From an uncultured Bacilli bacterium (GTDB taxonomy: Bacteria > Bacillota_I > Bacilli_A > RF39 > UBA660): 44,592 bases of DNA. The translations under genes were made by a program, and so were the position numbers. The stretch is taken from contig CALVQH010000004.1 in assembly GCA_944358115.1 (NCBI GenBank), positions 1 to 44,592 on the forward strand, given 5' to 3'. Under the pieces are notes generated by a model. That model was not told where the DNA came from. It saw only the letters and a list, made by a program, of their open reading frames with translations, and made no database searches. Every line of letters begins with the position of its first letter. Positions within the stretch are counted from its first letter, which is position 1. Of this stretch, positions 1 through 44,592 are shown piece by piece.

Positions 1-164
1 AACAATTAGGTACAATACAGTTATAACCAATTTTTTCGCATGCTCAAAAATTGTCATAACTTTCTAAACATTATAAACAAATTTTTGAAACTAATCAATC
101 TTTTTTAAAATATAGTGCACTTTTGATTTTTACTTGCATAGATTAAAATAGAGGAGGAATCAAA

Positions 165-695
165 TTGGCAAGTTTTAAAGAAATTGTTACCAAGGCTGTC
201 ATTGGTAAAGCGAAAAAAACAAGTGTATCTAAATTTTCAGTAACCCCTAATGAGGTTCCAGATACAGTTTTAGGTTGTTGGGTGATTAATCATACTTTTG
301 AAGGAAGTAGTCAAAATGGCGCAGTTGTCATTCATGGTGGTTTTGATGTTAATGTATGGTATTCTTATAATAATGATACAAAAACAGCAGTTGCAACAGA
401 ACATTTTACTTATGAAGATAAGATGAATATTAAATTAAAAGATGGAGCTGTTTTAACAGATGCTTCCGAAATTATTGTAAGAAGTTTAACACAACCAACT
501 GTTACGGATGTTAGTGTAGAAAATGGTGTTGTTCAATTATCTATTGAAAAAGAACTTGGTGTCGAAATTGTGGGTAATACGATGATTAAAGTAAGTGTAG
601 AAGAAGAGGAAGATGATTATGAAGTACTTGATGAAGAAGAAGAGGAAGAAGCAGATGAAGTAATAAAAGAAATCGATGAGGATTATTTGAAATAG
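165..695 (+). CDS. cotE: CotE-like outer spore coat morphogenetic protein
   Basis: This is a 176-residue protein that I recognise as CotE, the morphogenetic protein that organises the outer coat on the forespore surface in Bacilli. The conserved family blocks are visible: an N-terminal FKEIVTKAV block, a WVINH block near residue 40, a VNVWYSYNNDTKTAVATE block near residues 62-80, and a strongly acidic C-terminal tail (residues ~146-172). The length matches Bacillus CotE (about 180). The start is TTG at 165, because a near-perfect ribosome binding site (GAGGAGGA, 151-158) sits at ideal spacing and no ATG is available. No mother-cell sigma-E/K promoter could be defined with confidence in 1-164. 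It is a single gene followed by the rpsP promoter. It is good evidence that the organism makes, or descends from organisms that made, coated endospores. Confidence 0.88.
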   Translation: MASFKEIVTKAVIGKAKKTSVSKFSVTPNEVPDTVLGCWVINHTFEGSSQNGAVVIHGGFDVNVWYSYNNDTKTAVATEHFTYEDKMNIKLKDGAVLTDASEIIVRSLTQPTVTDVSVENGVVQLSIEKELGVEIVGNTMIKVSVEEEEDDYEVLDEEEEEEADEVIKEIDEDYLK

Positions 696-711
696 TGTCA
701 ACCAAAAATAG

Positions 712-740
712 TTGACACTTAATTCTCTTTATGGTAGAAT
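712..740 (+). promoter_or_regulatory. sigma-A promoter of rpsP-khpA
   Basis: A consensus -35 TTGACA (712-717), a 17-base spacer and a -10 TAGAAT (735-740) lie 24 bases before rpsP. The -35 forms part of the right arm of a 9-bp inverted repeat (AGTGTCAAC 694-702 / GTTGACACT 711-719) that begins at the cotE stop codon. The repeat has no T-tract, so it looks more like an operator or weak terminator overlapping the promoter. Confidence 0.8.
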
Positions 741-764
741 GTAGTAACAAAGGAGGAAAACTTT

Positions 765-1040
765 ATGGCAGTTAAATTAAGACTTAAGAGAATGGGATCT
801 AAACAAAAACCATTTTATCGTATTGTAGCCGCTGATGCTAGAAGTCCAAGAGATGGACGTTTCATTGAAACTGTTGGTACATACAATCCAGTTCGTAAAC
901 CAGCAGAAGTAAGTGTTGATGAAGAAAAAGCATTAAAGTGGTTAAATAATGGTGCAATCCCAACTGATACTGTTCGTTCTATTCTTTCTAAAGAAGGAAT
1001 TATGCGTAAGTATGCAGAACAAAAAAAAGCAGGTAAGTAG
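765..1040 (+). CDS. rpsP: 30S ribosomal protein S16
   Basis: This 91-residue protein is full length and carries the S16 signature at the N-terminus ([19 protein letters not shown]) followed by the [19 protein letters not shown] block. S16 is an assembly protein of the 30S 5' domain. An AGGAGG ribosome binding site (751-756) precedes the ATG by 8 bases, and a consensus promoter lies immediately upstream. The gene is followed after one base by khpA, so the two are cotranscribed. This rpsP-khpA pairing is standard in Bacillota, where ffh often precedes and rimM/trmD/rplS follow; none of those are adjacent here, so the usual rpsP operon is split. Confidence 0.97.
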
Positions 1041-1041
1041 T

Positions 1042-1287
1042 ATGGAAATTACAGAATTCGCAACTTATTTAATTAAGAATATTGTAAAGAATCCAGATTT
1101 AGTTCGCGTTAGTGCCTTTACTCAAGATGAAGATGAAACCATATTAGAGATTTTAGTTTCTGATGAAGATATGGGTGCTGTGATTGGTAAAGCTGGTAAA
1201 AATGCGAAAGCAATTCGAACTTTAATTTTAGCATATGCTTATGTAAATCATATTAAGAATGTTAAAATTAATATTGATTCATTTTAA
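1042..1287 (+). CDS. khpA: KH-domain RNA-binding protein KhpA
   Basis: This 81-residue protein is a single type-II KH domain with the GKAG nucleic-acid-binding loop at residues ~49-52 and the following helix AKAIRTLI. KhpA (YlqC in Bacillus) binds structured RNA as a homodimer or with KhpB/Jag and affects cell division and elongation in streptococci. I chose the ATG at 1042, one base after the rpsP stop. An upstream extension to 949 in this frame only overlaps rpsP and would add residues unlike the family. It is translated from the rpsP message and followed at once by a terminator. KhpB is not in the window. Confidence 0.92.
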   Translation: MEITEFATYLIKNIVKNPDLVRVSAFTQDEDETILEILVSDEDMGAVIGKAGKNAKAIRTLILAYAYVNHIKNVKINIDSF

Positions 1288-1312
1288 AAAATCTCTTTTT
1301 AGGGATTTTTTT
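1286..1312 (+). terminator. Rho-independent terminator of rpsP-khpA
   Basis: A 10-bp stem (1286-1295 with 1302-1311, one G-T pair) closes a short T-rich loop and runs into a T-tract. It starts within the khpA stop codon. Confidence 0.75.
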
Positions 1313-1374
1313 GATTTTATTATTTTATTTTTTATTATTTTTTGATATACTTAAAAAAGAAAGTGGGTTTTAAC

Positions 1375-2379
1375 ATGAAAGAATTTAGTAGAGCGGTAAC
1401 AAAATCAATTTTAACAGGAATTCAACCTTCTGGGGTTATTACACTTGGTAATTACATTGGAGCGATTAAACAAATGGTGAGAATGCAAGATGAATTTAAA
1501 TCTACTATCTTTATTGCTGATATGCATGCGATTACGGTAGCACAAGATCCAAAAACGTTACATGAAAATATTCGCAGTTTAGTTGCTTTATATATTGCTT
1601 GTGGAATCGATCCTGAGAAAAATATTATTTTTATTCAATCTGAAAATGAATATCATGCCAATATTTCATGGCTTTTAGAGTGCACAACACCTTTTGGAGA
1701 ATTATCAAGAATGACTCAGTTTAAAGATAAGAGTAGTAAGAATGCTAATTTTTATGCAGGGTTATTTACTTATCCAGTTTTAATGGCAGCGGATATTCTG
1801 GCTTATGATGTAGATTATGTTCCGGTTGGGATTGATCAGAAGCAACATGTCGAACTTGCACGTAATATTGCAGAAAGATTTAATAAAAAGTTTGGGGAAA
1901 CATTTAAAATTCCGGATGTTTATATTACGAAAGAAGGAACAAAAATTATGGATTTAGTAAATCCAGATAAGAAAATGAGTAAGTCTAGTGACAATCCTAA
2001 GGGTGTTATTCGAATTTTGGATGATGTAAGTGATATTCGTAAAAAAATTATGGGAGCTACGACTGATAGTGATTGTGTGGTTCGTTTTGATCCTGAAAAT
2101 AAACCGGGAATTAGTAATTTAATTAATATTTGTGTTGCTATTACTGGAAAAACTGTGGAAGAAATTGAAGAGATGTTTCAAGGAAAAAATTATGGAGAAT
2201 TTAAAAAATATGTAGCTGAAGTTGTTATTCAAGAAATTAGTGCTATTCAAAAACGTTATGATGAGATTGTAAATAGTGATAAGCTTGATCAAATACTAGA
2301 TGAAAATATTTTAATTACCAGAGAAATTGCTCGAAAGAAATTTATGGATATGAAACATAAAATGGGGTTATATAAATAA
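1375..2379 (+). CDS. trpS: tryptophanyl-tRNA synthetase
   Basis: This 334-residue class Ic synthetase charges tRNA-Trp. The TGIQPSGVITLGNYIGA segment (residues ~14-30) holds the HIGH-type signature, and the KMSKS loop is intact at about residue 200 (DKKMSKSSDN). Length equals other bacterial TrpRS enzymes. The start is taken as ATG 1375 rather than the upstream in-frame TTG at 1342, because the shorter form begins as the family does and the upstream TTG lies in a region that looks like promoter (TATACT at 1346-1351). No T-box leader is visible. It stands alone between the khpA terminator and the cdsA promoter. Confidence 0.95.
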   Translation: MKEFSRAVTKSILTGIQPSGVITLGNYIGAIKQMVRMQDEFKSTIFIADMHAITVAQDPKTLHENIRSLVALYIACGIDPEKNIIFIQSENEYHANISWLLECTTPFGELSRMTQFKDKSSKNANFYAGLFTYPVLMAADILAYDVDYVPVGIDQKQHVELARNIAERFNKKFGETFKIPDVYITKEGTKIMDLVNPDKKMSKSSDNPKGVIRILDDVSDIRKKIMGATTDSDCVVRFDPENKPGISNLINICVAITGKTVEEIEEMFQGKNYGEFKKYVAEVVIQEISAIQKRYDEIVNSDKLDQILDENILITREIARKKFMDMKHKMGLYK

Positions 2380-2408
2380 TTGACTTCGGGGAATCTTAAT
2401 AGTATACT
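2380..2408 (+). promoter_or_regulatory. sigma-A promoter of cdsA-rseP
   Basis: TTGACT (2380-2385), a 17-base spacer and TATACT (2403-2408) lie 25 bases before cdsA. The -35 directly abuts the trpS stop codon. Confidence 0.75.
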
Positions 2409-2433
2409 TGATATAGTAAGAAAGTAGGATATT

Positions 2434-3225
2434 ATGAAAAAAAGAATTATTAGTGCCATAGTTATGCTTATTATTGTTATTCCAGTTGTATGGTATGGTG
2501 GTGATTTGTTTCGATTGGGTGTTGGTGTAGTTAGTATTTTAGCCTTAAAAGAACTCATGGATTTAAAGAAAAGTCATCAACCATTTCCTATTTTAGTGCA
2601 ACTCATTGCCGTTATTTCTTTGTTATTTTTAGTATTAACAGAGTATGAAGGGTATTCTATTTTGTTTGGTATTACTTATCGGGGACTGGCAATTATGCTT
2701 CTTAGTTTACTTGCTTTGTCGCTCTTTTATGACGATAAGAAATATCGTGCTACGGATGCTTTTTTCTTAATTAGTTCGGTGGTATTATTAGGAGTTTCCT
2801 TTAATGCAATGATTTTAGCGAGAATGACGGATCTTTATTTGTTTATTTATTTAATTCTTATCTTTATTTTTACTGATACCTTTGCAATGCTTATGGGAAT
2901 GGCTTTTGGACGACATAAATTAATTCCGAAGGTTAGTCCGAAAAAGACAGTAGAGGGAAGCGTTTTAGGTACTCTTATTGGTACAATAGTTGCCTCTACG
3001 TTTTATCACTTCTTTGTCAGTCCGATTACATTTAATGTGATTATTGTTACTTTGGCATTATCTGTGATTGGTCAAATTGGTGATTTAATTTTCAGTAAAA
3101 TAAAAAGAGAAAATGATATCAAAGATTTTAGTAATTTAATTCCTGGTCATGGGGGAATTTTAGACCGGCTTGATAGTACCATTGCAATTATGTTAGGCTT
3201 TTTGTTGTTATATTCATTTATATAG
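2434..3225 (+). CDS. cdsA: phosphatidate cytidylyltransferase
   Basis: This 263-residue integral membrane enzyme makes CDP-diacylglycerol from phosphatidate and CTP, the branch point of phospholipid synthesis. The C-terminal family signature is present (SKIKRENDIKDFSNLIPGHG then GILDRLD, residues ~218-245) with its conserved basic and acidic residues and HGG. About seven to eight membrane helices precede it. The start at ATG 2434 follows a TAGGA ribosome binding site. It is paired with rseP 11 bases downstream, the usual Bacillota arrangement, in which uppS often precedes and proS follows; both of those are absent here. Confidence 0.94.
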   Translation: MKKRIISAIVMLIIVIPVVWYGGDLFRLGVGVVSILALKELMDLKKSHQPFPILVQLIAVISLLFLVLTEYEGYSILFGITYRGLAIMLLSLLALSLFYDDKKYRATDAFFLISSVVLLGVSFNAMILARMTDLYLFIYLILIFIFTDTFAMLMGMAFGRHKLIPKVSPKKTVEGSVLGTLIGTIVASTFYHFFVSPITFNVIIVTLALSVIGQIGDLIFSKIKRENDIKDFSNLIPGHGGILDRLDSTIAIMLGFLLLYSFI

Positions 3226-3236
3226 GAGAGGATATT

Positions 3237-4289
3237 ATGTGGTTTATTGTTTTAATTTTATTAATCTTTATTTTAGGGCTGATTATTTTAGTACATGAAT
3301 TTGGACATTTTATTACTGCGAAAAAAGCTGGTGTGCATATTTATGAGTTTTCTATTGGAATGGGGCCATTAATTAAAACCCATAAAGGAAAAGATGGGAT
3401 TAATTATAATATTAGAGCTCTTCCTATTGGTGGATTTGTATCCATGGCTGGTGAAGTATATGAAGATGATGATTCTAAAACCATTAAAAAAGAAGATTTT
3501 ATGTGTAATAAGAAATGGTGGCAAAGAGTTATCATATTAGCAGCAGGTGTATTTAATAATTTCTTACTTGCGATTATTATTTTATTTGTTATGGCACTTA
3601 TTTGGGGAGCTAATAGTTTGGAACCAAGAGTTGGGACCGTGTTAGAAGATTCTGCAGCAGAAGAGGGTGGCCTACAAGTAGGTGATTTGATTCAATCTAT
3701 TAATGGGCATTCCGTTTCTACTTGGGATCAAACACAAATTATTTTATATTTAAAAAATGATAGTAATGTTTATACCTTTGAAGTATTAAGAGATGGTGAG
3801 ACTGTTACTTTAGAATTAGAACCAGATGTAACTAAAAATGATGCTGGGGAAGAACAAAAGACATTTGGCTTTGGTATTGAACAGAAAACCGAAAGAGGAT
3901 TATGGGCTAGTATCAAATATGCTTTTGAAAGATTCTGGAGTTTGATTTCAACGATGTGGATTACGGTAATCAATTTATTTACCGGTCAAATTTCATTAAG
4001 TAGTTTATCTGGTCCAGTTGGTATTTATCATGTAGTAGGTGAGTCTTTATCAATGGGAATTCAACAAATTGTTTATTTAATTGCTTTCTTAAGTATTAAT
4101 GTTGGTTTAATTAATATTTTACCAATTCCGGCTTTTGATGGAGGAAGAATATTGTTCTTAATTATTGAGAAAATTAAAGGTAGTCCAATTAATGCAAAGT
4201 TTGAAAATGCTTGTCATATGGTTTTCTTCTTCTTAATTATTTTACTTATGATATATATTACGGTATTTGATATTATCAGATTTACTTAG
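3237..4289 (+). CDS. rseP: RIP metalloprotease RseP/RasP family (site-2 protease)
   Basis: This 350-residue intramembrane zinc protease (M50B) cuts substrates such as anti-sigma factors and leftover signal peptides within the membrane. The zinc motif HEFGH is at residues 20-24 in the first helix. A single PDZ domain spans roughly residues 120-190, and the third zinc-ligand motif, in NILPIPAFDGG, is near residue 300 in a C-terminal helix. It has a good ribosome binding site (AGGAGAGG) and is cotranscribed with cdsA. No anti-sigma factor gene lies next to it, so its substrate cannot be inferred here. Confidence 0.95.
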   Translation: MWFIVLILLIFILGLIILVHEFGHFITAKKAGVHIYEFSIGMGPLIKTHKGKDGINYNIRALPIGGFVSMAGEVYEDDDSKTIKKEDFMCNKKWWQRVIILAAGVFNNFLLAIIILFVMALIWGANSLEPRVGTVLEDSAAEEGGLQVGDLIQSINGHSVSTWDQTQIILYLKNDSNVYTFEVLRDGETVTLELEPDVTKNDAGEEQKTFGFGIEQKTERGLWASIKYAFERFWSLISTMWITVINLFTGQISLSSLSGPVGIYHVVGESLSMGIQQIVYLIAFLSINVGLINILPIPAFDGGRILFLIIEKIKGSPINAKFENACHMVFFFLIILLMIYITVFDIIRFT

Positions 4290-4410
4290 TAGCGTACTAC
4301 TTGAAAATGTACCTAATTTATGATAGACGCGTGTAGATGAAGGGAACTTCATAAAAAAATGAGGAACATTCAATATTTCTAGTGCCTAAGTGCTGTCAAA
4401 TATTTGGATG

Positions 4411-4446
4411 GCACCTAATTCATTAGATGAGTTAGGTGCTCTTTTA
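4411..4446 (+). terminator. terminator hairpin downstream of rseP
   Basis: GCACCTAA (4411-4418) pairs with TTAGGTGC (4432-4439), and the stem continues inward through TCAT/ATGA to a three-base loop. It is followed by TCTTTTAATTT. Upstream, GTGCC (4382-4386) could pair with GGCAC (4410-4414) and compete with this stem, so a conditional terminator is possible. Confidence 0.65.
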
Positions 4447-4524
4447 ATTTAACACTACAAAAAGTAAGGCCACAAGTAAAAAGATGATAATAAGTAGATT
4501 TTTAAGATTAGAGGTAGCACCCCG
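4444..4524 (-). other. hydrophobic 26-codon open frame, possible type I toxin-like peptide
   Basis: Reading leftward on the - strand from 4524, the frame encodes a short polar head and a single hydrophobic helix (LKNLLIIIFLLVALLFVVLN) before a TAA at 4446-4444. No ATG, GTG or TTG starts this frame, and no ribosome binding site is placed for one, so it may be a decayed gene or a chance frame. It lies just downstream of a strong - strand promoter (4546-4574). The predicted - strand transcript could pair its 5' end (rc of 4528-4538) with sequence further on (rc of 4363-4373) with one mismatch, as type I toxin mRNAs often do. I give it little confidence as a gene. Confidence 0.22.
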
Positions 4525-4545
4525 CTATTCAATGTTCTTAACAAT

Positions 4546-4574
4546 ATTATAACAAACGCTTGTTTGTTTTGCAA
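4546..4574 (-). promoter_or_regulatory. - strand promoter with palindromic spacer
   Basis: On the - strand, TTGCAA (4574-4569), a 17-base spacer and TATAAT (4551-4546) form a strong sigma-A promoter reading into 4290-4540. The spacer and the edge of the -10 contain a perfect 7-bp inverted repeat, AACAAAC/GTTTGTT (4551-4557 and 4562-4568), placed where a repressor would bind. The rest of 4290-4646 holds no convincing gene on either strand. Confidence 0.55.
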
Positions 4575-4646
4575 ATATAAAATATTGACTTACTAATAAA
4601 AAGTAAGACTTTTTTTTACCTTTGTTTTGTGATAGAATATAGATAT

Positions 4647-4723
4647 GTCCCAATAGTTCAGCTGGATAGAATGCTAGCCTCCGACGCTAGAGATCGTGGG
4701 TTCGAATCCCGCTTGGGACACCA
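4647..4723 (+). tRNA. tRNA-Arg (anticodon CCG)
   Basis: A complete cloverleaf is present: acceptor GTCCCAA/TTGGGAC, D stem GTTC/GAAT, anticodon stem CTAGC/GCTAG closing the loop CTCCGAC (anticodon CCG, reading CGG), T stem GTGGG/CCCGC with loop TTCGAAT, discriminator A at 4720 and an encoded CCA. A -10-like TAGAAT lies at 4633-4638. It is a single tRNA gene, not part of an array. Confidence 0.95.
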
Positions 4724-4750
4724 TTTATTTTAGCAACATGGGAGTTTTGG

Positions 4751-5458
4751 ATGAAGACATATATTGTATTAGATGAATCGGGTGCGATGCATTTAAAAAA
4801 TGAACGCTTTTTTGTAATTGCGGGCTTTATGACAAGAGAACTTCATAAAGTTACTTCGGTTCATAAAAGAATTGAAAAAATTGTCAAAAAAAGAAAAAAT
4901 ATTCCCATTACAACTAAAATAGAACTTAAATCATCCAAAATTAATGATAGTCAACAAGCTTTGTTTTTAAATCAATTATATGCTATGCCAGAAGTAATTC
5001 CTATTGCAATTGTGGTTGATAAAGAGAATTTAACGAAATTGAAAGCTTCAGAAAATGTTGCTTATAATTTCTTTGTTAAAAATCTGTTAAAGTATTTATT
5101 TGAGTGTCATATTCCGCTTTTACAAACAAAAGAAATAGAGTTAAGAGTAGATAATCGCAGTATATCGGTGAAAGCTTTAAAAGATTTGGAAACGTTTTTA
5201 CAATGGGAATTTGAAGATAGAGATTTTAATGTAACTGTACATTATTTAGATTCGAAAGATAATCGGGATATTCAAATGGCAGACTATGTGGCCAATTTAG
5301 TTTGGAAAAAATATAATTGTCCGAAAGAGAGTTTATCCGAGAAAATTCCTAGATATGATCAAATATATCTTTCGAAGTTTCCTTTACAAAATTTTGGTGC
5401 TAATCCTAGTATAAAAGAGAAAAAAAAGACATTACAAAGAAGCAAAAATATGGTATAA
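4751..5458 (+). CDS. DUF3800 domain protein
   Basis: This 235-residue protein belongs to the DUF3800 family, thought to have an RNase H-like fold. The N-terminal YIVLDESG strand with its Asp/Glu pair (residues ~4-11), the FFVIAGF block, the central LRVDNRS strand and the C-terminal IQMADYVANLVW helix (around residues 174-185) are the family's acidic-residue motifs. The function is unproven; relatives are often found in mobile or defence contexts. The start is ATG 4751 with GGAG six bases upstream. It lies 27 bases after tRNA-Arg, a common integration target, but no integrase or flanking repeat is seen. A lysine-rich tail ends the protein. Confidence 0.8.
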   Translation: MKTYIVLDESGAMHLKNERFFVIAGFMTRELHKVTSVHKRIEKIVKKRKNIPITTKIELKSSKINDSQQALFLNQLYAMPEVIPIAIVVDKENLTKLKASENVAYNFFVKNLLKYLFECHIPLLQTKEIELRVDNRSISVKALKDLETFLQWEFEDRDFNVTVHYLDSKDNRDIQMADYVANLVWKKYNCPKESLSEKIPRYDQIYLSKFPLQNFGANPSIKEKKKTLQRSKNMV

Positions 5459-5582
5459 TTTATTTAGAAGACCTTTAAGGTGTATCGAACTAAGCAAAGT
5501 GAAGCGAAGGCTCTAATCGTAATGTAAGTACGGGATCCCTTAGGCAGTTGGACAACTTGAAAAGAGTTGTCTTTCTTTTTTT
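5453..5582 (+). ncRNA. unidentified small structured RNA before ruvA
   Basis: An extended -10 (TGGTATAAT, with TATAAT at 5453-5458) overlaps the end of the DUF3800 gene, and a strong terminator (GACAACT 5551-5557 / AGTTGTC 5565-5571 plus T-run) closes the unit. The RNA would start near 5465 and be about 115 nt. It has no open frame with a ribosome binding site. Possible helices are ACCU/AGGU near 5470, CTAAG (5491-5495) with CTTAG (5538-5542), and CGTA/TACG within. I compared it by eye with SRP RNA, 6S, tmRNA, RNase P, T-box and common riboswitches and found no match. It could be a free sRNA or an attenuator leader for the ruvA operon. Confidence 0.5.
5551..5582 (+). terminator. terminator of the small RNA before ruvA
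   Basis: A 7-bp perfect stem with loop TGAAAAG is followed by TTTCTTTTTTT. It stands 69 bases before the ruvA start. Confidence 0.8.
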
Positions 5583-5650
5583 GCTATTTTTCTTTTTAAA
5601 GGGTGTACTTTTAAACTAATGTATGCTATTATATTTAGTAGGGTGATAAG

Positions 5651-6205
5651 ATGTATAATTATATTATTGGGAAAATAACTTTACAGGAGAGCAATTATAT
5701 TGTAGTGGAAGTAAATCACATTGGTTATACTGTTTATGTTGCTAATCCTTTTAGTTTTGAATTAGATCATGAAGAAAAAGTTTATTTATATAATCAAATT
5801 AGAGAAGATGAATATTCTTTATATGGATTTAAATCCGAAGATGAAAGAAATTTATTTTTAAAGCTTATTAATGTCAAAGGGTTAGGACCTAAGATGGCAA
5901 TGCCGATGCTTGCTACAGGATCTATTGCTGGTATTATTGATGCGATTGATCGAGAAAATATTTTGTATCTTACGAAATTTCCTAAGATTGGGGAAAAACT
6001 TGCCAGACAAATTATTCTTGATTTAAAAGGAAAACTTGCTAGTAAAAATGATATTAATTTAAGTGGAGATTTTGATGAACTTGTTAGTGTATTAGAAAGC
6101 TTAGGTTATAAAAATGCAGAAATTAAGAAAGTGTTACCAAAGGTAAATGCTTCTTTGGAAATTGAAGATCAAATTAAGGAAGCACTCAAGTTGATGTTAA
6201 AATGA
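5651..6205 (+). CDS. ruvA: Holliday junction branch migration protein RuvA
   Basis: This 184-residue RuvA binds four-way junctions as a tetramer and loads RuvB. The N-terminal OB-fold domain (residues 1-63) is followed by paired helix-hairpin-helix motifs (VKGLGPKMA around residue 75; FPKIGEKLARQIILDLKGKL around 110-129) and the short C-terminal RuvB-contact domain. A possible extended -10 promoter (TG at 5624-5625, TATTAT 5627-5632) and an AGGGTGAT ribosome binding site precede it. It ends in TGA, overlapping the next ATG by 4 bases. The three genes to 7723 form one operon, with a nucleotidase between ruvA and ruvB. Confidence 0.95.
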   Translation: MYNYIIGKITLQESNYIVVEVNHIGYTVYVANPFSFELDHEEKVYLYNQIREDEYSLYGFKSEDERNLFLKLINVKGLGPKMAMPMLATGSIAGIIDAIDRENILYLTKFPKIGEKLARQIILDLKGKLASKNDINLSGDFDELVSVLESLGYKNAEIKKVLPKVNASLEIEDQIKEALKLMLK

Positions 6206-6723
6206 TTTTAGGAATTGATATTGATGATACGATTACTGATAGCAGTAAAACGATAGAGACTTATTTAAAAAAAGAATATCCTGGTTATGAAAATTATCAT
6301 ATGCTTCCGAAAAAAGAATATAAACGTTTTTTGAAGAAATATATTAAAGAAATGCGTGATGCTTATCCAATTAAAGAAGGAGTATTAGAAGCTTGGGATT
6401 ACTTTCGAAAACATCATTTTAAAATTATTATCATTACCGCTCGAGATAATAAAAATTATAGGGAAAATATTAAAGATACAAAGAAGTTTTTAGCTCGGCA
6501 TGGAATTTTTTATGATAAAATATATTTTAAGCAAAAGAAAAAGGGAAAAAAAGCCAAAAAAGAGCATATTGATTTATTTATTGATGATAAAGAGAAGAAT
6601 TTGGATTCAGTTTCACGATATGGGATTTCTTGTGTTTGTTTAGGAACAAGTAGTAAATATCCTAGTTTTCTTGATTGGTATTCATTACTTGATTATATTA
6701 AGGAGGTAGAACAACATGGATGA
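6202..6723 (+). CDS. HAD-family 5'(3')-deoxyribonucleotidase-like phosphatase
   Basis: This 173-residue HAD-superfamily protein is closest to the NT5C / 5'(3')-deoxyribonucleotidase group, which removes phosphate from (deoxy)nucleoside monophosphates. HAD motif I is DIDDT (D6, D8), motif II is the Thr in IIITARD (around residue 79), and motif III/IV is the Lys-rich segment followed by LFIDDKEKN (around residues 128-136). The substrate cannot be fixed from sequence. It is translationally coupled to ruvA (ATGA overlap) and overlaps ruvB by 8 bases. Placement between ruvA and ruvB is unusual and might reflect a link between nucleotide turnover and repair, but this is inference. Confidence 0.78.
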
Positions 6724-7723
6724 TGAAAGAATCTTAGATGTTGAAGAGTTAGATACCGATACTTTCGAAACAAGTTTAAGACCACAAACGTTAGCAGAAT
6801 ATGTTGGACAAGAAGAAATTAAAGCTAATTTAAAAGTATTTATTGAAGCGGCTAAAATGCGGGGAGAAGCACTCGATCATGTTTTATTATACGGGCCTCC
6901 AGGACTTGGTAAAACAACCCTTGCACATATTATTGCTAATGAACTAGGAAGTAATATTAAAACAGCTAGTGGACCTTCTTTAGAGAAAAGTGGGGATTTA
7001 GCAGCGGTTTTATCGACGATTGAACCTGGTGATGTTTTATTTATTGATGAAATTCATAGAATGCCTAAGTTTGTTGAAGAAATTTTGTATCCAGCGATGG
7101 AAGATTTTGAACTGGATATTATTATTGGCGCAGATGGTAAGAGTAGAAGTATTAAAATTGATTTACCACCCTTTACTTTAGTAGGAGCAACAACAAGAGC
7201 AGGCGATCTTTCTAGTCCGCTTCGTGATCGATTCGGGATTGTCTCTAAACTAAATTATTATAAAGATAGTGAATTACAACAAATTGTGAAGAGAACTGGT
7301 AGGGTTCTTGATATGGAAATAGATGATGATGCCGCTTTAGAAATTGCTAAAAGATGCAGGAAGACACCAAGAGTTGCGAATCGGTTATTTAAACGAGTTC
7401 GTGATTTTGCATTAGTGGAAGGTAGTGGCAAAATTGATTATGATATTACCGTTGAAAGTTTAAAGAGATTACAAGTAGATGAATATGGTTTGGATCAAAT
7501 CGACATTGAATATTTAACGGCTTTAATTAATAAATTTAATGGTGGCCCAGTTGGGGTTGAGACAATTGCAACAGCGATTGGGGAGGAAGTTACAACCATT
7601 GAAGATGTTGTTGAACCATTTTTACTTCAAGAAGGATTTATTAAACGAACTCAAAGAGGAAGAATGGCGACGGATAAAGCTTATGATCATTTAAAGATTG
7701 TAAGACAAGGAACACTTTTTTAG
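6716..7723 (+). CDS. ruvB: Holliday junction helicase RuvB
   Basis: This 335-residue AAA+ motor drives branch migration with RuvA. It has Walker [10 protein letters not shown] (residues 60-68), Walker B LFIDEIHR (around 108-115), the sensor region [16 protein letters not shown] with the arginine finger, and a C-terminal winged helix ending in [13 protein letters not shown]. An AAGGAGG ribosome binding site lies inside the preceding gene. RuvC is not in the window; Bacillota typically use RecU instead. Confidence 0.97.
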
Positions 7724-7819
7724 AGGTGATAAGTATGCTACAGATTTTGTTAGAAATAGAGTCTTATTTATGTTAAAATCGGAATTTTAAAGAATTATAA
7801 AAAGAAAGGAAGATTTTAA

Positions 7820-8677
7820 ATGAAATTAATTGATGGGAAACTTGTTTCCGAGAAAATAAAAGAAGAATTAAAAGAAAAAATAGAAAAAAATCACTTGCAT
7901 CCAGGGCTAGCTATTATTTTGGCTAATCATGATTCAGCAAGTGAAATATATGTAAGAAATAAAATCAAAGCTTGTGAAAAGATTGGAATAAAGGCTTTGC
8001 TATATCAATTTGATGAAAATAATACTGAAGAAGAGATTATAAAGTGCATTCAAAAATTTAATGAAGATTCAACTATTCATGGTATTATTGTACAAAGTCC
8101 GGTTGCTCCTCAGTTTCATGAAGATGTGATTACTCGTTATATTGATCCTAAAAAAGACGTAGATGGTTTTGGCATCATGAGTCTTGGCTATTTGGCAAGC
8201 AATCGAACGAAGTTTTTATCAGCAACCCCTTATGGAATTATTAAATTGTTAGAATATGAACAGATTGCTATTCGTGGTACTCATGTAGTGATTGTGGGAC
8301 GAAGTAAGATTGTAGGAAGACCCTTAGCGCTTGCTTTATTAAACCGTGATGCGACAGTTACGATTGCTCACTCAAAAACAAAGAATTTAAAAGAAATTAC
8401 AAAGCAAGCTGATATTTTAGTTGTTGCGATTGGCAAAGCTAAGTTTATCACCGATGAATATATTAAAGATGGAGCTGTCGTGATTGATGTAGGAATTAAC
8501 CGAATTGAGGGAAAGCTTTATGGTGATGTCGATCAAGAAGCGGTTAGTAAGAAGGCTCTTTATTTGACCCCTGTTCCGGGTGGAGTTGGACCAATGACCA
8601 TTGCAATGCTTTTATCTAATGTTGTAGATAGTGCTTTAGCAGAAAGAGAGGAGATAAAACATGGATCCAAGAATTAA
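7820..8677 (+). CDS. folD: bifunctional methylene-THF dehydrogenase / methenyl-THF cyclohydrolase
   Basis: This 285-residue enzyme interconverts 5,10-methylene-THF and 10-formyl-THF in one-carbon metabolism. [14 protein letters not shown] carries the catalytic Lys (K48) and a Tyr at 44. The Rossmann motif [11 protein letters not shown] and the C-terminal [15 protein letters not shown] signature are intact. An extended -10 (TGTTAAAAT, ending 7779) and a GAAAGGAAG ribosome binding site precede the gene. Its 3' end overlaps glyA by 17 bases, which places the THF-consuming and THF-producing steps under one translational unit. Confidence 0.96.
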
Positions 8678-9884
8678 AAAAGCGTTAGAAGATGAAACAA
8701 AGAGGCAGCAAAATAATATAGAGTTAATTGCTTCTGAAAATTATGTATCGAAAAGTATCCTAGCTTTACAAGGGAGTATTTTTACAAATAAATATGCCGA
8801 AGGATATCCTTCTAAACGATATTATGGAGGATGCGAGAATGTTGATGTGGTAGAAAATTTGGCAATCGAATATGCTACTAAATTATTTGATGCTAAATAT
8901 GCCAATGTGCAACCTCATAGTGGTTCTAGTGCAAATATGGCGGTATATCGTTCTTTACTTTCTCCTGGTGATAAAGTAATGGGACTTAATTTGTCTCATG
9001 GAGGACATTTAACGCATGGTAATCCGGTTAATTTTAGTGGCCTTGATTATGAGTTTATTGCGTATAATTTAGATCCAGAAACAGAGATGCTTAATTATGA
9101 TGAGATTAGAAGAATTGCTTTAAAAGAACGACCACAAATGATTGTTGCTGGTGCTTCTGCTTATTCTCGTTTTATTGATTTTGAAAAGTTTAGAGATATT
9201 GCCCATGAGGTAGGAGCTTATTTATTTGTTGATATGGCACATATTGCAGGATTAGTTGCAGCTGGGTATCATCAAAATCCAGTTTACTATGCTGATGTGG
9301 TATCTTCTACTACGCATAAAACGCTTCGTGGACCTCGAGGAGGAATCATTCTTACTAATAATGAAGAAATTATTAAAAAGATTAATAAGACGATATTCCC
9401 AGGTATTCAAGGAGGTCCTTTAATGCATGTCATTGCGGCAAAAGCGGAGTGCTTTTATGAAGCTTTACAACCTGAATTTAAGGTTTATCAAGAGCAAGTT
9501 TTAAAAAATGCTAAGGTTCTTGCTAAAACTCTTCAAGAAGAAGGATTTAAAATTATTAGTGGGGGAACGGATAATCATTTGATGCTTGTAGATGTGAAAT
9601 CTTTACTTGGTATTACGGGTAAAGATGCAGAAACGATTTTGGATCAAATTCATATTACGGTTAATAAAAATACAATTCCGAATGAAACAGAATCACCTTT
9701 TAAGACAAGTGGTATTCGTCTTGGTACGCCAGCGATGACAACGAGAGGATTAAAGGAAGCGGAATTTGTGCATATCGGACACATTATTGCAAAAGCTTTG
9801 AAAAATAAAGACGATCAAGAAGTATTAAAAGAGTTAGAAAAAGAAGTTTTAGACTTAACGAGTCGTTTTCCTATATATGAGTAG
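8661..9884 (+). CDS. glyA: serine hydroxymethyltransferase
   Basis: This 407-residue PLP enzyme converts serine and THF to glycine and 5,10-methylene-THF, feeding folD and thymidylate synthesis. The PLP-lysine motif [14 protein letters not shown] lies at about residue 220, and the folate-binding N-terminal [11 protein letters not shown] segment and the [13 protein letters not shown] segment are conserved. The start is ATG 8661, preceded by an AGAGGAGA ribosome binding site within folD. tmk follows after 10 bases. Confidence 0.97.
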
Positions 9885-9894
9885 GTGATATGGT

Positions 9895-10581
9895 ATGAGT
9901 AAAGGCAAGTTAATTGTAATTGAAGGGACAGATTGTTCTGGAAAACAAACACAAACAGATATTTTAGTAGCGAATTTAAAGAAAAATGGCTATCAAGCGA
10001 TTAGTTTTAGTTTCCCTAATTATGCTTCTCCTACAGGAAAAATTATAGGCGAGGCTTATCTTGGAAAACATGAGCCATCTTATTTTCGTGAGGGGATTGA
10101 AAATGTTGATCCGAAAATATCTAGCCTTTACTATGCGGCAGATCGTGCTTATAATATTGATATTATTAAGCGTTATTTAGAGGCAGGTTACATTGTAGTA
10201 TTAAATCGATATGTAGAATCGAATATGGCTTTTCAAGGTGGTAAAATTAAAGATATTAAGAGAAGAAATATGATGTATGAGTGGTTAGATAACTTAGAAT
10301 TTGTTTTACTGGGATTACCTAGACCGGATTATGTTTTGTTTTTGTATCTTCCTTATGAATATGTCTGTACATTAAAAGAAAAGCGTGGTAAAATAGCCAA
10401 TGCAAATTTGCTTCATATGGCAGAAATTGCTTATTTAGAGCTTTCTACTATTTATGATTATGAAAAAATTAATTGCCTTAATAAAAATGATGAATTGCGA
10501 ACTATTGAAGAGATTTCCAAAGAAATTTTTATTAAAGTAAAAGCTTTTTTAGAAACAGAGGATAAATATGAATTTAAGTGA
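9895..10581 (+). CDS. tmk: thymidylate (dTMP) kinase
   Basis: This 228-residue kinase phosphorylates dTMP to dTDP. The P-loop GTDCSGKQT is at residues 11-19. The DRY-type motif appears as NRYVESN (around residue 103), and the Gly-rich AFQGGK follows. The Cys in the P-loop, the NRY variant and the length (about 15-20 residues longer than typical bacterial Tmk) mark it as a divergent type seen in Bacillota and Mollicutes relatives. It sits in a folD-glyA-tmk-queA run and overlaps queA by 14 bases. A deoxynucleoside kinase is a less likely alternative. Confidence 0.85.
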
Positions 10582-11590
10582 TTTTGATTATGATTTACCA
10601 GAAGAATTAATTGCTCAAACACCAATTAAAGAGCGCGATCAATCTAGACTTATGGTACTTGATAAGAAAATGGGAGCAATTAAGCATAAACATTTCCATG
10701 ATATTTTAGAGGAATTACATGCAGGAGATGTACTTGTTTTAAATGATACAAAAGTAATTCCCGCAAGATTAATTGGTAAAAAGGTGAGTACAGGAGCCGT
10801 GATTGAGTTATTGCTTTTAAAGGATTTGGGTAATAATATTTGGGAGTGTTTATCTCGCCCTGCTAAGAGGCTCAAGGTTGGAACGATTGTTACTTTTTCG
10901 GAAAAATTACAAGCTGAAGTGGTAGAAAAAAAGGATGAAGGAATTGTTCATGTAAAACTTCTTTATCAAGGTATTTTAATGGAAATATTAGACGAACTTG
11001 GAGAAATGCCTCTTCCTCCTTATATTCATGAGAAATTAAAAGAAAAAGATCGCTATCAAACGGTGTATGCGAAAAATATTGGTAGTGCAGCTGCTCCTAC
11101 AGCAGGGCTTCATTTTACCAAAGAATTATTAGAGGAAATTAAAGCAAAAGGGGTAGAAGTTTTATTTATTACTCTTCATGTTGGTTTAGGAACTTTTAGA
11201 CCAGTAGAAGAGGAAAACATATTAGATCATCATATGCATAGTGAATTTTATCAAATGACAAAGGAAGTTGCCGATCGTCTTAATTTAGCAAAAAAAGAGC
11301 ATCGAAAGATTTATGCGGTAGGTACTACTTCTACGAGAACACTTGAGGCAATTATGCATGAATATCATGAATTTAGAGAATGTTCTGGTAATACCGAAAT
11401 ATTTATCTATCCTGGTTTTGAATTTCAAGCAATTGATGGTTTGATTACCAATTTTCATTTACCTAAATCCACATTATTAATGCTAGTTAGTGCTCTTGCT
11501 TCAAGAGAAATTATTTTAAATGCTTATAGAGAAGCAGTTAAGGAAAGATATCGTTTCTTTTCTTTTGGAGATGCGATGTTTATTAAATAA
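10568..11590 (+). CDS. queA: S-adenosylmethionine:tRNA ribosyltransferase-isomerase
   Basis: This 340-residue protein makes epoxyqueuosine by transferring the ribosyl part of SAM to preQ1 at position 34 of tRNA. The N-terminal [25 protein letters not shown], the [10 protein letters not shown] block and the C-terminal [18 protein letters not shown] are family hallmarks. In Bacillus, queA follows ruvAB directly; here the folD-glyA-tmk block is inserted between. tgt is absent from the window. The operon ends at a strong bidirectional terminator. Confidence 0.96.
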
Positions 11591-11594
11591 CATA

Positions 11595-11620
11595 AAAAGT
11601 AGATCGGTTGATCTACTTTT
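11595..11620. terminator. bidirectional terminator between queA and the Rpn gene
   Basis: A perfect 11-bp stem, AAAAGTAGATC (11595-11605) and GATCTACTTTT (11610-11620), closes a GGTT loop. A/T-rich flanks on both sides let it serve queA (+) and the convergent - strand gene, whose stop codon lies inside the stem. Confidence 0.85.
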
Positions 11621-12458
11621 CGTTTTCTTTTAAATTTTCAATTTCTTCCATTGATAGACCTGTAAATTTAGAAATATCTTCTATCTTTATATTTGCTTCT
11701 ATCATTTGCTTTGCTATTTCAACATTTCGCTGAGCAATTCCTTCTTCTTTTCCTAATTCATAACCAGTACTTTTGGCAATTTGAATATCCCATTTGTTTA
11801 ATTTTTCCCTTGTTTCCTCATCATTTACATATTTGTCAATCCATTCATTTAGCTCCACCAATAACTCATCTCCCTTAGCTATACTATTTCGTTCCTCTTT
11901 ATTTCTTGCAGCGATAAACTGTAGCCAACGTTCTAGTACATTATTAGTATAACCTAACTTTCTGGCTTTGTCAATTTGCACGACCTTGATAACAAAGAAG
12001 TTTTCTAGTAATTTGATTTTAGGATTTTTATCATAAGCAATATGGAAGTTTGCAACTAATTCATCACCAAGTTTTAAACTAGTTTTTTCTACAAAGTTAA
12101 TTTGAATTGTTTTACCTAGTTTGTAATAATCATTTCCGACTTCTAATTTATTTGCTTGAATACGCATGACATAATAAAGACTTTTATCAATAGAATTCGT
12201 GTTAAACACTTGATACGCTTCTAAATTGATAGTCATGTCATCAAAGTGAATGATAATGTCTCCACGAACACTTTTTTCTTTGGCGTTCTCTTTTTCTAAA
12301 GGGCTTTCATATTTCACCTCTAACTTATTTTTTAAATACCCTTCAGGGTATTCTAGTAAAAGCTCTAGTAAGAATTCTAGTTGCCGGCGATTATCTTTAT
12401 CAGCAAAAGTTTCTTTAAATAATATATCATTCATAAGAGAATCTGTTTTTGGGTACAT
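11613..12458 (-). CDS. Rpn/YhgA-type PD-(D/E)XK nuclease-family protein
   Basis: This 281-residue protein is of the Rpn (recombination-promoting nuclease)/transposase-31-like family. The N-terminal NDILFKETFADKDNRRQLEFLLE segment, the nuclease core RGDIIIHFDDMTINLEAYQ (residues ~84-103, Asp and Glu of the PD-(D/E)XK fold), and the C-terminal helical region with LGKEEGIAQRNVEIAKQMIE are all typical. Family members have DNA endonuclease activity and are linked to RecA-independent recombination and phage defence; this protein's role is inferred from family only. It has its own consensus promoter and a GGAGGT ribosome binding site, so it appears intact. No terminal repeats indicating a transposon were found. 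Confidence 0.8.
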   Translation of the reverse strand: MYPKTDSLMNDILFKETFADKDNRRQLEFLLELLLEYPEGYLKNKLEVKYESPLEKENAKEKSVRGDIIIHFDDMTINLEAYQVFNTNSIDKSLYYVMRIQANKLEVGNDYYKLGKTIQINFVEKTSLKLGDELVANFHIAYDKNPKIKLLENFFVIKVVQIDKARKLGYTNNVLERWLQFIAARNKEERNSIAKGDELLVELNEWIDKYVNDEETREKLNKWDIQIAKSTGYELGKEEGIAQRNVEIAKQMIEANIKIEDISKFTGLSMEEIENLKENEK

Positions 12459-12476
12459 AAGGCCACCTCCAAAGGC

Positions 12477-12505
12477 ACTATACTAAAAGTAGGAAAGTAA
12501 GTCAA
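12477..12505 (-). promoter_or_regulatory. sigma-A promoter of the Rpn-family gene
   Basis: On the - strand, TTGACT (12505-12500), a 17-base spacer and TATAGT (12482-12477) stand 18 bases before the ATG. Upstream, TCAAATT(GCT)AATTTGA (12502-12518) is a perfect inverted repeat touching the -35, and two more CAAATTGATA copies follow by 12590. These may be repressor sites. Confidence 0.75.
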
Positions 12506-12626
12506 ATTGCTAATTTGATAGCATTCGCCAACCAAATTGATAGGTTTTACATAGCAAAGCAATAGAATCCATTTATCAAATTGATATATTTAGCATATTT
12601 TATATTTTTTTTGAAAAAATTTGGGA

Positions 12627-12655
12627 TTGCTTAAATAGTAAAAATTAGGTATACT
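12627..12655 (+). promoter_or_regulatory. promoter of the small membrane protein-cmk operon
   Basis: TTGCTT (12627-12632), a 17-base spacer and TATACT (12650-12655) lie 18 bases before the ATG at 12674. Confidence 0.65.
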
Positions 12656-12673
12656 TATAGTAGGTGAGAATAG

Positions 12674-12829
12674 ATGAGATTTTATGAGAAATTAATTATT
12701 TTAATTATTTTATTTTTAGGTATAACAATTGGTACAGCAGCGATTATTGGTGTTTATGTGAAGACATCTAGTGGACAAGAAAGCAATGCTGATAATAGTA
12801 TTATCTTAGAAAATATTGATGTTTTATGA
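12674..12829 (+). CDS. 51-residue single-pass membrane protein coupled to cmk
   Basis: This short gene encodes a cytoplasmic MRFYEK start, one long hydrophobic helix (residues ~7-29) and a polar, probably external tail (KTSSGQESNADNSIILENIDVL). I do not recognise a family. AGGTGAG lies 6 bases before the ATG and a good promoter lies upstream, so translation is credible. Its TGA stop overlaps the cmk ATG (ATGA), so cmk is probably translated by coupling to it. A signal-peptide-like N-terminus without a clear cleavage site suggests a membrane anchor. It might simply be a leader that sets cmk expression. Confidence 0.6.
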   Translation: MRFYEKLIILIILFLGITIGTAAIIGVYVKTSSGQESNADNSIILENIDVL

Positions 12830-13449
12830 TTATTACAATTGATGGTTTAAGTGCAACAGGGAAAAGTACAGTTGCTAAAAGGCTTGCCCATACGCTTCAT
12901 TATTTATATTTTAATACTGGTCTTGTATATCGAATGGTTACCTATGTTATTTTAAAAAATCATTTAACAGATCCAAAAATGATCGTAGATTCATTGAATC
13001 AACTTGATTTTGAGTTAGAATCGGATCAAATCATTATGAATCATCAAAACATTACCGATATTTTATATACCGATGAAATTAGTTTATCTACATCCAAGTA
13101 TTCTAGTATTTTGGAAATCAAAGAATGGGTTCGGTCTATTCAAAAAAAGTATTTAAAACAAGGTAATATTATTATGGAAGGAAGGGATATTGGCTCTCGT
13201 GTTGCAAGGGATGCTGATATCAAGTTTTATTTGTATGCTTCTCTTGATGCAAGAGCAAAAAGACTTAGGAATCGTACGAAGAAACTTACTTTAGAGGAAG
13301 CAAAAAGGGAATTAAAAATGATAGATGAAAAAAATATGACATCAAAAGATTTTATAAAACCAGTTGATGCCATCCAAATTGATACGACTGATATGAGTTT
13401 AGAAGAAGTTTATACACATATGCTCAGTGTGATTCAGAAGAAGTTTTGA
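12826..13449 (+). CDS. cmk: (d)CMP kinase
   Basis: This 207-residue kinase phosphorylates CMP and dCMP. It has the P-loop DGLSATGKST (residues 6-15), the LYFNTGLVYRMVTY substrate segment, the GRDIGSRVARDADIKFYLYA block with conserved GRDIG, and a C-terminal KPVDAIQIDTTDMSLEEV that matches the family's A-D-A-x-x-I-D-T-T. It is about 10-15 residues shorter than Bacillus Cmk. There is no ribosome binding site of its own; the ATG overlaps the upstream stop. It ends in TGA, which shows that UGA is a stop codon here. Its last 26 bases overlap the convergent YigZ-like gene. Confidence 0.92.
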   Translation: MIITIDGLSATGKSTVAKRLAHTLHYLYFNTGLVYRMVTYVILKNHLTDPKMIVDSLNQLDFELESDQIIMNHQNITDILYTDEISLSTSKYSSILEIKEWVRSIQKKYLKQGNIIMEGRDIGSRVARDADIKFYLYASLDARAKRLRNRTKKLTLEEAKRELKMIDEKNMTSKDFIKPVDAIQIDTTDMSLEEVYTHMLSVIQKKF

Positions 13450-13789
13450 TCACTTCTTTGACAGCGTTACTGTATGCTCTAATAAGACCGCCTGCTCCTA
13501 GTTTTATTCCGCCAAAATATCTTACTACGGCGATTAGAGTATGATTTAAATTATTTTTTTCTAGTATATTTAAAATAGGCATGCCGCTTGTTCCGGATGG
13601 TTCTTTATCATCCGATTTTTTTATTTCTTGATCAATTTTATATGCATAGGGAATATGTCTTGCTTTTTTATGTTCTTTTTTTAAATCTTCTAGTATTTTT
13701 TTAACTTCTTTTGTAGAATCTACTTCATAATAATAAGCGATAAATTTTGATTTTTTGATTTCTAATGTACATGTATTTAATAATTTCAT
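13424..13789 (-). CDS. YigZ/IMPACT-family protein, N-terminal domain only
   Basis: This 121-residue protein corresponds to the N-terminal UPF0029 domain of YigZ/IMPACT proteins (KSKFIAYYYEV, the HIPYAYKI block, DDKEPSGTSGMPIL and the signature AVVRYFGGIKLGAGGLIRAYS). Typical YigZ has about 205-215 residues with a C-terminal DUF1949 domain, which is missing: the frame stops inside the 3' end of cmk. The start is set at 13789 because the family begins close to there, whereas the upstream extension to 13849 would run through the promoter. It may be functional as a single domain or a truncation product. Confidence 0.75.
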   Translation of the reverse strand: MKLLNTCTLEIKKSKFIAYYYEVDSTKEVKKILEDLKKEHKKARHIPYAYKIDQEIKKSDDKEPSGTSGMPILNILEKNNLNHTLIAVVRYFGGIKLGAGGLIRAYSNAVKEVIKTSSESH

Positions 13790-13801
13790 AACAAACACCA
13801 A

Positions 13802-13834
13802 TTTTATTATACTAAAAAATGTAGTATAATAAAA
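13802..13834. promoter_or_regulatory. symmetrical divergent promoter between yigZ-like gene and uvrC
   Basis: A perfect 13-bp inverted repeat (13802-13814 and 13822-13834, 7-base loop) contains a TATAAT in each arm: 13825-13830 for uvrC on + and 13811-13806 for the YigZ-like gene on -. Each -10 lies about where the other promoter's -35 would be, so simultaneous use by two polymerases is unlikely. In RNA it would also form a strong hairpin. Confidence 0.6.
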
Positions 13835-13851
13835 GAGTAGGTGATGCATTC

Positions 13852-15633
13852 ATGCTGAAAGATAAATTGAAATTAATTCCGCATTTACCAGGAAGCTATC
13901 AAATGAAAAATAGTGATGGCGTGATTATTTATGTTGGTAAAGCAAAGGATTTATATAAACGCGTTAATTCTTATTTTAATCGACCTCAAACAGGAAAAAC
14001 AGCAAAAATGGTGAGCGAGATTGCAGATTTTTCTTATATTGTTGCTAGTAGTGAATTAGAGGCTTTTCTTTTAGAGTTTAATTTAATTAAACAATATGAT
14101 CCCAAATATAATATTTTACTTAAAGATGATAAGAGTTATCCTTATATTGAATATATTAGTAAGCCTTATCCTAAACTTCAAGTATCTCGTTATTTAAATA
14201 TTCGTAAGAGAGATAAAAAGATGCTTTTTGGACCTTATCCGAATGCTTATGCAGCAAGAAGAATTGTCGAATTAATTAACCGTTTGTATCCTTTAAAAAA
14301 ATGTGATACGATGCCTAAGAAAGTCTGTTTGTATTATCATATCGATGAATGCTTAGGGTATTGTGAAAAAAAGGTGGATCCTGAAAAATTAAAAGAGATG
14401 GAAGCCGAAATATTGAGTTTTTTAAGAGGAAATGCTGATGTTTTAAAAAATAAAATATTAGAAAAAATTAATATGTATAGTGAACAACTTAATTTTGAAA
14501 TGGCTTTGGAGTTAAAAAAGGAACTTCAATATATTAGTATTATTTTAGATAAGCAAAAAATGGAATTACATGATTATGTGAATCGGGATGTTGTTGGTTT
14601 TTACTTTGACAAGGGCTATTTGAGTATTCAGATTCTTTTTCTTAGAAATGGAAGAATGGTTGGAGGACATACCGATATTTTTCCCGTTGTTAGTGATTAT
14701 CAAGATGAACTCGATACTTATCTTATGAATTTTTATAGTAGACATGAAGTACCAAAAGAAGTTTTGTGTCCAAAGGATGTCAATACCAGTATTTTAAGTG
14801 AGATTATGACATCGCATTTTGTTGTCCCTCAAAAGGGTAAGAAAAAGAATTTAGTTGATATGGCAAAAAAGAATGCCAAAATTAATTTAGAAAATGAACT
14901 TGAGATGATTATTCGTGATGAAGAAAAAACTGAGAAAGCAAACGATGAATTAAAAGATCTTTTAGGACTTTCTAAGTTAGATCGCATTGATTTGTTTGAT
15001 AACTCGAATCTTTTTGGCTCTTTTACCGTTAGTTGTATGGTTGTTTTTAAACAAGGTAGACCGGCGAAGAAAGAATATCGAAAATATAAAATTAGTTTAG
15101 ATAAAAATGATGATTATCATACGATGCAAGAGGTTATTTATAGGAGATATTACCGGGCACTTGTAGATAAAACGGAGTTGCCGGATCTGATTATTGTCGA
15201 TGGTGGGATTAATCAAATTAATGCTTGTTTAGAAGTATTAAATAGTTTAAATTTAAATATTCGGGTATGTGGTTTAAGAAAAAATGATAAACATAGAACG
15301 AATGATCTTATTGATTCTCTTGGTTACCGGATAATTCCTCTTGATAAAACTAGTTCTGTTTTTCATTATTTAACTAGAATGCAAGATGAAGTGCATCGCT
15401 ATACGATTAGCTATCACCGAACGATTCGAAGTAAAGGAGCAATTAGTAGTGTTTTAGATAATATTGAGGGAATTGGGGCAAAAAGAAAAAAAGAACTTAT
15501 TAAAACGTTTGGTAGTCTTGCTAAAATTCGGGATGCCAAATTAGAAGAATTAACGGCTATTTTGCCAGAAAATATAGCGATTCGTTTGCAAGAATATTTA
15601 CGCGAAAAAGAAGAAGAGAAAGATCATAAATAG
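13852..15633 (+). CDS. uvrC: excinuclease ABC subunit C
   Basis: This 593-residue UvrC makes both incisions in nucleotide excision repair. It has an N-terminal GIY-YIG nuclease (GVIIYVGKAKDLYKRVNSYF, residues ~24-43), the CLYYHIDECLGYC block, a UVR coiled-coil domain (around 200-235, FEMALELKKELQYI), the RNase H-like endonuclease domain (IDLFDNSNLFGSFTVSCMVVF; DLIIVDGGINQI), and a C-terminal helix-hairpin-helix (IEGIGAKRKKELIKTFGSL). Length is full. GTAGGTGATG serves as ribosome binding site. It leads an operon with the Rnf-like genes 8 bases downstream. Confidence 0.97.
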   Translation: MLKDKLKLIPHLPGSYQMKNSDGVIIYVGKAKDLYKRVNSYFNRPQTGKTAKMVSEIADFSYIVASSELEAFLLEFNLIKQYDPKYNILLKDDKSYPYIEYISKPYPKLQVSRYLNIRKRDKKMLFGPYPNAYAARRIVELINRLYPLKKCDTMPKKVCLYYHIDECLGYCEKKVDPEKLKEMEAEILSFLRGNADVLKNKILEKINMYSEQLNFEMALELKKELQYISIILDKQKMELHDYVNRDVVGFYFDKGYLSIQILFLRNGRMVGGHTDIFPVVSDYQDELDTYLMNFYSRHEVPKEVLCPKDVNTSILSEIMTSHFVVPQKGKKKNLVDMAKKNAKINLENELEMIIRDEEKTEKANDELKDLLGLSKLDRIDLFDNSNLFGSFTVSCMVVFKQGRPAKKEYRKYKISLDKNDDYHTMQEVIYRRYYRALVDKTELPDLIIVDGGINQINACLEVLNSLNLNIRVCGLRKNDKHRTNDLIDSLGYRIIPLDKTSSVFHYLTRMQDEVHRYTISYHRTIRSKGAISSVLDNIEGIGAKRKKELIKTFGSLAKIRDAKLEELTAILPENIAIRLQEYLREKEEEKDHK

Positions 15634-15641
15634 GAGGTTTC

Positions 15642-16769
15642 ATGCAGAAATTAATTACAATCAAAAAAGATGAATCCATTTTGGTTTCCAGTCAAGTAGA
15701 AAGTTTTTTAAAACCAGATTATGTTTATCTTCCTTTGCTAAATGAAGACCATATTTTGGTACGTTTAAAGGATAAAATAAAAATTGGGGATGCCTTAGAA
15801 CAGGCTTCTTCTTATTTAGCACCTGTTTCTGGAGTTGTACGGGGACTAAAAAAAATGACTTCTTTGAAAAACGTTTCTTATTTTTTTGAAATTGAAAATG
15901 ATTTTGAGGAAAGAAGGAAAGAGGAAGCCAAAATTAAACGTAAAATTTCTAAAAAAGAGTTTCTATCCTTGTTTCCCAATCTTGCTCATAAAAAAAATGT
16001 TGTATTAAATGCGATAGATGATGAAGTTTATGTTTCTACAGAGAATTTTTATTTGTTTTTACATTATGAAGAATTTTTAGAATTATTAGATAAAATGTAT
16101 CAATTGTTTTCACTTGAAAATATTTATGTTTGTTTAAGGGCCAGTAGTAGTGAGAATATTACCCAGTTGATGAGTGATTTAGGAATGTATCCGCATATTT
16201 TATTAAAAATGGTTCCTGATACTTATTTATTGGGGCAATCTTCTTTTTTACTTTCTTATTTGGGTCTTCATGAAGAAGATACAGAGGTTATTTTGGCGAG
16301 CAAGCTAAATGATGCTTATTCCTTTCTTGTTCGTGGTAGAACTAAGAGTGATCAACTGATTACCATTAGTGGTAATGTAGTTAAAAAGCCGATGGTTATT
16401 CAAGTAAAGGTAGGCTCTTTGCTGCAAGATATCGTAAATGAGTTAGTTTGTATAACAAGTGATGATGTTTTGTATTTTGCTAATGGACTTATGAGGGGAA
16501 AAGAGATTTGTCTTGATTCTTTTGTGGTCACAGAAGAGTTAAATAGTTTACTGATTATGAAAAGGCAAGAAAAAGAAAAAGCTGGAAAATGTATTCGTTG
16601 TGGTATGTGTCATGATATTTGTCCAGTTCATTTACATCCTTTGCTTTTTTCTAATCCTACTTATTGGGAACAAGCTGAAAATAAATGTATAAAATGTGGG
16701 TTATGCTCATATATATGTCCTGTACATATTCAGTTTTTGTTAGATAGAAAGGAAGAACATCATGAATAA
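15642..16769 (+). CDS. RnfC-like 4Fe-4S protein, divergent
   Basis: This 375-residue protein matches the layout of RnfC (NqrA-like subunit of the Rnf ion-translocating ferredoxin:NAD oxidoreductase). It has an N-terminal barrel-sandwich segment (KIGDALEQASSYLAPVSGVV, residues ~47-66), a core resembling RnfC (VVLNAIDDEVYVSTENFYL for the usual N-x-x-E-x-E-P-Y-L-T-x-D-x-x-L), a SLBB-like part, and two complete C-x2-C-x2-C-x3-C-P clusters (C317/320/323/327 and C349/352/355/359). The glycine-rich GxGGAGFPT loop that binds flavin and NADH in RnfC is absent (residues ~108-118 read LSLFPNLAHKK), and the ECEPY motif is changed to DDEVY. It overlaps the RnfD-like gene by 8 bases. Electron transfer is likely; NADH oxidation is doubtful. 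Confidence 0.75.
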   Translation: MQKLITIKKDESILVSSQVESFLKPDYVYLPLLNEDHILVRLKDKIKIGDALEQASSYLAPVSGVVRGLKKMTSLKNVSYFFEIENDFEERRKEEAKIKRKISKKEFLSLFPNLAHKKNVVLNAIDDEVYVSTENFYLFLHYEEFLELLDKMYQLFSLENIYVCLRASSSENITQLMSDLGMYPHILLKMVPDTYLLGQSSFLLSYLGLHEEDTEVILASKLNDAYSFLVRGRTKSDQLITISGNVVKKPMVIQVKVGSLLQDIVNELVCITSDDVLYFANGLMRGKEICLDSFVVTEELNSLLIMKRQEKEKAGKCIRCGMCHDICPVHLHPLLFSNPTYWEQAENKCIKCGLCSYICPVHIQFLLDRKEEHHE

Positions 16770-17643
16770 TATTCCTTATTTACATTATGAGAAAGATCAA
16801 AAGAGTTTGGTTAAAGCTTATTATATTGCTCTTATACCCATTCTCTTGTTTGGCTTTTATAAGAATGGCATTATGTTGTATCAAAACAATTATGTTTCTT
16901 TTGGCGATGCTTTGATTCCTCTTTATTTTTATTTTATTAGTGCTGTTGTGGGTTTTTTGGTTGCTTTTATTACCAAAGAAAAAAGGAGTCAAATCATTTT
17001 TTATGCTCTGCTTATTTCTTGTAGTGTGTCTATCAATACCAATATGTTTTTATATCCGGTATTGTTATTTGTAGGGCTATTTGTTAGTCTTTATCTAGCT
17101 CATAAATGGCAAATTCATACTCTTTCTCTTACGAGAATTATTCTTATTTTAGCACTTTTTTTAGGAACTTATTCTTATCTTAATGTAAGTGAGAAAATAG
17201 GTGCTTTTAATTATGATTTATGGGACTTGTTTTTTGGTTATGGTAGTGGTGGAATTGCGACAACAAGTTTTTTATTTTTACTTTTTAGTTTTCTTATTTT
17301 GCTTTTTAATCCGTTTTATAAAAAGTGGATTCCTCTTAGTGCAAGTGCTAGTTTTGCCATTTTATTTTTTCTTCTTTTTCCCTTTACAAAAGATGCTTAT
17401 TATTTGGAAAGCATCTTAAATGGAACTGTTTATTTTGGCTTTGTGTTTGTAGCAACCGATTTTTATGTTACGCCTAGTTCTAAAAAGGGAATGATTATTT
17501 ATGGATTATTAATTGGACTTTTATCAGCTATTTTAGGGATCTTTATTCCTATTTATGAAATTAGTTATATTAGTATTTTTCTTGTTAGTTTTATCATTCC
17601 TTTGATTGATCGCTTTTGTTATCAAAAATATTTACATTCTTAA
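16762..17643 (+). CDS. RnfD/NqrB-like membrane protein
   Basis: This 293-residue protein has about nine membrane helices and matches RnfD. FFGYGSGGIATTSFLFLLFS (residues ~156-175) corresponds to the covalent-FMN region (usual G-x-x-G-S-x-G-E-T-S), with Thr available for phosphoester-linked FMN. VFVATDFYVTPSSKKGMIIYGLLIG (residues ~229-253) corresponds to the FFMATDPVTSP-type motif. It is translationally coupled to the RnfC-like gene. RnfA, B, E and G are not present in this window. If the FMN is attached, an RnfG/ApbE-type system should be encoded elsewhere. A terminator follows. Confidence 0.78.
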   Translation: MNNIPYLHYEKDQKSLVKAYYIALIPILLFGFYKNGIMLYQNNYVSFGDALIPLYFYFISAVVGFLVAFITKEKRSQIIFYALLISCSVSINTNMFLYPVLLFVGLFVSLYLAHKWQIHTLSLTRIILILALFLGTYSYLNVSEKIGAFNYDLWDLFFGYGSGGIATTSFLFLLFSFLILLFNPFYKKWIPLSASASFAILFFLLFPFTKDAYYLESILNGTVYFGFVFVATDFYVTPSSKKGMIIYGLLIGLLSAILGIFIPIYEISYISIFLVSFIIPLIDRFCYQKYLHS

Positions 17644-17669
17644 GTTTATGTGTTATAGTATACTCATTC

Positions 17670-17726
17670 ACTCGTAAAAAATTCTTATTCTAGGGATAAG
17701 TAGGTATTTTTACGAGTTTTTCTTTT
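17670..17726 (+). terminator. terminator after the uvrC-RnfCD-like operon
   Basis: ACTCGTAAAAA (17670-17680) pairs perfectly with TTTTTACGAGT (17707-17717), with an inner CTTAT/ATAAG hairpin, and a T-rich tract follows. It lies 20 bases before the adhesin start, so it could also act as a conditional leader for that gene; no other clear promoter for the adhesin was found downstream of it. Confidence 0.75.
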
Positions 17727-17745
17727 GATCTAGATAAGGATACAA

Positions 17746-19761
17746 ATGAAGAAAATACTAAAATTATTTTTATGTTTATTTACTTTTATGATTGCTAGTA
17801 AAACAGTTATGGCAGTCGAACAAAATTATATTTATTTGGGAGATGAAATTCCCAATGTTAGGCTTCATTTAAAGACACCAGATGTAGAAAAAAATAAAAA
17901 GATGTATCAAATTATTAATCGTAATACGGGAGAGCTTGTATACTGTATTGAACCCGGTGTTGTTTTAAAGAATGGGTATTTTAATGCTTATCAGGATATT
18001 AGACAAACTGGGCTTCAATTAACTGATGAGGATTGGCAACAAATGCTTTTAATCGCTTATTTTGGTTATGGCTATGAGGGACGAGAAGATTTAAAATGGT
18101 ATACGATTACCCAGTTTATGATTTGGGATTATTTATTAGAAGATACAGGAGAAATTTATTTTATTAATGATAAGAATGAGAAAATTAATTTGTATCAAGA
18201 AGAAATTAATTTAATCAAAGAAGATATGAAGCATTATTATGATTTGCCTACTTTTATGAGTGCGGATGAAACAATTAAGTATACAGCTAAATTAAATGAG
18301 AAAGTAACACTTGTGGATGAAGCAAATTTGATTGGAAAGTTTTCTGTTAATACCAATCAAGAGTACAGTATTTCTGGTAATGAATTTACGATTTCTTTTA
18401 CGACACCAGGAACTCATTATGTTTATTTTTGGAAAGATTCCGGGATGAGAAATATGGCTAAAATATTTTGCAGTCCTTCTAGCCAAACCGTTATGAATCG
18501 TGGTATTTTAGATATTCCGGTGGCTACGATTCAGTTTGATATTCCCAATCCTACTTTTACTTTCACTAAGAAAAGTAGTGGAAAATCTTCTTTATCTTTA
18601 GCGGGTGCTAAATATGGAATTTTTTATGAAAATGGCTATTTATATAAAGAATTTACAACGGATGAGGAAGGAAGGGCTGAGTTTTTAATTGATCTTGGCA
18701 GTTGGTATTTACAAGAATTAGAGGCTCCTTATGGTTATGAACTTAATCCCGAGAAGATTTATTTTGAAGTGATCGATGGGGATGTTACTTTAGAAGGAGA
18801 AGACTCTCTTATTTATAAAAGAATTATGTTAGAAAAATATTTAGAACATATTGATGGCTCTTTATCACTAGAAAAAAATGCTCAATTTTCAGTATATGAT
18901 GCAAAGACGGAAGAACTTGTTACTTCTTTTACAACTGATGAATATGGAAAATATGAACTTACTCTTCCTTATGGTGAGTATATATTAAAACAAACAGCTT
19001 CTACGGAAGGGTACAAGCTTGCTTCTGATATTTTTCTTACTATTGATGATGAAACGGAAGATTTAACAATTCTGTCCGTATTAAATCCAGAAATTAAAGG
19101 AAGTTTAATTATTAATAAAATCGATCAAGATAGTGAGGAACTGATTTTAGAAGAAGCATCTTTTCAAATTTGGGATGTTGTTCACGAGCGTTTTTTAACA
19201 ATTGATGGTGAAGATACATTTCAAACGATCGAAGGAAAACTTTATATTGAGAATATTCCTTATGGTAGCTATGAACTAGTAGAAGTAGAAGCACCAGAGG
19301 GTTATCAGATTTCTTTCCAACGTTATGCTTTTAGTGTTACCGAAGATGAGGAAGAAATTACGATTAATGTTACTAACGAGCTTAAAAAAGGAACACTTGT
19401 GATTGAAAAGGTTGATGAAAATTTACAGCCATTAGAGGGAGTTTTGTTTGGCTTATATGATGATTGTGGGAATTTAATGGAAACATACTACACTGATAAG
19501 GATGGTAAAATAATGATTGAAAACTTATTAGAAGGTACTTATTTTATTGAAGAATTAGAGACAGTTTCCGGTTATGAGCGGTTAGAAGGACTTCTTTCTG
19601 TTGAAGTGAAGGCAGATACAGTTAATACCTTTAAAGTAACTAATCGTTTACAAATTGAAGTTCCAAAAACGGGAACCAATGAATTTTTACTTACCATATT
19701 ATTTGCTTCTTTGTGTTTAATTGTAGGGGCATTTATTTGTAATTATGATCAGGATCATTAA
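17746..19761 (+). CDS. sortase-anchored surface adhesin with thioester domain and SpaA/Cna-B repeats
   Basis: This 671-residue protein has a signal peptide (residues 1-23, cleavage after VMA), then a thioester (TQXA-type) domain. C67 in VYCIEPG and Q123 in TITQFMIWDYL are the expected Cys-Gln pair, which can attach covalently to host or surface amines. Three to four SpaA/Cna-B-like repeats follow, each with a K near its start and an E in a Y-x-x-x-E-x-x-x-P/S-x-GY motif (ELEAPYGYEL, QTASTEGYKL, EVEAPEGYQI, ELETVSGYERL), suited to isopeptide bonds. The sorting signal is VPKTG (639-643) plus a hydrophobic helix; the tail is acidic (NYDQDH) instead of the usual basic cluster. The sortase gene overlaps its 3' end by 17 bases. 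It is probably a monomeric adhesin or tip protein, since no major pilin is adjacent. Confidence 0.85.
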   Translation: MKKILKLFLCLFTFMIASKTVMAVEQNYIYLGDEIPNVRLHLKTPDVEKNKKMYQIINRNTGELVYCIEPGVVLKNGYFNAYQDIRQTGLQLTDEDWQQMLLIAYFGYGYEGREDLKWYTITQFMIWDYLLEDTGEIYFINDKNEKINLYQEEINLIKEDMKHYYDLPTFMSADETIKYTAKLNEKVTLVDEANLIGKFSVNTNQEYSISGNEFTISFTTPGTHYVYFWKDSGMRNMAKIFCSPSSQTVMNRGILDIPVATIQFDIPNPTFTFTKKSSGKSSLSLAGAKYGIFYENGYLYKEFTTDEEGRAEFLIDLGSWYLQELEAPYGYELNPEKIYFEVIDGDVTLEGEDSLIYKRIMLEKYLEHIDGSLSLEKNAQFSVYDAKTEELVTSFTTDEYGKYELTLPYGEYILKQTASTEGYKLASDIFLTIDDETEDLTILSVLNPEIKGSLIINKIDQDSEELILEEASFQIWDVVHERFLTIDGEDTFQTIEGKLYIENIPYGSYELVEVEAPEGYQISFQRYAFSVTEDEEEITINVTNELKKGTLVIEKVDENLQPLEGVLFGLYDDCGNLMETYYTDKDGKIMIENLLEGTYFIEELETVSGYERLEGLLSVEVKADTVNTFKVTNRLQIEVPKTGTNEFLLTILFASLCLIVGAFICNYDQDH

Positions 19762-20287
19762 AATTTCAGGTATTCTTTTGGTGCTTTTAGGAGTACTCAT
19801 TCCTATTACTACTTTTACTAAATATAAAGTAGAAGAATATCGATATGAGGTTGTGATGAATGAAAAAATAGAAAACAATGATTATTATGCCTTACTTGAA
19901 ATTGATGCGATTGATTTACGAAGAGAAATTTATGAAGTAGATAGTAAATATAATCAAGTTAATCAAAATATTTTGCTACATGAGGCAAGTGTGATGCCAA
20001 CAGATGAAGGTAATAGTCATGTTATTTTAGCGGCTCATTCGGGTAATGGTGCTCATGCTTATTTTAAAGATCTTTATTTGTTAAAGATAAGTGATACGAT
20101 TAAGTTTTATTATCAAGGAAAGATTTGGTATTATGAAATTGTTGATATTGAATATCAAGAGAAAACGGGTATCTTATATTTAAGAGAAGATTTTGAGCAA
20201 ATGATTACTTTAATTACTTGTACAAAAGGAAATCGTGATGCACAAACGATCTATTATGGTGTTTTAAAAGACGTAAAAAGCTTATAA
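19745..20287 (+). CDS. sortase (adhesin-linked)
   Basis: This 180-residue membrane-anchored transpeptidase has one N-terminal helix (residues ~5-25). Catalytic His98 is in ILAAHSG and Cys159 in TLITCTKG. The Arg usually 8-9 residues after Cys, in the strand before the closing GV, is not obvious: the aligned position reads Gln168 (AQTIYYGV), and the nearest Arg is R164. The overlap with the adhesin gene implies that the VPKTG protein is its substrate. The class cannot be settled by eye; the short single-helix form resembles class D/A-type enzymes. A terminator follows. Confidence 0.88.
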   Translation: MIRIIKISGILLVLLGVLIPITTFTKYKVEEYRYEVVMNEKIENNDYYALLEIDAIDLRREIYEVDSKYNQVNQNILLHEASVMPTDEGNSHVILAAHSGNGAHAYFKDLYLLKISDTIKFYYQGKIWYYEIVDIEYQEKTGILYLREDFEQMITLITCTKGNRDAQTIYYGVLKDVKSL

Positions 20288-20294
20288 AATGATG

Positions 20295-20331
20295 AAAAAT
20301 GCAAGTTTTTTTGAAAAATTTGCATTTTTTT
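20295..20331 (+). terminator. terminator after the sortase gene
   Basis: AAAAATGCAA (20295-20304) pairs with TTGCATTTTT (20320-20329), with inner T/A pairing and trailing T residues. Confidence 0.75.
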
Positions 20332-20395
20332 GAAGGATTTTCGAGGGGTTCGGGTAATAAATATAATTAGAAGTGCAAATTAGAGGGGTGATGAT

Positions 20396-22138
20396 ATGGT
20401 TACAGAAGAAGAAATTGAACGAATTCGGAAAAGTGCCAATATCATTGATATTATTTCTAGTTATATTCCTCTTACTCAAAAGGGAAAAAATTACTTTGGA
20501 GTTTGTCCTTTTCATGAAGATCATTCTCCAAGTATGAGTGTTTCCGAGGAAAAACAAATTTATAAATGTTTTTCTTGTGGAGCAGCGGGGAATGTGTTTA
20601 CTTTTGTAAGTGAATATGAAAATGTTAAATTTTTAGAAGCGGTTAAAATTGTTGCAGATAAATGTGGGATTCCTTTTTCAGGAGTCGTTTCCAAAGAGAA
20701 ACCTAAAAAGTTTACGCAAGAGTATGAAATTATGAATTTGGCTCTTAAATTTTATCAAAATAATTTAAATAGTAAAGAAGGTTTGTTAGCGAAAGAATAT
20801 TTAAAGAAGCGGGCTTTAGATGAAAGTGTTATTAAAGAATTTGATTTGGGACTTGCTTTAGGTGGTGATGTTTCTTTAAATAAGCTTCTTACAAGCAAAA
20901 AATATAGTTTAGATGTTTTGGTTCGATTAGGGCTTGTCAATCAAAATAATGGTTATATAAATGACGTCTTTCAGCGAAGAGTAATGTTTCCTATTCATGA
21001 TTTAGAAGGAAATGTAGTTGGATTTACCGGAAGAATTTATGAAGATACGGATCAAGCAAAATATATTAATTCTAAAGAATCGGATATCTTTAAAAAAGGA
21101 CAAATTTTATTTAACTATCACCGAGCACGATCAGAGATTAAAAGAAAAAAAGAAGTTATTTTAGTTGAAGGAAATATGGATGCGATTCGCATGTATGCAT
21201 CGGGTATTAAAAATGTTGTTGCTCTTATGGGGACAAGCTTAACCAAAGATCAAGTTCATATTTTAAAGAGTTTAAGAGCTAAAATCATTTTGATGTTTGA
21301 TAATGATTCGGCTGGAGAGACGGCTACCTACCAAAATGGGACTATTTTGGAGGAAGCTCGCTTAGAATTTCAGGTAGTTCGGTTAAGTGGGCCAAAAGAT
21401 CCAGATGAATACATTGTTAAAAAAGGAATTCAAGCTTTAGAAGAGAATATTCGTAGTCCGATATCTTTCTTTGATTTTAAATTAAAATACTTTAAGAAAG
21501 ATAAAGATTTAACGAAAGTTGATGATCTTGCTAGTTATATTAAAGAGATTATTGGAGATTTAAAAAATATTCCAGATGATCTTACCAGAGAGCTTACTTT
21601 AAAGAAGCTTAGTGAGGAATATCAAATTTCGCTAGATTTATTAAAAAGTGAACTAGAAAAGACAGACATAAAAAAAGTGGTGGAAGCCCCACCAAAAAAG
21701 CTTGAAAAAAAGCGAATTTCGAAGTATGATAAAGCTTGCCAAAATATTATTTATTTTATGATGAATGATGGCAAGTTTGTGGAACGTTTTTTGAAAGAAT
21801 TAGGATATTTTAGTGAGAAGAAATATCGTAATTTGGCAAATGAAATAATTTACTATTATGAAGCAAATAAAAAGATAGAACTTAGTTCTTTTATTTCCTT
21901 CGTTAGTACAAAAGATTACATTGTTGATGATGCAATGGAAATTATTCGCTCTAGTAAAGTGGAAGATTTACAGATGGATGCGTTTTTAGAATTTGTTTCG
22001 GTTGCTAAAACGGAAATGACTAAAAGAGAAATTCAAGAATTAAAAGAAAAAATGGCTCGTTCTATGGATGCAAATGAAGAATTAGAACTGGCTAAAAAAA
22101 TATTAGATTTGAAAAAAGGATGTGTGGGTAATGGATAA
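20396..22138 (+). CDS. dnaG: DNA primase
   Basis: This 580-residue primase synthesises RNA primers at the replication fork. It has an N-terminal CHC2 zinc ribbon (C37, H40, C58, C61), a TOPRIM core with [16 protein letters not shown] and [11 protein letters not shown] motifs, and a C-terminal helicase-contact region. The start at ATG 20396 follows AGAGGGGTGAT. It overlaps rpoD by 8 bases, in the conserved Bacillota dnaG-rpoD-trmK order. Confidence 0.97.
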
Positions 22139-23267
22139 AAATGAAGATGCTAAAACAGCACAAAAAATTGTCGAAATTAAATCATTAGATGATCGTATTA
22201 AGGATTTAATTGAAATTGGGAAAAAACAAAAGTATATTACTTTTGAACAACTAGTTGAAAGTCTTAAAGGACTAGAAATGGATAACGATTCTTTAGATGA
22301 GATTTACAATACTTTAATGGATAACGATATTCAAGTGATTGCTGAAGGAGAAGAAGATGCAACGGATGAAGATGGTGTTCCTAAAAATCTAGAAGAACCT
22401 GTTATTTTAGATGATAGTGAAATTACAAAGGATATTAATATTAATGATCCAGTCAGAATGTACTTAAAAGAAATCGGACGGATTAGTCTTCTTTCACCAG
22501 AAGAAGAATTAGAGTTAAGTGAAAAAGTTGCAGCAGGGGATGAGGAAGCGAAAAATAAACTTGCTGAATCTAACTTACGTCTAGTAGTTAGTATCGCTAA
22601 ACGATATGTTGGTAGAGGTTTATTATTCCTTGATCTTATTCAAGAAGGTAATATTGGTTTAATGAAAGCAGTAGATAAATTTGATAGTGATAAGGGTTAT
22701 AAATTTTCTACTTATGCAACTTGGTGGATTAGACAAGCGATTACAAGAGCTTTAGCCGATCAAGCAAGAACGATTCGTGTTCCTGTTCATATGGTTGAAA
22801 CAATTAATAAAATGAGTCGTATTCAAAGACAACTTACTCTTGAACTAAACCGGGAACCTAGTGAGGAAGAACTTGCTAAAAAAATGGGAATTAGTGTCGA
22901 AAAGGTACGAGAAGTAATCAAAATTAGTCAAGAACCAGTTTCATTAGAAACACCAATTGGTGAAGAAGATGATTCTCATTTAGGTGATTTTATCAAAGAT
23001 GAATCTAGTATGTCACCAGAAGAATATGCAACAAATGAGATTTTAAAAGAAGAAATTAAGAGTGTTTTAATGACTTTACAAGTAAGAGAACAAGAAGTAT
23101 TAGAACTTCGTTTTGGACTTGTTGATGGAACTTGTCATACTTTGGAGGAAGTTGGTAAGAAATTTAATGTTACAAGAGAGCGTATTCGTCAAATTGAGGC
23201 CAAAGCATTACGCAAGTTACGTCATCCATCTCGGGCTAAAAAATTAAAGGATTTCTTATCTGATTAA
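22131..23267 (+). CDS. rpoD: RNA polymerase primary sigma factor (SigA)
   Basis: This 378-residue housekeeping sigma-70 has region 1.1 (residues ~1-75), region 1.2 ([22 protein letters not shown]), region 2 with the -10 recognition helix ([22 protein letters not shown]), region 3 and region 4 with the -35 recognition HTH ([30 protein letters not shown]). The ATG at 22131 is preferred to an in-frame GTG at 22122 because AAGGA (22116-22120) is correctly spaced only for the ATG. Its expected promoters (TTGACA-N17-TATAAT) are abundant in the window. Confidence 0.97.
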
Positions 23268-23902
23268 TGATGAATCAAAAATTAAAAGCAATTGCATCTT
23301 TTGTATCAAAATATGATACGGTACTAGATACTTGCTGTGATCATGCTTATTTAGCTATTTATTTAAAAAAAAATAAGTTATGTAAAGAAGTATATGCGAG
23401 TGATATTAATCCCAATGCTTTAGCAGTTGCGAAAAAAAACATTGCTGGTGCAAAGTTAGAGATAAAAACTTATTTATCTGATGGCCTAAAAACAGTCGAT
23501 AACAAAGATATTGATACGGTTGTCATAGCGGGAGTAGGGGCAGATACGGTTTTAGATATTATTCGTAGTGCTCCGAGTTCAATAAAGAAATATATTATTA
23601 GCAGTAATAACCATTTAGCTTATTTAAGGCATAAACTTCGGAAATATAATCTTTACATTCAAGAGGAAGTAGCCGTTTTAGACAAACATAAATATTATGT
23701 TGTCATGCTGGTAACTAAAGATTATGTAAAAGATAATCGGAATACGATTCGTTTTGGAAAGTCAAAAAATGTCGAATATTTTCGACATCTTATCAAAAAG
23801 GAAGAAAAAGTGGTTGATCGAATTCCAAAAAATAAAGTTTTTAGACGTTTCAGACATAAACAAAACATCAAAACTTTACAAAAACTTATAAAAAGAATTT
23901 AG
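23267..23902 (+). CDS. trmK: tRNA (adenine(22)-N1)-methyltransferase TrmK
   Basis: This 211-residue SAM-dependent methyltransferase makes m1A22 in tRNA. The class I Rossmann core shows VLDTCCDHAYLAIYL (residues ~19-33) followed by an acidic strand end at ASDINPNALAVAKKN, and the family motif VVIAGVGADTVLDII (family usually GMGGxLI, here varied). A coiled-coil-like C-terminal extension follows. It overlaps rpoD by one base, as in Bacillus (YqfN). The second ATG at 23270 is an equally good start. Its 3' end overlaps the convergent gene by 17 bases. Confidence 0.9.
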   Translation: MMNQKLKAIASFVSKYDTVLDTCCDHAYLAIYLKKNKLCKEVYASDINPNALAVAKKNIAGAKLEIKTYLSDGLKTVDNKDIDTVVIAGVGADTVLDIIRSAPSSIKKYIISSNNHLAYLRHKLRKYNLYIQEEVAVLDKHKYYVVMLVTKDYVKDNRNTIRFGKSKNVEYFRHLIKKEEKVVDRIPKNKVFRRFRHKQNIKTLQKLIKRI

Positions 23903-24164
23903 GATTGTTAGAAGATACTACTCTAGAGGTTGGAGCTGTATCTTTTTTTGTTGTTTCTTTTTGAGTACTGGTTGACGTTCTGCTCGTATTATTACTTGAT
24001 TTTCCAAATTCTTTTAGGGTACTAAAAATGGTTTTTGCATTATTAATCATCGGCTTTGCTTCTCGATAAATTGGTATTACTTGATTGGCTACATTTAATG
24101 TTTTGGATATGCCAGATAATACTTTAGGAAGGGTAAGTCCTGTTCCGTATGGATTTCCAAACAT
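23886..24164 (-). CDS. YqfQ/VrrA-like protein (possible spore coat-associated)
   Basis: This 92-residue protein has a conserved-looking segment (residues ~12-53, LPKVLSGISKTLNVANQVIP then YREAKPMINNAKTIFSTLK) that resembles the YqfQ/VrrA pattern of helices with alternating hydrophobics and Pro. A Ser/Thr/Asn-rich low-complexity tail follows. In Bacillus, yqfQ lies a few genes from sigA and yqfN, so the position supports the assignment. Its ribosome binding site is AGGTGAT before the ATG. It lies 37 bases after the double-HTH regulator on the same strand and may share its transcript. The assignment rests on pattern and context, not on a catalytic motif. Confidence 0.5.
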   Translation of the reverse strand: MFGNPYGTGLTLPKVLSGISKTLNVANQVIPIYREAKPMINNAKTIFSTLKEFGKSSNNTSRTSTSTQKETTKKDTAPTSRVVSSNNPKFFL

Positions 24165-24201
24165 AGATTATCACCTAATATAATATATGCAAAAAAATTT
24201 T

Positions 24202-24666
24202 CTATTTACTAAGAATTGGTAATTTAATTTCATCTATTTTACCAAGTAAGTAATCGGCAGAAATATGATATTTTTTACAGATTGTATAAAGGAATGGGGT
24301 TGCAATAACTGTTCTTCCTCGTTCATAATTGGCAATGACAGATTGATTTGTGTTTAAGATTTTTGCCAGTTTATCTTGAGTCATTTTATTTTCTTTACGA
24401 AATTCTTTTAGTCTTTGTCTTGATTTATTAGAGTTTATCTCTTTGTTAACGTCTTTATATTGTACTTCTTTTGATAATCCTAATAGATAATCAATTGAAA
24501 CATTGAAATAATTACTTAATTTATTTAAGTGTTTAATAGGAATTGTATTATAGTTATTTTCGTATTGATTATATTGTACGCGATTAATCTTTAATATATT
24601 TGCTAATTGTTCTTGCGTTAAGTTAGCATTTGTACGAAGTTCTTTTAATAGTTCATTGTAATTCAT
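24202..24666 (-). CDS. transcription regulator with two tandem XRE-type HTH domains
   Basis: This 154-residue protein contains two complete XRE (Cro/CI) domains: residues ~1-62 (LTQEQLANILKINRVQYNQYENN ... VSIDYLLGLS) and ~83-145 (MTQDKLAKILNTNQSVIANYERG ... ISADYLLGK). Their similar layout suggests internal duplication, and both recognition helices look intact, which could allow a monomer to bind a palindrome. The ATG at 24666 follows GGTGAT; TTG/GTG codons further up overlap that site. A 13-bp imperfect palindrome in the divergent intergenic region (24693-24730) is a natural operator. It probably regulates itself and the surface protein at 24839. Confidence 0.8.
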   Translation of the reverse strand: MNYNELLKELRTNANLTQEQLANILKINRVQYNQYENNYNTIPIKHLNKLSNYFNVSIDYLLGLSKEVQYKDVNKEINSNKSRQRLKEFRKENKMTQDKLAKILNTNQSVIANYERGRTVIATPFLYTICKKYHISADYLLGKIDEIKLPILSK

Positions 24667-24692
24667 TGTTATCACCAAACATATTTTCTCAT

Positions 24693-24730
24693 TTTCTACT
24701 TGTTAAATCTCAAAATGTAACAAATAGAAA
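24693..24730. promoter_or_regulatory. candidate operator of the double-HTH regulator
   Basis: TTTCTACTTGTTA (24693-24705) and TAACAAATAGAAA (24718-24730) form an inverted repeat with 12 of 13 positions matching and a 12-base gap. It lies upstream of both divergent genes and overlaps TTGTTA/TAGAAA elements of the - strand promoter region. Confidence 0.45.
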
Positions 24731-24738
24731 TATTTTTC

Positions 24739-24767
24739 TTGACTTTGAATCTAGTCCATAATATAAT
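24739..24767 (+). promoter_or_regulatory. sigma-A promoter of the first surface protein
   Basis: TTGACT (24739-24744), a 17-base spacer and TATAAT (24762-24767) stand 71 bases before the ATG at 24839. The sequence resembles the promoter of the paralogue at 31338-31366. Confidence 0.8.
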
Positions 24768-24838
24768 TTTTATGTATAGTTGGTAACTTAATAATGGTTT
24801 ACATCTTAATATGTGAAGTGTTACTTAATGGAGGTATT

Positions 24839-26626
24839 ATGAATAAAAAAAGAATAATTATTTTAACAGTTAGTTTAATTGCCATTATTGGAATTATTGT
24901 AGGAGTAAGTTATGCCTTCTTTAGTATTGGTGGAAGTCAAGAACAAGCAAATACTTTTACAAGTGGATGTTTAAATATAAGTTTAACCGATGCGTCAGCA
25001 TCTATTAGTTTAAATAATATCTATCCAATTACCGATGTTGAAGGATTAGAAGGAACTAGTTATGATTTTACGATTACGAATACTTGTAATACGAGTGCTA
25101 ATTATCAAATTAATTTAGAAAGTATCAATCAAGCTTCTAATTCACTTAGTCCAGATTACATTAAAGTATCTCTATCTAGCGATACAGTAGATAATGTCAT
25201 ATCTATATTAAGTAATAATACAAGTGTAACGCCAGAAATAGATAATGCATATGAGTCTTTTAATTTGTATACAGGAACACTAGGAGCAAGTGAAACTAAA
25301 ACATATCATTTAAAACTATGGCTAGATTATGATGCGACAGTCGAGCAAGCTGCAAATAGAGTATATCAATCTAAAATAAATGTCATAGCAAACCCAGAAA
25401 CACAAGTAGTAGATAACCTAGAAGCAACATTTAGTTTAGAAGGAACAACTTTAACATCACATTTAACTAATAATGTAACAAGTGCAAGTTATTGTATTAC
25501 AGAAGACAATATTTGTACACCAAATACAAGTGCAATAATAGAAAATAATGGTTATAGTATTAAATTGTGGAGCAATAAAAATAGCCAAATTGTTTGTACG
25601 AGATTAAACGAAACAAGCAAGTTAATATGTGGGAATCCTACAAAAATAACTGTAAAAGATGTAATATTAGCAGATAATCCAACTATAGATGATAGTAGAA
25701 ATGGTGGAATAACAGAATCATTAACCGAAAATACAACTGGAACATTATTTACAGCTGAAGATGATTGGGGTACAAGTTATGTATATGCAGGAGATGTCGA
25801 TAATAATTGGGTATCTTTTGCTGGTTATTACTGGAGAATTATCAGAATTAACGGTGATGGAACAATCCGCCTAATTTATTCAGGAGATACTGAGTCAGGG
25901 CCGGTAGAAACTGGAGAAGATACACAAATAGGGATAAGTGTATTTAACGAGCAACATAATGACAACGCCTATTTAGGATATATGTATGGAACTCCAGAAA
26001 GTAATACTTATGAAGAGACACATGCTAACATCAATGATAGCACAATTAAAATGGTATTAGATAATTGGTACGAATCAAATCTAATAGATTATAAACAATA
26101 TATTAGTACAGAGGCAGGATTCTGCAATGATCGTGAAATTTTTACAGATACATCATCATGGGTAGAGCAATATTATGGAATATTAGGATATGGAAATGAA
26201 AGCACAATTTATGATTCTAGATTTGGTAAAGGAAATACAGCTGCTCGTGAGGTTCAAAATCCAACGTTAAAATGCAGTCAAATAAATCAAGATTTGTTCA
26301 CTACAAGCACAAGTAGTAAAGGAAATCATGCTCTAACTAATCCGATTGGATTAATAAATACAGATGAACTAGTTTTAGCTGGTGGCTTTATGGGAAGTAA
26401 TAATACAAATTATTATCTGTATACTGGTAATATTTATTGGACAATGTATCCAGGAGTTTTTTCTGGTGGTTATGCTTATATACACGTAGCAAATGAAGTT
26501 GGCAATATACACGGAGGTGTTGCGAGTAGTACGTATGGTGTTCGTCCTGTCATTAATCTTTCAGCAGATGTCACTATTTCTTCAGGAGATGGCACCATGG
26601 ATAATCCTTACGTAATTGCAACATAA
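24839..26626 (+). CDS. camelysin/TasA-like surface protein with C-terminal module (paralogue 1)
   Basis: This 595-residue secreted or membrane-tethered protein has an N-terminal hydrophobic segment ending VSYAFFS (residues ~5-28), like the signal peptides of CalY/TasA proteins, followed by a beta-rich domain (to about residue 185) with FTITN strands. The C-terminal module of about 270 residues contains AGYYWRIIRINGDGTIRLIY, AYLGYMYG, a Cys-containing GFCNDRE, YWTMYPG and GVRPVINLSADV. The end of this module recalls C-type-lectin-fold surface domains (DUF6273-like); this is inference. I set the start at ATG 24839 because GGAGG lies 5 bases upstream; an in-frame upstream ATG at 24794 lacks one. 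No LPXTG is seen. A paralogue lies at 31484. Confidence 0.7.
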   Translation: MNKKRIIILTVSLIAIIGIIVGVSYAFFSIGGSQEQANTFTSGCLNISLTDASASISLNNIYPITDVEGLEGTSYDFTITNTCNTSANYQINLESINQASNSLSPDYIKVSLSSDTVDNVISILSNNTSVTPEIDNAYESFNLYTGTLGASETKTYHLKLWLDYDATVEQAANRVYQSKINVIANPETQVVDNLEATFSLEGTTLTSHLTNNVTSASYCITEDNICTPNTSAIIENNGYSIKLWSNKNSQIVCTRLNETSKLICGNPTKITVKDVILADNPTIDDSRNGGITESLTENTTGTLFTAEDDWGTSYVYAGDVDNNWVSFAGYYWRIIRINGDGTIRLIYSGDTESGPVETGEDTQIGISVFNEQHNDNAYLGYMYGTPESNTYEETHANINDSTIKMVLDNWYESNLIDYKQYISTEAGFCNDREIFTDTSSWVEQYYGILGYGNESTIYDSRFGKGNTAAREVQNPTLKCSQINQDLFTTSTSSKGNHALTNPIGLINTDELVLAGGFMGSNNTNYYLYTGNIYWTMYPGVFSGGYAYIHVANEVGNIHGGVASSTYGVRPVINLSADVTISSGDGTMDNPYVIAT

Positions 26627-26633
26627 AGAATCT

Positions 26634-26667
26634 TGCCTATGGCTCTTTTTTCCTTTACCCATGGGCA
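26634..26667 (+). repeat. inverted repeat after surface protein 1
   Basis: TGCCTATGG (26634-26642) pairs with CCATGGGCA (26659-26667), one T-G pair, loop 16 bases. A similar TTGCCCAT/ATGGGCAA repeat follows the paralogue at 33250. Confidence 0.6.
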
Positions 26668-26681
26668 GGTATTATTACATG

Positions 26682-26707
26682 AGAGTAGATTTATTCTACT
26701 CTTTTTA
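26682..26707 (+). terminator. terminator after surface protein 1
   Basis: AGAGTAGA (26682-26689) and TCTACTCT (26695-26702) form a perfect 8-bp stem followed by TTTTATTT. Confidence 0.8.
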
Positions 26708-26767
26708 TTTGGGGTGGAAGTATATTAAATTTTATGATATAATTTTAAAAGAATAGGAAAGATAATT

Positions 26768-28285
26768 ATGAAAGTGTTACTAGCTCCTTTTACATTCTTA
26801 ATTAGTTTTATTAAGCATTTCTTTATTGGTGTTAAATTTGTTTTCTTTGATGCTTGGTATAATTTGATTCATTATTATGTTGATGAAAAGAAGTTTAAGA
26901 AAAGAGAACAAGTGAATATGGTACAAGATAATACTCTTCAGAAAAGTGATGTTGATGAGGAAGAAGTTCATGTTCTTAGTATGGATGAGAGAAATCGAAT
27001 TGCAAGAGAAAAACAAGAGTTAATTAAAGAAATGGAACAAGAGAAGAATTCTCGTAAAGTTAGTAAAGATTATTATTACTATTATGGTACTGATAAAAAT
27101 GGAAAAAAGATTAAAGGTATGATGAGTGCCACGAATAAGATGACTTTACATAATTTTTTAGCTAGTGAAGGTATTGATGTTTATCAAGTAAAAAAAGCAG
27201 GCATGGCTAACTTTTTAAAGAAAATTGGTCTTGAGCAAGAGCGGGAAATGAGTAGTAAAGATTTAATTTTCTGGCTTACGCAAGTTTGTACTTATTTAAA
27301 AGCAGGACTTACTTTAAATGATACAATACATATTATGATGCAGCAAGCAAGTAAGGATAAAAAGAAAAAACAGTTATATGAAGCTATATCTTACGAACTT
27401 ACTTTAGGCGAATCTTTTAGTACCGCGTTAGAAAATCAAGGAAATGTTTTTCCACCTCTTCTTATTAATATGGTTCGTAGTGCGGAAGCAACCGGCGAGA
27501 TTATTAAAACACTAGATGATATGGCCAATTATTATACAGAAATTGATAAAACAAGAAAAGAAATGATAAGTGCCATTATTTATCCGGTTATTTTACTTAT
27601 TTTTGCCATTGCTATTTTAACATTTATTATGGTTTATGTTATTCCAGAGTTTATTCGTATTTATGATCAAGCGGGAATTGTCGTAAGCGGATTTACTTTA
27701 ACGATTATTAATTTGAGTAATTATATTACGACCCATTTAGATGTTATTTTATTAGTCGCCTTACTTGTTATTTTAGCTTTACTTTTCTTATATAAAAAGA
27801 GTAAAGGAGTAAGAAAGACTATTCAAAGTTTTGGTATGCATATTCCTTTCTTTGGTAAGATTATTATTTATCATGAATTAACCTTATTTACTAAAACATT
27901 TGCTAGTTTACTTCGTAATAGTGTTTATATTACTAGTAGCATGGAAATACTTTCTAATATTACAAATAATGAAGTATATAAAGATATTATGATAGAGACT
28001 ATTAGTAATATTGCGAGAGGTGAAAAAATTAGTAAATCATTCTATCATAAATGGTGTGTTCCCGATGTTGCCTATTACATGATTGTAACAGGAGAAGCAA
28101 CGGGTGAGTTATCACTTATGATGGAGAAAGTAGCTAGTTATTTTAATGATTTACATAAAGCGAGAGTTACGAATTTAAAAAGTTTCTTAGAGCCAATTAT
28201 GATTGTTGTTTTGGCACTTATTGTTGGTGTTGTTATTTTAGCAGTTGTTATTCCAATGTTTAGTTTATATGGACAGATAGGATAG
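26768..28285 (+). CDS. PilC/GspF-family type IV pilus or type II secretion inner-membrane protein
   Basis: This 505-residue protein has two GspF domains (about residues 165-290 and 360-485). The conserved WLTQVCTYLKAGLTLNDTI and MVRSAEATGEI blocks and their repeats (LFTKTFASLLRNSVYITSSMEIL; MIVTGEATGEL) are visible, and helices at about 270-295, 315-340 and 475-500. A 150-residue N-terminal part has a hydrophobic start, a charged coiled coil and a small YYYYGTDKNGKKIKGMM domain like the N-domain of PilC. It normally recruits the assembly ATPase and helps pilin polymerisation. The prepilin peptidase gene follows 9 bases later, but no GspE/PilB ATPase or recognisable pilin lies nearby. Confidence 0.88.
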   Translation: MKVLLAPFTFLISFIKHFFIGVKFVFFDAWYNLIHYYVDEKKFKKREQVNMVQDNTLQKSDVDEEEVHVLSMDERNRIAREKQELIKEMEQEKNSRKVSKDYYYYYGTDKNGKKIKGMMSATNKMTLHNFLASEGIDVYQVKKAGMANFLKKIGLEQEREMSSKDLIFWLTQVCTYLKAGLTLNDTIHIMMQQASKDKKKKQLYEAISYELTLGESFSTALENQGNVFPPLLINMVRSAEATGEIIKTLDDMANYYTEIDKTRKEMISAIIYPVILLIFAIAILTFIMVYVIPEFIRIYDQAGIVVSGFTLTIINLSNYITTHLDVILLVALLVILALLFLYKKSKGVRKTIQSFGMHIPFFGKIIIYHELTLFTKTFASLLRNSVYITSSMEILSNITNNEVYKDIMIETISNIARGEKISKSFYHKWCVPDVAYYMIVTGEATGELSLMMEKVASYFNDLHKARVTNLKSFLEPIMIVVLALIVGVVILAVVIPMFSLYGQIG

Positions 28286-28294
28286 GGGATTATT

Positions 28295-28951
28295 ATGATT
28301 ATTATACTTTTTATTATTGGTTTTGTACTTGGACTTTTCTATGCTTTTATTGGCGAAAAATTACCACTTTTAGTTCCAGAAGTAATTGAGAAAGAAAGCA
28401 ATTCATGGATTTTAAATTTATTTATTGGGGTTGTGAATGCTTTAGTGTTGTTAGTTAGTTATTATGTATTTGGCCTTAGCTATGAGTTTTTTGCTTCTTT
28501 AATTATTGTTGGATTGGTTCTTATTATATTTATAAGTGATTTTAAATATATGATTATTTTAGATAGTCCTTTAGTAGTGGCAGCTATTTTCATTCTTATT
28601 TTGCGAGCTTATTTTTATGGATTTAAAAACATGGGACTTAGTTTACTAAGTGGGGTTGTTTTATTTGTTTTGATGTTACTCATTGGTTTACTTGGTAAAA
28701 AGATGTTTCAAAAAGAAGCTTTAGGGGGAGGAGATATTAAGCTTGCTGGTGTAATTGGCATTATTTTAGGTTTTAAACTAGGGCTTGTATCGATTATTTT
28801 ATCTAGTTTGCTTGCCTTACCTTATGCGATTGGTGCCATGATGCTTAATAAAAATAGTGAAGTTCCTTTTGGGCCATTCTTAATTTCTAGTATGGCTATT
28901 GTCTTTATTTTTGCCGATAAATTTTCTAATTTAATTGCTTTTTTATTTTAA
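28295..28951 (+). CDS. prepilin peptidase (A24 family), without the methylase domain
   Basis: This 218-residue membrane protein is an aspartic prepilin peptidase. Catalytic Asp82 is in ISDFKYMIILD and Asp147 in the GGGDIKL motif; seven to eight helices are present. The zinc-binding C-x-x-C methyltransferase domain near the N-terminus of PilD is missing: residues 1-35 retain only the first helix and a shortened loop (GEKLPLLVPEV). It would cleave leader peptides of pilin-like proteins. It shares an operon with the PilC-like gene. A terminator-like hairpin follows. Confidence 0.85.
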   Translation: MIIILFIIGFVLGLFYAFIGEKLPLLVPEVIEKESNSWILNLFIGVVNALVLLVSYYVFGLSYEFFASLIIVGLVLIIFISDFKYMIILDSPLVVAAIFILILRAYFYGFKNMGLSLLSGVVLFVLMLLIGLLGKKMFQKEALGGGDIKLAGVIGIILGFKLGLVSIILSSLLALPYAIGAMMLNKNSEVPFGPFLISSMAIVFIFADKFSNLIAFLF

Positions 28952-28985
28952 CAGTAGTATAATAGCCCCTAACTAAGGGGTTTTT
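28935..28985 (+). promoter_or_regulatory. promoter plus hairpin that overlaps the amidoligase ribosome binding site
   Basis: TTGCTT (28935-28940), a 17-base spacer and TATAAT (28958-28963) overlap the end of the prepilin peptidase gene. Right after, CCCCT (28966-28970) pairs with AGGGG (28976-28980), followed by TTTTT. The AGGGG arm is also the only ribosome binding site for the next gene (ATG 28988). It may be a terminator for read-through from the left or a hairpin that masks translation. Confidence 0.5.
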
Positions 28986-28987
28986 GT

Positions 28988-29956
28988 ATGAAAGATTATT
29001 TTAATTATCATGGAGATTTTAGTAAACTATCTAGAATTGATTTAGAGTATTTGTTATTAGAATTAAATCGTTATAAAATTCATTATCGAAAAGAGCTCGG
29101 ATTAGAGGAAACGGCTAGTTTTGGTTTGGAATTAGAGTTTGAAGATGTCTTACTTTATTATGTAAAGAAGGAATTTTGTAAATATGAAGAATTTCGCTAT
29201 TGGTCGATTCATGAAGATAAGAGTTGTAGCTATAAGATAGATGATTTTTCGATTGGTGGTGAGGTTGCTACGGATATTTTACATGATGAAGTAAAAGACT
29301 GGAAGACGCTTAGTGAAGCAGTTTTGTTACTTCAAAAATTGCATGCTCATGCGACTGATAAGACGAGTTTGCATGTTCATGTAGGTGCACAAATATTAGG
29401 AGAAGATATTCAAAATGTGGTAAGATTTGTAAAAGTCTGGTGTATTTTTGAGGCAATTATTTTTCGATTCGCTTATGGAAAACAGAAGAGTAATCGTTCC
29501 CAAATTCTTTATTTTGCTCATCCAATTGCCGATGCTTTAAAATTAAAATGTAAATATATTCCAGGATTTTTAGAAACTTTAATGGTTCCGAAAGCTTTGG
29601 GATTTGATAAAAAATGGGCGGTTAACTTTAAAAATTATCATTATTTATCAAGTGAAGAAGAGGTCAATAACACAATTGAAATTAGAGTAGCAAATGGAAC
29701 GCTTGAAAGAACAATTATTCAAAATACTGTTAATTTTTATTTAAAATTAATGGAATATGTGATGAGTGATAAGTATGATGAGAAATTGATTGATCATTTG
29801 TTTATACGGCTAAAACCAAAAGATTTTGATCAATATCAGCATATTTATATTAAAGATGCTTTATTACTAGCTGATCTTATATTTGATGATAGCCTTGATA
29901 AAATTAATTTTTTGAAACAATATGTGAAAGATGAACCAGTATTAGTTCGCAAATAA
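28988..29956 (+). CDS. putative amidoligase (Amidoligase_2-like, GCS fold)
   Basis: This 322-residue protein fits the putative amidoligase family, distant relatives of glutamate-cysteine ligase that form amide bonds using ATP. The motifs are FGLELEFE (45-52), IGGEVATDILHD (89-100), TSLHVHVG (126-133) and TIEIRVANGTLE (229-240), which supply acidic metal ligands, His and Arg. Family members are proposed to modify cell-surface or peptide substrates, or are found in phage and mobile loci; no substrate is known here. It has its own promoter. Neighbours are prepilin processing genes on the left and trigger factor on the right. Confidence 0.72.
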   Translation: MKDYFNYHGDFSKLSRIDLEYLLLELNRYKIHYRKELGLEETASFGLELEFEDVLLYYVKKEFCKYEEFRYWSIHEDKSCSYKIDDFSIGGEVATDILHDEVKDWKTLSEAVLLLQKLHAHATDKTSLHVHVGAQILGEDIQNVVRFVKVWCIFEAIIFRFAYGKQKSNRSQILYFAHPIADALKLKCKYIPGFLETLMVPKALGFDKKWAVNFKNYHYLSSEEEVNNTIEIRVANGTLERTIIQNTVNFYLKLMEYVMSDKYDEKLIDHLFIRLKPKDFDQYQHIYIKDALLLADLIFDDSLDKINFLKQYVKDEPVLVRK

Positions 29957-29972
29957 AAGACTACTTTTATGC

Positions 29973-30001
29973 TTGTAAATTATCACTATTTACGGTATAA
30001 T
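29973..30001 (+). promoter_or_regulatory. sigma-A promoter of tig
   Basis: TTGTAA (29973-29978), a 17-base spacer and TATAAT (29996-30001) lie 27 bases before the tig ATG. Confidence 0.8.
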
Positions 30002-30028
30002 AATACCAGTTTGAAAGGATGTAAGTTT

Positions 30029-31276
30029 ATGAAAAACGTAAAAGAAATTACAATTACAATTGATGGAGAATCTTGGCAAAAAGCATTAGATAAAGCTTTT
30101 AAAAAGAAAAATAAAGAAGTTACGATTGATGGATTCCGTAAAGGAGCTGCTCCCAAAGATATTTATGTTAAGAATTTTGGATTAGAATCTTTATTTATGG
30201 ATGCAGTTGATTTTGTTATGGATGAAGCATATAGTAAAGCTTTAGAAGATGCAAAGGTAGTACCTGTTATTGAACCTAAATTAGATATTACAGAAATTGA
30301 TGAAAACAAAGTAACTTTTAAATTTACTATTACTAGTAAACCAGAAGTTACTTTAGGAGAATATAAAAAATTAGGATTAAAGAAGGAAAAAGCAAAAGTT
30401 TCTAAAGAAGAAATTGATGCTGAAGTTAAAAGAATTCGTGATCAATTTGCTGAAATTGCACCAAAAGAAGATGGTGCTGTAGAAGTTGGTGATACCGCTG
30501 TTATTGATTTTGAAGGATTTGTTGATGGGAAAACATTAGATGGTGGTAAAGGAGAAAATTATCCATTAGAAATTGGTTCACATACATTCATTCCTGGCTT
30601 TGAAGAAGGTTTAGTTGGAATGAAAATGGGAGAAACCAAAGAATTAAAACTTAAATTCCCAGATGATTATGTGGCAGATTTAAAAGGAAAAGAAGTTACT
30701 TTTAATGTTACTGTAAGAGAAATTAAACAAAGAATTATTCCAGAATTAAATGAAGATTTCTATCAAGATTTAGGATATGATAATATTAAGACTGAAGAAG
30801 AATTCTTAAGTGAAGTAGAAAAAGTATTACTTGATCGTAAAAATGCTGAGATTGAAGATGAATTTGTAGAAAAATGCTTAGAAAAAGCAAGTAGCAATAT
30901 GAAAGTAGAAATCAATCCAGAGATTATTGATGATGAAGTACATAGAATGATTCATCAATTTGAAGAACAACTTAAGATGCAAGGAATTAAGTTAGAAGAT
31001 TATATGGCAATTACAGGTATCACTCATGATAAATTACATGAACAAATGGAACCCGAAGCTACTAAGAGAGTAAAATATCGTTATTTATTAGAAGCAATTG
31101 CTGAGGCAGAAAAAATAGATTTTACGGAAGATGAAGTAAAAGCAAGAGCAAAAGAAATGGCTGATAATTATGGTATTAGTGAAGATGAATTATTAAATGC
31201 TTATGGATCACTAGAAGTTGTTAAATACGATATGAAGATGCATAAAGCAATAGAAATATTAAAAGAAAATAATTAA
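30029..31276 (+). CDS. tig: trigger factor
   Basis: This 415-residue ribosome-associated chaperone has an N-terminal ribosome-binding domain with the GFRKGAAPKDIYVKNFG signature (residues ~31-47), an FKBP-type peptidyl-prolyl isomerase domain (VGDTAVIDFEGFVDG ... IGSHTFIPGFEEGLVGMKMGE, ~150-225) and a C-terminal helical substrate-binding domain. The start is ATG 30029 with AAAGGA upstream; an in-frame ATG at 29969 would place the -35/-10 elements inside the coding sequence and adds non-family residues. It is monocistronic; clpX, often adjacent, is absent. Confidence 0.95.
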   Translation: MKNVKEITITIDGESWQKALDKAFKKKNKEVTIDGFRKGAAPKDIYVKNFGLESLFMDAVDFVMDEAYSKALEDAKVVPVIEPKLDITEIDENKVTFKFTITSKPEVTLGEYKKLGLKKEKAKVSKEEIDAEVKRIRDQFAEIAPKEDGAVEVGDTAVIDFEGFVDGKTLDGGKGENYPLEIGSHTFIPGFEEGLVGMKMGETKELKLKFPDDYVADLKGKEVTFNVTVREIKQRIIPELNEDFYQDLGYDNIKTEEEFLSEVEKVLLDRKNAEIEDEFVEKCLEKASSNMKVEINPEIIDDEVHRMIHQFEEQLKMQGIKLEDYMAITGITHDKLHEQMEPEATKRVKYRYLLEAIAEAEKIDFTEDEVKARAKEMADNYGISEDELLNAYGSLEVVKYDMKMHKAIEILKENN

Positions 31277-31303
31277 GAAAGTTAAAAAACACTTTCTTTT
31301 TTT
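31275..31303 (+). terminator. terminator after tig
   Basis: AAGAAAGT (31275-31282) pairs with ACTTTCTT (31291-31298) and continues into a T-run. Confidence 0.8.
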
Positions 31304-31337
31304 ATTTCTTTTTATGCTGCAAAATAACATAAAACAA

Positions 31338-31366
31338 TTGACTTTTACTTTGGAATCATGTATATT
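31338..31366 (+). promoter_or_regulatory. promoter of the second surface protein
   Basis: TTGACT (31338-31343), a 17-base spacer and TATATT (31361-31366) lie 118 bases before the ATG at 31484. A GACAA(GTT)TTGTC repeat (31410-31422) lies in the leader, and a second -10-like TAGAAT occurs at 31453-31458. Confidence 0.6.
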
Positions 31367-31483
31367 TATAACATAGGAATAGTTATATTTTAACTATATA
31401 GGAAGTTTTGACAAGTTTTGTCGAATCGAATGAAAAACGATGAAATTTGTTGTAGAATGGTTTTAAAGTAAAGGTGGAAAAGA

Positions 31484-33250
31484 ATGAGAAAGAATAAAAA
31501 ATTAATGATTTTGGTTGCTTGTTTAATTACTGTGATTGGGGTGTCTTTTGCTTATTTTGCAGCGACAACTATTTTTAGTGGGAATGGCGCTAGTGTGAGT
31601 GGTACAACTGCTGTTATTGGTGGTTCAGAATTAAGAGTAGAAGGTTCTTTAGCTTTTAATGATTTAAATATTTATCCAGGACATCAAAATGTATCTAGTA
31701 TCAAAGTAACGGCGATAGGTGAAAATGAATTAATCCCTTATAATGTGATATGGGAAGGAACCAATACTTTAAATACCCCTCTTAATTTTACTGTTTATAA
31801 AACAAGTAGTGAAGTAGATGTAAGTGCTAGTTGTAAGCAAACTAAAGGTGTTGTTGATGGAGCGCTCAGATATTATGAAGAATGTAGTATTAGTAATATT
31901 GATCAATTAGGTAGTATTGTTGCAAGTGGTACTATTAATACCAATCAAACTAAAGCAACATTAGTTGAAGATGAATTTATTACTTCTACAAATGATGGGA
32001 TTTCTGTTTATTATTATGTCGTTCTTGAATATCCTAATTTAGATGAAAATCAAAATAGTGATATTGGTGGCACCTTTAGTGGTGAAGTAACAGTTGAAGA
32101 AAGTGGAGCAACACCAGATATCAACATCATTGCTGCATATATTGAACAAGAAGATGGTAGTTATGAAGAGATTAGTGATATACCGCAAGGCGGGTATACA
32201 CTTAATACTGAAAAAAGTGTATGTAGTAATGGAGCGACACCTACTGGTAACACTCCAAATATTACAATCAATAATTTAAGCAAAAGTGGAACAAGTTGCT
32301 ATTTGTATTTTGATGAGTATAATCCATATGCTGCAAGAGATATATTGCTTTCTAATTATTCCACTTTGCTAACAAGAACAGATTTTAGTAATGTGATTAC
32401 AAATGCAGTTTCTGAAACGATTTATTATGCTGATACAACTAATGGTAGGACATATTATTTTGCAGGTAATCCTACAGATAATTGGGTTAAATTTGCAGGA
32501 TTTTGGTGGCGAATCATAAGAATTAATGAAGACGGAACAATTAGAATAATTTATCAAGGTACTTCAGCGAATACAATTGGGACTGGAACTCAAACAACTA
32601 CTAGCACATTTAATAGTTCGTCTAGTAATAATATGTATGTAGGATATATGTATAAAAATGGACAAGTATACGGATTGCAGGATAGTAGTATTATTAAAGA
32701 GGCACTTGATAGTTGGTATAACACTAATTTATTAAATATGACCGATAAAATTGATGGAAATGCAGGCTTTTGTGGAGATAGAATGCCAAGTACAAGTAGT
32801 GGTAATATTAATGGAAATGGCGGAATCGGAACTACAACAACATATTATGGAGGATACATCCGAATGATAACAAATAAAACTCCAAGTTTTGAATGTGCAA
32901 ATAATGAAGATTTGTATACAGCAAACGATAGCAATTTAGGAAATAAAGCTCTTATATATCCAATTGGACTTATTAGTGCAGACGAGATAACATTTGCTGG
33001 AGGAGTATATGGAATAAATAATAATGGTTATTATTTATATACAAATAGTAATTATTGGACGATGTCTCCGTCTATTTTTGGACCTAGTGGTTCTGCTGGG
33101 AATTTTTATGTAAATTCTGATGGCCAACTTGCAGATAATTGGGTTTATTTTACTTATGATGTACGTCCAGTAATTAATTTAAAGGCTGATGTCCAACTAA
33201 CTGGTTCTGGTACATCTACTGATCCTTATGTAGTTGTTGGTGCTGAATAA
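31484..33250 (+). CDS. camelysin/TasA-like surface protein with C-terminal module (paralogue 2)
   Basis: This 588-residue protein has the same plan as the one at 24839: a hydrophobic N-terminus ending VSFAYFA (residues ~6-27), a beta-rich N-terminal domain with SGNGASVSGTTAVIGG, and a C-terminal module of about 280 residues. In that module FAGFWWRIIRINEDGTIRIIY, MYVGYMYKNG, GFCGDRM, GNKALIYPIGLISADEI, YWTMSPS and DVRPVINLKADV align with paralogue 1. Between the conserved blocks the two differ strongly, especially in the loop after YWTM. An AGGTGG ribosome binding site precedes the ATG. Neither protein has a sortase signal or visible retention domain apart from the N-terminal helix, which may remain as an anchor. 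Function unknown; surface exposure is inferred. Confidence 0.7.
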   Translation: MRKNKKLMILVACLITVIGVSFAYFAATTIFSGNGASVSGTTAVIGGSELRVEGSLAFNDLNIYPGHQNVSSIKVTAIGENELIPYNVIWEGTNTLNTPLNFTVYKTSSEVDVSASCKQTKGVVDGALRYYEECSISNIDQLGSIVASGTINTNQTKATLVEDEFITSTNDGISVYYYVVLEYPNLDENQNSDIGGTFSGEVTVEESGATPDINIIAAYIEQEDGSYEEISDIPQGGYTLNTEKSVCSNGATPTGNTPNITINNLSKSGTSCYLYFDEYNPYAARDILLSNYSTLLTRTDFSNVITNAVSETIYYADTTNGRTYYFAGNPTDNWVKFAGFWWRIIRINEDGTIRIIYQGTSANTIGTGTQTTTSTFNSSSSNNMYVGYMYKNGQVYGLQDSSIIKEALDSWYNTNLLNMTDKIDGNAGFCGDRMPSTSSGNINGNGGIGTTTTYYGGYIRMITNKTPSFECANNEDLYTANDSNLGNKALIYPIGLISADEITFAGGVYGINNNGYYLYTNSNYWTMSPSIFGPSGSAGNFYVNSDGQLADNWVYFTYDVRPVINLKADVQLTGSGTSTDPYVVVGAE

Positions 33251-33254
33251 TAAT

Positions 33255-33354
33255 CTTTGCCCATACAGCTGTACATATTATAATTCATTATTTCGACTAT
33301 ACAACAAATTTTTCTATTAATCGTTTTTGAAATTCCAATTATGTATGGGCAAAG
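33255..33354 (+). repeat. long-span inverted repeat after surface protein 2
   Basis: CTTTGCCCATAC (33255-33266) and GTATGGGCAAAG (33343-33354) form a perfect 12-bp stem around a 76-base A+T-rich loop. It starts 4 bases after the stop codon. The same TTGCC(C/T)AT core occurs in the inverted repeat after paralogue 1 (26634-26667). Confidence 0.65.
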
Positions 33355-33360
33355 TTATAA

Positions 33361-33388
33361 GAGAAAGTGTCAAAACTTTCTTTTTTTT
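33361..33388 (+). terminator. terminator after surface protein 2
   Basis: AGAAAGT (33362-33368) pairs with ACTTTCT (33375-33381), followed by an eight-base T-run. Confidence 0.8.
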
Positions 33389-33442
33389 CTTTAGTAAAGA
33401 TGAGGGTTCGTGTTATAATAATGTATAGAAAGAGTTGATGAT

Positions 33443-34453
33443 ATGCCAAGTTTTAAATATTTAGTAAAAAGAGCGATGAATATGGATTATAAGAATATGT
33501 TTGACAAGATTAATCGTATTCATAAAAAAACTGGAAAAAGTAGAGTTGCTATATTTAATGATATGCGTAAGTGTGCTGTTAAATATGGGGCTGGTTATTC
33601 TGATTATGATTTATTTGAAATGTATAATTTAACTGATGAAGAGCGAGATACTTATATTACAAGGGGAAGAAATAATGATTTGATTAAAAAATATAATAAT
33701 CCGGAATATAATCATTTATTTCGTAATAAAACCGAGTTTAATACACTTTTTAAAGAGTTTATTAAAAGAGAGTTTATTGATGTAAATAGTAGTACTAAAG
33801 AAGAAGTAATAAAGTTTATGAAAGAGCATTCTATTTTTATGGCTAAGCCAGTAATAGGTACTTGTGGAAAAGGAATTGAGAAAATTGATACGAGTAAGTA
33901 TGAATCACTTGATCAAGTATATGATTATTTAACTCAGGAAGATATGAATTACGAGCTGGAAGAAGTGATCAAACAATGCAAGGAAGTATCTTCTATTTAT
34001 CCTGATTCCATTAATACGGTTAGAATTGTAACCATTGTTGATGATGCAGGCGTTCCTCATGTTATTTGTGCATATTTTCGGATTGGCAATGGTAAATATG
34101 TCGATAACTTTAATAGCGGAGGAATGGTTGCCCCTGTTAATGAAGAGACGGGCGAAGTATTAGATAAAGCAATTGATAAACAAAAGAATCTTTATGAACA
34201 TCATCCGGCAACAAATGCTCTTATTAAGGGGTTTGTATTTCCAGATTGGGAAAAAGCAATTGAAATGGTGAAAAAGGCAAGTTTAGTAGTTCCAGAGATG
34301 CGTTATATTGGCTGGGATGTTGCTTTTTCGACGAAAGGTCCTGTTTTAGTTGAGGGAAATGAGTATCCAGGACATGATATTTATCAACTTCCTGAACATA
34401 CACATGATCATTATGGAATTTGGCCAAAATTTACCAAGGCATTCAAAAAATAA
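33443..34453 (+). CDS. sugar-transfer-associated ATP-grasp protein
   Basis: This 336-residue protein matches the ATPgrasp_ST family, named for its frequent occurrence beside glycosyltransferases. An N-terminal helical region (residues 1-110) precedes the ATP-grasp core: FMAKPVIGTCGKGIEKI (residues ~131-148), SINTVRIVTIVDD, ICAYFRIGNGKYVDNFNSGG (around 211-230) and YIGWDVAFSTKGPVLVEGNEYPG (around 287-310), which includes the metal-binding Glu-x-Asn. The reaction is probably ATP-dependent ligation of a carboxylate to an amine or hydroxyl on a glycan or glycolipid; the substrate is unknown. An extended -10 (TGTTATAAT ending 33419) precedes it. No glycosyltransferase is adjacent here. Confidence 0.8.
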   Translation: MPSFKYLVKRAMNMDYKNMFDKINRIHKKTGKSRVAIFNDMRKCAVKYGAGYSDYDLFEMYNLTDEERDTYITRGRNNDLIKKYNNPEYNHLFRNKTEFNTLFKEFIKREFIDVNSSTKEEVIKFMKEHSIFMAKPVIGTCGKGIEKIDTSKYESLDQVYDYLTQEDMNYELEEVIKQCKEVSSIYPDSINTVRIVTIVDDAGVPHVICAYFRIGNGKYVDNFNSGGMVAPVNEETGEVLDKAIDKQKNLYEHHPATNALIKGFVFPDWEKAIEMVKKASLVVPEMRYIGWDVAFSTKGPVLVEGNEYPGHDIYQLPEHTHDHYGIWPKFTKAFKK

Positions 34454-34489
34454 ATTCTACAATTTTTAATTATTTTTCTGTAAATATGG

Positions 34490-34518
34490 TAGACAAAAGA
34501 ACTTGAATTCATTATAAT
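34490..34518 (+). promoter_or_regulatory. promoter of lon
   Basis: TAGACA (34490-34495), a 17-base spacer and TATAAT (34513-34518) precede the ATG at 34551 by 32 bases. No CIRCE or CtsR-type heptad repeat is visible. Confidence 0.65.
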
Positions 34519-34550
34519 AATAAGAAAGTTTTTGGATGGGGAGTGAGATT

Positions 34551-36851
34551 ATGGAACAACTTTTACCAGTAATGCTTCTGAAAGGATTAATCTTACTTCC
34601 GAATCAAGAAGTTAAAATAGAACTTAGTAATGATCTTAGTAAAGAGATTATTAAATTATCAGCGAAAGAGTTTAATCGGCATGTTTTAGTGATTACACCT
34701 CATAATCAAATAGAGGAATCACCAGAAGTAAATGATTTACCAGAAGTTGGTGTTATTGGTAAAATTAAAAGTAAAATTGAGCTTCCAAGTGGCAATATAA
34801 GAATTACTTTAAAAGGAATGGAACGAGTAAAAATACTACATTTTCAAAATGATTCTCATAATGATGAAGTATTAGAAGCTACTTTTACTAGTATTGTGCT
34901 TCCGAAGTTTGATCCTGTTGAAGAGAAAGCTATTGTTAGAAAATTGAAGGAAATTGTTGAAGAATATGTGGCGAGCTCTTCCCATGTTTCAAATAGTATT
35001 ATGAATAATATTAAAGTGATTGATGACTTATCTATGCTTACGGATACGATTTGTTCTTTTATTCCTCTTGCTTTTCACAAAAAACTAGAGTATGTAGAAG
35101 AAATTAATCCCATGTATCGAGCTCGTAATTTATTAAAGGATATTAAAGTTGAATTAGAAGTTTTAAGATTAGATGAAAAAATAGAAAAAGAGTTAGAACA
35201 TAGTTTAGAAGAAAGTCAAAAAGAATTTATTTTACGAGAAAAAGTAAAGATTTTAGAACAAGAACTGGGAGAAAGTAAAAATGAAGTAGCAGATCTTTAT
35301 TTAGAGAAATTAGAAAAGTTAAATCTTTCTAAGAGTACGCATCAAAAACTTTTACAGGAAATTAAAAAGTTAGAATATACAAGTGATTTATCACCAGAAA
35401 ATGCGATGATTCGTAATTATTTAGAGTGGATCCTACATTTACCATGGCAAAGTGAAACATTTGAAAATAATAATTTAGATGATATACGAAAAAAACTTGA
35501 TGAAAATCATTATGGATTAGAAGAAATTAAATCTCGTATATTAGAGTATGTTGCTCTTAAGAATCATAATCCAGAAATTAAGAGTCCGATTATCTGTTTA
35601 GTTGGTCCTCCAGGTGTGGGAAAAACTAGTATTGCTAGACAAATTGCCTATGCTTTAAATCGTAAATTTTATAAAATTAGTGTAGGAGGACTCAATGATT
35701 CTTCTGAACTTACCGGGCATAGAAGAACTTATATGGGTTCTAATCCTGGTAAAATTATTCAAGGGCTTCGCAAATGTGGTAGTAAAAATCCGGTATTTTT
35801 GATTGATGAAATTGATAAATTAACGGTCAATGGGAAAGATGATCCGGCAAGTGTTTTACTTGATATCTTAGATAAAGAGCAAAATACCGAATTTATCGAT
35901 AATTATATTGAAGAAGCTTTTGATTTATCACATGTTTTCTTTATTTTAACGGCGAATGATGTCGAAAATATTCCTCTTGCGCTTAGAGACCGGTTAGAAA
36001 TTATTTATTTATCTAGTTATACCAATGAAGAAAAATTAGATATTGCTAAGAAATATTTGATTCCACGAATTTTAGAAGAAAATAAGATTAATAATAAAAT
36101 TATTTCAATTAGTGATGAGATGTTACTTTACTTTATTAGTGCTTATACTAAAGAAGCGGGAGTAAGAGATTTGTCTCGGCATTTAGAAAAATTAGTACGT
36201 AAATTAGTTTTACTAGGAAAAATAAGTGAAAGAACTAAAATTAGTAAAGTACGTTTAAAAGAATATTTAGGAATTCCTAAGTATGAAGTTAATGATTACA
36301 AAAGAAGTGAATTTGCAGGAAGAGTCAATGCTTTAGGAGTAAGTGGGGGAGCTGGCATGGTAATTCCTGTAGAAGCATCCGTTTATGAGGGTAAAGGCGA
36401 TTTTATTGTTACCGGAATGCTTGGTAAAGTCATGGAAGAATCAACGAAAATTGCCCTTAGCTATTTAAAAGCAAATCAAAAGAACTTTGGTTTACAAGAT
36501 TTTTACTTTAATATTAAAGATGTTCATCTTCATTTTTTGGAGGGGGCAATGAGGAAAGATGGACCGAGTGCGGGTGTTGCTATTACCACTAGTTTGCTTA
36601 GTCTTATATTAAATAAAAGAGTTGATAATAAAATCGCTTTTACGGGAGAAATTTCTTTAAATGGCGAGATCCTAAAAGTAGGTGGCATTAAAGAAAAAGT
36701 AATTGGGGCTTATAATTATGGAATTGATGTCGTTTATCTTCCAGCATCTAATGAACTTGATTTGGAAGAGATACCAAAAGAAATTAAAGAAAAAATGAAT
36801 ATTATTTTAGTTAAAAATTATCAAGAAATATATGAAAACTTGTTTTCTTAA
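34551..36851 (+). CDS. lon: ATP-dependent protease La (Lon)
   Basis: This 766-residue LonA has an N-terminal substrate-binding domain (MLLKGLILLPNQEVKIELS), a coiled coil, AAA+ motor with Walker A GPPGVGKTS (about residue 352) and Walker B PVFLIDEIDKL, and a C-terminal Ser-Lys protease domain with S673 in KDGPSAGVAIT and K716 in GGIKEKVIGA (43 residues apart, as in E. coli Lon). The ATG at 34551 is preferred to the one at 34536, because GGGGAG (34538-34543) is correctly placed only for the later start. It is monocistronic with its own promoter and terminator. Confidence 0.96.
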   Translation: MEQLLPVMLLKGLILLPNQEVKIELSNDLSKEIIKLSAKEFNRHVLVITPHNQIEESPEVNDLPEVGVIGKIKSKIELPSGNIRITLKGMERVKILHFQNDSHNDEVLEATFTSIVLPKFDPVEEKAIVRKLKEIVEEYVASSSHVSNSIMNNIKVIDDLSMLTDTICSFIPLAFHKKLEYVEEINPMYRARNLLKDIKVELEVLRLDEKIEKELEHSLEESQKEFILREKVKILEQELGESKNEVADLYLEKLEKLNLSKSTHQKLLQEIKKLEYTSDLSPENAMIRNYLEWILHLPWQSETFENNNLDDIRKKLDENHYGLEEIKSRILEYVALKNHNPEIKSPIICLVGPPGVGKTSIARQIAYALNRKFYKISVGGLNDSSELTGHRRTYMGSNPGKIIQGLRKCGSKNPVFLIDEIDKLTVNGKDDPASVLLDILDKEQNTEFIDNYIEEAFDLSHVFFILTANDVENIPLALRDRLEIIYLSSYTNEEKLDIAKKYLIPRILEENKINNKIISISDEMLLYFISAYTKEAGVRDLSRHLEKLVRKLVLLGKISERTKISKVRLKEYLGIPKYEVNDYKRSEFAGRVNALGVSGGAGMVIPVEASVYEGKGDFIVTGMLGKVMEESTKIALSYLKANQKNFGLQDFYFNIKDVHLHFLEGAMRKDGPSAGVAITTSLLSLILNKRVDNKIAFTGEISLNGEILKVGGIKEKVIGAYNYGIDVVYLPASNELDLEEIPKEIKEKMNIILVKNYQEIYENLFS

Positions 36852-36870
36852 GTCAAGTTTTCATTTTTTT
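36834..36870 (+). terminator. terminator of lon
   Basis: GAAAACTTG (36834-36842) pairs with CAAGTTTTC (36854-36862), then ATTTTTTT. The left arm is within the last codons of lon. An extended -10 for murF (TGGTATAAT, 36872-36880) follows directly. Confidence 0.8.
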
Positions 36871-36897
36871 ATGGTATAATATTTTTAGGTGATAAAG

Positions 36898-38256
36898 ATG
36901 CAAATAAAGGATATTTTAGGAATTAGTAATGCTAGACTTTTAGTAGGTAATAAAGAAGATGCTTTAGGCCATGTTTGTAAAGATACCAGAGCTATGTTAC
37001 CTGGGGATACTTATATTGCTTTTCGAGGAGAAAAGTTTGATGGGAATGATTTTTATGAACAGGCTTTTTTAGGTGGGGCTAAAACTTGTATTTTATCACA
37101 TCTTGATAATATAGAAGAAGTAAGTCGTAAGTATGCTGATAAAAATATTATTTTAGTTGACGATACTGTTGATTTTATTATGAAAGCTGCTTCTAAAAAG
37201 CGTGATCTCATTCACGTTCCTCTTATTGCTGTTACGGGTAGTGTTGGTAAAACAAGTACTAAAAATTTAATTGCAAGGGTATTAGAGCAAAAATATAGGG
37301 TTTTAAAAACACAAGGAAATTTGAATACCAATATTGGCTTATCTTTGACTTTACTTAACTATCAAGAAGAAGATGTGATTGTTTTAGAAATGGGTATGAA
37401 TACATTTGGAGAAATTAGTGCCCTCACACGTATTGCTAGACCTACTATTGCTGTTATTACGAATATTGGTACCAGTCATATTGGTAATTTAGGAAGCAGA
37501 GAAAATATTTTAAAAGCAAAATTAGAAATATTAGAGGGATTAACTGGACCTATCCTTGTTAATAATGATAATGATTTATTACATGATTGGGTTTTAAAAG
37601 ATGAATATTCTCCGATTATTACTTTTGGAATTGATGAGAAAAGTGATTATCAAGCGAAAGATATTTTATATTCTACCCAGGGTTCTCGTTTTATGGTTGG
37701 AGATGAAGAATATCAAATTCCCGTTTATGGGAGTGCTTTTATTTATAATGCACTTGTGTCTTTGGCAATTGGTATGATGCTTGGAGTAGAAAAAAAAGAC
37801 ATTAAAGAAGCATTTACAGCAATTCCAAGTGAGGCACATCGAATGAATGTTATAAAAAAAGGGGATATTACTATTATTGATGATACTTATAATGCTAATT
37901 ATGATTCTATTGCCTTTGCTTTGGAAGTGTTAAGTAGTTTTTTAGGAAGAAAGATTGCCGTATTAGGTGATGTTTTAGAAATGGGAGACTTTAGTGAAGA
38001 AATTCACCGGAAAATTGGCAAATTAGTAGTTGATGATAAAATTGATTATTTAATTACCGTAGGCTCTGCTGCTTGTTATATTAATGAAGAGGCACTTAAT
38101 TGGGGCTTTGATGTTCATCATAGTTTTCATTTTGAATATAATGAAGGTGCAATTACATTATTAAGACAAATATTACAAAAGTATGATTATGTACTGGTAA
38201 AAGCTAGCCATAGTATGAATTTCACCCAAATTGTCGAAGGAATTGTGAATGAATAA
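36898..38256 (+). CDS. murF: UDP-MurNAc-tripeptide--D-Ala-D-Ala ligase
   Basis: This 452-residue Mur ligase adds D-Ala-D-Ala to the UDP-MurNAc tripeptide, so the cell makes peptidoglycan, unlike mycoplasmas. It has an N-terminal UMP-binding domain (VCKDTRAMLPGDTYIAFRGEKFDGNDF), the central ATP loop GSVGKTS (114-120), NLNTNIGLSLTLL, and a C-terminal domain with IIDDTYNANYDSIAFAL and VLGDVLEMG. The start is ATG 36898 with AGGTGAT five bases upstream; the in-frame GTG at 36889 lies inside that ribosome binding site. It overlaps mutY by 8 bases. Confidence 0.95.
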   Translation: MQIKDILGISNARLLVGNKEDALGHVCKDTRAMLPGDTYIAFRGEKFDGNDFYEQAFLGGAKTCILSHLDNIEEVSRKYADKNIILVDDTVDFIMKAASKKRDLIHVPLIAVTGSVGKTSTKNLIARVLEQKYRVLKTQGNLNTNIGLSLTLLNYQEEDVIVLEMGMNTFGEISALTRIARPTIAVITNIGTSHIGNLGSRENILKAKLEILEGLTGPILVNNDNDLLHDWVLKDEYSPIITFGIDEKSDYQAKDILYSTQGSRFMVGDEEYQIPVYGSAFIYNALVSLAIGMMLGVEKKDIKEAFTAIPSEAHRMNVIKKGDITIIDDTYNANYDSIAFALEVLSSFLGRKIAVLGDVLEMGDFSEEIHRKIGKLVVDDKIDYLITVGSAACYINEEALNWGFDVHHSFHFEYNEGAITLLRQILQKYDYVLVKASHSMNFTQIVEGIVNE

Positions 38257-39271
38257 TTTAAGTACACTTCTTTTAGCGTGGTATCAAGAAAATAAAAGAG
38301 ATTTGCCATGGAGAAGGGATCAAGATCCTTATCATGTTTGGATCTCTGAAATTATGCTTCAGCAGACAAGAATTGAGGCAGTTATTCCTTATTATGAACG
38401 ATTTATGAAAAGAATTCCTTCTATCCATGATTTAGCAGTAATATCCGAAGATGAACTCTTAAAATTGTGGGAAGGACTTGGCTATTATAATCGAGCTCGT
38501 AATTTAAAAAAGGCTGCACAAATGATTGAAGAAGAATATCATGGCATTTTTCCTAATCATTACGATGATATTTTAAAACTTCCAGGAATTGGCGAATATA
38601 CAGCATCTGCGATTGCTTCTATTTGTTTTTCACTTGCTACACCAACTGTTGATGGTAATGTTATGCGCCTTTTTACGAGACTAAATGAAGATTCGCGTAA
38701 TGTTGATTTAGCAAGTACTAAGAAGCAAATTAGAGAAGAATTAATTCCTCTTATGCCAAAAGATACCGGATCGTTTAATGAAGCAATGATGGAGCTAGGA
38801 GAAGTCATTTGTATTCCTAATGGGGATGCTAGATGTGAGATTTGCCCTTTAAAAAGTATTTGTAAGTCATATAATCACCAATCATGGCAAAATTATCCGA
38901 TTCGTAGCGAAAAGAAAAAGCAAAAAGAATTATTTTATACAGTATTTTTATATTCTTATCAAGGCAAGTTTGCTATTTGTAAACGAGAAAAAGAACAACT
39001 TTTAAAAAATATGTGGCAATTTCCTAATGTTTTAGGAAAAATGACTTTAAAAGAAATTAGATTATATTTGGAAAAAGAACATATTGATTATCAAAGTATT
39101 CGTAAAAGTATTTCTCATACTCATGTATTTACTCATCAAATTTGGCATATGCAAGCATACCTTATTACTTTAAATAATCCAATTGATGGCTATCTTCTTG
39201 AAACAAAAGAAAATATGAAAGAAAAATATGCCATCCCTACTGCTTTTCAGCCATTTTTGTCGAAATTATAA
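38249..39271 (+). CDS. mutY: A/G-specific adenine DNA glycosylase
   Basis: This 340-residue glycosylase removes A mispaired with 8-oxoG. The catalytic Glu is in SEIMLQQT (around residue 31-38), the HhH-GPD motif is LPGIGEYTASAIASI with catalytic Asp in PTVDGNVMR, and the 4Fe-4S ligands are the four Cys of the segment CIPNGDARC-EI-C-PLKSI-C (spacing C-x7-C-x2-C-x5-C). A C-terminal NUDIX-like 8-oxoG recognition domain covers residues ~225-340. It is translated from within the murF 3' end and closes the operon. Confidence 0.95.
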   Translation: MNNLSTLLLAWYQENKRDLPWRRDQDPYHVWISEIMLQQTRIEAVIPYYERFMKRIPSIHDLAVISEDELLKLWEGLGYYNRARNLKKAAQMIEEEYHGIFPNHYDDILKLPGIGEYTASAIASICFSLATPTVDGNVMRLFTRLNEDSRNVDLASTKKQIREELIPLMPKDTGSFNEAMMELGEVICIPNGDARCEICPLKSICKSYNHQSWQNYPIRSEKKKQKELFYTVFLYSYQGKFAICKREKEQLLKNMWQFPNVLGKMTLKEIRLYLEKEHIDYQSIRKSISHTHVFTHQIWHMQAYLITLNNPIDGYLLETKENMKEKYAIPTAFQPFLSKL

Positions 39272-39277
39272 AAAAAT

Positions 39278-39306
39278 AAGCGTCGAATTTTGTCGAACGC
39301 TTTTTC
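39278..39306 (+). terminator. terminator after mutY
   Basis: AAGCGT (39278-39283) pairs with ACGCTT (39297-39302), extended by CGA/TCG with one bulged A, and is followed by TTTTTC. Confidence 0.7.
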
Positions 39307-39341
39307 TTGCTATTTTTAAAACTTCATATTAAAATAAAAGC

Positions 39342-39430
39342 GTAGTTCTGAAATGAAATCTACACACTCCTGCAAAGTAAAAAAATATTATTAAAAATTA
39401 GTTATTATTTAAAAATAATTTCAGAACTAC
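39342..39430. repeat. long inverted repeat downstream of the 32-residue protein gene
   Basis: GTAGTTCTGAAAT (39342-39354) and ATTTCAGAACTAC (39418-39430) match perfectly across a 63-base, mainly A+T loop. Outer bases (AATAAAA with TTTTATT) extend the pairing after a small bulge. It lies just downstream of the - strand small gene and may form its mRNA 3' end or a separate small RNA. Confidence 0.6.
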
Positions 39431-39435
39431 TTTTA

Positions 39436-39534
39436 TTAACTATAAATAGCATATGATATGACTGTTGCTGCAACAGAAGCAATCATGGCTATTAACATAC
39501 ACCATGCAAAAATTTTTCTAGCTCTTTTACTCAT
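39436..39534 (-). CDS. 32-residue membrane protein, DUF4044-like
   Basis: This very short gene encodes a basic start (MSKRARKIF) and one hydrophobic helix (AWCMLIAMIASVAATVISYAIYS). The basic head, WxMLIxMxxS-type helix and length resemble the DUF4044 group of small Bacillota proteins; the function is unknown. A GAGG ribosome binding site lies 6 bases before the ATG. It is the only - strand gene between lon and the dif site, standing between mutY and the SpoIIM-like gene. Its helix would anchor it with the N-terminus in the cytoplasm. Confidence 0.6.
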   Translation of the reverse strand: MSKRARKIFAWCMLIAMIASVAATVISYAIYS

Positions 39535-39617
39535 AACAATCCTCATTTCTTTCTTTATTACTTATATAATTTATCATATTTTTACGCTTTTTTCAATATA
39601 TTTTAGTGGTGAAGATA

Positions 39618-40196
39618 ATGAAACTGATTAGGACAAGCTTTCAATTTAGTAAAAAAGAGGGAAAAATTCTTGCTGTTTTTGTTTTATTAGGGGTTATCAT
39701 TGGCTTTTTGCTGTTTCAAAATATTGATTCTTCTGTTTTTATTTCGGAAATGGAAAATATTGAAGTTGGATTAGCAAATAATCATATTCATTTTCTATTT
39801 TTACATATGATTGTGCTTTCTATTCTTATTGCTAGTTCTCTCGCGGCAATTGGACTGGTTTTATTTCCTCTTTACTTTTTATGGGAAATTATCTGTATTA
39901 GTTATTCCGTTTTTACATTTGCTCACGTCTTTGGGCTTGCGGGATTTTTTTATGGACTTGTTTATAATCTAGTATTAAAAGCTGTTTTTTTGATTTGCTT
40001 GTTTTTGATTTTTCGAAATTTATTTTCGGTGATGAAAGAACGTTTCTTTAAAAGAAAAGAAAAAGAACAAGGAAGTTTTTTTCAAGGACGAGAAAAAGTG
40101 ATTTTTATTAGTGTTGCAGTTATCCTTTTGTATGATTTACTTCTTTATTTTGCGGGAAATCAAATTTTACTCAAACTGTGCTTTTTGCTCTCTTAA
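39618..40196 (+). CDS. SpoIIM-like membrane protein
   Basis: This 192-residue protein has five to six predicted helices (about residues 17-36, 58-80, 82-105, 110-140 and 165-190). Its pattern resembles stage II sporulation protein M: a GVIIGFLLFQN first helix with an extracytoplasmic loop, a helix pair containing GLVLFPLYFLWEI, FGLAGFFYGLVYNLVLKAVFLI in place of the family's proline/asparagine segment, and a basic cytoplasmic loop. SpoIIM acts with SpoIID and SpoIIP in septal wall removal during engulfment. The start is ATG 39618 (GGTGA upstream), not the GTGs before it. The assignment rests on topology and weak similarity; a different polytopic protein is possible. Confidence 0.5.
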   Translation: MKLIRTSFQFSKKEGKILAVFVLLGVIIGFLLFQNIDSSVFISEMENIEVGLANNHIHFLFLHMIVLSILIASSLAAIGLVLFPLYFLWEIICISYSVFTFAHVFGLAGFFYGLVYNLVLKAVFLICLFLIFRNLFSVMKERFFKRKEKEQGSFFQGREKVIFISVAVILLYDLLLYFAGNQILLKLCFLLS

Positions 40197-40225
40197 TTTA
40201 CTTCCTAGTGCTTTCATGGTATAAT
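40197..40225 (+). promoter_or_regulatory. promoter of mnmA
   Basis: TTTACT (40197-40202), a 17-base spacer and an extended -10 TGGTATAAT (TATAAT 40220-40225) lie 16 bases before the ATG. Confidence 0.7.
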
Positions 40226-40241
40226 AATGACGTGATGTATT

Positions 40242-41345
40242 ATGAAAAAAGTGATTGTTGGAATTAGTGGAGGAGTCGATTCAGCGGTAGCGGCTTATCT
40301 TTTAAAACAAGAAGGCTATCAAGTAGAGGGTCTTTTTATGCGTAATTGGGATGCTACAGTTAACCATGATTATTATGGAAATCCGACTGTAGGAGAGAAT
40401 CTTTGTCCACAAGAACAAGATTATAATGATGCTAAAGTTGCTTGCGAAATTTTAGGTATTCCGCTTCATCGAGTTGATTTTATAGAGGAATATTGGGATT
40501 ATGTCTTTACTTATTTTTTAGAGGAATTAAAGAAGGGGAGAACTCCTAATCCGGATATGCTATGTAATAAATTTATTAAATTTGATTTATTTAAGAAAGA
40601 AGCTTTTAAGTTAGGTGCGGATTATATTGCTACTGGTCATTATGCTAGAATAAAGGATGGAAGACTTTTTCAAGCGAAAGATCAAAATAAAGATCAAACT
40701 TATTTTTTAGCTGATGTACCAAAAAAGCAACTAGAAAATGTACTCTTTCCTTTAGGAGATTATACGAAACCGGAGGTAAGAGCCCTTGCTGATAAGATTG
40801 GATTAAATGTTGCTCATAAAAAGGATTCAACGGGAATTTGTTTTATTGGTGAAAGACACTATCAAGAATTTATTAAAAATTATTTAAAACCAAATCCTGG
40901 GGATATTGTCGATGTTGAAACTGGCAAAGTAATTGGTAAACATACAGGACTTATGAATTATACGATTGGACAAAGACGGAATGTAGGATTAAGTGGTGAT
41001 ACAAAGAGACATTATGTGTGTGGTAAAAATGTTCGTGATAACATATTGTATGTTGCTTTTGGTGATAGTGAATATTTATATAGTGATGCTTGTACACTCG
41101 ATTCTATCAATCTTTTGGGGGATCTGCATTCTTCTTTAACTGCTAAGTTTCGGTATCGTGGGGAAGAAGTACCAATTGAGATAGTAAGCATTACCGATAA
41201 AGAGATTCAAATTAAATATCCAACGTTGGCAAAAAGTGTTACGCCTGGTCAAGCTTGTGTTTTTTATGATCATGGTGAATGCTTAGGCTGTGGATTTATT
41301 AAGGATGTTTATAAGAATGGGGAAAAGCTTTGGTATTTATCTTAA
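40242..41345 (+). CDS. mnmA: tRNA-specific 2-thiouridylase MnmA
   Basis: This 367-residue enzyme thiolates U34 of tRNA-Lys, -Glu and -Gln using sulfur relayed from a cysteine desulfurase. It has the PP-loop SGGVDS (residues 9-14), the NPDMLCNKFIKF block with the first catalytic Cys (around residue 107), the STGICFIGER block with the second (around 203), and a C-terminal beta-barrel. The ribosome binding site is weak (ACGTGAT). No cysteine desulfurase gene is adjacent. Confidence 0.96.
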   Translation: MKKVIVGISGGVDSAVAAYLLKQEGYQVEGLFMRNWDATVNHDYYGNPTVGENLCPQEQDYNDAKVACEILGIPLHRVDFIEEYWDYVFTYFLEELKKGRTPNPDMLCNKFIKFDLFKKEAFKLGADYIATGHYARIKDGRLFQAKDQNKDQTYFLADVPKKQLENVLFPLGDYTKPEVRALADKIGLNVAHKKDSTGICFIGERHYQEFIKNYLKPNPGDIVDVETGKVIGKHTGLMNYTIGQRRNVGLSGDTKRHYVCGKNVRDNILYVAFGDSEYLYSDACTLDSINLLGDLHSSLTAKFRYRGEEVPIEIVSITDKEIQIKYPTLAKSVTPGQACVFYDHGECLGCGFIKDVYKNGEKLWYLS

Positions 41346-41349
41346 TATT

Positions 41350-41391
41350 CTCAACATTTACTTGACAGATAAGTGTTAAGTAATTTATAAT
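41350..41391 (+). promoter_or_regulatory. promoter with overlapping palindrome for the HTH/membrane pair
   Basis: TTGACA (41362-41367), an 18-base spacer and TATAAT (41386-41391) precede the ATG at 41421. An imperfect inverted repeat, AACATTTA (41353-41360) / TAAGTGTT (41370-41377), straddles the -35, suggesting autoregulation by the HTH protein encoded just downstream. Confidence 0.65.
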
Positions 41392-41420
41392 TAGAGTGTA
41401 AAGTAAAAAGGAGAATCATT

Positions 41421-42197
41421 ATGAATAGTTTAAATGAATTATTACAAGAATTAGGTATTTCGAAAGTAAGACTTGCTAAATATTTAAATGTTTCAAGGCA
41501 GATGGTTTATAATTATTTAGAGTTAGAAGATTTGAATAAATGGCCAAAAGAAAAGAAGATTTTATTATTGAAGCTTTTAGATATTGATGATGGTAGTGAA
41601 GAGGCTATTCGCAGTATTAAAATTACTACCGATTATTTAATGGCTGTGGAAAATAGATTAAATCAAGGAGTTAAAAATACAAGTGATATGGATAGTTATT
41701 TTGATATGAAGGGATTAGATAAGAATGCGCAAACTTTACTAGCGGACATTAATTATCTATTAAAAGAAAAATTAACTGATGAGAATAAAAAGGATGAAAA
41801 TTATCATGTTGTAAGCTATTTATATCATATGTTACAATCTATTGATAATGTTCCAGAAATTAAATATATTTTAGGCTATATGTCTAAAACAACAGGTTTT
41901 ATCAGTCCAGATGAATATGCTTTTAATGAAGATAAGCAATTTATTTTTGAAGGTATTTTATATTCTGCTTTAACTTTATATAACAATGGGGGAGCAAGTC
42001 GTAGTAAATTAAAAGAAAGTCATAAACGTTTTGTTCAAGAAATAGAACAAAAGAATGAAGAAAAACTTAGTCGTACACAACAACTAAATACGATTAAAAT
42101 TCAAGCTTTAAGAGAGCTTGGCTATGATCAAATGACCGAAGCAAACGCTGCAGAAGTATTAGAAAAAATTGCTGAAATAGAAACGAGAAAAGTATAA
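41421..42197 (+). CDS. XRE-like HTH protein with unknown C-terminal domain
   Basis: This 258-residue protein has an N-terminal helix-turn-helix (residues ~4-30, LQELGISKVRLAKYLNVSRQ then MVYNYLEL), then a helical middle region and a charged C-terminal coiled coil ending LREMGYDQ-like (LRELGYDQMTEANAAEVLEKIAEIE). I do not recognise the effector part. It has a strong promoter, a ribosome binding site (AAAGGAGA) and a single-base gap to the next gene, so the pair is an operon. It may be a regulator or nucleoid-associated protein; the palindrome over its own -35 is consistent with autoregulation. Confidence 0.6.
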   Translation: MNSLNELLQELGISKVRLAKYLNVSRQMVYNYLELEDLNKWPKEKKILLLKLLDIDDGSEEAIRSIKITTDYLMAVENRLNQGVKNTSDMDSYFDMKGLDKNAQTLLADINYLLKEKLTDENKKDENYHVVSYLYHMLQSIDNVPEIKYILGYMSKTTGFISPDEYAFNEDKQFIFEGILYSALTLYNNGGASRSKLKESHKRFVQEIEQKNEEKLSRTQQLNTIKIQALRELGYDQMTEANAAEVLEKIAEIETRKV

Positions 42198-42198
42198 T

Positions 42199-43011
42199 AT
42201 GAAACAGAAATTAGGCAAAATTGGGGTTGTATTAGGAGTTGTTGTTGCCGTTGTTGTTATTTTATTAGTTATTTTCTTAGGAGATCGTCCTCTTGATATG
42301 GAAAGTGATGAAATTACGCAGTTATACTCCTATTTAGGAGAAGTTGATGTTAATCGTTGTGGCGGTTTAAATCAATATACTGGTGAGGAAGTTACTTATG
42401 ATACCATTTCTAACGATCATAAATTATGCATGGCTTATTATCAACTTGCTGGTGATAAGATTGCAAAAGAACAAATGGATGTTACCTCTACTAATGACAA
42501 TGATGTTTCTATTTGTGAAGTAGGAGAGGGGATAAGACTCGTTGCTGAAGAAAAAGAAGATATTTGCCATTATCAAATAATTGAGCGAAGTGCTTTAAGC
42601 GATGCTTATCAAACTATTTATGGTGAAGAAATTCCTGATGATGCATCATTTTATATCAATGGTACTGATGCTTGTTATTTAAATGGGGATGCGTATTATT
42701 GTGGTGAAGCTGAAACGTTTGTGGTTTCTTTAAGCCCAGAAGCTACCATTTATCGTTTAATGAATAAAGCCGTAGAAAAAATGAACGGTGATATTGTAAT
42801 TGAAGATTACTATTTAAGAATTTCTGGTAACAAGTGTTACTCATCAAATGATTCTAGTGATGAAATATCTGCTTGTTCAACTGCTTTAGCTGAAAATGAA
42901 AATGTTGCAATTGATTCAGCATTTGTACAAAAATATGGTGCTTTATATGAACAAACTTTTAAGCAAGATACAAATGATAATTATTATTGGTATTCTAGTA
43001 ATTTAAAGTAA
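42199..43011 (+). CDS. membrane-anchored Cys-rich extracytoplasmic protein of unknown function
   Basis: This 270-residue protein has a short basic start, one strong helix (residues ~9-29, VVLGVVVAVVVILLVIFL) and a long, acidic external domain with eight Cys residues (in NRCGG, KLCMA, SICEV, DICHY, DACYL, YYCGE, NKCYS and SACST), spaced so that four disulfides are possible. The end is Asn/Tyr rich. I recognise no family. It shares an operon with the HTH protein (one-base gap). It may sense or bind something outside the membrane, but nothing in the sequence settles this. Confidence 0.6.
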   Translation: MKQKLGKIGVVLGVVVAVVVILLVIFLGDRPLDMESDEITQLYSYLGEVDVNRCGGLNQYTGEEVTYDTISNDHKLCMAYYQLAGDKIAKEQMDVTSTNDNDVSICEVGEGIRLVAEEKEDICHYQIIERSALSDAYQTIYGEEIPDDASFYINGTDACYLNGDAYYCGEAETFVVSLSPEATIYRLMNKAVEKMNGDIVIEDYYLRISGNKCYSSNDSSDEISACSTALAENENVAIDSAFVQKYGALYEQTFKQDTNDNYYWYSSNLK

Positions 43012-43017
43012 GATCAT

Positions 43018-43047
43018 AAGAACTTAGTTGATTCTAGGTTCTTTTTA
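43018..43047 (+). terminator. terminator after the HTH/membrane pair
   Basis: AAGAACTTAG (43018-43027) pairs with CTAGGTTCTT (43034-43043, one T-G), followed by TTTATAT. From here to 43320 the DNA is extremely A+T rich with no credible gene; the only G+C-rich spot is TACGTACGCGCG (43089-43100). Confidence 0.75.
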
Positions 43048-43320
43048 TATTTATATTATATAACCTTATTATATATATTAAATGGATATACGTACGCGCG
43101 TTTTAACCTTATTTTTATAATTAAATAAGATTATAAATTATTTATCATATTTTTTATTTAGAATTTAAATATTTAATAAAAAATTTTAATTTGATTTATT
43201 TTTATGTGTGACGCTTGTCTAATCTAAAGCTTGGAATTATTATGATAAGAAGTGATAGTTATTTAGATATTATTAATGAATTTTTATTGATTTAGAGCTT
43301 TATTTTTACAGTAATTTCTT

Positions 43321-43348
43321 AGTTCGCTAAATATATATTATGTTAACT
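43321..43348 (+). other. dif: dif-like XerC/XerD recombination site (probable left attachment site)
   Basis: The site has an 11-6-11 structure: AGTTCGCTAAA (43321-43331), TATATA (43332-43337) and TTATGTTAACT (43338-43348). From memory, the right arm differs at one position from the E. coli XerD arm (TTATGTTAAAT) and at one position from the B. subtilis arm (TTATGTAAACT). The whole site matches the B. subtilis dif at 22 of 28 positions by my count, and the left arm shares TCG/CGC-type positions with known XerC arms. The right arm overlaps the stop codon of the rep gene. I interpret it as the junction between chromosome and an integrated element. Confidence 0.8.
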
Positions 43349-43946
43349 TTGTTCTTTCGAAATTATCTGCAATTGTATCTCTTAAATAATCTTGAAACTC
43401 ATAACGATATCTTTTATATATCGTATCATATGCTTGACTATTTACAAATACTATCAATGATTTAACCGCTTCACGATAATTTAAATTACCTAAACTATCT
43501 ATATACAAATAAATATCTTCAATAACATCTTCTTCGGTTTTTAAATCATCAAAACTTGCATAAAATTTTCTAGCAAATGATTTTGATACAATTACATCAG
43601 TTAAATCATAATGTGTTTTTTCTTCATTATCTTGATGTGTTAAATATCTACAAGATGCTCTTAAACTCTTGATAGGTTGAAAAAAGTTTTCTGGTACCCC
43701 TACCCTTTTTGATAAAGAACTTATAGTACGTGTGTTATCTAAAGATAGTATAAAATGTATATGTTCTTTCTTTTCATTATCTTCGGGTAAATGTTTAATA
43801 TAAGCATAATTTTTAAAACTCCCTTTTAAATCAAATAAAACATCATTAAAGCTATAGCTTTCGGTATCTTCATAAAGTAGAATCATGAAGTGCCTATATC
43901 GTTTTTCGTCTATTTCTTCGCTTGATGTTTCTATCTTTTTACTCAT
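43338..43946 (-). CDS. rolling-circle replication initiator (RepB/Rep_2-like)
   Basis: This 202-residue protein matches the pMV158 RepB-type initiators. It has an N-terminal strand RHFMILLYEDT (residues ~18-28), metal-binding HIH (H62, H64) in EHIHFILSL, and the catalytic-type Tyr (Y101) in CRYLTHQDNEEKTHYDL, comparable to the YLTHES segment of RepB. A helical C-terminal part follows. The start is ATG at 43946 with GAAAGGA upstream. The TAA stop lies inside the XerD arm of dif. The presumed origin hairpin lies 35 bases upstream of the start. It would nick the + origin of the element and rejoin after one round. Confidence 0.82.
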   Translation of the reverse strand: MSKKIETSSEEIDEKRYRHFMILLYEDTESYSFNDVLFDLKGSFKNYAYIKHLPEDNEKKEHIHFILSLDNTRTISSLSKRVGVPENFFQPIKSLRASCRYLTHQDNEEKTHYDLTDVIVSKSFARKFYASFDDLKTEEDVIEDIYLYIDSLGNLNYREAVKSLIVFVNSQAYDTIYKRYRYEFQDYLRDTIADNFERTKLT

Positions 43947-43969
43947 AAAAATATCCTTTCTAAATTTAT

Positions 43970-44042
43970 ACCCAAAATACCCAAAATACTATATAGTCGT
44001 AGTACATATAGTATTTTGGTATGTGGGGTTTATCACCCCACA
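43970..44042 (-). other. putative double-strand origin: repeats, nick-site hairpin and second hairpin
   Basis: The perfect 14-bp stem CCAAAATACTATAT (43981-43994) / ATATAGTATTTTGG (44006-44019) has an 11-base loop. On the - strand the loop holds TACTACGAC (44004-43996), identical to the pMV158-family nick sequence TACTACG/AC. Two tandem ACCCAAAAT repeats (43970-43978, 43979-43987) adjoin the stem and could be Rep-binding iterons. A second hairpin, TGTGGGGT (44022-44029) / ACCCCACA (44035-44042), follows. Confidence 0.75.
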
Positions 44043-44141
44043 CCCCGTGCGATATTTTTCAACGATTAAAAAGTATTTTAATCGTTTCAAAACATCATTC
44101 TATTTTCAAAGATATATTCAATTTTCAAATATACTTCAAAT

Positions 44142-44592
44142 TTAAAGTGTATTTATAGCTTCAAATGTATCATACATATTTGCAATATTTTTATTACGTT
44201 TATAAATAATCTTCTTAATTGTAGGACATTCATATTCGCTTTCGTCCTTATTAAACACCATATTTTCGGCATCACCAACAATAGTCGTATAAATACCAAA
44301 TGGACTTAATATATTACGTTTAGTTGTAATCATAACTTTAGCAGGCCTACGAATCCACATAGGAAGTTCTCGCCATTCTTGAGTAATCATAATAACTATA
44401 CGTTTACGCTTACGTGATTGATTAAGCCAAGCATAATACTGAGTATCAGTCTTACTATTTTTATCATACTTTCTTGAAACTTCATCAATAAGAAATATAC
44501 AATATTCATCTGTATTATAATAAAGTTCTTCTATATTATCAAAATAATGGATATTATAACCAGGTATTTTTAATGATTTAACATTAGTATAT
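44142..44592 (-). CDS. Zot-like phage assembly ATPase, C-terminal part (truncated by window end)
   Basis: The - strand frame is open from the window edge to a TAA at 44144-44142, giving at least 149 residues; the N-terminus with Walker A lies outside. YTNVKSLKIPG, the Walker B strand CIFLIDEVSRKYD, the following YYAWLNQSRKRKRIVIMITQEW and ELPMWIRRPAKV match the order in Zot/pI proteins of filamentous phages (TN after a strand, LIDE, SRH/SRK and a Q-rich sensor strand, then an arginine helix). No membrane helix is seen in the remaining part, although many Zot proteins have one. Another FtsK/HerA-type DNA-translocating ATPase is the main alternative. An internal ATG at 44390 is not the start, since conserved motifs lie before it. 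Confidence 0.65.
   Translation of the reverse strand, partial: YTNVKSLKIPGYNIHYFDNIEELYYNTDEYCIFLIDEVSRKYDKNSKTDTQYYAWLNQSRKRKRIVIMITQEWRELPMWIRRPAKVMITTKRNILSPFGIYTTIVGDAENMVFNKDESEYECPTIKKIIYKRNKNIANMYDTFEAINTL

Follow-up and report, generated by a model that had tools for sequence, protein, structure and literature searches.

The Rnf complex is seen as an ancient pump of six subunits that function only in concert. What, then, is to be made of a locus in which RnfC and RnfD stand alone? Such a locus lies within the window (the whole 44,592-nucleotide stretch analysed here, from the genome of an uncultured Bacilli bacterium), whose + strand carries two intact open reading frames, one RnfC-like (375 amino acids) and one RnfD-like (293 amino acids). 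The original prediction, drawn from the DNA letters, described them as a two-gene module without RnfA, B, E and G, possibly an electron-transfer unit of iron-sulfur and flavin cofactors.

Identity and setting of the pair

Profile and structure comparisons uphold the assignment of both genes (table 1). The RnfC-like protein matches TIGR01945 with 102.5 bits (E 1.9e-29) and does not reach the curated cut-off of 246 bits, so that by this model it is an RnfC homologue but not a member of the family. Its best PDB match is 7zc6_C, the RnfC of Clostridium tetanomorphum, and an AF2 model built on an alignment of relatives (pLDDT 91.5) superposes on solved RnfC with Foldseek TM scores of 0.84-0.85. The RnfD-like protein scores 87.9 bits against PF03116 (NQR2_RnfD_RnfE), above the gathering cut-off of 27.7, and 41.2 bits against TIGR01946, below the curated cut-off of 207 bits. 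Its model, obtained in the same manner (pLDDT 92.3), resembles RnfD/NqrB (TM 0.72-0.78) and, with Foldseek probabilities up to 0.99 and TM of about 0.5, the UT-B and Rh/Amt proteins. No domain besides PF03116 was found above cut-off in its 293 residues, and a fused NAD-binding domain (PF00175) is absent.

Table 1. Features of the RnfC-like/RnfD-like locus (positions in the window)
Feature	Position	Strand	Description	Basis
uvrC	13852..15633	+	Upstream neighbour, outside the unit	Pfam UvrC domains
AGGAGG ribosome-binding site of RnfC-like gene	15632..15637	+	Overlaps the uvrC stop	Sequence reading
RnfC-like gene	15642..16769	+	375 aa; barrel-sandwich, NuoF-like and SLBB domains, C-terminal 2x[4Fe-4S] domain	TIGR01945, AF2, Foldseek
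Deletion site of FMN/NADH loop	15971..15992	+	13-residue GxGGxxFPTYxKY loop missing between FPN and LAH	Aligned to the family's canonical RnfC
NAIDDEVY	16008..16031	+	Replaces canonical N.VECEPY	Alignment and sequence reading
First 4Fe-4S motif	16590..16622	+	Cys317, 320, 323, 327	Invariant in 80/80 class IV loci; Pfam Fer4 in 35/35
Second 4Fe-4S motif	16686..16718	+	Cys349, 352, 355, 359	Invariant in 80/80 class IV loci
RnfD-like gene	16762..17643	+	293 aa; membrane protein, predicted to be multi-helix and urea-transporter-like	PF03116, AF2, Foldseek
Tyr33-Lys34-Asn35	16858..16866	+	Conserved residues at the outer helix 1 end	Lys in 77/80 class IV rows
Deletion site of segment with FMN-bearing threonine	17170..17193	+	7zc6 Thr153 segment missing; Glu144 next	Alignment columns
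GSGGIATTS	17242..17268	+	Equivalent of VGGCIGETS (7zc6_D residues 179-187); Glu185 -> Thr167	Alignments to 7zc6_D
Asp233 (FVATD)	17458..17460	+	Equivalent of riboflavin-contact Asp248	Kept in the window; 27/80 class IV rows
Intrinsic-terminator-like hairpin and T-run	17671..17728	+	Perfect 10-bp stem, 17671-17680/17707-17716	Fold -14.8 kcal/mol, z -2.8

The start of the RnfD-like gene lies inside the 3' end of its partner (8-nt overlap), and in related loci too the two genes overlap or nearly so. Downstream, the perfect hairpin with its T-run indicates that the transcript probably ends ahead of the SpaA gene. Between the pair and dnaG, positions 17746-20287 of the window hold genes for a thioester-domain/SpaA surface protein and a sortase, and relatives of the thioester/SpaA proteins occupy the same place in 28 related loci. 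On the 5' side, the RnfC-like gene begins 8 bases past uvrC, with which cotranscription had been proposed. Spacing makes this plausible, but uvrC adjoins the RnfC-like gene in just 44 of the 80 related loci, and the pair lies elsewhere in about half of the genomes. A functional tie to uvrC is likewise weak: the order trx-yigZ-uvrC-C-D-dnaG-rpoD is generally syntenic, and the pair is also found after nfo or in other places. Nine loci of neighbour cluster 15 (L055, L057, L066, L108 and others) have the pair 3' of an endonuclease-IV-like (nfo) gene instead of uvrC; this neighbour, named by eye from its sequence, is again a DNA-repair gene, which may be coincidence. The neighbourhoods of related loci show no third gene in linkage with the pair, nor any acceptor gene travelling with it.

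The remaining Rnf parts were sought throughout the window's genome (1.31 Mb, 93.5% complete; a draft, like all genomes compared). The RnfD-like gene is its only PF03116 gene, and searches of this genome found no RnfA/RnfE (PF02508), RnfB (PF04060), FMN_bind/RnfG (PF04205, also missing from 9 congeners) or ApbE, in keeping with the predicted absence of RnfA, B, E and G. A complete rnf operon elsewhere, which would have made the pair a duplicate, is thus rejected.

Rnf-derived loci of the family

To place the pair we compared 241 genomes sampled from the order, those listed all belonging to one family; they are small and mostly gut-derived. PF03116 occurs in 124 of them, each with an RnfC-like match as well. 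By these searches 10 further genomes have RnfC without RnfD, although in two of them (L184 and L185) an RnfD-like gene proved adjacent to RnfC after all, leaving eight true cases. A 2144-residue RnfD fusion in L184/L202 is only apparent, produced by a stretch of masked N.

Five classes can be distinguished, the labels of loci seen only in genome searches being based on E-values and frame lengths. Class I (18 genomes) has RnfC, a fused RnfD-RnfG, RnfE, RnfA and a very short RnfB, with ApbE in 16, and is the only class in which RnfB was detected. Class II (5 genomes) keeps RnfC and the D-G fusion with ApbE, without A, E or B. Class III, with about 21 genomes, still has the RnfC loop but neither the RnfD threonine nor the G domain. 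Class IV (about 82 of the 241 genomes, the window's included) has lost both the loop and the threonine, and none of its 82 genomes yielded RnfA/RnfE. Class V (8 genomes) consists of an RnfC-like protein of 271-281 residues without Fe-S domain and without RnfD, mostly still beside uvrC. By their sequences, the relatives make up a graded loss of Rnf, running from class I through II, III and IV to V.

Some of these loci have features of their own. RnfB of the family's full Rnf is cut to about 84-109 residues, with the PF04060 cluster present and the polyferredoxin part missing, and RnfG is fused to RnfD; the short-RnfB loci are L152 (5444-5713, -), L154 and L172-L175. The class II loci (L159, L160, L161, L162 and L163) could possibly encode a one-way exporter of electrons from NADH to the outside. 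The class V loci are L176 (5809-6654, -), L177 (6202-7047, +), L178, L179, L180 (6085-6900, -), L181 (6333-7172, +), L182 and L183; the three class V proteins searched (L177, L180, L181) match no Pfam family.

In a tree of RnfC computed with the loop columns left out, class IV forms one clade (82 rows, support 100) nested among the other classes. The clade is old, its stem measuring 0.68 changes per site. In L148, placed outside the main class IV clade, the loop was lost separately, a second and independent event. Class V attaches to class IV as one group with long branches. Class IV is essentially a single clade and the commonest Rnf-derived form of the family. Among 296 genomes sampled across the taxonomic class, from about 22 families, its type of RnfD turned up in that family only, with E below 1e-70 where other families gave about 1e-30 or weaker. 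Of named organisms, Candidatus Caccenecus avistercoris is the nearest relative.

Column counts over 80 non-identical class IV loci, together with the other classes, establish what was lost and what was kept. Alignment with canonical RnfC confirms the deletion of the loop first noticed as a missing GxGGAGFPT, as well as DDEVY at the ECEPY position. The loop is intact in 44/44 rows of classes I-III and missing in 80/80 of class IV. Half of the RnfC FMN site (N..DDEPY) persists in many relatives; FMN binding by the RnfC-like protein would thus be weakened, but residual binding may occur. The two 4Fe-4S motifs are present as described: all eight cysteines are invariant in the 124/124 rows that have RnfD, and class IV keeps both CxxCxxCxxxCP spacings in 80/80 rows, in a protein that elsewhere averages 33% identity.

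The RnfD-like protein departs further from what had been proposed. In solved RnfD (7zc6) FMN is bound to Thr153 (PMC9588780). This column is threonine in 23/23 class I/II rows, whereas the window, like 80/80 rows of class IV, has a gap there; the FMN-contact Glu185 is glutamate in the same 23/23 and in 0/80. GSGGIATTS, which had been taken for a retained FMN motif, is instead the equivalent of a contact segment whose glutamate has become threonine, the threonine-bearing segment itself being deleted. FVATD fares better in part, as the window does keep the riboflavin-contact aspartate, but only 27/80 relatives share it. The riboflavin-contact Asn124 is kept in 70/80 class IV rows, the window not being among those that have it, and Gly237 of the flavin pocket in 4/80. 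ApbE tracks the RnfD threonine motif (21/23 class I and II genomes versus 1/82 of class IV). The description as an "iron-sulfur plus flavin" pair is therefore unsupported: with the covalent FMN site gone and no ApbE in the genome, any flavin in the pair would have to be non-covalent, and its pocket is conserved only in part.

All 80 class IV loci share these losses as a conserved minimal two-gene unit, and the decay of reading frames that might have been expected in relatives was looked for and not found. The closest class IV pairs (L107/L110 and L039/L072) give dN/dS of about 0.13-0.15, and the window against L072 about 0.2; several distant pairs reach about 0.4, with synonymous sites near saturation. 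Within one genus of class V the ratio is about 0.07-0.1. Nearly all genomes that keep both genes are free of reported internal stops. The class IV and V genes are not pseudogenes and evolve under purifying selection, for class V where it was measurable. The correlation of RnfC and RnfD distances, uvrC accounted for, is only 0.23 and was therefore not counted as a sign of contact between the two proteins.

What the pair may do

In Rnf, the two clusters of RnfC bridge the riboflavin of RnfD and the FMN of RnfC (PMC12174285, PMC9588780), and the N-terminal arm of RnfD is buried in RnfC (PMC9588780). In this family, the Fe-S domain is absent from 8/8 RnfC-like proteins without RnfD; clusters persist only in company with RnfD, and their task is thereby linked to that protein. 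Since class V forms one clade, this joint loss may represent only one or two evolutionary events. In class IV, whatever lies outside the clusters and the RnfD fold has been damaged or lost, and an electron relay is the favoured interpretation. We therefore put forward, with somewhat less than even confidence, that the pair could be a reduced two-subunit derivative of Rnf acting as a membrane-docked relay that dispenses with NAD(H), with covalent FMN and with the A/E pump; a new redox role in these bacteria is probable on the same comparisons. As RnfC does in Rnf, the RnfC-like protein would dock to its membrane partner from the cytoplasmic side. A cytosolic carrier of low potential, in the simplest case ferredoxin reduced by pyruvate:ferredoxin oxidoreductase (PFOR), would exchange electrons with the two clusters. 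The electrons would travel to or from a site in the cytoplasmic half of that partner, the position of the non-covalent riboflavin in Rnf. Neither a reaction with NAD(H) through the RnfC-like protein nor ion pumping through RnfA/E would take place; the earlier suggestion that something other than NAD is reduced would fit the loss of the RnfC loop. Against a flavin in such a relay speaks the poor conservation of the rest of the RnfD pocket (Glu185, Gly237, Asp248), and the flavin is accordingly only putative.

PFOR, a ferredoxin reducer, is encoded in 226/241 genomes, including the window's, so that an electron donor would be available; being near-universal, it is uninformative as a clue to the pair. 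A link to [FeFe]-hydrogenase was also rejected: the enzyme is found in none of the window's genus, and its occurrence in 30/82 class IV genomes versus 22/107 without the pair has a nominal p of 0.02 that ignores phylogeny. The window's genome and all 10 congeners have PFOR, but searches in them turned up neither an [FeFe]-hydrogenase nor an Rnf pump nor ApbE.

The main rival of the relay is a redox-gated transporter, given the urea-transporter-like fold of RnfD and its conserved polar residues. Here the RnfD-like protein would conduct an ion or small solute, the [4Fe-4S] clusters of its partner would sense the cytosolic redox state and gate it, and no electrons would cross or leave. Every flavin-attachment feature has disappeared while the transporter fold persists, as the UT-B and Rh/Amt matches attest; Tyr33, Lys34, Asn35, Glu144, Asp155 and Lys187 are near-invariant charged or polar residues; and the clusters disappear along with RnfD. 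Yet pore and substrate are hypothetical, the likeness to urea transporters is inherited from RnfD itself, and we know of no tested example of redox-gated transport of this kind. We consider the transporter rather unlikely. Slightly less likely still is a fuller history in which a respiratory pump would have given rise to such a transporter with a flavin-free RnfD-like protein, the RnfC core being later kept in some RnfD-less lineages for a non-redox role.

A role outside redox chemistry could also be envisaged for the pair itself, the RnfC-like protein serving for docking or structure as NqrA does in Nqr and the clusters merely stabilising the fold. NqrA is indeed a cofactor-free RnfC homologue (PMC12174285), and eight genomes keep the cluster-less protein without RnfD, under purifying selection where measurable, which implies that the core has some role beyond redox. 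The retention of all eight ligands in every lineage that keeps RnfD, with spacings unchanged in a protein so divergent elsewhere, makes this improbable for the pair. We judge it a shade more improbable that RnfC and RnfD, just two of six subunits, are what can still be recognised of a larger Rnf-like machine, its other members having diverged beyond detection or been replaced. The congener genomes are drafts, but RnfA/E, RnfB and FMN_bind were found neither in the window's genome nor in 9 congeners, RnfA/E and RnfB are readily detected in the family's own 18 class I genomes, and the neighbourhoods offer no third gene. Finally, although graded loss among relatives and reduced genomes might suggest a decaying, functionless leftover of an rnf operon, this is scarcely tenable for two genes kept with invariant cysteines, dN/dS well below 1 and almost no reported stops in about 82/241 genomes of an old clade.

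Relation to known systems

One bacterial family holds all stages of Rnf disassembly side by side, and class IV is the last redox-capable stage (RnfC and RnfD, no covalent flavin), the commonest and under selection. That the commonest form is selected without covalent flavin suggests that the function of RnfC-RnfD is separable from ion pumping and NAD(H). Current mechanisms of Rnf and Nqr differ on whether RnfD conducts electrons or forms a channel (PMC12174285); the pair provides a small, testable two-protein system in which to put that question.

In the open-access literature, to which the search was confined, we found no description of a unit of RnfC and RnfD only. According to the available part of a 2020 survey of Tenericutes, Izemoplasmatales and a wastewater group have preserved Rnf, and that part makes no mention of the two-gene form (PMC7301438). 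The closest analogues are the two-subunit NQR/RNF-like systems (PMC8238504, PMC11334425), which are likewise minimal units built on an RnfD/NqrB domain minus the flavinylation threonine, and in which a non-covalent flavin is thought to be used (PMC11334425). These systems also comprise an NAD-binding domain (PF00175) by fusion, an FMN-bind subunit outside the cytosol and ApbE, none of which the pair has; here the RnfD-like protein is partnered by an RnfC-type 2x[4Fe-4S] protein, with no flavinylated subunit. In Na+-NQR, NqrA is an RnfC homologue minus the NAD/FMN site and NqrB has the RnfD fold, but NqrA has lost its Fe-S clusters too and operates as one of six subunits, and NqrB keeps its covalent FMN. 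The cobalamin reductase PduS is an RnfC-related soluble protein working outside an Rnf complex. Its function is that of a microcompartment corrin reductase (PMC2982820); unlike the RnfC-like protein of the pair, it is not known to have a membrane partner. With the Rnf complex itself (RnfABCDGE, the Na+/H+-translocating ferredoxin:NAD+ oxidoreductase) the pair shares the RnfC and RnfD folds, the C-D order and the two [4Fe-4S] motifs, and in the phylogeny it falls inside the family's Rnf, while being without A, B, E, G, ApbE, the FMN/NADH loop of RnfC and the FMN threonine of RnfD. By the features tested, the pair of the window is a derivative of the Rnf complex and not itself an Rnf complex.
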